A stretch of DNA of 64,000 nucleotides, taken from assembly GCF_042453785.1 (NCBI RefSeq), contig NC_091664.1, positions 29,064,501-29,128,500 of the forward strand. The letters are read 5' to 3'. Positions 1-64,000 of this stretch are shown here, piece after piece. The translations under genes were made by a program, and so were the position numbers. Within the stretch, counting starts at the first letter, position 1; each line of letters opens with the position of its first letter. The stretch comes from Malus domestica. Taxonomy: Eukaryota > Streptophyta > Magnoliopsida > Rosales > Rosaceae. Below the pieces are notes generated by a model. That model saw only the letters and a list, made by a program, of their open reading frames with translations. It was not told where the DNA came from and ran no database searches.

Positions 1-2650
1 GGACAAGACCTTGACACAAGATGTTGTAGATGTCAAGAAGGTAGGAGATAGAATCATAGCAATCAAGATTGTAATAGGACAAGAACTCATCAATGTGATT
101 AGTGCGTACGCACCTTAAGTAGGGTTGGATACGAGTTCGAAGGAGAAATTTTGGGAAGACCTTGGAGACTTGGTACAAGGAATTGCTCAGACGAAGAAGT
201 TATTTATAGGAGGATATTTAAATAGACACGTGGGCAGGGAGACAGGCAACTATGGAAGTTTTCATGGTGGCCATGGTTTTGGAGAGAGAAACGAGAATGG
301 GGAAGCTATCTTGGATTTTGCAATGGCATATGATCTCTTATTAGCCAACACCTTCTTTAAGAAGAGAGAAGAACATGTGATCACCTACAAAAGTAGGTCG
401 TCAAAAACACAAATAAATTTTCTTCTAATGAGGAAATGGGATCGTATAACTTGTAAGGAATGCAAAGTTATACTGGGAGAGAGCTTGGCTAATCAACATC
501 GCTTGTTGGTGATGGATGTACATATCAAAAGAGTGAGAAAAAAGAACAAGACTTGGAAGTGCCCAAGTACTAGATGGTGGAATCTAAAAGGAGAAAAACA
601 GGTCATTTTCAAAGAGAAAGTAATCACCCAGTGTGTGTGGGATAGAGAGGAGGAAGCTAGCCAAATGTGGGATTCCATGGCTAGTTGTATCCGAAAAGTA
701 GCAAAAGAGGTATTAGGAGAGTCCAAGGGCTTTGCTCCACACCAAAAGGAATCTTGGTGGTGGAATGAGGAGGTACAAACAAAGGTGAAGGCTAAGAAGG
801 AATGTTGTAAAGCCTTATACAAGGATAGGACCAATGAAAATGGTGAAAGGTATAGAAGAGCGAAGCAAGAGGCAAAGAAAGCTGTGAGAGAAGCTAAGTT
901 AGCGGCTTATGATGATATGTATAAGCAACTAGATACCAAAGAAGGAGAGTTTGATATCTATAAACTAGCTAGAGTAAGGGAAAAGAAGACAAGTGACCTA
1001 AACCAAGTGAGGTGCATCAAGGATGAGGATGGAAAAGTTCTTGCTACAGAGAACGCGGTCAAAGACAGATGGAGATGTTATTTTCATAATCTTTTCAATA
1101 AAGGACATGAAAGGATTACTTCTTTAGGGGAGTTGAGTAACTCAGAAGAATGTAGAAACTACTCATTTTATCGTCGAATCAGGAAGGAAGAAATGGTTGT
1201 AGCTTTGAAGAAGATGAAGCATAGAAAAGCAGTGGGCCCAGACGATATACCGATTGAAGTGTGGAAAGTCTTGGGAGAGACACGTATAGCATGACTCACT
1301 GACCTTTTCAATAGGATTTTGAAAACGAAGAAGATGTTAAATGAGTGGCGAAAGAGCACTTTGGTGCCTATCTACAAGAATAAGGGCGACGTACAAAATT
1401 GCATGAACTATAGGGGTATTAAGCTCTTGAGTCATACAATGAAGCTCTAGGACAGAGTCATTAAGCATAGATTGAGGCAAGAGACACGGGTTTCGAACAA
1501 CCAATTCGGGTTCATGCCAGGGCGCTCAACCATAGAGGCAATCTATCTCTTACGAAGATTGATAGAAAGATATAGAGATGAGAAAAAGGATTTACACATG
1601 GTCTTTATAGATTTGGAAAAAGAGTATGATAGGGTCCCAAGAGACATTCTTTGGAGGATTTTAGAGAAGAAATGAGTACGAGTAGCATATATCCAAGCTA
1701 TAAAGGATATGTATGAAGGAGCAAAGACTGCCGTAAGAACTCATGAAGGACAAACCGAAAGCTTCCCCATAACTATAGGATTACATCAAGCCTCATCCTT
1801 AAGTCCTTACCTTTTTGCGTTGGTAATGGATGAATTAATAGGACATATTCAATATGATATTCCTTGATGTATGCTTTTCGTAAACGATATAGTGTTGATA
1901 GATGAAACTCAGGAAGGGGTAAATGCGAAGCTTAACCTTTGGAGAAAAGTGTTTGAATCTAAAGGTCTTCGCCTAAGCCGATCAAAGACAGAATATATGG
2001 AGTTTAAGTTCAGTGCAAATGGAGGCCAAAATGAGTTAGGGGTGAGGATCGGAGATCAGGAAATACCAAAGAGCGACCGTTTTCGCTACGTAGGATCTAT
2101 CTTGGAAAAGAACGGAGAATTAGATGGAGATCTCAACCATAGAATACAAGTTGGATGGATGAAGTGGAAGAGTGCATCCGGCGTGTTGTGTGACCGTCGT
2201 ATGCCACTGAAGCTCAAGGGAAAATTTTATAAGACGACAATAAGGCTGGCGATGCTGTATGGCACAGAATGTTGGGTGGTGAAGCATCAACACGTACACA
2301 AAATGGGTGTAGCAGAGATGAGAATGCTTCGTTGGATATGTGGGCACACGAGAAATGATAAGATTAGGAATGAGGATATCCGAGGTAAAGTAGGAGTAGC
2401 CGAAATTGTAGGAAAGCTGAGAGAAAATTGGTTACGGTGGTTTGGACATGTGCAAAGAAGGCCTACTGACGCTCCGGTTAGAAGATGCGACTACGGAACA
2501 GAGGTTCAGGGCCGAAGGGGTAGAGGAAGACCTAGAAAATCTTTGGAAGAGACTCTAAGAAAAGACTTAGAGTACTTGGATCTAACGGAGGACATGACAC
2601 AGGACCGAGCATAATGGCGTTCTAAGATTCATATAGTCGACCCCACTCAG
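1..2650 (+). mobile_element. RTE-type non-LTR retrotransposon (LINE), copy A, 5' end outside window
   Basis: One reading frame can be followed from base 2 to about 2650 and encodes the end of an endonuclease domain and then a reverse transcriptase, in the order typical of LINE ORF2. The 3' part is closely similar to copies at 6134-7006 and 47943-48275. The right border is near 2650, where the sequence changes abruptly to another repeat. Copy B continues at this point into a short 3' end and a TTG tail, which copy A lacks, so copy A is cut at its 3' end too. The clade name (RTE) rests on the C-terminal region and the simple-repeat tail of copy B; I could not run a phylogeny. Confidence 0.88.
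2..2650 (+). pseudogene. RTE endonuclease/reverse transcriptase reading frame, inactivated by in-frame stops
   Basis: The frame shows an endonuclease tail with the SAYAP motif and a His-containing QHRLLV block, and then an RT with [27 protein letters not shown] and a catalytic box. Stops interrupt it in the same frame at 116-118, 1292-1294, 1448-1450, 1673-1675, 1865-1867 and 2612-2614; no frameshift is needed to follow the protein. Key positions are damaged: the usual G-D-L-N endonuclease motif reads G-Y-L-N, QIDFLL reads QINFLL, and the RT A/F-D-D catalytic box reads F-V-N-D. It cannot make a working protein. Most of the stops are explained by C-to-T or G-to-A changes at Trp or Gln codons. 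Confidence 0.88.
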
Positions 2651-2914
2651 TGACTTGGATTTTTCAAGTCTCCAACCGAGAAGTTTTCCTCACTCGGGAA
2701 ATTAAGGGAATACTACCTCAACCTACATGCTCCACTCATAAAGCTTCAACATACAAGCTTCAACAAAAGAAAAATTCAAAGAACTTAGTGAAGAAGGCTT
2801 TGGTGTATTTAACACAATATGTTGAAATCAAGCAAAGCTTATTTATTGATATCTCCGATAAGTTACAAATATGTACATATACATGAGTCAAAATAAACAA
2901 ACAAGAGGGAGCCT

Positions 2915-3588
2915 TCACAAAGGTTGCTTAGGAGAAGTTTCAGCAGTCGGTAGAGCCCCAAAAAGAGAAGGCACCGGAGGGGGATCATTCGGAGCCTCAG
3001 TATTGGACAGAACCCTAGAAGGATGAGGCATCGTAGGTTGATCATTTGGAGCTTCATTACGCGGTACAGCCCTAGAAAACGAAGGCAATAAATGCCTTTG
3101 GAACAAACCCACAAACCTTTGATGATCAAGTAAAATCTGACCATTAGATTTCTTCATCTGGTCAAGCTTCCTCTTCATGTTTGTAGCATAGTCATGTGCG
3201 AGCCGGTGCAGCTGTTTATTCTCATGTTTGAGCCCTCTAATCTCCTGTTGAGACTCATCACTTCAGCCGCCAATGATTCAACTTGGCGAGTTCGAGCAAA
3301 TAGGCGTTGGGCCATATTAGACACAGAACCTGCACACTGAACACTGAGAGCCAGAGAATCCTTAACAGCCAACTCATCAGACCGTTTGGAAAGTAGTCTA
3401 TTATCTTAGGGAGTGAAAAGGTTCCTGGCCACCACCGCAGCGGTCATATCATTCTTCATCACGGAATCCCCAACGATAAGAGGACCAGTAGGGGATAAGA
3501 AGGATGAGCGTCATATATTGTCTGGAGAAGGCGTGGCTGCCTCTTCAACAAGGTTCAAGTCAAAACGACGGTCGGAAGGGCCAGACAT
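2915..3588 (-). pseudogene. Decayed ORF of the LARD-like element, unknown function
   Basis: Read on the minus strand from an ATG at 3586-3588, the frame starts MSGPSDRRFDLNLVEEA and ends SPKQPL followed by a stop at 2915-2917. The frame is broken by a stop near 3519, another near 3408, and a one-base loss near 3246. That loss shifts the frame between the MSL and QEIRGLKHENKQLHR segments. The middle is heptad-like and probably coiled coil. The C-terminal part is proline-rich with repeated EAPND motifs. It resembles short ORFs carried by a Rosaceae repeat family. I do not recognise a gag zinc knuckle or any enzymatic motif. Confidence 0.6.
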
Positions 3589-3770
3589 TTTCAAATGTGT
3601 TGAAGAGAGAAGAGGTCGGACAAATCAAGATATTAGAAGTGCAAGAATAGAGCTTCTACTGGTAGAGATTCAAGTGTGCTTTGGAACTTAATGCCAGCCT
3701 CTATAAAATTCTGCACTCGACGGAGCTTCAGAAATCGAAGAGGCGCCTGCTCAGAAATCGAAGAGGTGTT

Positions 3771-3896
3771 TGCTTTCTCAAAAGCTGGGCTGCTCAAAGA
3801 CCACGAGGGCCGATCTTAGAAATCGAATCGAATACACGTTTGCTTTCTCAAAAGCTGGGCTGCTCAAAGACCGCGAATGCCGATCTCAGAAATCGA
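3771..3896 (+). repeat. Two-copy direct repeat, period 70 bp
   Basis: A unit beginning TGCTTTCTCAAAAGCTGGGC occurs at 3771 and again at 3841, followed in both copies by CTGCTCAAAGACC and a GAAATCGAA end. It is part of the interior of the LARD-like element. Confidence 0.85.
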
Positions 3897-4350
3897 AAAG
3901 ACACCTGTTTTTTCAACCTTGTCAGCACCTGTCACATGCACACTCAGCTTCGTGGAAATTACGGGCATTCTATCGAAGATTTCTGGTGAAGTAGAAAGCA
4001 CGTGAATCTTACTGTTCAATAATCCATTTTCCACACGCAATATCAGCTCATGGGTACCATAGATAACTTTGCCAAAGATCACTGACAAAGTTTAGACGCG
4101 TGAAGTTTGCAGCTTCCACTATATCGCTATGACCAAGAAGGGTAAAAGAATAGCAAAGAAACAGCACTAACAAAGTTTAGACACATAAATTTTGAAGGTC
4201 TAGCTACCATATTATTACCCACAAAGGTAAAGGAACAGCACCACTGCTGGATAATTGGAAAGTCCCTGTGTGTCAACCTCTGTGCTCCATGGCAAGGTAG
4301 ACTAGTAAACATGCCCAACCTTTACTCACATTCGAGAAAACACTCCCAAC

Positions 4351-4602
4351 AAGATTGCTTGCTCCAAAATCGAAAAGGCACCGTCCTCCGAATCTCGAGA
4401 GCCAGACTCCTAACATGCTTACTTTCTCAAAAATCGAAGAGACACCACTCTCCGAATCTCGAGAGCCAGACTCCCAGCAGGATTGCTTTCTCAAAAATCG
4501 AAGAGGCATCGTTCTTCGAATCTCAAGAGCCAGATCCCCGACAGAATTGTTTGTTCAAAAACCGAAGAGGCACCGCTTTCTCAACTTCGAGAGCCAGATC
4601 TC
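4351..4602 (+). repeat. Four-unit imperfect tandem repeat, period about 63-66 bp
   Basis: Each unit carries an AAATCGAAGAGGCACC-like block followed by CTCGAGAGCCAGACTCC and a GATTGCTTTCTC-like spacer. Four diverged units are visible. The same GAAATCGAAGAGG word also occurs in the repeat near 3730-3900, so the whole internal region of this element grew by local duplication. Confidence 0.85.
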
Positions 4603-4939
4603 CTTGGATAAAACTTGTCTGTAACTTCACACGCAACATCAGCTTTCCAGATACCACATACCACTTTTTCAAAGTGCTCTGACAGAGTTAAAACACGTGA
4701 AGCTGGAAGCTCCCACTACTGTGCTATGACCAAGCAGGGTAAAGGAATAACATTACTACTTGTTGTTAGGGATACTCCTATATATGTCGACCTTCATCCT
4801 CAACTGACAGGTTGCAAAAATCCTCAACCTTTCCTCATATCTGAGAGGACACTCCCAACAAAGCCTCTTGAAATACTCAGTTTTCTTTCCCCCCGATAAT
4901 ACCTCTGTAAAAAAGCTACACCAGAGCAAGAATATCTCA

Positions 4940-5810
4940 TATCATCAGGGTTAAAAGCAAGAGTATCTCATATCATGCTTTTTCCCTGTCTTTTCCTTTG
5001 GCCTTGTTCTTACCTGCAAGATAAGGAGAAAGAAAGCAATCAGTCAGCACTTGGAATCAAGCTTCCAGTCAGGAACTGACTGCCTGGAACCCCTTACCTG
5101 ATTACTTACCTGGCATTGCTCTCGAGTACTCATCTTCAACATCTTATGCTTCCAGAGAAGATACCACATCTGCCTGAGGAACAGATAGGGCAAGTGAGAA
5201 GGATACAAGGAAGCATGTGGAGACAAACGTAACAGAACACGTGCCGATACATCCACTACTTTGTCAACAGCAAAAGTATCCCATATCAGCAGGGTCGAAC
5301 GTACTCTAGATTTGATGGACTTGTTTTAACTCTCAAATTCTTCAGTCGGCCTTATACTCTGGAGGAAACCAGAAAACCCTCTAGCCCAGTTCAAGAATAA
5401 GCCTGTGGAAAGTTACTTCTTCAAAAGCAAAAGTATCTCATATCATCTCTTCTCATTTTTCTTCTCTTTATCCTTCATGCTGCCTGCAAGATAGGGAGAA
5501 TGAGAACAATCAGCCGGAACTCGAAATCAAACTTCTAATCTGGGACTGATTGCTTGGAGCTCTGATTGCTTACCTTGTCTGTCACCTCTTTCAGCAGATC
5601 CCCTAGCTTGGTGACTTGAGGGACTCCTACTACATGGTTTGTATCGCGCTTGACCAAGCCTGAAACTACATGCAAGCTTCAAGTGAAATTGATACATTAC
5701 CTTGTGCATCTCCACCAGTTAAAGATACCACCCCTAGATGGAGGAAGAGTACTTCCAGAGAAGATGCCACATCTACCTATGAGACAGATAAGGCAAGTGA
5801 AGACGATACC
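4940..5810 (+). repeat. Diverged direct duplication inside the LARD-like element
   Basis: Segments starting AGCAAGAGTATCTCATATCA (about 4958) and AGCAAAAGTATCTCATATCA (about 5424) are followed by the same order of landmarks: CTGCAAGATA-GGAGAA, a CAATCAG block, a CTTCCAGAGAAGAT block and a GACAGATA-GGCAAGTG block (5150-5195 versus 5750-5795). The copies are clearly related but diverged by substitutions and small indels. Confidence 0.75.
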
Positions 5811-6133
5811 ACACTTCGGTAGTTAGAAGTTTCGTGATTACGAGATCATTCTCCCATAATATTTCCTAATGTCATTTGTACTAAATCATTCACTTGTACT
5901 CACTAAAGGAGAGTTTGAGCCTATGTACTTGTGTAAACCCTTCACATTTAATGAGAACTCCTCTATCCTGTGGACGTAACCAATCTGGGTGAACCACGTA
6001 CATCTTGTGTTTGCTTTCCTATCTCTATCCATTTACATACTTATCCACACTAATGACCGGAGCAATCTAGCGAAGATCACAAACTTAATTTTTTCTGTTG
6101 TACCAAAGTCCTCACTGATTTTGTGCATCAACA

Positions 6134-7006
6134 ATCCTTAAGTCCTTAATGGATGAGTTAACAAGACATATTCAAGATGATACTCCTTGGTGCATGCTTT
6201 TCGTAAACGATATAGTGTTGATAGATGAAACTCGGGAAGGGGTAAATGCGAAGCTTAACCTCTCGAGAGAAATGTTGGAATCTAAAGGTCTTCGCCTAAG
6301 CCGATCAAAGACAGAATATATGGAGTGCAAGTTTAGTGCAAATGGAGGCCAAAATGAGTTAGGGGTGAGGATTGGAGATCAGGAAATACCAAAAAGCGAC
6401 CGTTTTCGCTACCTAGGATCTATCTTGCAAAAGAACGGAGAATTAGATGGAGATCTCAACCATAGAATACAAGCTGGATGGATGAAGTGGAAGAGTGCAT
6501 CTGACGTGTTGTGTGACCGTCGTAGGCCACTGAAGCTCAAGGGAAAATTTCATAGGACGGCAATAAGGCTGGCGATGCTGTATGGCACAGAATGTTGGGC
6601 GGTGAAGTATCAACACGTACACAAAATGGGTGTAGCGGAGATGAGGATGCTTCGTTGGATGTGTGGGCACACGAGAAAGGATAAGATTAGGAATGAGGAT
6701 ATCCGAGGTAAAGTAGGAGTAGCCGAAATTGAAGGAAAGATGAGAGAAAATCGGTTACGGTGGTTTGGACATGTGCAAAGAAGGCCTACTGACGCTCTAG
6801 TTCGAAGATGTGACTACGGGACAGAGGTTCAAGGCCGAAGGGGTAGAGGAAAACCTAGGAAAACTTTGGAAGAGACCCTAAGAAAAGACTTAGAGTACTT
6901 GGATCTAACGGAGGATATGACACAAAACCGAGCGCAATGGCGTTCTAGGATTCATATAGCCGACCTCACTTAGTGGGAAAAGGCTTTGTTGTTGTTGTTG
7001 TTGTTG
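6134..7006 (+). mobile_element. RTE-type LINE, copy B, 5'-truncated, with complete 3' tail
   Basis: The sequence starts within the RT palm region (ATCCTTAAGTCC; compare 1794-1807 in copy A) and lacks 16 bp present in copy A just before ATGGATGA. An open frame (6149-6973, 274 codons) covers the FVND box, the thumb and the C-terminal DYGTEVQGRRGRG region. It carries none of the copy A stops. The 3' end is GGGAAAAGGC followed by seven TTG units (6986-7006), the simple-sequence tail expected for RTE elements. The 5' truncation coincides exactly with the end of the LTR-like sequence. Confidence 0.88.
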
Positions 7007-7347
7007 TATGTAGTACTGAACAGGCTTCAGGGGTTGCATGAAATTTGGTTAACATGCTATACAACCTTTGATTCTCCACTGACAATGAACTACTTTAGGT
7101 CCTATTCCCCAGAATTTGGGCTCCATCAGTTAAGAGTTTCTTCTCACAAATACTGTTGGTTTCATTCAGAAGTTACCAACTACAGTGGTAAGATGCTTGT
7201 ACAATTTATTCATGAATATGCTACCGTGGAGTTTAATTTTTCTGTCTCCTACTGTTCATTTTCAACTGCATTGCAAGAAAAATGTTTCGACGAATGTCAG
7301 TCAAGCTGATCATGTCTTGCACTTCTTTCCACTAACTGATCTTACAG

Positions 7348-8364
7348 GTTGCTGCCTTCAGAGCAACACTGGAGGAGATATCAGAGTCATCATTGTTGTA
7401 TGTGGTGGATATCAGGTACAATATATTTGGAAACCTTTGAAATGATGCATTCGTGATGGAGAACATTGTTACCTTATTAGATGTTGATATCAACTTCAGT
7501 CATCCACTGGCTGAGCAACAGGTAAAAGCTGTAGACAAAGTTTTGTCAGAACTAGACGTGTCTGCAATTCCAAAGTTGCTGGTGTGGAACAAGGTACAGT
7601 GAATGTACAGTGAATTTCCTTGATGGCTCAGTTATTAATCCGTGAGGAACTCTATTTTTATCATCATATCTGTGAATTCTGTGGTGGTGGTTGTTCGTTT
7701 ATTTGCGTGGAGTTCGCATGGGTCTTCTTTTATAAATACTGATGATCATGAACCGGGTTTCATTCGTGAAGCGTATACACAAGATTGATGATACACGACT
7801 AATATTTTGCAGGCTGATAAGTTAAGTGATCCTGAAAGCATAAAGTTTAAAGCAGAAATGAGAAATGATGTAGTTTGCATATCTGCTCTGGCCCTCTGGG
7901 TGGTGAGGGCATAAATAAGCTGCAGAAAAAATTGAAGGTACGAGGGCTTGTTTCACTGTCCACTTTTGATACTCGAGAGTTGAGTCTGTACTTACATGAA
8001 GTGACAGCAATATGTTGCTTAACAGGACTCTATGGTATGGGTGGAAGCCTTGATCCCGCTCAAGGAAGGGGAGCTTCTTAGACCATACATAAGGTTGGAA
8101 TGGTGGAGAGAACGGTAAGTATGCAGTGGATGTTGATTTTTAGGTAAACTTTTTGGTATGTGAGTATGATAGACGATATCCGACCCTTGCAAAGCAGGAA
8201 GCTTTTGTTGGCTTGGGTACGTGCATGCGTCTCAGTTTCATTATCGTTCTAAACATTTTGTATATTTATAGGAATATACGGACAAAGGAACGCTGATAAA
8301 GGCACACGTACCGCTGTGGTATGCAAGGTTACTAACACCAATGAGGCAACTGTGCATATCATGA
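7348..8364 (+). pseudogene. HflX-type GTPase gene, 3' remnant (pseudogene)
   Basis: Five exon remnants with good splice borders encode the second half of a plastid-type HflX GTPase: 7348-7415 (VAAFRATLEEISESS), 7500-7593 (SHPLAEQ to VWNK), 7813-7937 (ADKLSDPE, completing the NKxD G4 motif, then VCISAL, the G5 region), 8026-8114 (DSMVWVEALIP) and 8272-8364 (EYTDKGTLIKAHVPL to a stop). An insertion of about 8 bases after CISAL (near 7890) brings a stop in frame, and one base is missing near 8080. Exons for the N-terminal domain and the G1-G3 motifs are absent; RTE copy B lies where the upstream intron should be. HflX proteins bind ribosomes in bacteria and plastids. This copy cannot encode one. 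The introns show it is not a retrocopy. Confidence 0.82.
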
Positions 8365-8896
8365 TCGCAATTTTATTCATCGACAGTCCATTGTAATTCT
8401 TCTGTACATATGTAGCATACCATCTTTCTGTCCGGTGTAAAATACTAACTAACTTTGTATCTTGTCCGATTAGTTGATGCAGCACGAAGCAAGAGGGAAA
8501 CATAAACCCTCGTAGAACATTTTTTTTTCTGAAATCCACGAGAGTTTGAAAGAAAACCCAAAGGTTACTTTGATTAATCGATGATTGAATGATTACACTG
8601 TAACATCCAAAGGCTTTAAATAAACTGACTACAACTCCTAAAACAACTCAAATGACTGAAGTAAATAAAATGGTATTAGACATTAATCCAGTTGTAACTC
8701 AAATGTCCAAATTTTATTGCGAAAATTAAAACTACATTTGGAGGCTGAAACGACTTCGGACAACCAAAATTCATCATACGTCACAGAGAAGCGATAAATT
8801 TGAATTGTGTCATCATTCCCTTTCCAAAAAAATATCATGGGCCCAAATTTGCGCTCCGGACACCAAATGTGCAAATTTCCATTGCGTCACTTTACC
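8365..8896. other. Spacer without recognised gene
   Basis: AT-rich sequence downstream of the HflX remnant. Short ORFs occur on both strands but none resembles a known protein. Some of it may be former 3' UTR of the HflX gene. Confidence 0.6.
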
Positions 8897-9915
8897 TTCG
8901 GTCCATTTTCTCTTCAATTCATTTGGTCATTTGTTGTGTGTCATTATTTTTCTTACTAGCATCTCAAAATGTGCAGCCTTTCACTTTTTGCATCTTATTG
9001 TTTTAAGTTATCGAGTTCACACGAGTTACCGTGTGGTTTGTTTGATGTACATCGCGGCAGGCAGAAGACACTGTCCAAACGTAGGTTTTCTGTATATAGC
9101 AGCCGAACCCTAATCATCGTGATTGAATCAATCAAACTTACCTAAAATCACAAATATGAAACAATTTCGAGGAGTTGTGCTATCATCTAGTCATGTTGTT
9201 CATCTTCTGCAAAACTGAAGCTGCAGTGGTATACGGTTCAAAGTTGAAGCTATTTCCAATTTTAGTCTGTTTAGCTGCTAATGGCATTTTCATAGGTCAC
9301 CCTCATCTATACCCTAAACCCAATATTCAAACCGCGTTGGGATTTTGCCCAGCGTAAGAAACAGTGAGGAAACTTCATACGTATCCCTAAAATGGGATGG
9401 GTATTTTAAGCCTTGCGATGGTCCATTTCCTCTTTTAATCCATTCAGCCATTTGTTCCATATCATTAGTTTTCCTACTAGCATCTTAATTATTGTTTTAA
9501 GTTCTTGAGTTCACACAAGTTACCGTATGGTTTGTTCGATGTACATGCAAATCACACCTGGCAGAAGACACTGTCCAAACGTAGGTTTTCTGTATATAGC
9601 AGTCGAACCCTAATCATGGTGATTGAATCAATCACACTTACCTGAAATCACAAATACGAAACCATTAGTCCAATCAATCTTAAATCCATTTTGAGAAGTT
9701 GAGCTGTCACCTAGTCATGTTGTTTATCTCCTGCAAAACTGAAGCTCCAGTGGTATTTGGTTCAAAATTGAAACTATTCCAACTTTAGCATGTTTACCCG
9801 CTAATGGCATTTTCACAAATAAATTAATAGGTCATCCTATCTATACCCTTAACCCTATATTGAAATCGCGTTGGGATTTCTGCCCACGCGGGAGAAGTAG
9901 TGAAGAAACTTCGTA
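8897..9915 (+). repeat. Direct duplication of about 0.5 kb non-coding DNA
   Basis: Two adjacent copies (about 8897-9365 and 9413-9915, offset about 498 bp) share long runs. Examples are CACTGTCCAAACGTAGGTTT at 9069 and 9567, the CGAACCCTAATCAT-GTGATTG block, and the GCAAAACTGAAGCT block. Both end with GGGATTT-GCCCA-CG near 9345 and 9880. Divergence is moderate, with several small indels. There is no coding potential that I can defend. Confidence 0.85.
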
Positions 9916-10492
9916 CGCCTAAAATGTGACGCCAAAATAGGTATCATATTAGTAGAAAGCCTAAACCACTAGCGCTGGAAGGAAACTTTGATATTACCTT
10001 ACACATTTTAATATATGTACACATGTAAAAAAAATTTGGGGCCCTGTGCGTAAAGAAAATTTGAGGGCTTTGTGTGGTGGTACCTTTTCCACACCCTCAT
10101 GGCTGTCTCTGTAGTGCAGGAAAGTTATCCTCAGGAACAGAGTATAGAAAAGGTTTTCAGTAATAGCGTCTAACTTGAGTAGCTCTCATACCGCATGAAA
10201 AAAAAAAAGTAAGGTTAGGTGGAACCAAAACTCAACTATCGTATGCTTTTGTAGGAAATGCCTACAAATGATGTGGTGATGACACCCCTACCCCTTTTTT
10301 TCCTCTTTTAAGAGCATTGCATATTGATTGATTAAAGTGATGCAAACTCTATTAGCCAAAAGGGAAGAAAAACAAAATGTCAGAGAAATATTCTTTCTTG
10401 GAGCAGGTGACACCAGAGAATAAGTTTGACAATGTGAAAAGGTCTTTATCCACAGTAGTTGGGAGTGGTTCCATTTCTTCCATTAGTTCACC

Positions 10493-10501
10493 TCTATAAA
10501 T
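10493..10501 (+). promoter_or_regulatory. TATA box of the peroxidase gene
   Basis: TCTATAAAT lies 62-70 bp upstream of the peroxidase ATG, a normal plant spacing that leaves a 5' UTR of roughly 30-40 bases. No other TATA-like word sits closer to the start. Confidence 0.6.
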
Positions 10502-10508
10502 TAACTAG

Positions 10509-12215
<1,707 letters not shown>

Positions 12216-15200
12216 GTTATTTACTAGCTAATTCAGTTTATGTGTATGCTTAAACTTTAAACTAAATAAGATACCTTTTGGTTTTAGCTTTTTAAATGTT
12301 TCTGGAAATAAAACATGAACTAGTTAAGAACTTTCTTAATTGCCCCTTTAAATCATTTGTACTTTTCTTTCTTCATGGTTGATTGATGCCTTTCCCAGGA
12401 ACATATACATGTTCTTGCTTTAGATTTTCGTACTTACAACTCAACATTTCTGGATAAAACTCATTCACCTTTAAAAATCCACTATAAGCCCAAATTTAAA
12501 ATCTACAACCACATCGAAACAGTATTGATCTATTAATACAATTTATTTACACTCATGTCACTCGTACTTTAGGGTCCGTTTTTCAAATTCTTAAATTTAT
12601 GCCAAATTAAAAGTACTAGAAAAAATGAAATAAAATATATAAACTATTTGCATTAATTGTATCCATGTCATACCAGAAACTTACATTTTTTTGTGATATA
12701 TTTTGTAGTAATTTTATCCATATTAATTGGTAGGTAAATTAGTTCGTTCCAATTATTGAAAAAATTTAAAACAAAATACAACACCTATATTATATATTTT
12801 GAATCAAATAACATTGCTTTAACTCGTACGTAAATTATTTTGTTCCAATTATTAAAAAAAATTCAAAAAAAAGACTACACCTGTATTATATATTTACGGA
12901 ATGAATGCGTAAGGCTCAATGTTGTATATATAAATTGATTTGTATTAGATGGCAGTTGAAACGAACGAAGTTTTGGTGATTGGAATCGGCCTTTTTGTCA
13001 GTTGTTTGCTGCTCCAATGCGAACAAGCTGATGGAAAAGAACATATAGTGGGGCTGTCTATGCTGCAAATCATTTATGTCGAAAACAGCATCATCAGTGT
13101 GTTTTCTGACGTCCCCGAAATGATCAAATCTGCATAACTACCTTGCAAATTCATGTCAGATGGCGCAAAAAATATGAAAACCAGGATCTACTTGTTTGCA
13201 TGTAAAAAGAATTTCCTTTCCTTCTGGACGCCGAAACGACGCCCTTTGTTCTTCAGTTTTTACATTGTATACGGCTCTAACTTGTATGGAAGAAAAAAAT
13301 TTCAACTTCATGAGTTCAACTCTACTGAATATTTTGCTTTGCACTACTCTGATTTGCATGAACGAAGGGGAATGTAACCGGAAACCACACTGTTCTGACC
13401 AAGCCAAACCCGTAAAATTGAAACGGGCTTTAGGTTTAAAAAGTTTCACTTTTGTTTGTGGGTCATCAAACATAGTCCATATCCAAAACCTAAATGGGCT
13501 TACCATAAGTGGGCCTGACCCAATATAATCTAGAAACAATTTCTTATATATTATAGCCTTTTTATTTTCAAATTTAGGTAGATCCAAGTATAAAAAGTCA
13601 ATCAAATGTTAGATTTCTCTTCGAGAGTTCTAGGGTGCTCTGGAATATCTCGTATATATACTTTAAAAGTTTTAACCATTAGATTTTACATTTTGTATTT
13701 CTAAATAAAAATTTAGTAGTTAAAAAAATACAAAATATTTATATTAAAAAATGTTATAGAAAATTACGTCACTGTAACGGTATCTCGTATCTCAGTGCTT
13801 TATAGATGTCATCATTTGAGACTCATCTTGTGTAAACAAGATGTGCTCATCTTGGACTCGCCTTGTTCAAAAATAAAGAAAAAACAAACGTGTTTGGTCG
13901 GCATCTTTGCTTAAGATATTCTCGTCCCTTGTTGTCGTAAAGTCACCAATGTCCTTCAATTTTTCAAACCATTTAACGCCGTACGTTAAGCCTACAATTC
14001 ATAGGTCTACCCCATATTTCCCCGCTATTCTCGCTTGGCGTCCTCAACTTCCATCAAATACTGTTTGGACCCCCCGTGGCCCTTTCAAATAGGATGCAAA
14101 AAGACTATTTTGACCCCATAATATACAAGCTATCCAACCATATGAAGTAGTACTGTTCTAAATCATCCATCTAGGCACCAGGAGAATGACCATCGTCATG
14201 ATTAATTGCCTCCACGATTAATCTCTAGCCTTTTAAAAATAAAAAAGGGGTCTAGATCTTTCTAGTCGTCCGCTTAAATTGGCACAGACACCCACCTAGA
14301 TTGCGACTGTCACTTTAACAAAAAATAGATTGCTTCTACTTTGCATTTATTCTTTCAACAAATTGTAAGAGACTTGTTAAATATATGAACACTCATTATA
14401 TGTTTATAGTCATTTGCCCACCGTGCAACAAGTGCCTAACTTCTTTTAGAACTTTGTAAATTAGTTTGATAGGTGAATTTGTAAATTTATTGAAATTTTA
14501 TGTTAAAGCACAAAAATGTATAGGTTACAGGGACATTGGTTACTTTACGATATATGGCAAAAATCATACTATATCTAATCCACCAATCAAAGTAATGTTT
14601 GAATTTTTTTGGTATGTAACGAGCAAAAAAAGATATCCTCATCTTCCTTAAAACATTGCTTCGTTTGTGCAAAGTTTCTCTCAATTGCAAAAGTATATTC
14701 TAACTAATATACAAAAGCAACTTGTTCAAATCACAAAAGTATTTTACATAAGTAGACATTGTACCAAAGTAAAAGATAAGAGATGCTAATAACTCATATT
14801 TATTCAACCTTTATGTAGTACTGGTTCAGTAGTTGGGACGAATTTCAGACCCATATCCTCCACGACTCGTTCTGAATTCAATTCCTAATGCTGGTAGATC
14901 ACACAATGATGATCAGAGAAAAACTGAATACTGTGTCAAAGCTCTTTAATTTGACTACTACACCGTTACATAATACTACTAGTCCACATGCTATCACGTA
15001 AACAAGCAGTACATAATTGTAACAACACATGACGTTGTAACAGTAATAGTTGGTTACTCGAGCATCTCTCAATTTGTACCTTATCATTGTCCTTCTGCGT
15101 TTTGAATGAGAAAGCGGGCGAGGGCAAAATCGTAAAGTCCGAAAATCAATTTTCGAATATACTTTGGAGGGGGTGCCGACGAGATTATCCAAATCCCACC

Positions 15201-15300
15201 GCGATACATTTGACATTTCCCAAATTAGCCTCCACTCCAATTGAATCCGAAAGCAAATAAATAAAAATATAAAAATATAAATCCAGAGAGAGACAGAAAA
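12216..15300. other. AT-rich intergenic spacer without recognised gene
   Basis: About 3.1 kb between the peroxidase and ATG18-like genes. It includes ORFs such as 12949-13137 (+) and 13156-13605 (-) that match nothing I know; the latter lies in sequence that looks like degenerate repeat. The peroxidase 3' UTR occupies the first few hundred bases. The last 250 bases are probably the promoter of the ATG18-like gene. Confidence 0.6.
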
Positions 15301-15548
15301 TCAAAGCAAAAAAGAAAACGAAAATCGGATCCGTTTGTCAAAAATCCAAACCACCGCACCCACCGGCACCGGCACCACCGAAAACGACGCCGTTCACCAC
15401 CCTTGCTTCTGCACCGGTGTAATTCTTTTTTTTTTTTTTTGCTATTGCTGATCGACTAAAGGGGGCGACTTCCGTCGGCGGTGGGGACCACTCCTTCCGG
15501 TGACTCTCCGGTGGCCGGTTGCATTCTCGGGGGACTTTTTGCCTGACT

Positions 15549-18500
15549 ATGAAGAAGAACCAAAACGGCGGCACCAAGGTCGTTCAGAGTAATCATCACC
15601 ATCACGCCAATAACAATGGCTTCCTTCCGAATTCTCTCAAATTCATTTCTTCTTGTATTAAAACTGCATCTTCCGGCGTAAGGTCGGGCGCCGCCACCGT
15701 CGCCGCCTCCATCACCGCCGACCCTCACGATTGCCGAGACCAGGTTTAATTTTATTTTTTTTACTTGAAAATTTATTTATTTTCGTATGTTTGATTATGA
15801 AGCTTTTGGAATTGGATTATCGGCTTAGCGATTGATTTTTGAATAATTGTGTTTGGATGCACGGAAAATTGGAGAAGAGAGGGATCGAAAGCGAAATTTT
15901 ACTAAATTTGGGGGAAAAAGAGAGGAATTAGAAAGTTGGAGTTTTGAACTTTTGTATTGTTGTGGTTGTGAGTTAATGTGATTAGATTTTTAGTCCGTAG
16001 CGAGGAAAATGAGTGACTGAGAGTGAAATGTAAAGTTCGAGCTTTGTGTTTGGCTGATGAGAAAATTTCAGGACAAAGAAGAGAAATGTGAGGAGAAGTC
16101 TGAATTTTTCGGCTAGTGTGGATGTTTGGCTTAAAAATTTGAACTTTCTTCAGTTTATGTATGTTTTGTTGAGTAGGGTTGTGTTTGTAAGAGGTAATGC
16201 TTTCTACTAGTTTAGTAGTTTGAGGCGGAGTAAAATAAATGAAGTCCTGGTTAATTAATTAATGTAGAAGTGGAAATATAACCCATTTTACGATGCTCAC
16301 TAATATCAAATTTAAGAATGTGGACTGATACTGTCAACTTTGGATGATTGCAATCATCAAAATTTAATGAGGTTACCGGATTGATAATTGTATATTTAGT
16401 GTGAAGGATATGGGATACGGTGTAACGTTATCAAGTACCCTGTCCATGAGGTTTTGATGCTCTTCAAAGAAGAATCCAATTAATGTCCAGTGGACCATTA
16501 CCATTTCAGAAGTAGCATATGCATGTAAGAAATTTGTGGGGTTTTTTCATTTCCAAATTCCGCAATCAACTGAGAATTTAATTCTAGTATAACCAAAAAA
16601 AAAAGGTTTTCGAAACCTGGAAATTTCTGTATATTGATGGTATGTGTTTCATGCCCTGAGATCCGAGTGGTTAAAAATTTGTGAGACACGGAATTAGTTA
16701 GAAGAGTCATTAGTGTCTCAGTGTATTATTACGTGTATCACTGTGATTTAACTTATTGTGGCAAACAGGTGTTGTGGGCTTGCTTTGACAAACTAGAGCT
16801 TGGTCCATCTTCCTTCAAACATGTTTTGCTACTCGGTTATTCCAATGGCTTTCAAGTCCTTGATATTGAAGATGCCTCGAATTTCAGTGAACTTGTATCA
16901 AGGCGTGATGATCCAGTTACATTTTTACAGATGCAGCCCCTGCCTGCAAAGTGTGAGGGTCAAGAAGGATTCAGATCCTCACATCCTATTCTCATGGTTG
17001 TTGCATGTGACGAAAAGAGCACGGGTATGATGCAAACAGGGAGAGATGGGTTGGTCAATGGTCATTCTGAGCCTCAAACAGGAAACTCTTCTTTGTCTCC
17101 AACAGCTGTTCGGTTTTATTCGCTAAGGTCTTGCAGTTATGTTCATGTTCTTAGATTCCGTTCAACTGTGTATATGGTTAGATGCAGTCCTCAAGTAGTA
17201 GCTGTGGGTCTTGCATCACAAGTAAGCATTAACTTATCCCATGCTTTCAATGTTATTATACGCATTTAGGAATGAATTGCTTTTCCGGCCAAACTGTAGA
17301 GGCTGAATTACTTTATCATCCTATAGATGTTTTCTGGGTGTGTGCGTGTTTGTGGAAGTCACCATGTTCCTGTAACAAATCAGAAGAGTTAGACTGGATG
17401 GTTGTAGGCTACGGGTTTCAAAAATTCACTGGGGAAGCTACATCATTTAAATATGAATGTTATACAATTCGTATCACTAAATAGGTAATGAAGTATTTAA
17501 ACCTGTCTTTGAGTCCCTTTTGTTTTCTAATTTTGCTGGCAGATATACTGCTTTGATGCTGTCACTCTTGAGAACAAATTCAGTGTCCTCACTTATCCTG
17601 TCCCCCAATTGGGAGTTCAAGGACTGGTTGGGGTCAATATCGGGTATGGTCCAATGGCTGTTGGTCCCAGGTGGTTGGCTTATGCTTCCAACAACCCTCT
17701 GATGTCAAACACAGGCCGCCTCAGTCCTCAAAGTCTTACTCCTCCTGGTGTAAGTCCATCAACTTCGCCAAGTAGTGGGAATCTGATGGCTCGATATGCA
17801 ATGGAATCTAGTAAACAGTTAGCTTCTGGGTTACTTAATCTTGGAGACATGGGTTACAAAACTTTGTCCAAGTACTACCAAGATCTTGTACCAGATGGTT
17901 CTAGCTCTCCTGTGTCATCAAATTCTAGCTGGAAAGTTGGGAGGGTTGCATCACATTCAACCGAAGCAGATATTGCTGGAATGGTAAGTATTCTTTTTAG
18001 CGAAAGTTATATTTTAATTTCACTCTGGAATCATCATTGTTTCATTATACTTACAAGAAGAGAAAAGATTTGGTAATGTTTCATTTTGAGACAATCTGTT
18101 TGAGCGATCGCATGAGAATAAGGATATTCTGACACACTCAATATTGTCAATAGTTTAAAAAACCTGATTCTAAATAGCAGAGGGGATGAGGTTGTTTTTT
18201 ATTACCTTGAGCAGTTTTGATTGAACTGTATTTACTAAGTGAAATGGCCTTTGCAGGTTGTTATAAAAGACTTTGTTTCCAGAGCCATTGTATCACAGTT
18301 CAGGGCACATACTAGTCCCATTTCTGCCCTGTGTTTTGACCCAAGTGGGACTCTTCTAGTTACTGCCTCAATACATGGAAACAATATAAACATTTTTCGA
18401 ATAATGCCATCCTGCTTGTGTAATGGATCAGGCACTCAAAGCTATGACTGGACTTCTTCTCATGTGCACCTTTACAAACTACATCGTGGCATAACATCTG

Positions 18501-21448
18501 CTGTAAGTTTTGGTCTTTTGTTGTTTCATCTTATGCTATTACTATTATGTTCCTTATGTTAATGTGGCTTCTTTTTCCTTGTGCTTATTAAACAGGTGAT
18601 CCAAGACATTTGTTTTAGTCAATACAGTCAATGGATCACTATTGTTTCATCCAGAGGGACTAGCCATATTTTTGCTTTGTCTCCATTCGGTGGTGAAACT
18701 GTTCTTCAAATACAGAATTCTCATGTTGACGGACCTACTCTTTCACCGATTCCATCTGCACCATGGTGGTTTACTCCATATTTCACAAGAAGTCAGCAAC
18801 CCTTTTCTCCACCTCCAGCAGCTACCCTTTCTGTAGTTAGCAGAATAAAAAATAACTCTGGGTGGCTCAACACTGTTAGTAATGCTGCATCTTCTGCAGC
18901 AGGAAAGGCTTCCTTTCGGTCTGGGGCTGTTGCCTCTGTATTCCATAGTTCTGTACCTCATGATATGCAATCTTCCCATGCGAAGGTCACTGCATTGGAG
19001 CACGTATTGGCTTATACTGCTTCTGGTCATGTAATTCAGTATAAACTACTGCCTTCATTGGGAGGAGAGCCAGGCGACGCTGCTTCGAGAGCAGGGCCAG
19101 GTTCTTCAGTACAGATACAGGATGAAGATTTGCGAGTGAAAGTTGAATCTCTTCATTTTTTGGATGTTTGCCGAAGAAATGATTGGCCTGAAAGAGAGGA
19201 ATGCATTTCTGGGGTTATACTTGGGAAACAAGAAGATATTGACACAATTGATAGTTCTGACTGTGATGATAGTGATGTTGGGGATAAGGAGTTGGCAAAA
19301 CCCCTTGAACGATCTCATGTGTATCTCTCCAATGCTGAGGTTCAGATCAATTCCGGAAGGATTCCAATCTGGCAAAAGTCGAAGGTACCTTTTATATTTT
19401 GTCAGTGAGATCTCTTTTGCTTATCACCATTGTCAAACATGTTTGTGATCCTTTTATTTATGTCTTAGATATATTTCTATACAATGAGTCCATGTGCTGC
19501 TGGTGAGCTAAATTTTGGTAAAGATCTTACCCGCGGAGAGATGGAAATAGAGAAGGTTCCTGGTCAAGAGGTTGAAATGAGGCGGAAGGATTTGCTACCT
19601 GTTGTTCATCCCTTTCATAGATTTCGGTCTGACTGGAATGGCAGGTAATGTTGCTGCTGTATTCATGTTAAAATGAAAATGAATTCGCGGCTTTATTGTT
19701 TTGTAGCATTTTGTATGAATCCATCTTGTATCTTTTTTCTTGCTCCTGGAGGTTGTTAAGATTCCTTGAAAATCTGCATCTTTGCATTTCTTATATGCTT
19801 TGTGTTTGTGGTTCTATATGGTTTGATGACCTTTTCTGAGAGGCTAGAGGTTTCTTGAGCATGCTTTTTTTTTTTTAAATAACAACTAAAATGTATCACA
19901 AAAATCGCTTTTGAATGTTTTCACCATTAATTGAATTTGTTGGGCGCCTTATGCAGGCATCTAATTGGAGGAGGATCCTCGAGTTCATCTTCTGATTCTC
20001 ATGAAGATAAAGAAAAGTTTCAGGAAAATTCTGGTATTTCTGGTGAGAATTTGACACCTATTGGCTCAGCTGAAAATGGTAACCCAGATGCTGGTAAGAA
20101 TCCTGGTAGTTCTGATGTAATATTGTTATTGTTTTATGGGTAGAAGAGGATTTTCTAATGCAACCTTTTTTCTTTAACGAATGGTTAGGTAATTCCTATC
20201 CATATATTCTCCAACCTGGAAATGGACAGAATGGCGAAAAAAGAGGGAGATCATTTTCGGTATCACCTCACTTGAACCATATATCCACAAAGAAAAATAT
20301 TACTTCAGTATCCCTGAAACAACCAACCTCAGGTGTTTCTACTGGTGATGATAGTAATTTTTCAAAGTGTCTATCCACTTTAACAAGCGGCTCCCCTTCA
20401 GCTGATAGAACAATTGCAGCAAGGGTTCAGTCGGTAAATAGTGGTGGGGCCAGTGAAGGTTCCAATGTAAGTTCTAACCATTCTGATCTTAGTATGAACA
20501 TGCTCGATGAGGGACCAGTACATGAATCACCGGATTTTGAGCCTTTTTTCCAAGAGGGGTATTGTAAAGCATCACCTCTGAGCAACTTTCGTGAGTCGAC
20601 TGAAGGTGTAACTGATGTTGACAGCCCCTGTGATAGGGAGAAATGCGAGGAAGATGGTGATAGTGATGACATGCTTGGTGGTGTATTTGCCTTCTCCGAG
20701 GAAGGTGAGATTTTGACACATTAATCACTTTGATCACTTTTAATTAGAAATTGTCTCATTTATGGAATGTTTACAACTGAAGATGAATGCTTCCAAGTGC
20801 TGGTAGCATATTATATGTGGAGCAATCACGTAGTATTGTACTAGATTTCACTAGTACTTTGTTGACTTCTCATTCATGTTCTAACACCTTTTGCACTCAT
20901 CTAGATTCCCCTCTTGTGGGATGTTAGGTACACTAAGTTGGGCATACTAAATTTTAGACGGTACGGTTTCTTAGACTATATAAGCTATCCTTGTCAGATT
21001 GTACGGGAATGTTGTAAAGACGTTGAGCAATCACGTAATATTACATGACTATTCTAATGGGTCCACAGATCAGTCGAGTAAAGTTTGCCGAACATGTTGC
21101 CTTGAGGTATACAAACTTTTTTCTCCTCTTGTTTTGCTAGAAGTGCATTTTAAGGGCTTTTTTGGGAAGTCGTCGCAGATTTGTGTTGTAAGGTTTGGGT
21201 ATTTTGCATCCAAGAAGATTTTCGGATGCTTTTCTAATGACAGTTGTATATCCATTCGCATTAGAATGTGATGATGATTCTGCATATTAACATTAGCATG
21301 ACAATTTATCGCCTTTCATGTTCGTGTGTTATATTTGTACACGTTATTTTATTGTGAGTAGCTTTACAATCAACGGAAGGTGATGGAACCTGTTGGAAAA
21401 TTGGATCTGTAAGCCACTGATGTTTCCACACTTTCTGTTGCAGGATGA
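15549..21448 (+). CDS. ATG18: Autophagy-related protein 18g/h-like, WD40 (PROPPIN) plus BCAS3 domain
   Basis: Exons 15549-15743, 16769-17221, 17543-17983, 18257-18502, 18596-19384, 19469-19644, 19957-20093, 20189-20704 and 21444-21448 join in frame to 985 codons plus stop, close to plant ATG18g/h (about 930-960). The N terminus has a His/Asn-rich start, then WD40-type blades (VLWACFDKLE, SPISALCFDPSGTLLVTAS, DICFSQYSQWI). An LHRG at residues 438-441 stands where PROPPINs have FRRG, the phosphoinositide-binding motif. A BCAS3-type C-terminal half follows (HVLAYTASGHVIQYKL, HPFHRFRSDWNG), then an acidic Ser-rich tail ending GGVFAFSEEG. The family acts in autophagosome formation at PI3P-bearing membranes. 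The last exon supplies only five coding bases; if intron 8 is kept, the protein ends EEGEILTH at 20724 instead. Confidence 0.92.
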
Positions 21449-21800
21449 TGTACCTCCCGGTGCCCGAATTGCACTGAAGGAATCCGAACTTCCCTTATTT
21501 TCCACGAGTATTGTAAGAACGATTGGTCAAAAGATCGGCCAAATGCCAGATTTGAAATTTAATTGATGAAGTTTCAGGTTGTTTATTTTCGACATTGGAA
21601 ACGCTACTGACCAATTGATGCACGCGATGTAATCTTTGGATCGTCGCCGTCGCAGTGCCGCTGGGGCAAATGCCTGGTACTTCCCTTCTAATTCTTATTG
21701 TATACGTTGTAAATTGAGATTCATAAATGGAAATGATGTGTGGACAGGTTCTTTTATGTGTTGTATAACATTGTTCATTCTTCAAGGAAAAGAAAAATAA
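21449..21800 (+). other. Probable 3' UTR of the ATG18-like gene
   Basis: The last exon continues beyond the stop at 21446-21448. A run with AAAATAAAAG near 21793 could serve as a polyadenylation signal. No other gene signal is present. The extent is inferred. Confidence 0.4.
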
Positions 21801-21894
21801 AAGAAGAAAAGAGAATTTAAAGAGAACATATATTTTTACAAATTGCTTTAGTTTTATGATTAGTTTCTATACAAATTGCATTTTATTTGGTCAA

Positions 21895-22090
21895 GGAGTT
21901 GGAAGACTCGTTTGGAAGTGCTTTTAAAGTCACTGAAAGTACTTTTGGTGAAATTAATTTTGCGTTCCAGAAGCAATGTTTTTTGGAAGATGCATCAGGT
22001 ATGTTTTTTGTAGAAAACACTTAAAAGTGTTTTTTCAGAATTCATTGAGATTTTTATTAAGAATTGGTTTCATGATTATTTTCACAAAAA
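21895..22090 (+). repeat. Dispersed MITE/SINE-like repeat relic, copy 1
   Basis: The segment TCGTTTGGAAGTGCTTTTAA ... ACTGAAAGTACTTTTGGTGA ... AACACTTAAAAGTG belongs to the same family as 59005-59145 and 60775-60970 (shared words: AAGTACTTTTGG, AATTAATTTCATC/AATTAATTTTG, TTTGGAAATACTTT). The common phrasing and non-coding nature indicate a short transposon. Ends and target duplication are not clear. Confidence 0.55.
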
Positions 22091-25000
22091 ACGCTTTTGT
22101 TATTAGGATTTGGTAATCTTAAAAATCCATTAGACTAAATGAAAGTACCTAATTGGCAATGGCCTCTTAGGTTTGCATTCTTTAGTGCTTATAATTTATC
22201 AGGAGATAAAACTTGTCCACACTGGGAACAAGGCCATTGCGATGGTTTTTCAAGTCAATTACGCATTATGATGTGTTTTTAACTTTCAACAATGACTTTG
22301 CATAATTTACCACCACATTGACATCTCGTTGCAAAGAAGTTATCTGAATTCATAGGTTTAGAGCTCGTTCGGTGCCTAGGATTGTATTGGATGAAGTCGT
22401 TCATAAACTTTAAGGTATATAGAAGGTCAAGGCGATGTATTTTTATTTTGAGAGGATTAGAAGGGGATCAGACACGAATGGAAACTTATTTTTTTAATCC
22501 TTGTCATTTCTTCTTTCAAATAATGAGTTAACTAATCAGATCCAGTCTTACGCACCAAATGAGGCTGAAAAGTAAAGAAATAATTGATCGAGTAGCTTCT
22601 TCTCATGAACTAAAATTTAAGAAACACAGAAAAAGTTCGAACTCGAAATAGATAAGGATGGACTCACATGCACAATAGCTATAGACTAGCGTATGGATTT
22701 GTGTGTTGTATATGGCGTGCATATGCTTTTGTTTTCAAGGCAGACAAACAAAAGGAAAAAGATTGTTGAAAAGCCTGTGGCTATTTTTCAATATTTCTCA
22801 AATAGTGAGAATAATGCACTATCATAATTGATAAACGTTAACATGACTCTTTCAAAAGCGGAACTCTCTGTCACGTTAAAGCGAGACTCTCTATCATATT
22901 ATGTTTTTTGCACAATATTTTATAAAGTTAATACGAAAATTAACGTTAAACTATAAGGTGACAGACAATCTATAAAGGATTCCACTTTTGTAAGACTTCC
23001 CGTAGCATTTCTCAAACTTTTATGGATGTACAATTGTTTGGTACAATAACTACTTATTACTTAACGAGAAAACATGGAGGCAAAGCTTTGATAGATTCAT
23101 GGCTTTGGATACCCCAAAAACATGCTACATTTTTGTACTTTTGTGGCCTACCATTCAATTAAATTTTAAATAATGGGGGCAGTAGGAACCTAGATCCTAT
23201 TAAACATTGTGGGTCCCACTTTGATGCCCTTCATATCAAGATGGAGATTTGGGGAAGGAAATGGAGAACGGAGTGGTCCCTCCCTTTTGTAATTTCAATC
23301 TCCTACCAAAAATGGTGATCCAAATTTGATTGCAGAATTTACCGTAATTGTAGCATTTTGGGTCAGTAATACAAAGTATCGAGAGTTTTTGGAGGAGGGA
23401 CAGGCGAGAGTTTCTGGGTGTAATGGTTTTCTTTTTTTCGGGTGAGAGTAAGTTCTTCGCATACGACCGTTGATGAACAACTAATCTCATCTAATCTTTT
23501 TCTATTTGAAAAAAAATAAAAAGAATTTTTCTTCCTATAACCTTACATTGTTGAAGCGAGATGCTATGTGACAATAAATCCGTCCAATGCAAGATACTCT
23601 GATAGATTTGAAGAGCGTGATTGTGTACAGAAGCCACAAGGGAGTTAGGGGTTTGGGCCCTATGGCATTGGAACCCCATGGCATGCTCGGTCGGGTTGAA
23701 AACGTTCTAGAGTTGTCCTTTGTGGAATTGGATTTGTCCTCACCAATAAGGTTGGGAATGAGTCACTTCCTTCATGTGGTCTCTCTATTGTCCTTGTGTT
23801 TAGTGATGCGATAAAATTCCAAGCTAAGCCCTAGCTATCTAGGTTGGGGGGGTAGAGTATGAACCTGTGTCATGTAAGTGTTTTTTAATGGGGTGAAGAA
23901 GACAATATTCTCAGTGGTGGAGGGGCTAGGGGTAGATAGAAGGGTATCTTAATGCGGCATTGAAATTTCTCTCAGTTGGGCGTCGAGGGTAATAAAGAGG
24001 GAATTGACCGTTATTTGACAATTACAAATCTTTTCAGCTGTAAAAGAAAAATCAACACGACTAATATGACTAAAATAGAACGTAACACGTGAAATGTCTT
24101 ATCGACAACTTTCAATTCAATTTAATCATTCGTGTACAACCTTAGTATTATCTATTGTACTACTTTACGTGGTATATATACATGAGCATTTTAGATATTT
24201 CACGTGTTTTCTATTTTTGTCATATTAGTTGTGTTGGTTCTCCTATCTCATCAAGAGGAATTTGTAATTGTCGGCTAAGTCCCAATATTCTAAGCTTGTG
24301 GCTGGTTTTGAGTTCACTACTTACTATTTAAAGCAAACCTAATCCTAATAATGTTCTATGAGGGGGTCAAGGTGCCTTTGGATCACCAATTCCTTGAAGT
24401 CTTTAGGTATGGGAATCGGAAAACTTACCAATGCCATGTCCATTGGCCAACTCACTGAAGCACTTTTATGAATAACAATGCTTGTACAGAATGCTTTTTT
24501 GGTTGAAATAAGGTTGTAGAAAGTGCTTGTTGGTAAAGCAAAAGTTAAACGAAATTTGGGTCAAGGCAAGAGACTTGTAAATCACGCGAGGCCCCACGGT
24601 AATTCTACCACCAATCCATTTGGGTTAGATCTTTGATTGATGGGTATAAGATATTAAAGATTGAATGAAAATTTCACAAAGCAGATCGAAGCTTATCCAA
24701 ATTCCAAAGTCATAGGTTTCCAACCAAGTTGATCATCACCAATGGGACTGAATGACAACTCACATTGAGGTTAATCCAAATTGAGCCACAAAAATGGAAT
24801 ATGATCATCTTCGGATCCCTTTCATTCGGATCCTTCAATCATGTATGTTCAACCGAAAATTGAATGGCCATCATTAATTAACTTTTTTTTTCTTTTTTTT
24901 TTTTTTGCTTTTTCATGTTTATCTTCTTCCCTCTTCTCATTCTCTCTCCATCTCACTTCTCTCCCTATCTTGGAGGACTTAGTCAGTTTTTGATAACTGG

Positions 25001-27106
25001 AGGCCGGAAGACGACAGGGTGAGCGTGGTGGGTCGGCAATCGGAGAGAGCTTAACAAAAGGTCATTTCCAATTTGAATGAAATCGTGCCAATGCACCCAT
25101 TGCAATGAGAGTGTTTTACGCGAACACAAACATCAAGAGGGTGATATTCTAAACCTATTATGCATCATCTTGTGTTCTAACCGCTAATTGTCCCCACGTA
25201 TAATAGTTTAGAACACAACCATCTCGACATCCCGATTCCATAAGTAGCAAACATTATTGTCATGAAACCATTCTCATTTCTCACAAAACCCTAACAAAAA
25301 ATCATTTATCATTTGAATGAAATCATGCCAACGCACCCCTTGCAAGAGAGGGATAAAAAAGGATTCAATGGGATAGAGTTACATACCATTCATAACCACA
25401 TTCTCTCACATAACATCGTTTAATTAGCTTGAGACACGGTCATATTAGCGTCCTGGTTTATGAAGTTCTCACTTCGAACATGTTACGTGTAGATAACAAA
25501 ATCATCCTCAACCCAAGAACGATGCCTCAAAATTTGTGACACCTGCAACCACTTGCACCAAAATCCCATACATACAGGCATTGTCCAGTGTCCACCCTTA
25601 CACGGTGCTTTGAACTACTCACACGTGTCTTATGCCAGAAAAAATTGAAGGATCAAAACGACTGAAACCACATGGTTTGTTGAAGGAGTAGGGCCAGTTT
25701 AAGACTAAAACCAGAGAGAGAGGCCTTTGTGCTGAATGAATTGTCCCTGTTTGTTTCCAGTTACCTGGTATTAACCAATTATCCACACCAACGGCAGCAG
25801 CCAATCAAAATGCAACAACTCAAACAACCAACAAAGACAAGACCAACATCCAATTAATTATAAAGAATCTTCAAAAGATTGAGGGATCAACGTGTTTAAT
25901 ATTGTGAAGGGAGGCAAGTGAAAAAGAAAGGTGGAGAGGTTAACTTGAAGTGTGCAGTTTCTTTGAGAATCCAGACAACAAAAGTTCAGTACTTTATCGG
26001 AATCCAGGGTCTCCTCTCCTGATCATTTGGCGACTAACGATACATATATAAACACTAAAAATACGTTTATTTGTTGTTCATTTTTCATATCAAATTCAAT
26101 ATATAGTTAGGGATCATACATTTTTTTAATCACCGGATGACCAATAAAGTATTTTCGTAAAATTCAAAGAAGAAAAATTTAATACTTTATTATACCAACT
26201 TCTATAAATTATAATCTTGGTGCTTAGAAATGTTAAAATTTCGCTTTTATTGTTAATGTGACGAGCGATGCCCTCTTATTTACAAATTTTATTATTATTT
26301 TTAATTTAGGAATAAGACAAAATCTATCAAAAATAATAAAAATCCAGAAGATATGGATGCAACATTGTCTGAGGTCACTTTCACTTGAAGTTGGCTCAAA
26401 TGTGGGTAAAGCTCTCTTCAGTTAATAAAGTAGAAGTTGGCTCAAATGTGGGTAAAGCTCTCTTCAGATAATCTCAAATGTTTGCATCATTGCACTAATA
26501 AGGTAATAATCAATGTAGAAATAATCTTGCCCCCACATATAAGAGGGTGTGTGAGAAGTAAAAATGAGTGTATAGATAGCACACCTCAGAAAAAATTGTG
26601 TATTACACTAAATAATATGACTTCCTGTAGATTTACTTTCTAAATAATATGACTTCCTGTATTTTGGTTTTACTTAACACTCTCTCACAACGGTTTATCC
26701 AATATTGGAAATGACCTAATTAGGCAGTCATACTTAAATTTTTTACGGGGAGGGAGAGAGGGAAATAATTACTTAAAAGAAAAAGAAGGGGAAGGTGAAC
26801 GGTACATGGCAGGAGGTTTTGGATCTTGTGGTGCTTTTAAAAAGGGAGAAAAAGGAAAGAGAAAATGAAAATAGGCTGGCAAGTAATCAAGGAAGGAATA
26901 CTAGAAAAGGTGAGTTCATGTACCACGCATTTATACAATTTAGAGCCCACAAAGGTAGGAATCTTAATTTAGAGCTTCTCTCCTCGCACTCCAAGATAAA
27001 AATTAGAGCAACCCCTGCATTGAGTTTTCCTCTATTTAAAGGGGAGGAAAGGGTGCAATGAATTCATAAATCCTCTGAAAATTCAAATAAAAGAAAGAGA
27101 AAAAAA
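22091..27106. other. 5-kb intergenic spacer, no gene recognised
   Basis: No ORF longer than about 90 codons and none with a recognisable domain. It contains a related pair of segments at about 25051-25120 and 25291-25350 (AATTTGAATGAAATC-TGCCAA-GCACCC), a short 46-bp-period repeat at 26387-26469, and a 32-bp-period duplication of AAATAATATGACTTCCTGTA near 26610-26661. Long T and TC tracts lie at 24884-24975. The last 300 bases are likely the AHP promoter and 5' UTR. Confidence 0.55.
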
Positions 27107-28597
27107 ATGAATGTTGAAAAGCTTGGGAGTGATGCCATGGATGGCGTTTCTCAGTTGCAGAAGCAGTTGGTTGACTACACAGCTTCACTCTTTGATGAGG
27201 TCAGTATACATACATACATATATACATATGATATATAGATATATAGGTGGATTTTGTGTGTTTGTATTTGCAGATTATTGGGTTGGATTTTCTTTTTCTT
27301 TTTTGGTGATAAGTATGTTTCTTCTTTTGTGTGAAGGCATTTCTGGATGAACAGTTCAACCAACTTCAGCAACTGCAAGATGAGAACAACCCAGATTTTG
27401 TAGTTGAAGTGGTGTCTCTTTTCTTTCAAGATACTGAGAGGCTTGTTAATGAACTCGCAAAAGCTCTGTAAGAATTCATAAAAACTTTCCCATCATTGAT
27501 ATTCTAAGTTTTTAATCTTTTTTAAAGTAGCTTTCTTTCCTTGGTAGGGTTTCTACAGTCAGGATCTCTTCATTCTGTTTTATTTTATTTTTTTAATTTT
27601 TGGGTGCAGAGATCAGCAGTGTGTTGACTATAAGTTTGTGGATAAAAGTGTTCACCAATTGAAGGGTAGCAGCTCCAGGTCTATACATACATTTATATAT
27701 GCTGTTTCAATTGAAAATATATTTGAAATATATATAGAATAGGCCAGTAAATTTCCCAACAGTTTTAGTTTTGATGAAATGAAGATTAAAGTAAGACTCA
27801 AAAGTTCCAATAATATGAGTGAAATATCTTTTTAATTTGGAGGGTTTGTCAATTATCATAGAGCAGATATGTCATATCAAAAAATAATATTACTTCTAGT
27901 TGTGGAAATAATCTCTTTGCAAAATAAAGGTTAAGGCATAGATCACCCCCCTCTCTCCTCTTGACCCTTGCAAAAGTGGGGAACCTTGTTGGCTCTGGGT
28001 TGCTCTTTAGTCATCCCAACTTTGTTCCACATGAAGGAATGTACATTGTTAAACATAACATTCCCAAAGTATTTCTGAGCTGAAAGTATAAATTTTTCGA
28101 AGAAGAAATTTTATTTTATTTTTTATTAGTTTTGTGTATGCTGTATATATGTTTCTTCTGTTGGTGTTTGATGAAGAAAACTGGTTCTCTTGAATTAACA
28201 GCATTGGTGCTCAGAGAGTTCAGAGGGCCTGCATTTCATTCCGGAACTTCTGCGATGAGCAGAACGTCGAATGGTAATCTTTCATGATTGTGCAAATATT
28301 CAGATTCTGAACCCTGCTTGAGTAACATTGGGAAAATTTGCATGTATATCTGAAATTTTGAATGAAATATAATATTGGCGTAGGTGCATAAAATGTCTGC
28401 AGCAGGTGAAGCATGAGTATTTACTTGTGAAAAATAAACTGGAAAATCTTTTCGAGGTAAGTAGTTGAAATATTTGTTTCATATTAAAACAAGCCTTTTT
28501 GCTAGGTCTTAGTATCAAAGCCTTGATCATGTTCTACTTCGTTCACCTGTAGCTGCAGAGACAGGTTGTGGCGGCCGGCGGTTCGCTTCCAAGGTAA
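27107..28597 (+). CDS. AHP: Histidine-containing phosphotransfer protein (AHP)
   Basis: Exons 27107-27199, 27337-27467, 27610-27678, 28202-28273, 28384-28456 and 28553-28597 join to 160 codons. The six-exon pattern matches plant AHP genes. The start chosen is the first ATG of the exon and gives MNVEKLGSDAMDGVSQLQKQ. The HPt domain is complete: LDEQFNQLQQLQDE, NPDFVVEVVSLFFQD, then HQLKGSS with the phospho-accepting His at residue 90. The end is KHEYLLVKNKLENLFELQRQ. AHPs carry phosphate from cytokinin receptor histidine kinases to nuclear response regulators. Because the His is kept, this is an authentic phosphotransmitter and not an AHP6-type pseudo-HPt. Nearest relatives are probably the AHP1/2/3/5 group. 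Confidence 0.94.
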
Positions 28598-30769
28598 TGC
28601 AAAATGGTGAGAGATCGATCCAGTGACGGGAAGTTTATGATATCGGCAGATTAAATAACTGAGGGAAGCACATTGTGGGGCTGTTGCTGGATATGCATTG
28701 AAGCTTTTCTATTTTTACTTTCTTCTTTTTGTTCATCTCCTATTTGGTTGAGCCTCCAAATTGCTTGGGGCTCAAAAGAAGTTGAGCTGAACTGAGTTAT
28801 ATGGCAAAGAATGTGAATTAATGAATCCTTTCTACCTCAATGTTCATCAAATTAAAAGAGGAAATTGGTAACTTCTCTGCCAAAAAATATTGAATCACTC
28901 ATTATTCTCTAAATTTTCACTCTAGTTTACAACTGATTCCTAAACTAAAATTCATTAATTGAGGTCTACGAATTTAGTAAAACATGCATCATTAGTCACT
29001 TGATGTTAACTTTTATAAGAACTAATAATAATATGCTGATATGACACACATATGGGTCCTACTAATTAATATGTATTCAAGGATTAAATTTAAACTAAGG
29101 TGAAAATTTAGGAACCAAATCTAAACTAAGGTATATATTTAGGGACCAATTGCGGGTCCTTGCTCATGACATGTAATCAAATTGACAAAAATGTCTAACA
29201 AATGGAGAAATTGTGCACGTTTTGTTAAACTCATGGACCTCAAACTAATTTTTAGTTCAAAGATCAAATCTGAACTAGTGTGAAAAAGATCAAGAACCGA
29301 TTCTAAATTTACTCTAAATTAAAATCCACCAACCATTTTATTGGGTTGTTGGTTAATTACTAATTAGCATGTTTTTTTTTTAATTGTGCTTACATTTAAT
29401 TAGAAAATTATGAGGGAATATATACCTAGTGGTAAGGACATTATATTATGGTATCAAAAAAGGAGGGCAAATCCAGTTTGTTAGGATGATTAGTTGAATG
29501 AGAAGTACTAATTAATTTTTAATTAACTTGTGGGATAATCGACAGGACACTCTGGAAGTCTGGAGGAGGAGGGTAATGCGGAAACAACGGCCATTAATAA
29601 TATATACATGCATGCTGAAATGCCAAAGTATCTTCTGTGTATGATTTTATTCTTCTTCGTCCAACCGTATCTTATATTTTTGTATTCCTTTTCTTGCCTC
29701 ACGATTCACTAGACCACACTGCTTATTGAACTAGAGAAATTTCGGTAGCGCTGATTGATTAGGGAAGTTTTCAAATCAGAATGGATCAAAATATAGTTAG
29801 GTATGACCAACACAATAGATACATGAAACGTCATACTTTTAAAAGTAGTTTTGATTATCACATTTGTTACATCCATGATACAAATCATGGGTTCGAGTCG
29901 TGGAAACAACTTATTTGCAAAGCAAAAGATAAGACTGTGTACAATGGACGTTCTCCCCCCCCCCCCCCCTTCCTTATGACCCTTGCAAAGTGAAGAGCCT
30001 TGTTGGCTAAAGATCGCCCAAAGATGAACCCACTTTTTTTTTTAATTTAAACATTGAAAAATAGAGTTCTGTTCTAAATATTTTTGGATGAAGTGAGGTG
30101 TTGGTATGGCTCTTCCAATTAATAATTGTGATAACCAAATTATTGTGGAAGTAGCAGGATTATTGGAAAGATAATGATCAAAACAAACCATGCTTCTGAA
30201 GTAGGGATAGCCACCCTATACGTTGACAAATATGCACCTACATTTGAATGGAAAATAGTAGGAATATATTATGAACTCAACCTAATATTCCACATAATTC
30301 CACGATTCACTTGCAATCCTTATTCAAGATTTGGCTGAGTAGGATGATGGAGATATCTTCCAACTAGTGATACTAGGTTTAACCAAGTTGACTAAAATGG
30401 TTTGCTTTATTCTCTGCACTGGAGTTCGATTCCTTTTTTAGTAGTTTAAATTAGATTAATTTAAATATCGTTGTAATCAAATAAGGGAAAACAAAGGGGG
30501 GAATGAAAATGAGAGTTACAAAGGAGGGTAAATTATTGTAAGCTGGCTTAGAGGATGGACCCCTGTCGAGAATTACTTACATGAAATAGTAAAATCAAGG
30601 TTGAAAAAATGGAGAAAGAGTACTTTCAGATTTCTAACTTTCCTTGTAGTTTTTCTTTACTGTCAAACAAAAATGGCTTAGAAAGATCAAGAATGTAACA
30701 AAACAAGTAGGAATTATCAAGGAAAAAACCCATTTTCCTTTTTTCCCACATAAAAGTCTGCTGTTGCTC
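28598..30769. other. Intergenic spacer, no gene recognised
   Basis: The first 250 bases are probably AHP 3' UTR. The rest is AT-rich. About 28900-29300 repeats phrases such as AAATTTAAACTAAGGT and AAATCTAAACTAAGGT and looks like an old dispersed repeat. A long run of C residues lies near 29955-29969. No protein-coding signal. Confidence 0.55.
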
Positions 30770-33700
30770 ACTAAATATTTTAGCAAATTTTTCATAATTT
30801 GCATCTGGATTTACACTGCTCAATATCTTAACCATATTTGTTTGATTATTTTCATCGATAAGCAGCTGCCGGATTTATGACACATCTCCCTCTGCGACCG
30901 ACGAGACATTTTTTAATATGTCGAAAACATGATTCTATACACTTAAGTGTAACATACAAATGATTGGAAACTTGAAAAATAAATGTCAACCAATTGTATT
31001 ATGACACTCGGTATACTGCGCCCTATTTCCAGCACACTGAAAAATTTCTCCTTCTCGACCACCTTGAGGGGTTTAAACTCATAGATTTGGTTTAACTGAG
31101 ATTGCTTGCTGCCCAAGATTACAGCTCCAAGGATTTCCCCCAGAAATGTGTCCTGTGAAATGACAGAATGGAAAGAAAGTGAGTTCTTCGAAGTCATGTA
31201 GTGTAGTTGACAAATGTAATGAAACTTCTTATTTGGTGATGTGGGAGCATATATGACCGTTAAATTTGATACATGGATAATCTGCTCTATGGTACATTAC
31301 GATCGATGTGAACATCCATCATTCGATATAGAATTAATACGTATCTACTCAGTGCGGAACTATAGAAACTTGAATTTAATCAGATGGAAAGATTAACAGA
31401 ATAAGAAAAAACTGACTTTATGGAACTTTACGATGTGAGGGTATCTATGATGATTCAGTTTCAGTTTTCTTAGCCTCGAAAGTAGACGCTGGGCGAATAC
31501 AGCTTCAGGAGTCCTATCTGTTAGCTGCAATTTATCAAGCATATCCTGGAAGGAACTGACTTGCTTCTGGGTTCTCAAGGAATCAGTGTTATGTTCAGTT
31601 TCGAATCGAAAACTGCCCTTGCAGCCAAAGGGTTAAGAAACATGTTAAATTCTTCGTATTCATTTGAAGGAACAGTGAACAGATTTCCCTTTTCGTTATC
31701 ATGGCGAATGTGTCCCTCAACGATATATACATCCTACAAGGAGAACAGTGAAAATGGCATCCAACTTAAAATGTCAAATAAAAAATTGAGACTTAAATTT
31801 CTCAATCAACAAAAACCAAAGTTCCTTTTGACGAAATAAGCGTATCCAGTTGCATGATCATAGTGACAATAATTACCTAGATCATTGAATCTGCCTTCTC
31901 AGAAAGAATGATTTTGGCTAAATTTGTCAAATGTCCATTGTGTGAGAATGTGAGGACCAAAGTCCCATATTAGTGAGGGATCAAATCATGCAAGGGCTTA
32001 TAAAAGGTTAGGTTATTCTTCATATTGACAAATTGATTTTACGGTGATAAACAGTTAATGATTCGTGGAACAACTTTCGTATACCATCTTTTGTTTGAAG
32101 GAATGGTGAACAGATTTCCTTGTTCGTTACCATGGCGTATGTGTCCCCCGACGATATATACATCCTGCAAGGAAATCATAACAATGAAAATGTCAATCCA
32201 GTATCAAAGCGTGACATAAAAATTGAGGCTTAATCTTCCATAGCGACAACATTTACTTGGACCACCGAGTCTGCGTTCTCAAAAAGAATGATTTCGGCTA
32301 AATTTGTCAAAGGTCCATTGGTCAACAAGGTAATCTTGGATCCTGGATCGAGTGATTTTACAATGGTCTTCCACACCTCTATTGCAATTGGCTGTCCGAG
32401 GGAAGCGAAAGATGAATAATATTGACCAACTGCAAACACATTTCCAAGACCAACCAGAATATCATGACGGCCCATCATATATATGTAGTATGTCATAAAC
32501 AACATCTATGGTTGCAGCGGTTGCCCAGCCATTAGCACTAACTTGTATTCTGTGGAGACATCATTTTGTATAGTAAGAGCTGCATCTTCAAAGGCATGTA
32601 TGTTGCCCTACAAAATGTGTAATTGCTAGTATGCCCGTCCTACAAAACTACTCAGTTAAGCTATTCATTTGTATTAGTGCATGTGTAGCACTAGCACCAA
32701 ACCTCAGAAAGCTTATGAAGGCAGTATCATACCTTTAGGTTGATCCGTTCCACAGGTAATTTTAGAAGAGCTAGAAAGTCTCCAGCACTCATATTATATC
32801 AAATACTAGGGATTTACCCAATAATTTCTTTCCAAATCTTGTTTTCAAAGTATGTACACTCTCGTGGAGTGGAAGCTGTGTTATAATATTCGGCCATCCA
32901 GTTTCTTAGGTCGATTTATAACCTGCATTTGACTCAATTATTGAAGTTACCATTATCTATCAAGTACAAAAGGAAATAGGTTATCCAAGAAATTTTTGTA
33001 TGTCTTAATTGAATGGAGAACACTTATTGACCTAAAAATGTGTACATTGTAGTCCAGAACTAGCTTACATCCAAGAAACTGTCGTAAAATCTTTGGCACG
33101 AGTACTATTACTGTCATGATCATGCTTAGCTTCTGTTGCAATAAATACGCTAACTGCTTCCGCACCAGTTGACTCCTTCGTGTAGCATTGTCCAAAGTTC
33201 AATTAGTTGTTACATCTTAAAAGGCGTAGAATTATCAAGAAATCAGTAAATGTATAACAAAGAAACTGGTGTAGTAACTAGAAAGCATACGTGAAATTTT
33301 CCTTTTCCCTCTATGAAGAGGCAAAACGGGTATTCAATTCCCATTACCCCATTCTTCTGTAAACCGAAATTTGGGATCAAACGCCCACCAATGATCAGAG
33401 GGTTTGAGCCGTCTGATATTCCATAAGGTTTGTTTGAAGTTATCACTGCGAGGTTCATGTATTCCAATTTGGCAAATTCATTTTCTCTGTGATCTTTCTC
33501 TAAACTACGCATTTGAGATAGCGCTACACCGTCACCAACCATAAAAGGATCCCACATGGAAAATTCCTGCGAAATAGTCAATATCTCATGAATATATATC
33601 AGAGGTAGACAATCATCTTGATGTTTCAGAATTTTAGCTCATACGAAGAAAAGCCTTATAAAATTCATCATTCCACCATGTATCACGAACCATTTTTGAG

Positions 33701-33960
33701 GACTGGAAGCTATATTGTGCTTCATATTTCTCCTGTTTCTGTTCAAATGCTTTGAAAGAAGTCTCATATTGAGGAATTGTTCTTGTTGCATCCAGAGGAA
33801 CGAGCGTGACTGGAACACCACAATGTAATACCTGATTTGTTCATGATCATTACCAATATTGTACGTTAATTAAGCACAGAATGACCATCAAACAACTATA
33901 TACCATGTTTGCAGCAAAAGGATCTCCAAAGATATTGTACTCTCCATACGGATTGCTGTC
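30770..33960 (-). pseudogene. Nucleoside hydrolase 3-like pseudogene (inosine-uridine hydrolase family)
   Basis: Read on the minus strand, exon remnants follow the order of plant two-domain nucleoside hydrolases. They are NPYGEYNIFGDPFAA (about 33905-33955), GVPVTLVPLDATRTIP (33640-33832), MWDPFMVGDGVALS to GISDGSNPLIIGGR (33290-33570), CYTKESTGAEAVSVF (33055-33185), MSAGDFLALLKLPVE (32760-32870), GWATAATIDVVYD (32498-32560), GRHDILVGLGNVF and LDPGSKITLLTNGPLTNLA (32230-32490), DVYIVEGHIRH (31660-31735), SSFQDMLDKLQLT (31393-31578), DTFLGEILGAVILGSKQS (30943-31160) and VKILSSVNPDANYEKF (30770-30835). Lesions include one-base losses near 33085 and 32815, a frame change near 31595 and a stop near 30881. 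The N-terminal catalytic part of domain 1 is missing beyond 33960. The introns remain, so this is a decayed gene, not a retrocopy. Confidence 0.87.
31660..32340 (-). repeat. Tandem duplication of two exons inside the nucleoside hydrolase pseudogene
   Basis: The exon block that should occur once is present twice. The GHIRHDNE-type exon occurs at about 31660-31740 and about 32095-32170. The stretch AATTTGTCAAA-GTCCATTG and its flanks occur at about 31880-31945 and about 32262-32325. The two units are offset by about 380-430 bp and have diverged, so the duplication is not recent. Confidence 0.8.
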
Positions 33961-35370
33961 TTGTTGAAACAGATTATAATACTAATGTCACCACACAGCA
34001 CTGAAGTGCCCTTATCTGAGCAGGTTGATATGAAAATATGAATATACCCTTAAATTATGAAGGTTGGTTGTGGGTGGCCAGGGTGGTCAGTGAAGGGTGG
34101 GGCTATAATTGCTAATGGTTTTGAGAAATTTGGAAAAATAACGTAAAGTGGATATGAAAATATGAATATACCCTTAAATTATGAGCTCAAAATGAATAGA
34201 TCAAAAGTTGATATGAATTTGCCACCTATAATTATCATCCACACATCAACTTTTTCATTATAAGAGTCAATTTAAAATTGATGTGTCACCACAAAGACCA
34301 CAAAAAAATTTGGCTTTGAACTTTTGTTTGATTCAAAAATTCAAAATTAAGGTAACTATATCAAAACGCCTCTATTTTTGTTTTAGTGATATGTCAAGAA
34401 ATCACATTTTTTACTAATATGGTGTACCATTCTTTCTTTTCTTTTTTTTATTCTTATTTTTCTCCATTTGTTTTTAAATTATAGAAAGTTCATATTCTTT
34501 TGCATTTTGTTATGAAATATATTTTTTTGGGTAATACGAGCGATACCATACAAGAAAATTTAGAAATAACTCCAAAAATTCAGAATTTGGTTCTTTTATA
34601 AATCTAATTTAGTTTTTGTATTTTTCTACCATAAACATGAAACCTCCATAATATAAATATAGTGCAAAGGGCTCACTTGCTAAAGTGCAAAACAATCACT
34701 GATTGATCATCTTATCAGTTCAAAATGTGACACAGTCCAGAAAACATGAAGACTAAGGCAACTATTGTCTTCTTCTTTTTTATTGCATTTTGTGAGTTTT
34801 TCTTCCTATTACGTAATTTCACTTCCTACTTATATATGAAAGTTGTAGTAGTAAGTAAAGCATTTGTAAATTCGGTGGATGAGGGACGTGCGGGGGGTTT
34901 CTGGGTGTAGTAGTCCTTTTTCACAAATGACCATTGCCGAAGAGCTAATATCACATAATTTTTCTCTATTTGAAAAAAAAATGTATATAAGAAATGATTT
35001 TCGCATTATTTTAAATAAAGATTATTTACGGTCTTTTCAATATGATAATATATATACACACACACACACACACACTAAGGGATGGAGGATTTGTACTAAG
35101 CCGCATAACGAGTCATTCATAATAATTTGGTTCGGACTCGTCATAAATGAGAATCGAAACTAAAATCTCTTACTTACAAACGAAGACGAACCACTAGACA
35201 ACAGAGGTAAGTGACAGACTAATTGCGACAAGATTAGCAGTTTATTTTCATCAGGAATACCCTGTTGTGTTTCTAAGCCATGCAAATGCGTTAATTCAAC
35301 TAACAGGCACTTCAAGGGACAAAATTAAGTTTAGGCGGGCATAACAAAAGGGAAACAAAAGTGTGAAGAG
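33961..35370. other. Intergenic spacer, no gene recognised
   Basis: AT-rich. ATATGAAAATATGAATATAC occurs twice (about 34030 and 34149), followed by CCTTAAATTATGA, a short direct duplication. A CA microsatellite lies at 35058-35077. No coding signal. Confidence 0.55.
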
Positions 35371-35374
35371 ATCA

Positions 35375-35875
35375 TTTCTCCATAGGTGAGCAGCACTCAC
35401 TACTCATCAGTCATCACCAAACATATTTCGATCGACACAACAAAATAAATATTTTGTGCTCATTATATTCTCTATGGAAAATAATGACAATTTAATTATT
35501 GACATATGGTCCCCCAAGAAAGCACCGTTGTAAGAGGATCCACAATGCCACGTGCAAAATTGAGTAGTGATTGCTCCTCAATTTATACAAATTTTTTCAA
35601 GCTGAACAATCCAGTCATTTGGAGCAATAATTTCTCCATAGATGAGCAGTACTCACTATTCATCGATCGCCAATCATCACCAAACACTATTTTCTCCATA
35701 GGTGAGCAGCACTTACTACGCATCAGTCGTCACCAAACACATTTCGATCGACACAACAAAATAAATATTTTGTGCTCATTCTCCTCTCTATGGAAAATAA
35801 TGACAATTTAATTGTTGATGGTTCCACAAGAAAGCACCGCCATAAGAGGATCCACAACGCCGCATGCAGAACTGA
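35375..35875 (+). repeat. Direct duplication, offset about 319 bp
   Basis: Two copies (about 35375-35575 and 35693-35875) share TTTCTCCATAGGTGAGCAGC, ATTTCGATCGACACAACAAA and GGAAAATAATGACAATTTAA, and end with AAGAGGATCCACAA. A third short copy of the first 60 bases lies between them (about 35625-35690). It is non-coding. Confidence 0.85.
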
Positions 35876-36253
35876 GACACGTGACCGCACGACACAGTTC
35901 CAAACAACAACAAAAAATTCGAGAATAAAATAAAAAATACACCCCACCCAACACCCAACACTCAGCTACCAAAGTCCTCAATCCCTGGGCCTGAGAGGGC
36001 CCAATGGGCCCAAAATTCGAAGAATTTTTCAGGGGAAACACTCACGCACTGACAGGTGGAGTACCCACCAATAAAAATTTGACTGCTGGATCGTACCTTT
36101 TACTTTTTGACAAACGACGTTAGTGGGTTTGAAGATTTTCACGTTTAAACGAAGTATTGAAATGAAAACCGAAAAGTCGGCCGAAACGCCGTCTCGATGT
36201 CGTCTCTTACATCCAGAACTGCAACGAGGTTTCGCCGGAATCACAGTGCTTAG

Positions 36254-36640
36254 GGTGGAGAGAGAGAGAGAGAGAGAGAGAGTGCTGGAAAAGTGATGGA
36301 ATTCGAAGGTGAAGAGGAAAGAAGATGGAGTTCGAAAGCAAATTGCTCTGCTCTGGTTTAGTCCAAGAAGCAGAGCATAGCATAGCAAGTGGCGGGAAAA
36401 CGGTCGTAGTAGTCGAATCAGCCGCAGAACGACGGTGCCGGCGGCGTCTTGGGGGTTTGGAGTACAAACGCCGTTAATTTTTTTGGTTTTGGTTAGACGG
36501 TTTAGCACTTCATGTGAATGCTAAAATCTCTGTGTCTCTCTCTCTGTCTCTCTCTCCTCTTTCTTTCTCTCTCCAAATTCAAAACATTTAAACATCTCTC
36601 TCTCTCTCTCTCTCCCCCCTCCCTCTTTCTCTCTCCTCTC
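36254..36640. repeat. GA and CT simple-sequence tracts in the promoter of the coiled-coil gene
   Basis: A GA run lies at about 36258-36282, and CT-rich DNA with TCTCTC runs at 36528-36640. GA/CT tracts just upstream of the start are common core-promoter elements in plants and are targets of BBR/BPC proteins. Function here is inference. Confidence 0.6.
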
Positions 36641-36656
36641 ACAAATCCCTATCCCT

Positions 36657-36663
36657 TATAAAT
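36657..36663 (+). promoter_or_regulatory. TATA box of the coiled-coil gene
   Basis: TATAAAT lies 107-113 bases upstream of the ATG at 36770, directly after the CT-rich tract. That spacing predicts a 5' UTR of about 80 bases. Confidence 0.6.
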
Positions 36664-36769
36664 GTTCCCCCACCCCACAGGCCACATCTGAACCATTGGA
36701 ACCCTAGAAAAAAACCCTAATCCTCTCAAAACCCCAATCTCACATTTCCCGCCACATCAACCACAAAAA

Positions 36770-38617
36770 ATGGCCAAAAAGAAAGTGACCCATCAACCCA
36801 TTGACACCAAAGAAGAAACCAACCACACTGCCCACAAAGCCGCCACAATGGACGAGCCCTCCGAGAAGCTCGAGAACCTCAAGGCCCTCAACTCTCTGCT
36901 GCTCAAGGAGACCAAGGACCGCCGGCAGCAGGTGGAGGCGCTGGTGCAGGCCAAGGCGGGTTTGGAGTCCCAGCTGAGTCGGTTCCGGGTGGAAAGTGAG
37001 TCGCTTGTGAGCGAGTTGAGTGGGAAGAGCGAGGAAAATGTTGGGTTGGAGTTGGAAATGAGTGTTTATGGTGTTTTTGTTCTGGCCCAGTTGGGGCAAA
37101 TGAGGAGAGAGAAAGCTGAGGTTGAGAAGGCGATGAGTGAGAGAGAGGGTGAGATTGTGGGGCTGAAAAGGGATGTGGAGGAGCTTGCGGGTGGGCTCGA
37201 AATCGAGATGGGGAAGCTGAGCAGAGTGTGCCGGGAGAGGGATTGTGTGAAGAGAGATTTTGGTGGGCTGGCCGAGGAGGCGAATGAGTTGAAGTTGAAA
37301 GTGGTGGAAATGGAGAAGAAAGAGAGGGTTTTCAGCGAGGAATTTGAGAAGTTGAAAGTGCAATGTAATGGGTTGGTGCAGGAGAAGTTTGGGAAGGAAA
37401 GGGAGGTTGAAATTGCAATGAGAGAGAAGGAGTTGGCCGAGATGAAGCATGCTGAGTCGGAGAGAGCGATCGAGGATTTGAAGATGGAGATTGAGAGGGT
37501 TGTGAGAGAAAAGAATGAGATTGAGAAGGAAAAGACCGGGCAGGAAGCAAGGATTTTTCGATTGGAGAATGAAGCGGGGCAGTTGAGTAAGATCGAATTG
37601 GGTTTGAGGAAGGATAATGAAGCATTGCAGATGAAGGTTTTGGAGTTGGAGAATAGTGTTGAGGAGGCTATGGGTACGGGAGAGGTGTTGCAGAGGGAGA
37701 TTAAGGTTTTGGGGGAAGAGAAGAGGGAGAAGGAGCAGAGTTTCGAGAAGTTAAATGAAGAAGTAAAATCACAGAAGGAACTTTTGGATATGGTTACTGA
37801 GGAATTGAAGAAAAAGGAGGAAAGAATCAAGGAAATCGAGCTAAAGAAGAGTGAGATTGAGGGGGCAAAAGTGAAGCAAGAGAAGGAAATTGCTAAATTG
37901 ATAAGTCAAGTGGTAAAAGAAAGGGATTTTGTGTGTTCGTTGCAAAATTCATCCGACGAGCAGAAGGACAAGAATGCGTGGTTGGTTTCTGAAGTTAGTC
38001 AATATAAAGATGCCCTTGATCGTGTTACGCAGGAGAAGGCAGCGGCTCTGAAGAATTTGGATGAGGAGAAGAAGAAAGTGGAAGACTTAATGCTGACTAT
38101 TTCGGGGAGGGAGAAGACGATTAAAGAAATCGAGAAAGAGTTGGAGAAACTGAGGAGTGTTAGTGAGAACATTGCCGAGGAAAACAAGGCCATGGAGAGC
38201 CGGTTGGAATCATTGGTTAAGGAAAAAGATTTGATGCAGAAGGACCTTGTCGAGGCTCAGAGGAAAATTCGTGATTGGGAGGCTAAATTTGAATCAGAAG
38301 GAACCAAGTTGACGCGGGCTTTGACTATGCTGAAGAACACCGCAGCACGCATATCTTCGACATCCGAAGGCAAGGAAGAAGTGGCTACCAGTGATCACAA
38401 TGTTGGGGAAGAAATTCAGCCATATGTGGCGGAGTTGGATGCCATACAGAATGCTTTCAGAAACAAGGAGAAGATGGTCGGAGACTTGCAGAAACAACTT
38501 GAGTCTCTGCAGAAGTCGTCAGAGGCGCAGAAGAAGAAGAGTTTCTGGACTTTGATCTCATCGGCGACAACCCTTATTGCTGCAGCTTCAATTGCATATG
38601 TTTCCAAATCACGCTGA
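36770..38617 (+). CDS. Long coiled-coil tail-anchored protein, PMD (peroxisomal and mitochondrial division factor)-like
   Basis: A single uninterrupted ORF of 615 codons begins MAKKKVTHQPIDTKEE. Residues about 35-585 are almost continuous heptad-rich coiled coil with many Glu, Lys and Leu residues. Residues about 592-610 form one hydrophobic segment (FWTLISSATTLIAAASIAYV), followed by the short basic tail SKSR. That is the layout of a C-tail-anchored membrane protein. Arabidopsis PMD1 and PMD2, coiled-coil proteins on peroxisomes and mitochondria, share this layout and a similar basic tail, but are about half as long. The assignment is by architecture and memory of Rosaceae annotations, not by a catalytic motif. 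A generic myosin-tail-like match would also occur. Several ORFs antisense to it are shadows of the repetitive codon pattern. Confidence 0.8.
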   Translation: MAKKKVTHQPIDTKEETNHTAHKAATMDEPSEKLENLKALNSLLLKETKDRRQQVEALVQAKAGLESQLSRFRVESESLVSELSGKSEENVGLELEMSVYGVFVLAQLGQMRREKAEVEKAMSEREGEIVGLKRDVEELAGGLEIEMGKLSRVCRERDCVKRDFGGLAEEANELKLKVVEMEKKERVFSEEFEKLKVQCNGLVQEKFGKEREVEIAMREKELAEMKHAESERAIEDLKMEIERVVREKNEIEKEKTGQEARIFRLENEAGQLSKIELGLRKDNEALQMKVLELENSVEEAMGTGEVLQREIKVLGEEKREKEQSFEKLNEEVKSQKELLDMVTEELKKKEERIKEIELKKSEIEGAKVKQEKEIAKLISQVVKERDFVCSLQNSSDEQKDKNAWLVSEVSQYKDALDRVTQEKAAALKNLDEEKKKVEDLMLTISGREKTIKEIEKELEKLRSVSENIAEENKAMESRLESLVKEKDLMQKDLVEAQRKIRDWEAKFESEGTKLTRALTMLKNTAARISSTSEGKEEVATSDHNVGEEIQPYVAELDAIQNAFRNKEKMVGDLQKQLESLQKSSEAQKKKSFWTLISSATTLIAAASIAYVSKSR

Positions 38618-39840
38618 GTGGCTCGGTTTGGTAGTCAATTTTGTTCTTGGATCAACCAGCACGGCGATGTCATGTCATGTTTGTCTCTTAACAACTTATA
38701 ATCTAGATAATAATGTTTTTGTTGCAGAAATCAGTCTCATGGGATACTTTGATATGCTGTCTTTTTTCTGTATGAAGGAATACGAATACCAAATCTTGTT
38801 TTCCATATCCGTTTGTGCAATTTCGTTACAACGTTAGCTTCCTTCCTATTGCTGTTCATATGATCTGTGTTATTACATGTAACTGGGAAACATATGCTTG
38901 TTAGATCAGTTGCTTCCATACGGATGCTCCTACGCAAGTTTTTCTTGCACCACGAAATCGATGTTGTATGAAAGGAAACTGTCTTTCTTAACTTGCAATC
39001 AAGGGGGTTCTCTGTCCTTTTGGCTTGGTACAACTGTGGTATCACCGATATATATACCCACATTATCTCTTGTATATATCATCGTGTGACACACGTTACG
39101 TGATGAAAGATATACTAATTCGGATATATAACTGGTTACATGTTAGTGTTTGTTGTGCAATAAGATACTTGCGTCAACATAGCACGAAGGCTCAAGCTAA
39201 CTGTTCAGTGGTCAACTGTTTTGCGTTGTAGTTGATGGCAAATGGAACTTTGAAAGATCAAGCGTTTCCTAGAATTTCACGTGACGGGAGAGGTAGAGAG
39301 TGCGATATCCGCCCGCTAGTAGATTATTTCCAATGAATGGTTAATTTACTATGTTTTTTTTCAGATTATACTCGTCCATTGCTCAATGAATGTATATGAG
39401 AAGTCTGCTATATTGGAGAAGTGTGTATTGGTTCCTAAGCCTTTTCCTTACGTGGGCTTTGGGTTCCTATGCCTTTGCCCATAACAAAGCTCCGTTGGAT
39501 TTTTTGTCTAGTAAGTAACCCAATCAAGTGTTTGCAATTCAGAACTTTTAGTCTTTTCCACTTAAAATTTCATGTGTACTGCAGACACAGTTGGAGAACA
39601 AGTTGGCTCAAGCGTCGTGTCTCTCATTCATAACTCAAAAGTTCGAATCTTCATCTATGTTGCTTCGATTAGATTAGGCTAGTTTAGAGTCTTTTAGACT
39701 ATTGCTTGGAAATTTAAATACCATTTAGTTTCATTATCGACTTTAAGATCGTATAGTTGCGTTATATCATCACAGAATCACATAATATTAACAATCTACT
39801 TACTATATGTTCATAAATTAAGATCAACAATGTATAATAT
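38618..39840. other. 3' UTR and intergenic spacer
   Basis: The first part probably contains the 3' UTR of the coiled-coil gene. Beyond it I see only AT-rich spacer with short chance ORFs. Confidence 0.5.
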
Positions 39841-39845
39841 TAGTA

Positions 39846-40540
39846 AATAAGTATGTTGATGACAGTATATAATCCGTCTGTGGCCGTCACACTGAAATTT
39901 TCATGTTTTAAAAAACTTCCGTCTTCATCTTTCAATTTTTGTCATTCAACAACTTAGTAAATAAATATGCTGATGACAGTGTATAACCAGTGTGTGGCAG
40001 TCACATCGAAATATCTATGTAAAAACAGTTTATTTATCTATCAACTTCTATCATTCAACAACTTAATAGATAAGTATGTTGAAGAGAGTGTATAATCAGT
40101 GTGTGGCAATCATAATGGAGAATCTGTATTTTAAAAACACTTTCATCTTCATCTATCAACTTTTATCATTCAACAACTCAATAGATAAGTATGTTAACAG
40201 TGCATAATTAATGTGTGACAGTCACATTGAAATATCTATGCGTTTAAACACTTTCATCTTCATCTATCAACCTCTATCATTCAACAACTCAATAGATAAA
40301 CATACGTTGATGAAAAAGCGATCACGATGCACGAAATGGTCACACCAAAATATGTTTTAAAAACACTTTCATCTTCATTTATCAACTGTTATTGTTCAAA
40401 TAAGTACGTTGACAACAATGCATAATCAATGCATATCAGTCACAACAAAATATATGTATATTAAAAACACTTGCATCTTCATCTATCAACTTTTATCATT
40501 CGATGACTCAATAGATAAGCATATGCTGACGACGAAACGG
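39846..40540 (+). repeat. Tandem array, about 110-bp unit, six and a half copies
   Basis: Units begin at about 39846, 39956, 40062, 40179, 40290, 40398 and 40509. Each has AATAGATAAGTATGTTGATG, a GACAGTG-ATAATCAGTGTGTGGCAGTCACA block, AAAAACACTTTCATCTTCAT and CTATCAACTTTTATCATTCA. Neighbouring units differ by substitutions and small indels, and spacing is 106-117 bp. It is a minisatellite- or satellite-like array in a gene-free region. Confidence 0.92.
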
Positions 40541-43469
40541 CCACGGATCGCATCTGGTGATTCAACCAACGAATCATACGTCTCCAAATCCATGAATTCT
40601 TCGACATTATTACCAAAATTAAGATTTTGCAAACGTCACTTGATCCGATAACATTGTTGGTTGATATGAAACCTGCATAGTGGCTGACGACTGCACTGTG
40701 TGTTAGGCAATCCTCAACTTATCTATAAATAAACCACTTGTCTTTCTCTCTTGTCAATTCAATTAACTAATAGCATGCGTTTTGATTAACTTGATCTAAA
40801 CCATAATTAATTGTCAATTAATTAAAGTTAAAACTAGGGTTCATCATGTCTTTTTCAGAAGCTTAGCTGTGTCTTACTGTGCTGGGTTTTTTAAATCATT
40901 GTGGAGAAAGCAACTCCCACAGATGATGAGATTCATTGTTTGATTCCAAACGTGGTCCCTTTAGAAAAAGCGACCCAAAAGCCAACAACCACTAATTTGG
41001 GACTTTTGTTTTCCTTTAGAAACAAGTCTATCTTTTGCTTCTCCTCCCTCAACCTCTGACCTAACTAGTTGGTTAACGACACCTGATCATGTTATTTGTA
41101 GGGCATCTCTTATAAAAGTTTAAAATTCTCAATTCCACGCTTATCTCACATGATATGATAGTTATCTGACTAGCTGAATAGTGAGATATTCTCCCAAAAA
41201 CCATGTCTTACTGTATTTCGCTACTTTTTCGACTCCACGTAAGTACAGCTTTCGTTATAGACAATCTTAGTTTCTCACCCTTCGTGATAATTGTTTGATT
41301 TTTCATGCTCAAATTTTTATCGTAAGCAGCCTTAACGAAGTTCCCCTAACAATATTTCTTTCCATCTATAAACAAGAGGCCTTCAATTCATGAATTGACA
41401 AGCATGAGCGAATATATCAGTCTCCATCAGTCCCGAATATGAACTATTTTTCAATCATTTAGCAGCCTATTGAGAATTAGGGACAAAGATTTTCAGTTTT
41501 CCTTGGAAAATCTTGGGTCAAATCCTTTAAATACTATCATTAGGGTCACCTCTTAAAGTAGTTAATTGTAGGTATTATGAAAACGCTAGCTCAAAAACTT
41601 TTTGCACACCTATAGGGTTGTTTAATCTGTTTTTTTTTTTTTTGTCGGCCAAAAAAAAGGGGCTTTAAGTACGAAAGTAACCCACTTTCTATTGATTTAT
41701 TTTTAACATGATCCAGTATATTCAATGTCGTAAAATAATTGATTAAATTTATAAATATTTATATTATTATATTTATTGTACTAAACAGTATTTCCGACGT
41801 ACTAAAAAAGTTTCTCTCTTTCAAATGTATATGCATCGAAAGATGCTTGGATGTGACTATTAGATTGTACTTTGGTGCTTATAAACTTTGTCCTATAGCC
41901 AATTGCTCTCTTTTTTCCTTTCTGCCTTTTGTGAAGGCCTTTGGTCACTTGTTCGAAAATGTAAATACAATTATTCACTCTTCTCAATAGAAAAAAATCT
42001 TGTCTAAGAGTGAAAGATCTATGTGATCAGTGAGATGCTTTGATGGAATGTATCGTCTAGTGATAAAGTATAATTATTCTTTTTTCATATAAGAAGTTAT
42101 CGGATAGAGTAAGAGATACACGTGATGATTGAGACATAAAAGACGAGGATATATAGCAGGTGAAAAAGCAAAATCACTCCTAATCGTATGGAAAGATCTT
42201 GGCTCTAGCCATAGATATACGGTGTGAGTGAGACATGAAAAACTCTTTTGCAACTAATGCATCCTCCCAATGTCATCACCATTCGATACACGCTTGTCAC
42301 GTTTCCAAAAAGTGAATCATCTGTCCAATAGACATTTGTCACGTGTTCAAAAAATGAACTACCATTCAATTAAGGCTTGCCATGTGGTGATTGGTGACAA
42401 GAGAGAATTTTTCGAATCAAACTCAAACGGAGATATTATCCGGTGATAAGGCTGAATCACTCCTACCCATTCATACCCTTCTTCCCATGCTTAGCAGCTT
42501 GTGTGGATGATGTTACACTCAAAATCTTCAAAAGACAAGGTAGTTCTTCTTTTTTCCAAAAGTTCAGAGGAAAAGAACGGTTTGGATCCTCTCCAAACCT
42601 TAGCGTCCGGAGCTTAATGATAACAAAAATCGAGTCATTGGTTTGCGTGTAAGAAAACTTAGAATCCTTAGTTTATATGAGGTGAACTAGCGAAATAAGT
42701 TAATCGAGACCGTTTATTCGAACGGGCCAGATTGACTAATCCTTTATCTTCAGACAATGAGATTCGGAGCGAATCTCTGTCAAAAAAGATGTAGTACTAC
42801 ACAGATTAATTACCAACAGAATGTAGCAGATTAGAGGCTGAGGAGTTTCAAACCCACTGAAAATTTGAGCAGAGATTTCAACATCAATATCCACTGTTCT
42901 TAAACATTTCTTAACATGCTTAAGAGCAGAACAAACAATTGGCAACTGCCAATACACAAACATCTTATATAATCTTAGAACATATACATATAAACATTAC
43001 AAGAACAACGATTCCATGGATAAATTTTTCCATCCATGTTCCGATAATTAGCTATATATTACATTAGCAAGTCACTGAATCGTCGATCAGCCACTAGAGA
43101 TGTTACACCAACAACCCCCGGTCCTCCTCTTCGTTGTGGTCAGAAGCCGGAATCCTTGGATCTTAACATTCATAGGACTGCTAAACTTTAGTTAATAGAT
43201 TCTGCTGTCTGCAAAAGCTTTATCGAACCAACTAACAAAATACGATGATCCAGCTAGATGCAGAATCACACACTCCTTTGCATCCAACAACCAAAGCCTA
43301 GCCCTCGTCGTACAAGAACCAGGCCAAAGCAGGATCTTAGTGCCACAATTATCAATACAACAGTAAATTACTATAGCTACACAATCTTACAAACTGCAAA
43401 CAATCCCTTCATTATTCTGGGAGTGTCAAGCTTAGGTTATATATCATCGAGTGGTATAAGTCAATTTTA
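40541..43469. other. Intergenic spacer, no gene recognised
   Basis: AT-rich and without credible ORFs. A good TATA-like word (CTATAAATA) at about 40725-40733 is followed by no ORF; an RNA gene there is possible but unsupported. The last 400 bases (about 43050-43469) are probably the 3' UTR of GID1, which reads leftwards. Confidence 0.5.
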
Positions 43470-44993
43470 TCAATTATCGGAGAGCACGAATTTACTTATC
43501 TCATCCATCACGGTGTAGAAATGCTCATTATTCGGCAACAGGTAGAAACCAATTGTGGCCTGCTCAAGATACATAAGTTTGATGTTTTTGCCAGCACTCT
43601 CGAGCCCTCTGGCGTAAGCCAATTGCCAGTCCTGAACAAGATCCAAACCAGCCACCACAACAAGGCTCTTCGGGAACTTGACAGCTTCGAGGCTTTGACC
43701 ACGGGGACCAAATGGGTTACATGCTGGATGGTCCCTATCTTCACCATCAGGGAGAAAAGCTCTCCAGTACCAGTCCCGGTCTTGGATGGTTACAAAGTAT
43801 TTCCCATCCAATCGCAACTCGGATTCAGTCCGCTCCTGCCCACCAAACATAGGGTTGAGCAGTATATTTCCCAGTACATTGATTCCAGATTCTGCTGCTC
43901 TTAAAGCAACATTGTGTACAATGTTCCCGCCAGAGCTATCGCCAGCTAGATAGATATGAACGTTTGAGTCCCTTGTACTTTTAAGCCATGATCTAGAGTT
44001 CACCCACCTCAGGGCTGTCCATCCATCATCATAGGCACATGGATAGCGATTTTCAGGAGCCCTACGATAATTCACAGAGACCACTACAGCCTTGCAGATA
44101 CCAACTAGTCGGCGACACAGAATATCATATATACCACTGTTTGAAGAGGAGTGTGCAAAGCTTCCACCATGGAAGAAAACTATGACAGGAAGAACCTCTT
44201 GGCTCACCGCTCTCTCAGGATCAACAATGTTCAGCGGGGATAGATTAGCATCGTCCGGATGATAGATTCGACTGAGCAGGCTAGTTTCACGGTCGATGAT
44301 GACATCAAACGAGACAACCCCATCAACAGGGTTAGAATTGGCTGGCACTTTCCGGTCAAGGAATTCTGCCAAGTGGCGGTTGAAGGTCCCGTCAGGGCGG
44401 CGCAGAAGATTGTATGACAGCTTAAAATTGGAGATGAGGACCCATGTATTCAATGGAACCACCATCTGTAAAAAGAGCGCATCCGATTCCATAAATTTTT
44501 TACATATGTCAATGTCTTATTCCAACATAACAACAACACAAAACCAACAAAAACATTCCCGTAAAGATGTAGAATCGCAAACAAACCGGAAAAACACATG
44601 TTCATCTATACATTTTCTTAGAGCTGAAGCTTTCCCATGACAAAACCACAACATTAAATCCATCAAACAATGAAATCTCCAACCAAGAACATCTCCAAAA
44701 CATGATGAACTCGAACAAGCATAACAAACCCAATAATCATATCCTTATCAAACATTAAAAACAGCTAAAAACCTCAACTCAAACCAGAACAATGTCTTCA
44801 TCCCCAATGAAAGAAACAAATCAGCTTTTCAACAACAAAATCACAAACCAAAAACCGTATCCCAGATAACCCATTAAGATAAACTCCATCCAACATAAAA
44901 AAACACAGAAAAAATCAAACTTTGAATCAGCAAAAACCAAAGAAAAGTTGTTACCCTGGATTCACTAACGTTGACTTCATTGCCCCCAGACAT
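43470..44993 (-). CDS. GID1: Gibberellin receptor GID1 (GID1B/C-like)
   Basis: On the minus strand exon 1 (44955-44993) gives MSGGNEVNVSESR, and exon 2 (43470-44465) continues MVVPLNTWVLISNFK to KFVLSDN. The total is 344 residues, the family's normal length, with one intron of 489 bp at the position conserved in GID1 genes. The protein has the hormone-sensitive-lipase fold: HGGSFAHSSSN (residues 112-122), GDSSG with Ser190, and GLDLVQDWQ. The third catalytic residue, His in true lipases, is Ile318 (ATIGFYLLPNN), as expected for GID1, which binds gibberellin rather than hydrolysing esters. The N-terminal lid that closes on gibberellin and contacts DELLA is complete. It should act as a nuclear and cytosolic receptor promoting DELLA degradation. 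All diagnostic residues are intact. Confidence 0.96.
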
Positions 44994-45480
44994 GGAAACC
45001 GGTCTGAAGAATTCCCCCACCAAAATCTAAGCTTGAAGAAAACCCAGCCCAGATCTTTCGAGAGCAGAGCAAACCCACCCCACGAAACCTCACGTATTAA
45101 CGCAGAAGCAGAAACTAAAAAGCAAAAGCCAGGCAGCCAAAACGAGCAAGCAAAAGCACCTTAACTTTGAATCTCTCTCCTGTTCTCTTCTCTCTCTACA
45201 AGATCGTACTCTCTTAACCCATTGGTCCCAGACAAAACAAGCCCCTAATCTCTAGGGGAAACCTCTCTCTGCATTCATGTGATGCGATGACAAATCTCAC
45301 TACCAATAAAACGGAGCAATGGAGTGTGCTTGTGTGGAAGGGGTGCAGGATAAGATCGGTGGCGCAAGTTAGCAGATCAGTCGGGGTAAAGCGCTAACGT
45401 GTGATGGGAGTTAATAGGGGGTGCGCGAGAGAGAGGGGAAGGGGACAAAGTGAGCGGCCGAAAGAAACACGGTTAGTGGA
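44994..45480 (-). promoter_or_regulatory. GID1 5' UTR and promoter region
   Basis: Upstream of the GID1 start the minus strand is rich in AG with GAGAGAGA-type tracts (about 45170-45200 and 45425-45440). No single well-placed TATA box is obvious. Exact start of transcription not determined. Confidence 0.4.
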
Positions 45481-45807
45481 ACCCACCTATCCAAAAGCAA
45501 TTAAATTCGTTAATTAATTATTTTATTAGTATTTTTCCTAATAAATCTCACAGGACATTGTCGCAGACTAATTTTTATTCTTCGTGCATAATCAAATACC
45601 ACATAGGGCAACAACGTAATTTAGACTTTCAGGTCAAAGACACACCAAATATAGTCAATGACTCCAAAGATTAGATACAAGAATTTGAACTCGAGTTAGG
45701 GATTCCAACCGATGCTTGCTTTCTACTGTATAAACCTCTTAAGGGTTTTCATTTATTAGTAACTCATATGTTAGTTAAGCAAGTTTTTTAAGTCAAATGT
45801 GGTTTAA

Positions 45808-47060
45808 GCAAGTTGGTTTGTTGGTTTGTTGGTGAGTGTAACTATTTAATTGTGTGATCCATATCGAACAGATATGAACGTTAATTATATTTGATATTCA
45901 GTATAATGTTCTTACGCTCACGCACAAATTTAACATCTACCGACAAATTAGAGTGTAATTAAATTTGTACATAAATTCAAATTTTTTTTTTGTATTTAAG
46001 AATTCATTAATAACGCATATGTCAATATGAGTTACCCAAATTGATTTGTTGTTAAGTGTAACTGTATAAACTGTCTGACTGTGTGAACAACGTTGAAAAG
46101 AGAAGAAATCCAATTATATTCGAAATACTCAGCCAATCACATTTGAAATTCTCTCGTGGAATGGCTCTCAAATGTATATCACATAAAACATGAGCCAAAA
46201 CCTAATATAGCACATCGTCGTAGAAATGTGCTCGCTCCCATAGTCAAATATAAATGTAGCTAAATTTTTTTATTAATTCATTTTTATTTCGGTATTTCAA
46301 TTCATTAACAGTGCAAACGTGAATATGAGTTGGGCAAGTGGTCATGTAAATGTAGGTTATGCAAGTTGGTTTGTCATTAAGTGTAACTGTATTAACTGTT
46401 TGACATATCGAACATAGATGAAAGCAAACTATATTTGAGATTCCCCTCTTCTCAAATGTACGTCGTATAAAACATGTTGATGACTCCTATGAGGTGACGC
46501 AATCGTTTAGCACCTCGTCAAAGCAATGTGATGTGCTCAAATTTAAATCTAGTTACCAACAACTTAGATGTAATTAGATTCATTAATTAATTCATTTTTT
46601 TATATATTTAAAAGTTCATTAATAATGCATATGTAAATGTGAGTTAGGCAAGTTATTATCGCAAATGTGAGTTATGCAAGTTGGTTTATATTCGCTCTAA
46701 ATATAGCTTGCTATTTAGTTTGAGAAACAAGTCGGTCACAACATAGTTTCTTTGGATTAGTTGTCATATCGGCGAATTTGCAGTACTTATTCGTTTTCAA
46801 TAATATTCCTAGTTTTGTAGTGTAATTGTATAAACTGTATGACATGAACAATATCAAATAAAGAAGGAGGCAAGCGTTTCGGGGATTCTTGCCAAAAAGG
46901 GCTTTCAAATATGCGACGTAGAAAACATATTGATGACTCTCAAGAGTTGACGCAATTGTTAGAGCAATATTCCAGCTTGCGCACTCAAATTTAAGTCCAA
47001 TTACCAATAAATTAGTATTTTTATTGTTAATTAATTTTTTTTTGTATTTAAAATTCATTA
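45808..47060 (+). repeat. Diverged tandem array, unit about 230-330 bp, four copies plus a fragment
   Basis: Units are recognised by GCAAGTTGGTTTG followed by TTAAGTGTAACTGTATAAAC, then GAACA, then CTCAAATGTA-GTCGTATAAAACAT, and finally TTCATTAATAATGCATATGT. Anchors are at about 45808, 46035, 46371 and 46676. A detached fragment with GCAAATGTGAGTTAGACAAG lies at 47835-47885. Copies have diverged by many small indels. Confidence 0.8.
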
Positions 47061-47942
47061 ATAACTAGCAATTGCACGCATGCTATGCATGTTTTGAGCA
47101 ATTGAGGAGTTTTATTCTTCAAAAGAGAGGTGAAGAGAATGTGGGATTGTGAGAAATTAAAATTTCTATTAAATTGACTATGTAGTTTGACATATCCTTG
47201 ATAATTAATATTGTTGTTTAATATACTAAGGCCAAAATTGAAAAAATAAGAACATAATTGAAATTTTATAAAAGGTCTTACTTTCTTAATAATAGTATAG
47301 ATGTATATATATGTACGTGTTAAGATTAAGGGACAAAAAATTTAACACGTATATTTTTTTTAACCTTTAGATCTATACACATCTAACGGTTATGAATAGA
47401 AATCAACATGACTCATCAAAACTCAATATTAAATGATATGGCCATACATGAAAATAAAAGTAAATTTCAACTAATAAAAATATTTTGAGAAAAGTTAAAA
47501 GCATAAAATTGATAAATCTGTTTTTAAAAATTGGCTGTGAGGGCTTGATGTGTTTCCCCTCCCCTTTCGATTACAGTGTCTTTCTGATATTTCTCTTTTC
47601 AGTTTTATTTTATTTCAATTTTATTTCTTATTGATTTTCTTATTAATTATAATTCCTTATTGCCACCATACCATTGTATGACAATAAAGCTTCCACATCA
47701 TCTCTATTTATAACCATTGAATGTTATGAAACCTAATGATTTAAAACAAGTGTAAGATATTTGTCAAAAACTCTGTTCCTTGGTCCTGACCCTATATACA
47801 TGTGGAAGTGAATTAAGTATATTGCTTAAGCATTAGTGACTTAGGCAAGTTGTTCATGCAAATGTGAGTTAGACAAGTTGGTATGTCGTTGCTTTACAAA
47901 AGAAGAAAAAAAAAGCGTTGGTGGTGCCGAAATACCAACTTG
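47061..47942. other. AT-rich spacer, no gene recognised
   Basis: This stretch has no coding signal. It contains the detached array fragment at 47835-47885 and an A-rich run just before the RTE fragment. Confidence 0.55.
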
Positions 47943-48275
47943 TTAGGGGTGAGGATCGGAGATCAAGAAATACCAAAGAACGACGGCTTTCGCTACTTAG
48001 GATCTATCTTGCAAAAGAATGGATGAAGTGGAAGAGTGCATCCGGCGTGTTGTGTGACCGCCATATGCCACTAAAGCTCAAGGGAAAATTTTATAAGACG
48101 GCAATAAGGTCGGCGATGCTGTATGGCACAGAATGTTAGGCGGTGAAGCATCAACAAGTACATAAAATGGGTGTAGCGGAGATAAGGATGTTTCGTTGGA
48201 TGTGTGGGCACACGAGAAATGATAAAATTAAGAATGAGGATATCCGAGATAAAGTAGGAATAACCGAAATTGAAT
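47943..48275 (+). mobile_element. RTE-type LINE fragment, copy C
   Basis: Closely similar to 2038-2410 of copy A and 6361-6733 of copy B, beginning GTTAGGGGTGAGGATCGG. About 43 bp present in both other copies are missing after GCAAAAGAA (near 48019), which shifts the frame, and TGG at 48137-48139 has become TAG. The fragment ends near 48275 in the middle of the C-terminal domain, and neither natural end is present. Confidence 0.9.
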
Positions 48276-48627
48276 GAAATATATCCTTCAATTTAAGATA
48301 TCCTTCAAACGAGTTAAATTGGACGAAAGTATACCATGCTAACCTCGAATTCTTTTGGGAAAAGAATCCCGTTAAGTAGGAGGTTATGTGTTTGCTCTTA
48401 CACTAAGATTTTAAGCTCAGCAACTGGTGAATCAGGTAATTTTTATTTTGATACTTCTTATTCTTGTTCAATTAACTTTATTTTCCAATCTAAATTTATT
48501 ATTAAATATATTTTTTGGGCCTCTTGCTTTTAGCCACGTTTTCAAGCAAAAAAGAGTGTAGATTATTGATTTTTCAAAAACAAATCATCAATCAAAGAGG
48601 AGAAATGAGGAATTTAAAATTGGGAAC

Positions 48628-48774
48628 TTTAACGGGAAGTTTTTGGTACTTTTCACATTAATAAAAAATCACAATTTTACTCTAAAAAGTTAATCATGGT
48701 ATTATTCACTTACAATACATTTTTATCATTTTCGTTATAACTCAAAACTTTTAAGTTATTTTCATTAGTTTTCC
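48628..48774 (+). repeat. Rosaceae-type short MITE, copy 1
   Basis: About 147 bp starting TTTAACGGGAAG, with a TACTCTAAAAAGTTAATCAT core, CATTTTCGTTATAACTCAAA, and ending ATTTTCATTAGTTTTCC. The same family occurs at 55436-55586, 56518-56655 and 60609-60732. I recall this as a very abundant apple/pear MITE; copy number was not checked. Confidence 0.75.
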
Positions 48775-49692
48775 ATTCAAAATTTTGGATGGATGGAGCA
48801 ATAAAAGCTTGAGGGCGTGCGTTGGAAGGTAGGGCACGTGAGGACAAACAGAGTCCGTCCGAACACTAAAGTACAACTCTTTTGGCGGTGCCGGAATGAC
48901 CCTTTTGTCTTTCTTTTTAGCTTTTATTTACGGCAATGTCATTGCGACATTTTATCCTACGTGTCAGTGGATCAATTGTAGAATTATGACATAACTAGAA
49001 TGCAAAAACAATTTAATCTTCTGTCACAAAACAAATCATACGTAGTAATATAATTTTACACAAAATAAATTTGAAATTTTTTTTTCCAAACCTCACCAAT
49101 ATATCATCGTAACATCTCTATTATTTTTATTTTTTTATATTTATAGACGCATAGTATGTAAGCTTTTTTAATGATGAATTATAGTTGTGTCATGTAAATT
49201 GTTTTAACAGACTTGACAGCAGGTAATCAATGAAATATAAGTTGAGTTTTAAAAAGTTCGGTGATAAAATTTGAATATTAAGAAATTAATTGAGACTTAA
49301 GTTGAATTTCACAACTTGACGGTAGGTAATCAATGAAATATAAGTTGAGTTTTAAAAAGTTCGGTGATAAAATTTGAATATTAGGAAATTAATTGAGACT
49401 TAAATTGAATTTCACAATGCTATCAAACCTATTTCATGCAAGAAAAGATTCTCATGATCCACTTATTGAATTTCAGAATTTTAGGCAACATTTTTGCAAT
49501 GCTCTTAATTTGGATACTTTATTTTAATTGGCCTCATAAACTTCGAATTTGGTTGTTGACAAAAAAGAAAATATTTAATTTGATTTCATCTCTCAAATTG
49601 AGTGTTATTTTCGTCCATTTGATAAAACTTTATTTTATCAACAATTGTAATTTAATGAAATTTGAACTCATGTCTTCCCAATAATGTTTATT
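48775..49692. other. Spacer with a short tandem duplication
   Basis: AT-rich with no recognised gene. The ORF at 49436-49684 is low-complexity and unsupported. The duplication at 49211-49416 is listed separately. Confidence 0.55.
49211..49416 (+). repeat. 103-bp tandem duplication
   Basis: The unit beginning ACTTGACAGCAGGTAATCAA at 49211 recurs at 49314 with only a few differences (ACTTGACGGTAGG; TTAAG versus TTAGG; AAGTTG versus AAATTG). The copies abut exactly. Confidence 0.92.
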
Positions 49693-51095
49693 GAGTAAAC
49701 TGTCATTTAACCCCCTGAACTATCACGCGAGTTTCAATTTCCCCCCTGAACTATTTTTTCAGCCAATTGACCCCCTAAACTATGTTAAAGTGGCCAATTA
49801 ACCCCCTACCGTTAAGTATCTTTAACTCCATCTAATTTTCTGTTAGAAAGTGTCATGTGCTTGGCACATGACCACCTTTTTACATTTTATGTCTAAATCG
49901 TTACAAAGAAAACATATAAAACAAATATTAAAAAAAAAAAAAACTTACAAACCCTAAACATCATTCAAAATAATAGAAAAGGTAAGGCTTTTTATATTAA
50001 CACTCCACAAAATGTTGAATGCACCCCATATTAAAATTTAATATTAAATGACTTATTTACTCCACTATGCAATGACAATTTTTACCTTATTAGGTTTTAA
50101 AAAAAAATTATAAATACACTCCGAATCACTTTTAGCGTATTATCTTCTCAACTATCAAAACCCTCTCATCCTCCATTGTTGAACAAAATCCTAACCAATG
50201 AAACTACAAACATGTTGATTGAGAAAAATTGTTTTTGACGAATGAAACACGAAATCGATGTTTCTGAAGCTTCACATGAGGTAAGACTTCACATTTTTCA
50301 TTGTTTTTGTGATTTCGATGACATCGATAATTATTTAATCTTGCGTTTGCTGCATTATTTAAACTTATATATTCATATTCATATTCATATTCATATTCAT
50401 CTTTTAGCGTTCATATTGAAAAATAATGCAGCAAACGCAAGATTAAATAATTATCGATGTAATCAAAATCATTAAAACAATGAAAAATGTGAAGTCTTAC
50501 CTCATGTGAAGCTTCAGAAACATCGCTTTCGTGTTTCATTCGTCAAAAATAATTTTTCTCAATCAACATGTTTGTAGTTTCATTGGTTAGGATTTTGTTC
50601 AACAATGGAGGATGAGAGGGTTTTGATAGTTGAGAAGATAAATAATACGCTAAAAGTGATTTGGAGTGTATTTATAATTTTTTTTTTTAAACCTAATAAG
50701 GTCAAAATTGTCATTGCATAGTGGAGTAAATAAGTCATTTAATATTAAATTTTAATATGGGGTGCATTCAACATTTTGTGGAGTGTTAATATAAAACGCC
50801 TTACCTTTTCTATTATTTTGAATGATTAAGTTTAGGGTTTGTAAGTTTTTTTTTTTTTAATATTTGTTTTATATGTTTTCTTTGTAAAGATTTAGACATA
50901 AAATGTAAAAAGGTGGTCATGTGCCAAGCACATGACACTTTCTAACAGAAAATTGGATGAAGTTAAAGATACTTAACGGTAGGGGGTTAATTGGCCACTT
51001 TAACATAGTTTAGGGGGTCAATTGGCTAAAAAAATAGTTCAGGGGGGAAATTGAAACTCACGTGATAGTTCAGGGGGTTAAATGACAGTTTACTC
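49693..51095. mobile_element. Near-perfect 1.4-kb palindrome (foldback / long-inverted-repeat element)
   Basis: The left arm starts GAGTAAACTGTCATTTAACC at 49693 and the right arm ends with its reverse complement at 51095. Pairing continues inwards through TGGCACATGACCACC / GGTGGTCATGTGCCA, the TATTAAAATTTAATATTAAA region, and TTGCGTTTGCTGCATTATTT / AAATAATGCAGCAAACGCAA. That gives arms of about 670 bp and a loop of about 60 bp (50361-50420) containing a TTCATA-repeat. Differences between arms are few: a C/T pair in GAACTATCACGCGAG versus CTCACGTGATAG, an A-run length change and some small indels. There is no transposase ORF and no clear target-site duplication. It is probably a non-autonomous foldback transposon, although an inverted duplication by another route is not excluded. 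Confidence 0.9.
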
Positions 51096-51299
51096 TAATT
51101 TTTTATATGGAGAAATTAGGTTTTCATCCTTCATTTTACTACTCCATTGATTAAAATCATATTCCTTTTCAATTTTTGATCGAGGTCATTGGGTATTAAT
51201 AACATCATTAATTATTTTAATAATAATTTTTTTTTTATTTCTAAATATATTCATTTAATGTTAAAAATGTTACAATTAGTATATTTATATTTATGACTA

Positions 51300-51749
51300 A
51301 ATTTTTATCATATATTTTTAGTTTTAGTTTGTACCCATTTTTAATTTTTAATTTTTTTTTTAATTTGTACCAATTTTCTTTTCAATTTTAATTTGTACCC
51401 ATATATTAATTTCTTTTTGTGCTCATATTTTTAAAAATTTATTTGTATTTGTACCCATATTTTTTTTATTTGTACTTTTTATTTTGCTAAATGTACCCAT
51501 TCATGTAAAACTTTTTAATCTTAAAATGTACTCATTCTTAAATATACGAATTTGTTATAAGTAAAATGTACCATTTTTTATATAAAATCTATTCAATTTT
51601 TTTATAATCCATTTTTATACTTATATGGGTACATTCTTTTTTTTTTTTTTTTTAAATTTATCCATACGAAGTTTAATTGAATAAATTTATTAATGTTATT
51701 AAGCCTAATATTTTCTTTTTTTTTTGGTGATTTTGAAGAATGTACCCAT
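51300..51749 (+). repeat. AT-rich region with repeated GTACCCAT words
   Basis: TTTGTACCCAT or a close variant recurs about eight times amid poly-T and AT-rich DNA. The pattern resumes at 54026-54080 beyond the solo LTR, which shows one repeat block split by the LTR insertion. Confidence 0.7.
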
Positions 51750-54025
51750 TGTGGCAGCCCGTTTCGAATGTTTATATTATTTTGTCCTCGAGAGTGTGGA
51801 AGTTACTAATTTACTCTTGAACGTTACGTGGTGAGGGTGTAATTGAACTAGGTTGGGACCAATCCATTTTCTTCCTTAGCTTTTGGACCCAATTAGAATT
51901 AAGTTTTTCTTTGTTTTTGGTTGTTGACCCAACCTGGACCACACAATCACACACACACCAAACCGTTGACCTTCTCTCTCTTCCTTCTCGGATTTCTTCC
52001 ATTGTCCGTACAACCGTACAGACAACTTTCAAACTTACCTTTTTATGCACAAATCGACGTCGAGGAGGTGGTTTTCATGTTCCTTGTGAGCCCAAGAGTT
52101 CATTTATATCCTTGGTTCGACGTGAGAACTCGTATAACTCGAGAACCAGAAAACCCTTATTTGGTACACTGTTCACTCGACGTGATTGCGAAGGTTTCAG
52201 GTAGTTTTGAGACTTAAGAATGTTTTATTCTTGCTTTTCTAGCACTTTGGATTAATTTTGGAAGGTTTTGGACGTTAGGAAGCTCAGGTTTGGCAAGTTG
52301 CAGGGTGGCAGGATTATCGTGACTTTTCCAACGAGTTTTCGTTGGTTTTAGGTCCCAAAATGGTAGGGAATCGTTCCTCTCATCCTAAGCTTCAATTTGG
52401 TACAAATTTCGTGAATTTTGGTTGAAAAACGAAAGAGAGATTGAGAATTTTCAGTTTTCCATAAACTGGCGATTGCAGCGGCAGCGACGCCGTCGCTGGA
52501 CTCTGGCGAACCAAGGAAGAATGAGGTGAATATTCCGTCAAAATTGACGAATATTCTAATGGCGTCAGGTATCTTTAATGACATATTCTATTATTTAACG
52601 GAATATTCCCTAACGCCGTTAGGGAATCCGTCAGTGTGCCAGACACGTGCCTGCGAGTGGGCCGCGTGTCTGGCCGTGCCTTGGCTAGCGTGTGGATGCT
52701 TGGAAATTTTTTCTAAAAATATAGGGATGTTCGTGGAGTTAAGTAGGCCACGTTGGTATATTCAAACACCTCAATTGAGCAATGTATGAGAAGTTTATAG
52801 CTAGTTTTGGTTATGTGCTTTAAAATAACGTTTATATAGTTGTTTCGCATATAGGTGAGACCTATCCTGAGGACGAGCACAATCAAGCGAGACTCGGGGG
52901 CTACGACCCTTCCACATATCAGTGAGTGGGCTTTTGGTTTTCAGTATATACTTATATACTTGGTATTTTTCCCATAAAATGTGTTTAAATGAAATTATGT
53001 TTTGTAATGCCATGCCTATTGATTTATGCTTAGATTGTGAATTAGTATAGTATGCATAAATGTGATTTGACGCTGTGGAAGCTCATTTAAGTACCAGGTG
53101 AGTGGTAGATTGTTAGTATGAATTGATGATTATGTGAGATGTGCTGAGAACTCATAAACCTGCACCCCGGTGTTAATGCTCCCGCCTGTGGTTAGGGCAC
53201 ACTCCTTCACATGATGTTCACCTCCCATATCACACGCTCTTCTGGGATCCAAGTTTAGTGCACAGTCATGTCGTACATACCACTATAGGTGGTTCCGACT
53301 CGTAGATGACCCACGATTATTCACACAGTCTTCACGTGATCGTAGCACTAGAGCGTATTTATTTACACCCATTCCTATCATACAGACCACTTTAGGTGGT
53401 TCCGACTCGTGTGCAGACATACTTGTTGAGCTATAGATTAAGCCGCACATGCCACTTCAGGTGGATCCGGCTGATATGTTATTTCTCATGAGTTATTTCA
53501 CCTAAGTTACTTATTCAGTTATTTTGAGATATTTGGCATGGCATACTTTTGAATATTGCTATTATGAGCATGGTTTTGAGATATATATATATTCTATTTT
53601 CTGAAAAATTATATAGGTTTTACGGCGAGGGGTTAGAACTTTTGATAAATTAAATGGTTTTGAAAACCTTTTTTTTGCCCACTCACACTTTCTGTTTTGC
53701 GCCCCTCCAGGTTTTAGGTAGGAGTGCTTGTTGGTGGCTTACGAGGATTTGACGGAGGTTCTGACTGATTATATCAAATGTAGGATCCTCTCTGGGTGTT
53801 GTATAATTAGTATTCGTCCTGCTGGACTGCACTTAGGTTACTTATACTCTGGTTGTGCAATCACACTTAATATCGCACTTGCACCTTATCTCATCTAGTG
53901 CTCTAATTGGTTTGGTTTTTTGTTTATTCGTATTTCTTATATTAATATTGCTTCCGCACTGTGCACATGGCTACGTCACCCTCACGTGACGACCAATATG
54001 CCTTGATCTAAGTCGGGGTGTGTCA
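51750..54025 (+). mobile_element. Solo LTR, probably Ty3/Gypsy-type, 2276 bp, with 5-bp target duplication
   Basis: The block starts TGTGGCAGCCCG at 51750 and ends CGGGGTGTGTCA at 54025, giving the TG...CA termini of an LTR. It is flanked on both sides by CCCAT (51745-51749 and 54026-54030), a 5-bp target-site duplication. The DNA on either side belongs to the same GTACCCAT-rich region. There is no internal retrotransposon coding region and no second LTR, so it is best read as a solo LTR left by recombination between the two LTRs. The orientation is uncertain, and Gypsy is inferred from length and end sequence only. ORFs inside it are not credible genes. Confidence 0.82.
53280..53464 (+). repeat. 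Three small hairpin motifs within the solo LTR
   Basis: CCACTATAGGTGG (53280-53292), CCACTTTAGGTGG (53387-53399) and CCACTTCAGGTGG (53452-53464) each form a CCAC/GTGG stem. Each is followed by TTCCGACTCG or the similar ATCCGGCTG. They are three copies of one short module, which could be a regulatory site of the LTR or a duplication relic. Confidence 0.7.
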
Positions 54026-54030
54026 CCCAT

Positions 54031-55020
54031 GTTTTGATACAATAATTTTTTTGGTTAATTTTGATGAATGTACCCATGTATACACACACACACACACACA
54101 ATAGTATATTTATATTTTAATATTTTTAATTCCACAAATTATGGTTTTTTATTTAAAATCTCATTTATATAAACAACTAAAATTTCTAATTTTTAATTTA
54201 AAAAATATAGTAACATACATAGAAATAAATTATCACATTAATTTCAGGGACCTCTGTCAAAAATTAAAAATCAACAAGGTTTCAATCAAAGAATTTTCAT
54301 AGGTAAGGACGGCATCCAAAGTCTCTATTTTTATATTTATTATATAAAAACAAATTATTGTAGGTTGCTAGTGGATTTAAACTTGCTTAATGGCAATAAA
54401 TTTTGTGCAAATGATATTTGTTGTAGACTTCTATTTGGAGAATAAAAGCAAAAGATGCTTCGCAATCACTTCTAAAAAAAGCAATTTCGTCGAAAAACAA
54501 TTCACATAAAAATGCTTGTGACAATACTTAATTTGTAAACAAAAGCTCTTGATGTTTTTTCCCCTTCTAAAATCGATTGGGACAATGTTTCACTTTCACA
54601 TTTAGTCATTGTCATTAAGTCCATAAACAAGCTAACCTAAAGCTTACTTATTTATCAACCTCTTTTGCTTCTTCTATGCTTTTCAACTTTTTGAACACAA
54701 CACTTATGCTTTTGATCATGATTAGTCTTTGCATCCTTTTCATTTTAACCTTCTTTTGTTGTTGTTATTTGGGTAACATTCACTTTTGACATCTGAACAC
54801 GAATATCTATTCATTCAAATCGCGCGATGTGTGAGATACGAACAACTGTTGCACACGTGTCATACATGTTTTAATGCTCGGTAATCATATGAAAGATTCT
54901 TAAATCTCAATATAATTTCTCTTAAAGCGAAATATGATACATTACTTGCAATTGGGTGAATATTAAAGTAGATACACTTACAAGATGAACTCAAACATTT
55001 TCTTAGGTTTTTTAGCCAAA
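54031..55020. other. Intergenic spacer, no gene recognised
   Basis: AT-rich. A CA microsatellite lies at 54082-54100. No coding signal. Confidence 0.55.
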
Positions 55021-55301
55021 ATGGCCCATGAGTTTGTTCACTATCAATCATTTTGGTAATTCCATGAAAAATCTCTGTTAAATGAGGAGAAAATGATAAA
55101 AATACTTTCAATTTTTGTCAAATCATTTTGATCCGTTGTTCATTAAAATGAAGGGTATTTTTATCATTTTGGTCATTATTTAACAGAGATTTTCCATGGA
55201 ATGACCAAAATGATTGACTTTGGACAAACTCAGAGAGTCGTTATTTAACAGAGATTTTCCAGGGAATGACCAAAATGATTTATTTTGGACAAACTCAGAG
55301 A
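55021..55301. repeat. Foldback MITE-like element with a 65-bp tandem duplication of one end
   Basis: The left arm (GGCCCATGAGTTTGTTCACT ... AATCATTTTGGTAATTCCATG ... AAATCTCTGTTAAAT) is inverted at 55150-55236 (ATTTAACAGAGATTTTCCATGG ... CCAAAATGATTG ... GACAAACTCAGAGA). The right end is then repeated directly: 55172-55236 and 55237-55301 are nearly identical 65-bp units. Confidence 0.75.
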
Positions 55302-55435
55302 TCATTCATATTAATTTCAAATAAATTTTAAGAACCAATTTGGCTAAAAATTCTATTTTTGTACAAGAAGTTACATGGAATATATGCTAGAATATTCATG
55401 CATGAGAGAGCACCTAATGTGCCATTGAAATTAAG

Positions 55436-55586
55436 CAAAACTAATGAAAAGAGCTTGAAAACTTTGCGTTTTAACGAAAATGCCAAAATAAAGGGTAAAT
55501 TGAATAGTATCATAATTGACTTTTTAGTGTAAAAATATGATTTTTCATTAAAATGAATAGTACTGATAACTTTTCGTCAAAATTTC
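55436..55586 (-). repeat. Rosaceae-type short MITE, copy 2 (reverse orientation)
   Basis: Contains GACTTTTTAGTGTAAAAATA and AAACTAATGAAAAGAGCTTG, the reverse complements of the core and end of copies 48628-48774 and 56518-56655. Confidence 0.75.
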
Positions 55587-56030
55587 CTTGAAAAATTATG
55601 CATGTGTTACTCCTTTCCTTTCGTTTTGAAGTGGCAGTATGACTTAACTTTCATTGTGTTTCTCTCATTCAAGAAGCCATAAAAACCAAAAACATATTTC
55701 AAACTCTATTTATCATCTCCCACCGTCCTATCCTTGTTACTATAATTAGAAGTCCATATAAATTTGACACCATCTTGTCTTCTATTATCTAAAATTGAAT
55801 AGTATTTAGTTTTATATATGTAAGAAGTCATTTAGTCTGTTATTTCCTCCCACACACTTCTATCTAATTATTATCTGTTGTTTCTATTTGATGTGTGAAA
55901 CAGTGAAAGTCAGTTTCCTTAAATTATATATAACACGTGTGAAGAGACTTTTCATTTTATTGTTCAAGTAAGGTATTGACATCTCCTCAATAGGGATACT
56001 GGAATGGCCATAGCGATCTCCTCTAGCACA

Positions 56031-56398
56031 TCAAGATCCGATTGGTTATGAACATCGTAAGGTGCTGCTCTTTGTGAGTCTCATTATATCCTTAGAAAGA
56101 ACGACTCTGTATTTGTAAGGAGCTGAATAATGTTTTATCTAAATGTACCTATCATCAAGATCTAGTCGATCATGAACAACGTAAGGTGTTGCTTTGCGAA
56201 TTCCAGCATACCCTTAGAAAGAACGACCATGTATATGAAACGAGCCAAATAATGTCTTATCTAAATGTACTCATCCTCAAGATCCGATTGATCATGAATA
56301 TAAAGTGCTGCTCTTCGTGAATTCCACCATACCCTTAGAAAGAACGACTTTGTATGTGTAAGGAGTCGAACGATGTCTTATCTAAATGTACTCATCCC
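56031..56398 (+). repeat. Three-unit tandem repeat, period 122-124 bp
   Basis: Units begin TCAAGATCCGATTG at 56031, 56155 and 56277. Each contains GTGCTGCTCTTCGTGA-like, CCTTAGAAAGAACGAC, and TGTCTTATCTAAATGTAC. The units are similar in divergence to each other and non-coding. Confidence 0.9.
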
Positions 56399-56517
56399 AA
56401 TAATTATGATGAGGTAGCAAGTTTGTTCTTTTATATATCTTGATTATTGTATGTAAAGTTGGAAAAAAAGTAAAAAAACTATCAAAAAGAGGAAAAAAGA
56501 AGAAAAAAAAAAGAGAA

Positions 56518-56655
56518 ATTTAACGGAAAGCTTCATGTACGGTTAAAAATCATATTTTTATACTAAAAAGTCAATCCTGATACTATTCATTTTACCCTTT
56601 ATTTTGTCATTTTCGTTAAAACTCAAAGTTTTCGAACTATTTTCATTAGTTTTTA
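56518..56655 (+). repeat. Rosaceae-type short MITE, copy 3
   Basis: Starts TTTAACGGAAAGC, has the core TACTAAAAAGTCAATCCTGA and ends CTATTTTCATTAGTTTTT. It is the best-preserved copy of the four. Confidence 0.78.
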
Positions 56656-56945
56656 TAATAAAAAAGAGAGAGAGGGTGGTAGTAGTACTAGTACTGTAGC
56701 AGTCATGAGGAAAGCAGGTGCATCATCATCTTGTAAGTTCTGGAGTCAGGGGCTCAGTGGTCGTTGTCGACGAAAGCTCTCAGCATCAAACTTCTACTTT
56801 GGGTGGGACTTTCACCATTATTGTTGTAGCCCACTGCCCCTTGGAAGCATTCGTGTAAGTGTTAGGTCAACAATTTGGAACAGTTTTTGGATCCTTCTGC
56901 CTAACCCTTTTCCCCTTTCCTTTCTCTTTTTCCTTCTACATCCTT

Positions 56946-57392
56946 CCATATCCCATCTCCAAAGCAAACCATGCTATCATCATCATCCCCCAAAGTCCCG
57001 CCTCTATTATAATATGTTTTGCATTGTTATCACGCGATGAGGGAGATACTAATTGCATTTTAACAACGTCAGGTGATGAGAAATAATTAGTGATGTAACA
57101 ATATCACGTGATAGAGATACGTTAAGTATGAGAGTTTTGGGTGTACTTTCTCTCACTCTCCTGAACTTTCTAATTTCATTACGTACGAGATTCTCGGCGT
57201 TTCGTTAAATGATTCATATCCCATCTCCAAAGCAAACCATGCTATCATCATCATCCCCCAAGTCCCGCCTCTATTATAATATGTTTTGCATCGTCATCAC
57301 GCGATGATGGAGATACTAATCGCGTTATAACAACATCAGGCGATGAGAAATAATTAGTGATGTAACAGTATCACGTGTTAGAGATACGTTAA
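56946..57392 (+). repeat. Direct duplication of about 185 bp, offset 263 bp
   Basis: ATATCCCATCTCCAAAGCAA starts both copies (about 56948 and 57211). They share CATGCTATCATCATCATCCC, GCCTCTATTATAATATGTTT and AATTAGTGATGTAACA, and end AGAGATACGTTAAG. A few substitutions and one A in a run separate them. The first copy lies within an ORF at 56705-57040, but the sequence has no recognisable protein content. Confidence 0.9.
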
Positions 57393-57399
57393 GAAAATA

Positions 57400-59004
57400 G
57401 TTACATGTTTGAAACAAACGCAGAGGATTTGAAACGAAGAGGGTTTAAATGCGAACCGCAATAGATTATAAAAGAGTTTCATAATTAACCACCAAGACAA
57501 TCCAATAATGTATTTATATTTGTAATAAGTAAACGTCGTGATGTGATATACTCCCAGTTACATGTTAGAATTAATATTAATGGAGGCATCTTTGTATAGT
57601 TATATATGTGTAATGTGTATGGTCCAAAATTCACCACCTAATCCCTCTCCTTTTTACTTTATCTCTTTGTCCTGTTCTGCCGTTTTGGCTCTTCTTTTGC
57701 CACGTCCTTGTTCAACGAGTTCACGGTCCCAATCCCCACTCTTTTAGTCATTTTGGGCCTAATGGGCCTCCCTTGTTGTGGGTCTGGACTCTGGACTAAA
57801 GGTGCTCACGAAATAGGCATAGATTGGAATCTCTCTCTAGGTTTGAGGGAAGTTGGAGCAGGAGCCCGATAAGATCCAACTTCCGACTTGCCTTGGGCGT
57901 CCATAGAATTCCCAGCTAGTTCTATGGACACCCGAGAGACAATTCTTAGTATCTTTTCATCATAGATGCGAATACGGCGAGAGAAACATGTGACGATTAT
58001 GCGATGTTCCAACCTATTCATGCATTCCCATGGTTTAACACACACAAATGTTATTGAGTGACGGACTTGAAATACTGTCGTATCACAATAACAGTTCCGT
58101 TGCACTAAAGTTCTTTTTTTTTCCAATAAGGAAGCCTACAGTGATGAGATCAATCAAACAATTTTTTTTTTTGGATTTTGAATGTCCCATTGATTTTTTT
58201 CCCTCTTCCCCTGAATCCAAAAGCAAACAGAAGAACGTGGTTGATGGATCTAATCAGATGCAGGACGATGTACAGTAAAAAAATACGTCATTACGGTACG
58301 GCCTTCAGCTTTATTGCTTTTTATCTCATGTCTTCTCAGTTCCCACAGATCTGACCCTTCCATCATGATTCAGGCAGCTGTAAGCGAACCAACTCAAAAG
58401 ATTCCCCGGAGTTCTGTTTCGTGGGCCCAACCCAAATCGTAACTGTACTTCCAGGCAAGCTTGATCAATTGGGCTGATGATTTAACGGCCCAATAACAAT
58501 ATGACCCAAACGTAAAGACGTAGGCCCCAAAACAATCGCACCTGACCCCGATGCAACAACGGCGTCGTTTCTTGGTTTTTAATGAAAGGAGTATTTTGCC
58601 GATTGTACCCTGCTTAACTTTTATTTCGATCATTTCCCCTTTAATTTTTAAGTAATGGTCATTTCCTGCCTTTCAAATTTACAATCATACATCCTCATAT
58701 TTTCAATATGTCATAAAAGAAAATTTTATATTACATTTAGAAAGAAAATAAAAATATCACTGAAACAACATGCATATTGTTTTTTTGGATGAAAAGTTGA
58801 ATGAAATGCGAGTAAACACGACAGTTTGTGTGTCATTTGCTATTTATGTTTGTTTGGCAAGAAAATTTGTGGGAAGTTTGGGGGGGGGGGGAGGGGGAAT
58901 GATATGGCAAAATACGATAAATAACAAACACCAATTAAGCATTGATCAATTGTTTTGAAAAGTTTAATGAAACGTGAGAGATAATGTTAGCGTGAACAAT
59001 TGGG
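57400..59004. other. Intergenic spacer, no gene recognised
   Basis: Mixed-composition spacer with short ORFs on both strands and no domain. A run of 12 G residues lies at about 58880-58892. No coding signal. Confidence 0.5.
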
Positions 59005-59145
59005 TATTTATGGATTCTTTTTTTGAAATACTTTTATCTAGTGCTTTTTCCAAAAAAATACTTAAAGTACTTTTGGAATTCAAAATTAATTTCATCAAAA
59101 CAGTTTTAATCATTTTAAAAGTATTTACAAACGAGCCTTATTAGT
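59005..59145. repeat. Dispersed MITE/SINE-like repeat relic, copy 2
   Basis: Contains AAGTACTTTTGGAATTCAAA and AATTAATTTCATCAAAACAG, as in the related relics at 21895-22090 and 60775-60970. Ends are unclear. Confidence 0.55.
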
Positions 59146-59253
59146 TCAAAGAAAAACAAGGCCTAATAAAGTTATAAGGACCAAATCGACAGTATGTAAA
59201 ACTTAGGTGGGGCAGGGGGGGAATATGGCAAAATACACCGACGAAAGAAAAAG

Positions 59254-59314
59254 CCCGCGAAACGAGAAGGCCTTAGCGGTGGACAGTGAAGAACAAATAT
59301 TTCATTCCCGCGAA
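59254..59314 (+). promoter_or_regulatory. Two E2F-like sites upstream of H2A.X
   Basis: CCCGCGAAA (59254-59262; TTTCGCGGG on the other strand) and TTCCCGCGAA (59305-59314) match the E2F consensus TTTSSCGC-type. They lie 220-280 bp before the H2A.X ATG. Arabidopsis H2A.X genes are known E2F-linked S-phase and DNA-damage genes, so the sites fit. Actual binding is inference. Confidence 0.5.
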
Positions 59315-59361
59315 TTTCCACACCGGTGCCTCGCTGGCGATCCGTGCGCTTACCCTCTCGA

Positions 59362-59393
59362 CCAATCAGATCACACCGTCGCCTCCTATAATT
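59362..59393 (+). promoter_or_regulatory. CCAAT box and TATA-like element of H2A.X
   Basis: CCAAT at 59362-59366 is followed by CTATAATT at about 59386-59393, giving a normal core promoter with a 5' UTR of roughly 110 bases before the ATG at 59535. Confidence 0.45.
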
Positions 59394-59480
59394 CCCTAAC
59401 CCCACTCGCGTTTCGTCTTCACAAGCACTCCTCTGTCTCGCGCATACTTCTCTGTCGCCAAAGATTCGATCTTTTTCTAG

Positions 59481-60419
<939 letters not shown>

Positions 60420-60608
60420 CTCTCTCTCCTTTGTGGTATAGCGATGCTGATTAGTCACCGCAGTTGTATAATATGATGGTTTTCGTTTTTGCTGTTTTTA
60501 ATAGACCTTGTGATGTTTAGTGCTTGTAATTTCTATGATATAATGAAATGTTTGTGATAGGCTTTTGATCAGAAAAAATTAATGAAAATGGTTTGAAAAT
60601 TTTAAGGT

Positions 60609-60732
60609 TTAACAATAAGAACAAGATAAGAACAAAATAAAAGATAAAGTGAATAGTTTCATGATTGATTTTTTAGTGTAAAAATGTGATTTTTTCGTTA
60701 AAGTGAATAGTATTGGAAGCTTTTCATTAAAG
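60609..60732 (-). repeat. Rosaceae-type short MITE, copy 4 (reverse orientation, decayed)
   Basis: Contains GATTTTTTAGTGTAAAAATG and TTTCGTTAAAGTGAATAGTA, reverse-complement matches to the family at 48628, 55436 and 56518. It is located in the 3' flank of H2A.X. Confidence 0.65.
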
Positions 60733-60774
60733 ATTCATTTAATCAATTGAATCCACCTTTAGTTTCTTCGATCA

Positions 60775-60970
60775 CTTTAAAATTTGTTTGGAAATACTTT
60801 AAAATAATTAAAAACAGTTTTAGTGAAAATATTTTTGAAATTGATTTTTTTTTCTTTCAAAATCTAAGTTGATCTTGAAAAAGCATTTAATATAATGTTT
60901 TTTTTTAAATATTAAAAGTGTTTTTTGAATTTAAAATCAATTTCACTACAAGAGTTTTCAATTATTAGAC
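60775..60970. repeat. Dispersed MITE/SINE-like repeat relic, copy 3
   Basis: Shares AATTTGTTTGGAAATACTTT, AAAAACAGTTTTAGTGAAAA and ATTAAAAGTGTTTTTTGAAT with the family at 21895-22090 and 59005-59145. Confidence 0.5.
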
Positions 60971-61610
60971 GAGTTTTGAGTTCAAGCTGTTGCCTTGGTG
61001 TTTTGCTTATATATTCATCCCTAGTTTTAATATAAATCCAACCTTTTGAAATAATATAAATGTGATATAAAAAATATGATAAATTTATTATTAAATATAA
61101 TTATGATAAACAAAAATACTATAAATTAAAGATTTATAAATGCACAGTTTACAACTCAATATTTTCATTATTTTATAAATACATAACTCATTATTCTATA
61201 AATTAAAAATTAAGTTTACTTTGTGCCAAAGTTGAGGATATGGTGATGTATATATGACTACATTATGTCATGTGATTTTAGGCATTCACATAGAGATGTA
61301 TTCCTGGTGACTCTTAATATTTTTTACGCAACAAGTGCGACATTCACATGAAGATATATTAGACACTCGAGATTTCACCCAGATCTCTACTCTTTGGCAT
61401 ATTGAATAAAATACAAGCAAACATTAAAAATTGATCCATGCCTAAGAACTAGGAACTACAATAATTATCAACTAAAACCACAATATTTTTCAAATTCATT
61501 AGGAAGATAACATGGATTATCCATTTTGTGTGGCTCAAAAGAGTTGCAACAAGTTGGAAGAAATAGCCCTTCTTTTCATTGGTTTGGAGGTTTTTCTGCA
61601 TTTTCTTTAG
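60971..61610. other. Spacer and promoter of the M41-like gene
   Basis: This stretch is AT-rich up to about 61500. The start codon of the next gene at 61611 is preceded by a CT-containing stretch. A TATA box cannot be assigned with confidence. Confidence 0.45.
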
Positions 61611-63617
61611 ATGGGTACTGTGATGCACGTTCACTATGCAGGCTCATCATGTAAACCCCGACTGAGTCTGAGATTTCCCAGTTTTAGATTCATATGTTCA
61701 TCCGAGCTTAGCGTGTCGAGGCGACAAGTTTTGAAGCAAGTGGATGAGGAGTTGGGCAAGGGAGATGAGAGAGCAGCCCTCTCACTTGTTAAAGATTTGC
61801 AGGGCAAGCCTGGTGGCCTCAGATGCTTTGGTGCTGCTAGGCAGGTTTTTCCAAACTCGCACTCCGTTTAGTCAGTTTTGTATTCTTTAACTCGAAAGAA
61901 GCGCTTCCAGAAAGCGTTTGTGAGCAGAAGTGCTTTCTAGAGCGCATTTCCAAAAGGGACCGTGCCTTGATGCTGCCTTGCAGAAATAGGAAAATGAATG
62001 GAATTTCATTGTGCAGGTACCCCAAAGGCTTTACACCTTGGATGAGCTGAAGCTGAATAAAATAGAAGCGTCATCTCTTCTATCCCCGGTGGATACTACT
62101 CTCGGTTCCATAGAAAGAAACCTGCAGATTGCTGCTGTGGTAGGAGGTGTTTCAGCATGGAATGTGTTCGGGTTTAGTCCGCAACAGATTTTCTATCTTT
62201 CTTTAGGGTTGTTGTTTCTGTGGACTCTGGACGCGGTAACTTCCTTACACTTGCCTGAGAACATACATGTCTTCAGAATCAATGCCATTGAAAATCTTGA
62301 ACTGTTAGTTGAGGGGCTAACAACAATCTTCGAGATAGTAAAATCCACCGAAGTGGTTTCTCGCTCGCTGGAAATCATTTGTAGCCCTTTGACATTTCAG
62401 TTTTTGTTTAGTTACAACCATTCATTGACTTGCATTGTGTCATCAATTTCTCCTAGATAACTTTCAATGGAGGACTTGGTAGCTTGGTTATTGATACAAT
62501 TGGTCATACCTTTAGTCAGAAATACCGAAACAGGGTCACTCAAGTAAGATCTCTCTCGTGCCCTCATCGTATATCTTCTTTTGGTGTACATATATATATA
62601 TATCTTCGTAGACATATATTTCCCTCTGAAAAACTTGTATTTCCTGTGGGAATATCATCATTCATCATGAAGTGTTAATCTGAAAGAGAAAAAAATATTG
62701 CAGCACGAAGCAGGCCATTTTTTAATTGCGTACTTGGTTGGCATCCTTCCAAAGGGATATACACTAACCAGTTTGGAGGCTTTGAAGAAGGAAGGATCTC
62801 TCAATGTTCAAGCAGGGACCGCCTTTGTGGATTTTGAGTTCGTCGAAGAGGTATATTTTTTCTTACATTACTCTGCATTATCATACTCTTTTCTGTTTCT
62901 GCCATTGTTTTCATTCACCGAATGGGGTTCGTGCTGTTGATTGTTTTCTTTCTGAATCCATTTGTCTATGCAAAGCTTCATTGATATCCCAACATCGATA
63001 AAAAGAAGTACGATGTTCTGACAGATCAAATTCCAAGTTACTCATAACTTCTATGTCATGCTTTGCTTATTGTCCTTGATTTATAGCAGTTCCCACTCCA
63101 TATTGCAGGTTAATGCAGGGAAAGTATCAGCCACTGTATGTTACTACCATTTTTCTCTAAAATTTTTAATTCTCCGTTATTTCGAAGTGAGAAACGTTCA
63201 TGAATTGTGCATCTTATTAGACGCTGAACAAATTTGCGTGCGTAGCGCTAGCTGGTGTTGCTTCCGAGTATCTCTTATATGGATACGCCGAGGGCGGTCT
63301 TGCTGATATCAACCAGGTTTAGATCTGACCTTGTTACATGGTTGCCTGTAGGGCAAGTAAAGCGAAGGACGCAATGCAAGAAGTTTACTAACAAATGTGT
63401 TTGCGTGTCGAAACAGTTGGATTCGTTGTTCCGAAGCTTAGGCTTCACGCAGAAGAAAACCGATTCCCAAGTCAGATGGTCTGTGCTGAACACCGTCCTA
63501 ATTCTGCGCCGCCATGAAGGAGCACGGGTGAAACTTGCAGAAGCGATGGCAGAAGGAAAATCTGTAGGGGCTTGCATTGATGTCATAGAGGATACCATAG
63601 GCAATGCGGACATCTAG
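61611..63617 (+). CDS. Peptidase-M41-like 'stress regulated' protein, probably chloroplast
   Basis: Exons 61611-61844, 62017-62235, 62457-62543, 62704-62850, 63109-63135, 63221-63316 and 63417-63617 join in phase 0 throughout to 336 codons. Residues 1-40 (Ser/Arg/Pro-rich) resemble a transit peptide. Residues about 116-150 (IAAVVGGVSAWNVF ... LGLLFLWTLDA) can span a membrane. HEAGH at residues 181-185 is the zinc-binding HExxH motif of FtsH-type peptidases, followed by FLIAYLVGILPKGYTLT and later ACVALAGVASEYLLYGYAEGG, the usual M41 order. There is no AAA ATPase domain, so it is not an FtsH. It resembles the Arabidopsis gene AT5G27290 ('stress regulated protein'), as I recall it. Whether it is an active protease is not shown by the sequence. 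Confidence 0.86.
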
Positions 63618-63934
63618 CTATTGCAGGCGGGTTGCTGTTGATGCTCGGAAAAACTCAAGCTTTGATCTTTGCACTTCTTTTTCTTTCTTTCATTTATTTT
63701 GGATGTAAAAAAAAACACAAGGGAAAAGAGAGGTACTAAGATCATGTGCAATAGTGTGAGATAAAGCTTAAAAATTTAAACAAGAAACTTTTATGACATA
63801 ATTCAAAAATAACTTTTCTACCTTAATGGTTATGGCTTGAAATTTTAGCATTATTAAAAATGGTTTTAGTGTATTTTTTTTTTTTGGTTTAAAAAAAAAT
63901 TATGTAGGTTATCCAAACTTGGACGAAAAATGTA
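63618..63934 (+). other. 3' UTR and spacer
   Basis: Follows the stop at 63615-63617. It contains a poly-A-rich stretch near 63711 and otherwise nothing recognisable. Confidence 0.45.
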
Positions 63935-64000
63935 TGTCACATCCCAGATTGACTCTGCCGTAGCACGATATTGTCCGCTTTGAGCTTACCATTCCAGCAC
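63935..64000 (+). repeat. Start of a dispersed plant repeat, truncated by the window end
   Basis: TGTCACATCCCAGATT followed by GTAGCACGATATTGTCCGCT is a phrase I know from a very common plant transposon end (usually TGTCACATCCCGG...). Only the first 66 bases are in the window, so the type cannot be given. Confidence 0.5.

Follow-up and report, generated by a model that had tools for sequence, protein, structure and literature searches.

Mutator-like elements (MULEs) are characterised, in the passages cited, by target-site duplications (TSDs) of 9–11 bp and terminal inverted repeats (TIRs) that are typically 100–500 bp long (PMC3310237), or by TSDs of 8–11 bp and TIRs of 14–500 bp (PMC6446971). 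Several plant MULEs are of the foldback type, with long TIRs, as the element described here probably is: FARE of Arabidopsis and Jittery of maize (PMC4486113, PMC3169594), and MuTAnT of Medicago, a dispersed element consisting of nearly pure TIR (PMC4486113). Long inverted repeats derived from MULEs have also been linked to silencing. The maize Mu killer locus is a partial inverted duplication of mudrA with two copies of TIRA, and in the portion of the report cited its silencing accompanied short antisense transcripts, not a demonstrated hairpin (PMC3440606). In this study, we analysed a 1.4-kb palindrome of the apple genome, the family to which it belongs, and the origin of the likeness between its two arms.

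A long foldback element with abrupt ends

The window, i.e., the whole stretch of 64,000 nucleotides under analysis (C4:29064501-29128500), had been described in a first-pass annotation, made from the letters alone, as containing a near-perfect palindrome with repeated words at its ends and no transposase, any transcript of which would fold into a long double-stranded RNA. This description was borne out. The coordinates proved exact (Table 1): the inverted similarity begins at 49693 (GAGTAAACTG...) and stops at 51095, abruptly at GAGTAAACTG on both sides, with no clear continuation outside these limits. The two arms are identical at 652 of 667 aligned bases (97.8%) and differ by 15 substitutions and by four indels of 1, 3, 1 and 4 bases. 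Loop lengths in the family are 42, 48, 49, 54, 60 and 112 bases. The end words are real, as six of the eight window matches to CCCCCTGAACTAT (with at most 2 mismatches) fall within the arms, whereas the expectation for the entire window is about one. Two open frames of the palindrome that were compared with Pfam have no match, and an Rfam scan of the window gave no match at gathering score. RNA of the whole element, as would arise from read-through transcription, is predicted to fold into one hairpin of -1060 kcal/mol (a value without shuffled controls at such length).

Table 1. Coordinates of the palindrome, its parts and its right flank in the window.
Feature	Position	Strand	Remarks
Whole foldback element	49693..51095	.	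One copy of the family
Left arm	49693..50360	+	Terminal inverted repeat, 668 bp
Loop	50361..50420	.	60 bases, (ATATTC)n at 50369-50400
Right arm	50421..51095	-	Terminal inverted repeat, 675 bp
Element end	49693..49712	+	12/20 bases match the maize MuDR TIRA end
Three subterminal CCCCCTGAACTAT-type words	49711..49783	+	At 49711, 49742 and 49771
Mirror of the three CCCCCTGAACTAT-type words	51005..51077	-	Right arm
Small hairpin nested in each arm	49852..49872	+	Mirror at 50916-50936
TATAAATA box reading inward, putative promoter	50109..50116	+	Mirror at 50669-50676 on the - strand (by eye)
Splice-donor-like site GAG/GTAAGA after a short open frame	50281..50282	+	In 50/64 arms
Start of right flank, TAATTTTTTAT	51096..51106	+	Compared with left flank TAATGTTTATT at 49682-49692

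The surroundings of the palindrome contain several other sequences. To its left, a 103-bp unit is present in 2.2 tandem copies (49195-49417). Pieces of a single repeat, 91–95% alike where they overlap, lie at 1824-2418, 6147-6741 and 47942-48282. The repeat at 47.6–48.5 kb, once translated, contains a 19-residue stretch in broken frames that we take to be from a LINE reverse transcriptase. The alpha/beta hydrolase frame at 43470-44492 (Pfam Abhydrolase_3) presumably encodes a gibberellin receptor GID1.

Dispersed copies flanked by target-site duplications

The first-pass annotation had treated the palindrome as the most unusual object of the window and proposed a search for other copies as a check. 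The genome (651 Mb, 19 contigs) was searched with the left arm, which gave at least 77 matches, with 40 of 1199 first-look candidates scored. Grouped by eye, these correspond to at least 38 dispersed loci, 34 of the 38 having both ends, and the palindrome is thus not an isolated object. The true copy number is probably larger than 38, since only 40 of the 606 first-look candidates obtained with a 158-base end query were scored. The 15-base end GAGTAAACTGTCATT is conserved without mismatch in 60 of 64 arms. Viral contigs gave no match to the exact 25-base end, and plasmids none to the arm query.

Exact TSDs of 9–10 bp flank 30 of the 34 two-ended copies (21 at 10 bp, 9 at 9 bp), and the number rises to 32 with at most one mismatch, two copies having a single mismatch. 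A clear TSD is absent from the window copy (L001) and from L026. As a control, flanks were mispaired, which gave 3 exact pairs out of 1122 and 12 out of 1122 with at most one mismatch. The duplications are 87% A+T vs 67% in the flanks. The earlier remark that there is no clear target duplication therefore applies to the window copy but not to the family. The best pair at the window copy, TAATGTTTATT and TAATTTTTTAT, has 3 mismatches in 11; it could be what is left of a duplication or no duplication at all, because 31 of the 1122 mispaired flanks match equally well.

The left flank of the window copy is unique in the genome search except for one 41-base match, and the start of its right flank coincides, to within a few bases, with the edge of another dispersed repeat, which runs from ~51096-51104 to 51749 and resumes at 54026. 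This AT-rich repeat (51104-51749 and 54026-54246) bears GTACCC words and is also found near the palindrome copies L002, L005, L006 and L028. It is split by a solo-LTR-like insertion of 2276 bp (51750-54025; TG...CA, CCCAT duplications), the first 651 bases of which gave 815 first-look genome candidates, 40 of them scored. We considered whether AATGTTTATA at 51767 could be the right TSD of the palindrome displaced behind a second insertion; this was rejected because the position lies inside the solo-LTR-like insertion, which has its own CCCAT duplication.

TSD counts omit the loci that do not have two intact ends together, which leaves the 34 copies: the copy at C5:4179203-4193025, the left arm of which is interrupted by a ~12-kb insertion (L010 and L011), L039, with a broken right arm, and L031 and L037, with one arm each. 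L007 was left out as being the same element as L002. The two single-arm loci were examined as possible autonomous elements and rejected; since their 9.9-kb stretches contain only the one arm, we read them as palindromes that have been truncated. Their arms (4568-5239 in L031, 4595-5261 in L037) adjoin gene-like sequence, a Gly/Pro/Gln-rich frame without Pfam match in the former and a stretch that we assume to be CCCH-zinc-finger-like in the latter. L080, on C2, one of the 40 scored end-query candidates, was also rejected as an autonomous element, being a 232-bp fragment of the palindrome end (8076-8306). It is located ~520 bp upstream of an open frame encoding a TIR domain, which is followed by an NB-ARC frame, so that an arm fragment lies near a resistance-type gene.

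A probable foldback transposon of the MULE type

Because the copies are dispersed and share their ends, 9–10 bp TSDs and long TIRs, we assign the palindrome, with a probability of about 0.88, to the non-autonomous Mutator-like foldback transposons: the palindrome would have formed in an ancestor and been copied by a MULE transposase provided in trans. Membership among MULEs is based on the TSDs, the exact ones of which (30/34 vs 3/1122 in the control) lie in the 9–11 bp range, and on the TIRs, which are long and have conserved ends. The element also has the features of foldback elements and long-TIR MITEs, as inverted repeats fill almost all of it, no coding part was recognised and copies are many. 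The likeness of its end to the MuDR TIRA end, taken from a primer sequence (PMC2563033), is modest, 224 of 127,960 window positions scoring 12 or more, and is only suggestive of a relation to Mu ends.

MULE transposase domains have at least 151 matches in the genome (150 of 482 candidates scored). No autonomous partner with these ends was present among 30 of these MULE-domain loci, taken as stretches of ~3.3 kb that are often too short to reach the ends of an element, nor among the five of them that were also taken as 8-kb stretches. One MULE-domain locus, L078, has 488-bp inverted repeats that are 98% identical and measures ~4 kb end to end (1710-5780); it may represent a full-length MULE belonging to a different family.

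Literature searches on MULE, foldback and MITE elements, on FARE, on apple MITEs and MULEs and on long inverted repeats with MULEs or siRNA gave, among the titles listed, none matching the family, which is not proof of novelty; those on the end words of the element gave, among the titles listed, none about transposons. Judged by these titles, this is a new family of foldback MULEs, of an already known kind. What is unusual is the length of the arms with almost no interior, the spreading of this form as a unit, and a mutation footprint at CHH sites.

An excess of C-to-T changes at CHH sites

Private substitutions were counted in three subfamilies of the palindrome, A, B and C (21 copies, 42 arms). 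Among 87 private substitutions, 63 were C:G>T:A and 2 were A:T>G:C, the latter corresponding to 2/19211. By context, the private changes were 4/618 at CG and 5/481 at CHG, both small counts, and 53/7059 at CHH. The two strands were alike (C>T 0.0080, G>A 0.0070), as were the two arms (31 and 32). Two three-copy MULE families of the same genome served as control, families with fewer than three copies being left out; their changes were led by CG (CG 47/480, CHG 25/405, CHH 67/3444, A:T>G:C 51/7566). As the control families are older and the three-copy design inflates reverse changes, the palindromes were recounted in triples, using 18 copies within subfamilies and 15 across. Triples within subfamilies gave CG 3/522, CHG 12/405, CHH 61/6021 and A:T>G:C 9/16440, and triples across subfamilies CG 24/468, CHG 17/324, CHH 126/5037 and A:T>G:C 43/13509. 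The ratio of CHH to A:T>G:C was therefore ~18 within and ~8 across subfamilies vs 3 in the control, and that of CG to CHH 0.6 and 2.1 vs 5. Thus, the CHH excess shrinks in matched triples yet stays.

RNA-directed DNA methylation (RdDM) is an established plant pathway with strong CHH methylation. The footprint fits such methylation, or deamination of single-stranded DNA, and the mutation pattern cannot tell hairpin-derived from Pol IV-derived siRNAs. If single-stranded DNA were exposed and deaminated when the palindrome is extruded or copied, the C>T excess would be unrelated to siRNAs, and the similar private rates in the CG, CHG and CHH contexts, on both strands and in both arms would follow. 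However, plant RdDM predicts the same evenness of strand, arm and context, and the rates at CG and CHG in the triples across subfamilies are double that at CHH, as methylation predicts; we consider the deamination explanation unlikely.

Putative inward promoters

The TATAAATA box is present in 58 of 64 arms, and in the left arm of the window copy the donor-like site lies 172 bases beyond it. Together, box and donor resemble a head-to-head duplication of the 5' end of a MULE gene. We treat their retention as a lead only, because near-identical copies keep motifs without selection. A transcript starting about 30 bases downstream of the TATA box and running to its mirror is predicted to fold with 221 pairs.

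These features allow a further reading, compatible with the assignment to foldback MULEs, in which the element acts as a mobile silencer resembling Mu killer: inward promoters would give rise to hairpin siRNAs that silence, in trans, both the parent element and its family, and the tempering effect on the family would be the reason why the form was kept. The resemblance of the arms to one MULE end with promoter and first exon (TATA box in 58/64, donor in 50/64), the predicted 221-pair fold and the nearly context-independent C>T footprint are consistent with it, and the partial inverted mudrA duplication with two TIRA copies provides a precedent (PMC3440606). Yet the parent element was not found among the MULE-domain loci and end-query candidates examined, the motifs stay in young copies regardless, and RdDM of a 1.4-kb transposon needs no hairpin of its own. 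Moreover, the silencing described for Mu killer itself, in the passages cited, was associated with short antisense transcripts and not with a demonstrated hairpin (PMC3440606), and the apple family amplified to dozens of copies despite the putative silencing. We therefore regard this joint claim, including the part that the form was kept for its tempering effect, as improbable. Should it nevertheless apply, the family would be a self-spreading Mu killer, a transposon reduced to two copies of one MULE end, each with its inward promoter, and with each insertion a hairpin-siRNA gene directed against the family, and the near equal mutation rates at CG, CHG and CHH would be a fossil trace of self-silencing.

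The palindrome predates its copies in the subfamilies compared

The first-pass annotation had attributed the likeness of the arms to a young inversion or to gene conversion. To compare arms, those of 32 copies were oriented by the loop and then aligned, L018 and L038 being omitted for their short arms. Over all 32 copies, the identity between left (L) and right (R) arms is 0.9702 within a copy vs 0.9658 between copies, and is higher within the copy in 25 of 32 cases (Wilcoxon p 0.00015). Considered in isolation, this excess would point to conversion. It is explained by subfamily structure, and conversion in subfamily founders could also account for it. Inside subfamilies, the L-R identities within a copy and among same-subfamily copies are 0.9708 vs 0.9708 in A (5 copies), 0.9669 vs 0.9674 in B (9 copies), 0.9663 vs 0.9665 in C (7 copies), 0.9783 vs 0.9783 in D and 0.9863 vs 0.9863 in E. 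L-L and R-R identities are 0.986–0.9985 over subfamilies A–E and 0.986–0.996 in A–C. L clades and R clades are each monophyletic (support 93–100) in all five groups; the groups had been defined on the first tree, itself built from these data. In subfamilies A and E the L clade and the R clade unite in a single clade (support 90 and 100), a topology compatible with older homogenisation or with separate origins of these subfamilies. The L and R arms of the same copy are sisters in 2 of 32 copies (L003 and L040), and 3 of 82 private substitutions are shared with the other arm of the copy.

In subfamilies A–C the arms diverge by ~3% and the copies are ~0.4–1.4% apart. From these divergences, the equality of L-R identities inside subfamilies and the L and R clades, we conclude that in A–C the palindrome came first and the copies later; in the subfamilies compared, it predates the copies and, as their sequences indicate, was spread by transposition. 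A palindrome older than its copies means that a young inversion or gene conversion at the window copy is not the cause of the likeness, and this explanation is ruled out by the subfamily comparison and by the rarity of sister arms. The first tree had hinted at an arm swap in L022, which was half borne out: its right arm is 0.982–0.987 identical to B/C left arms vs 0.968–0.969 to B/C right arms, and its left arm is not clearly right-like. L022 is a possible chimera or flip.

Gene conversion would also be at work if the palindrome were not a transposon at all but a host-derived or local inverted duplication, a hairpin siRNA gene whose arms are kept alike. The sharp bounds of the palindrome, the lack of a clear TSD at the window copy, the all-copy excess of within-copy identity and the three private changes common to both arms of a copy agree with such an origin. 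However, the copies at dispersed loci, which share their ends and are flanked by TSDs, contradict a local duplication, the excess is gone inside subfamilies A–C, and only two copies have their own arms as sisters, which makes this origin very improbable. Finally, although chimeric inverted reads can yield sharply bounded palindromes, an assembly artefact is virtually ruled out because the arms differ by their substitutions and indels, the loop is unlike the sequencing-adapter sequence compared, and the same structure occurs at 34 loci with different flanks, 30 of them with exact TSDs.

Discussion

We propose that the palindrome arose in an ancestor, probably when one end of a larger element was duplicated in inverted orientation, and that a MULE transposase acting in trans would have copied it to many sites, as suggested by the shared ends and the 9–10 bp TSDs. 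In the subfamilies compared, the likeness of the arms is inherited from these ancestors. Transcripts across the element, started in neighbouring genes or at the inward TATA boxes, are predicted to give hairpin RNA, either as a by-product or as a function. Judging from the mutations, cytosines of the family are probably methylated by the plant in every context, in an RdDM-like manner.

Dozens of near-identical hairpin elements with different neighbours in one genome constitute a natural set for studying three questions: whether a transposon family can be silenced by the long hairpins that it forms itself, whether such silencing depends on read-through from adjacent genes, and whether past targeting by siRNAs can be read from CHH mutation patterns when small-RNA data are lacking.

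Compared with the MULEs surveyed in PMC6446971, the family has the same combination of a 9–10 bp TSD with long TIRs, but its arms of 668–675 bp, separated by a 60-base loop, exceed the 14–500 bp given there. MuTAnT is alike in being a dispersed foldback MULE of nearly pure TIR; in the sections cited, however, it was first described as a 292-bp element with 144-bp TIRs, 90% of its copies measure 200–300 bp and it sits in TA microsatellites (PMC4486113), whereas the apple element is 1.4 kb long, with arms of ~670 bp, and occupies ordinary AT-rich sites. The Arabidopsis IR71 and IR2039 loci are likewise endogenous inverted repeats able to form hairpins; they are cited as characterised hairpin loci in a study of pear small RNAs (PMC4791883), while the hairpin of the palindrome is predicted. 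Mu killer shares with the apple family an inverted duplication of one MULE end and a possible long hairpin. It is, in the passages cited, a single locus for which a ~4-kb hairpin containing mudrA sequence has been proposed, and it silences MuDR (PMC3440606); the palindrome family, whose silencing effect is hypothetical, is multi-copy, with no coding part recognised. In form, the family may be likened to a mobile Mu killer.
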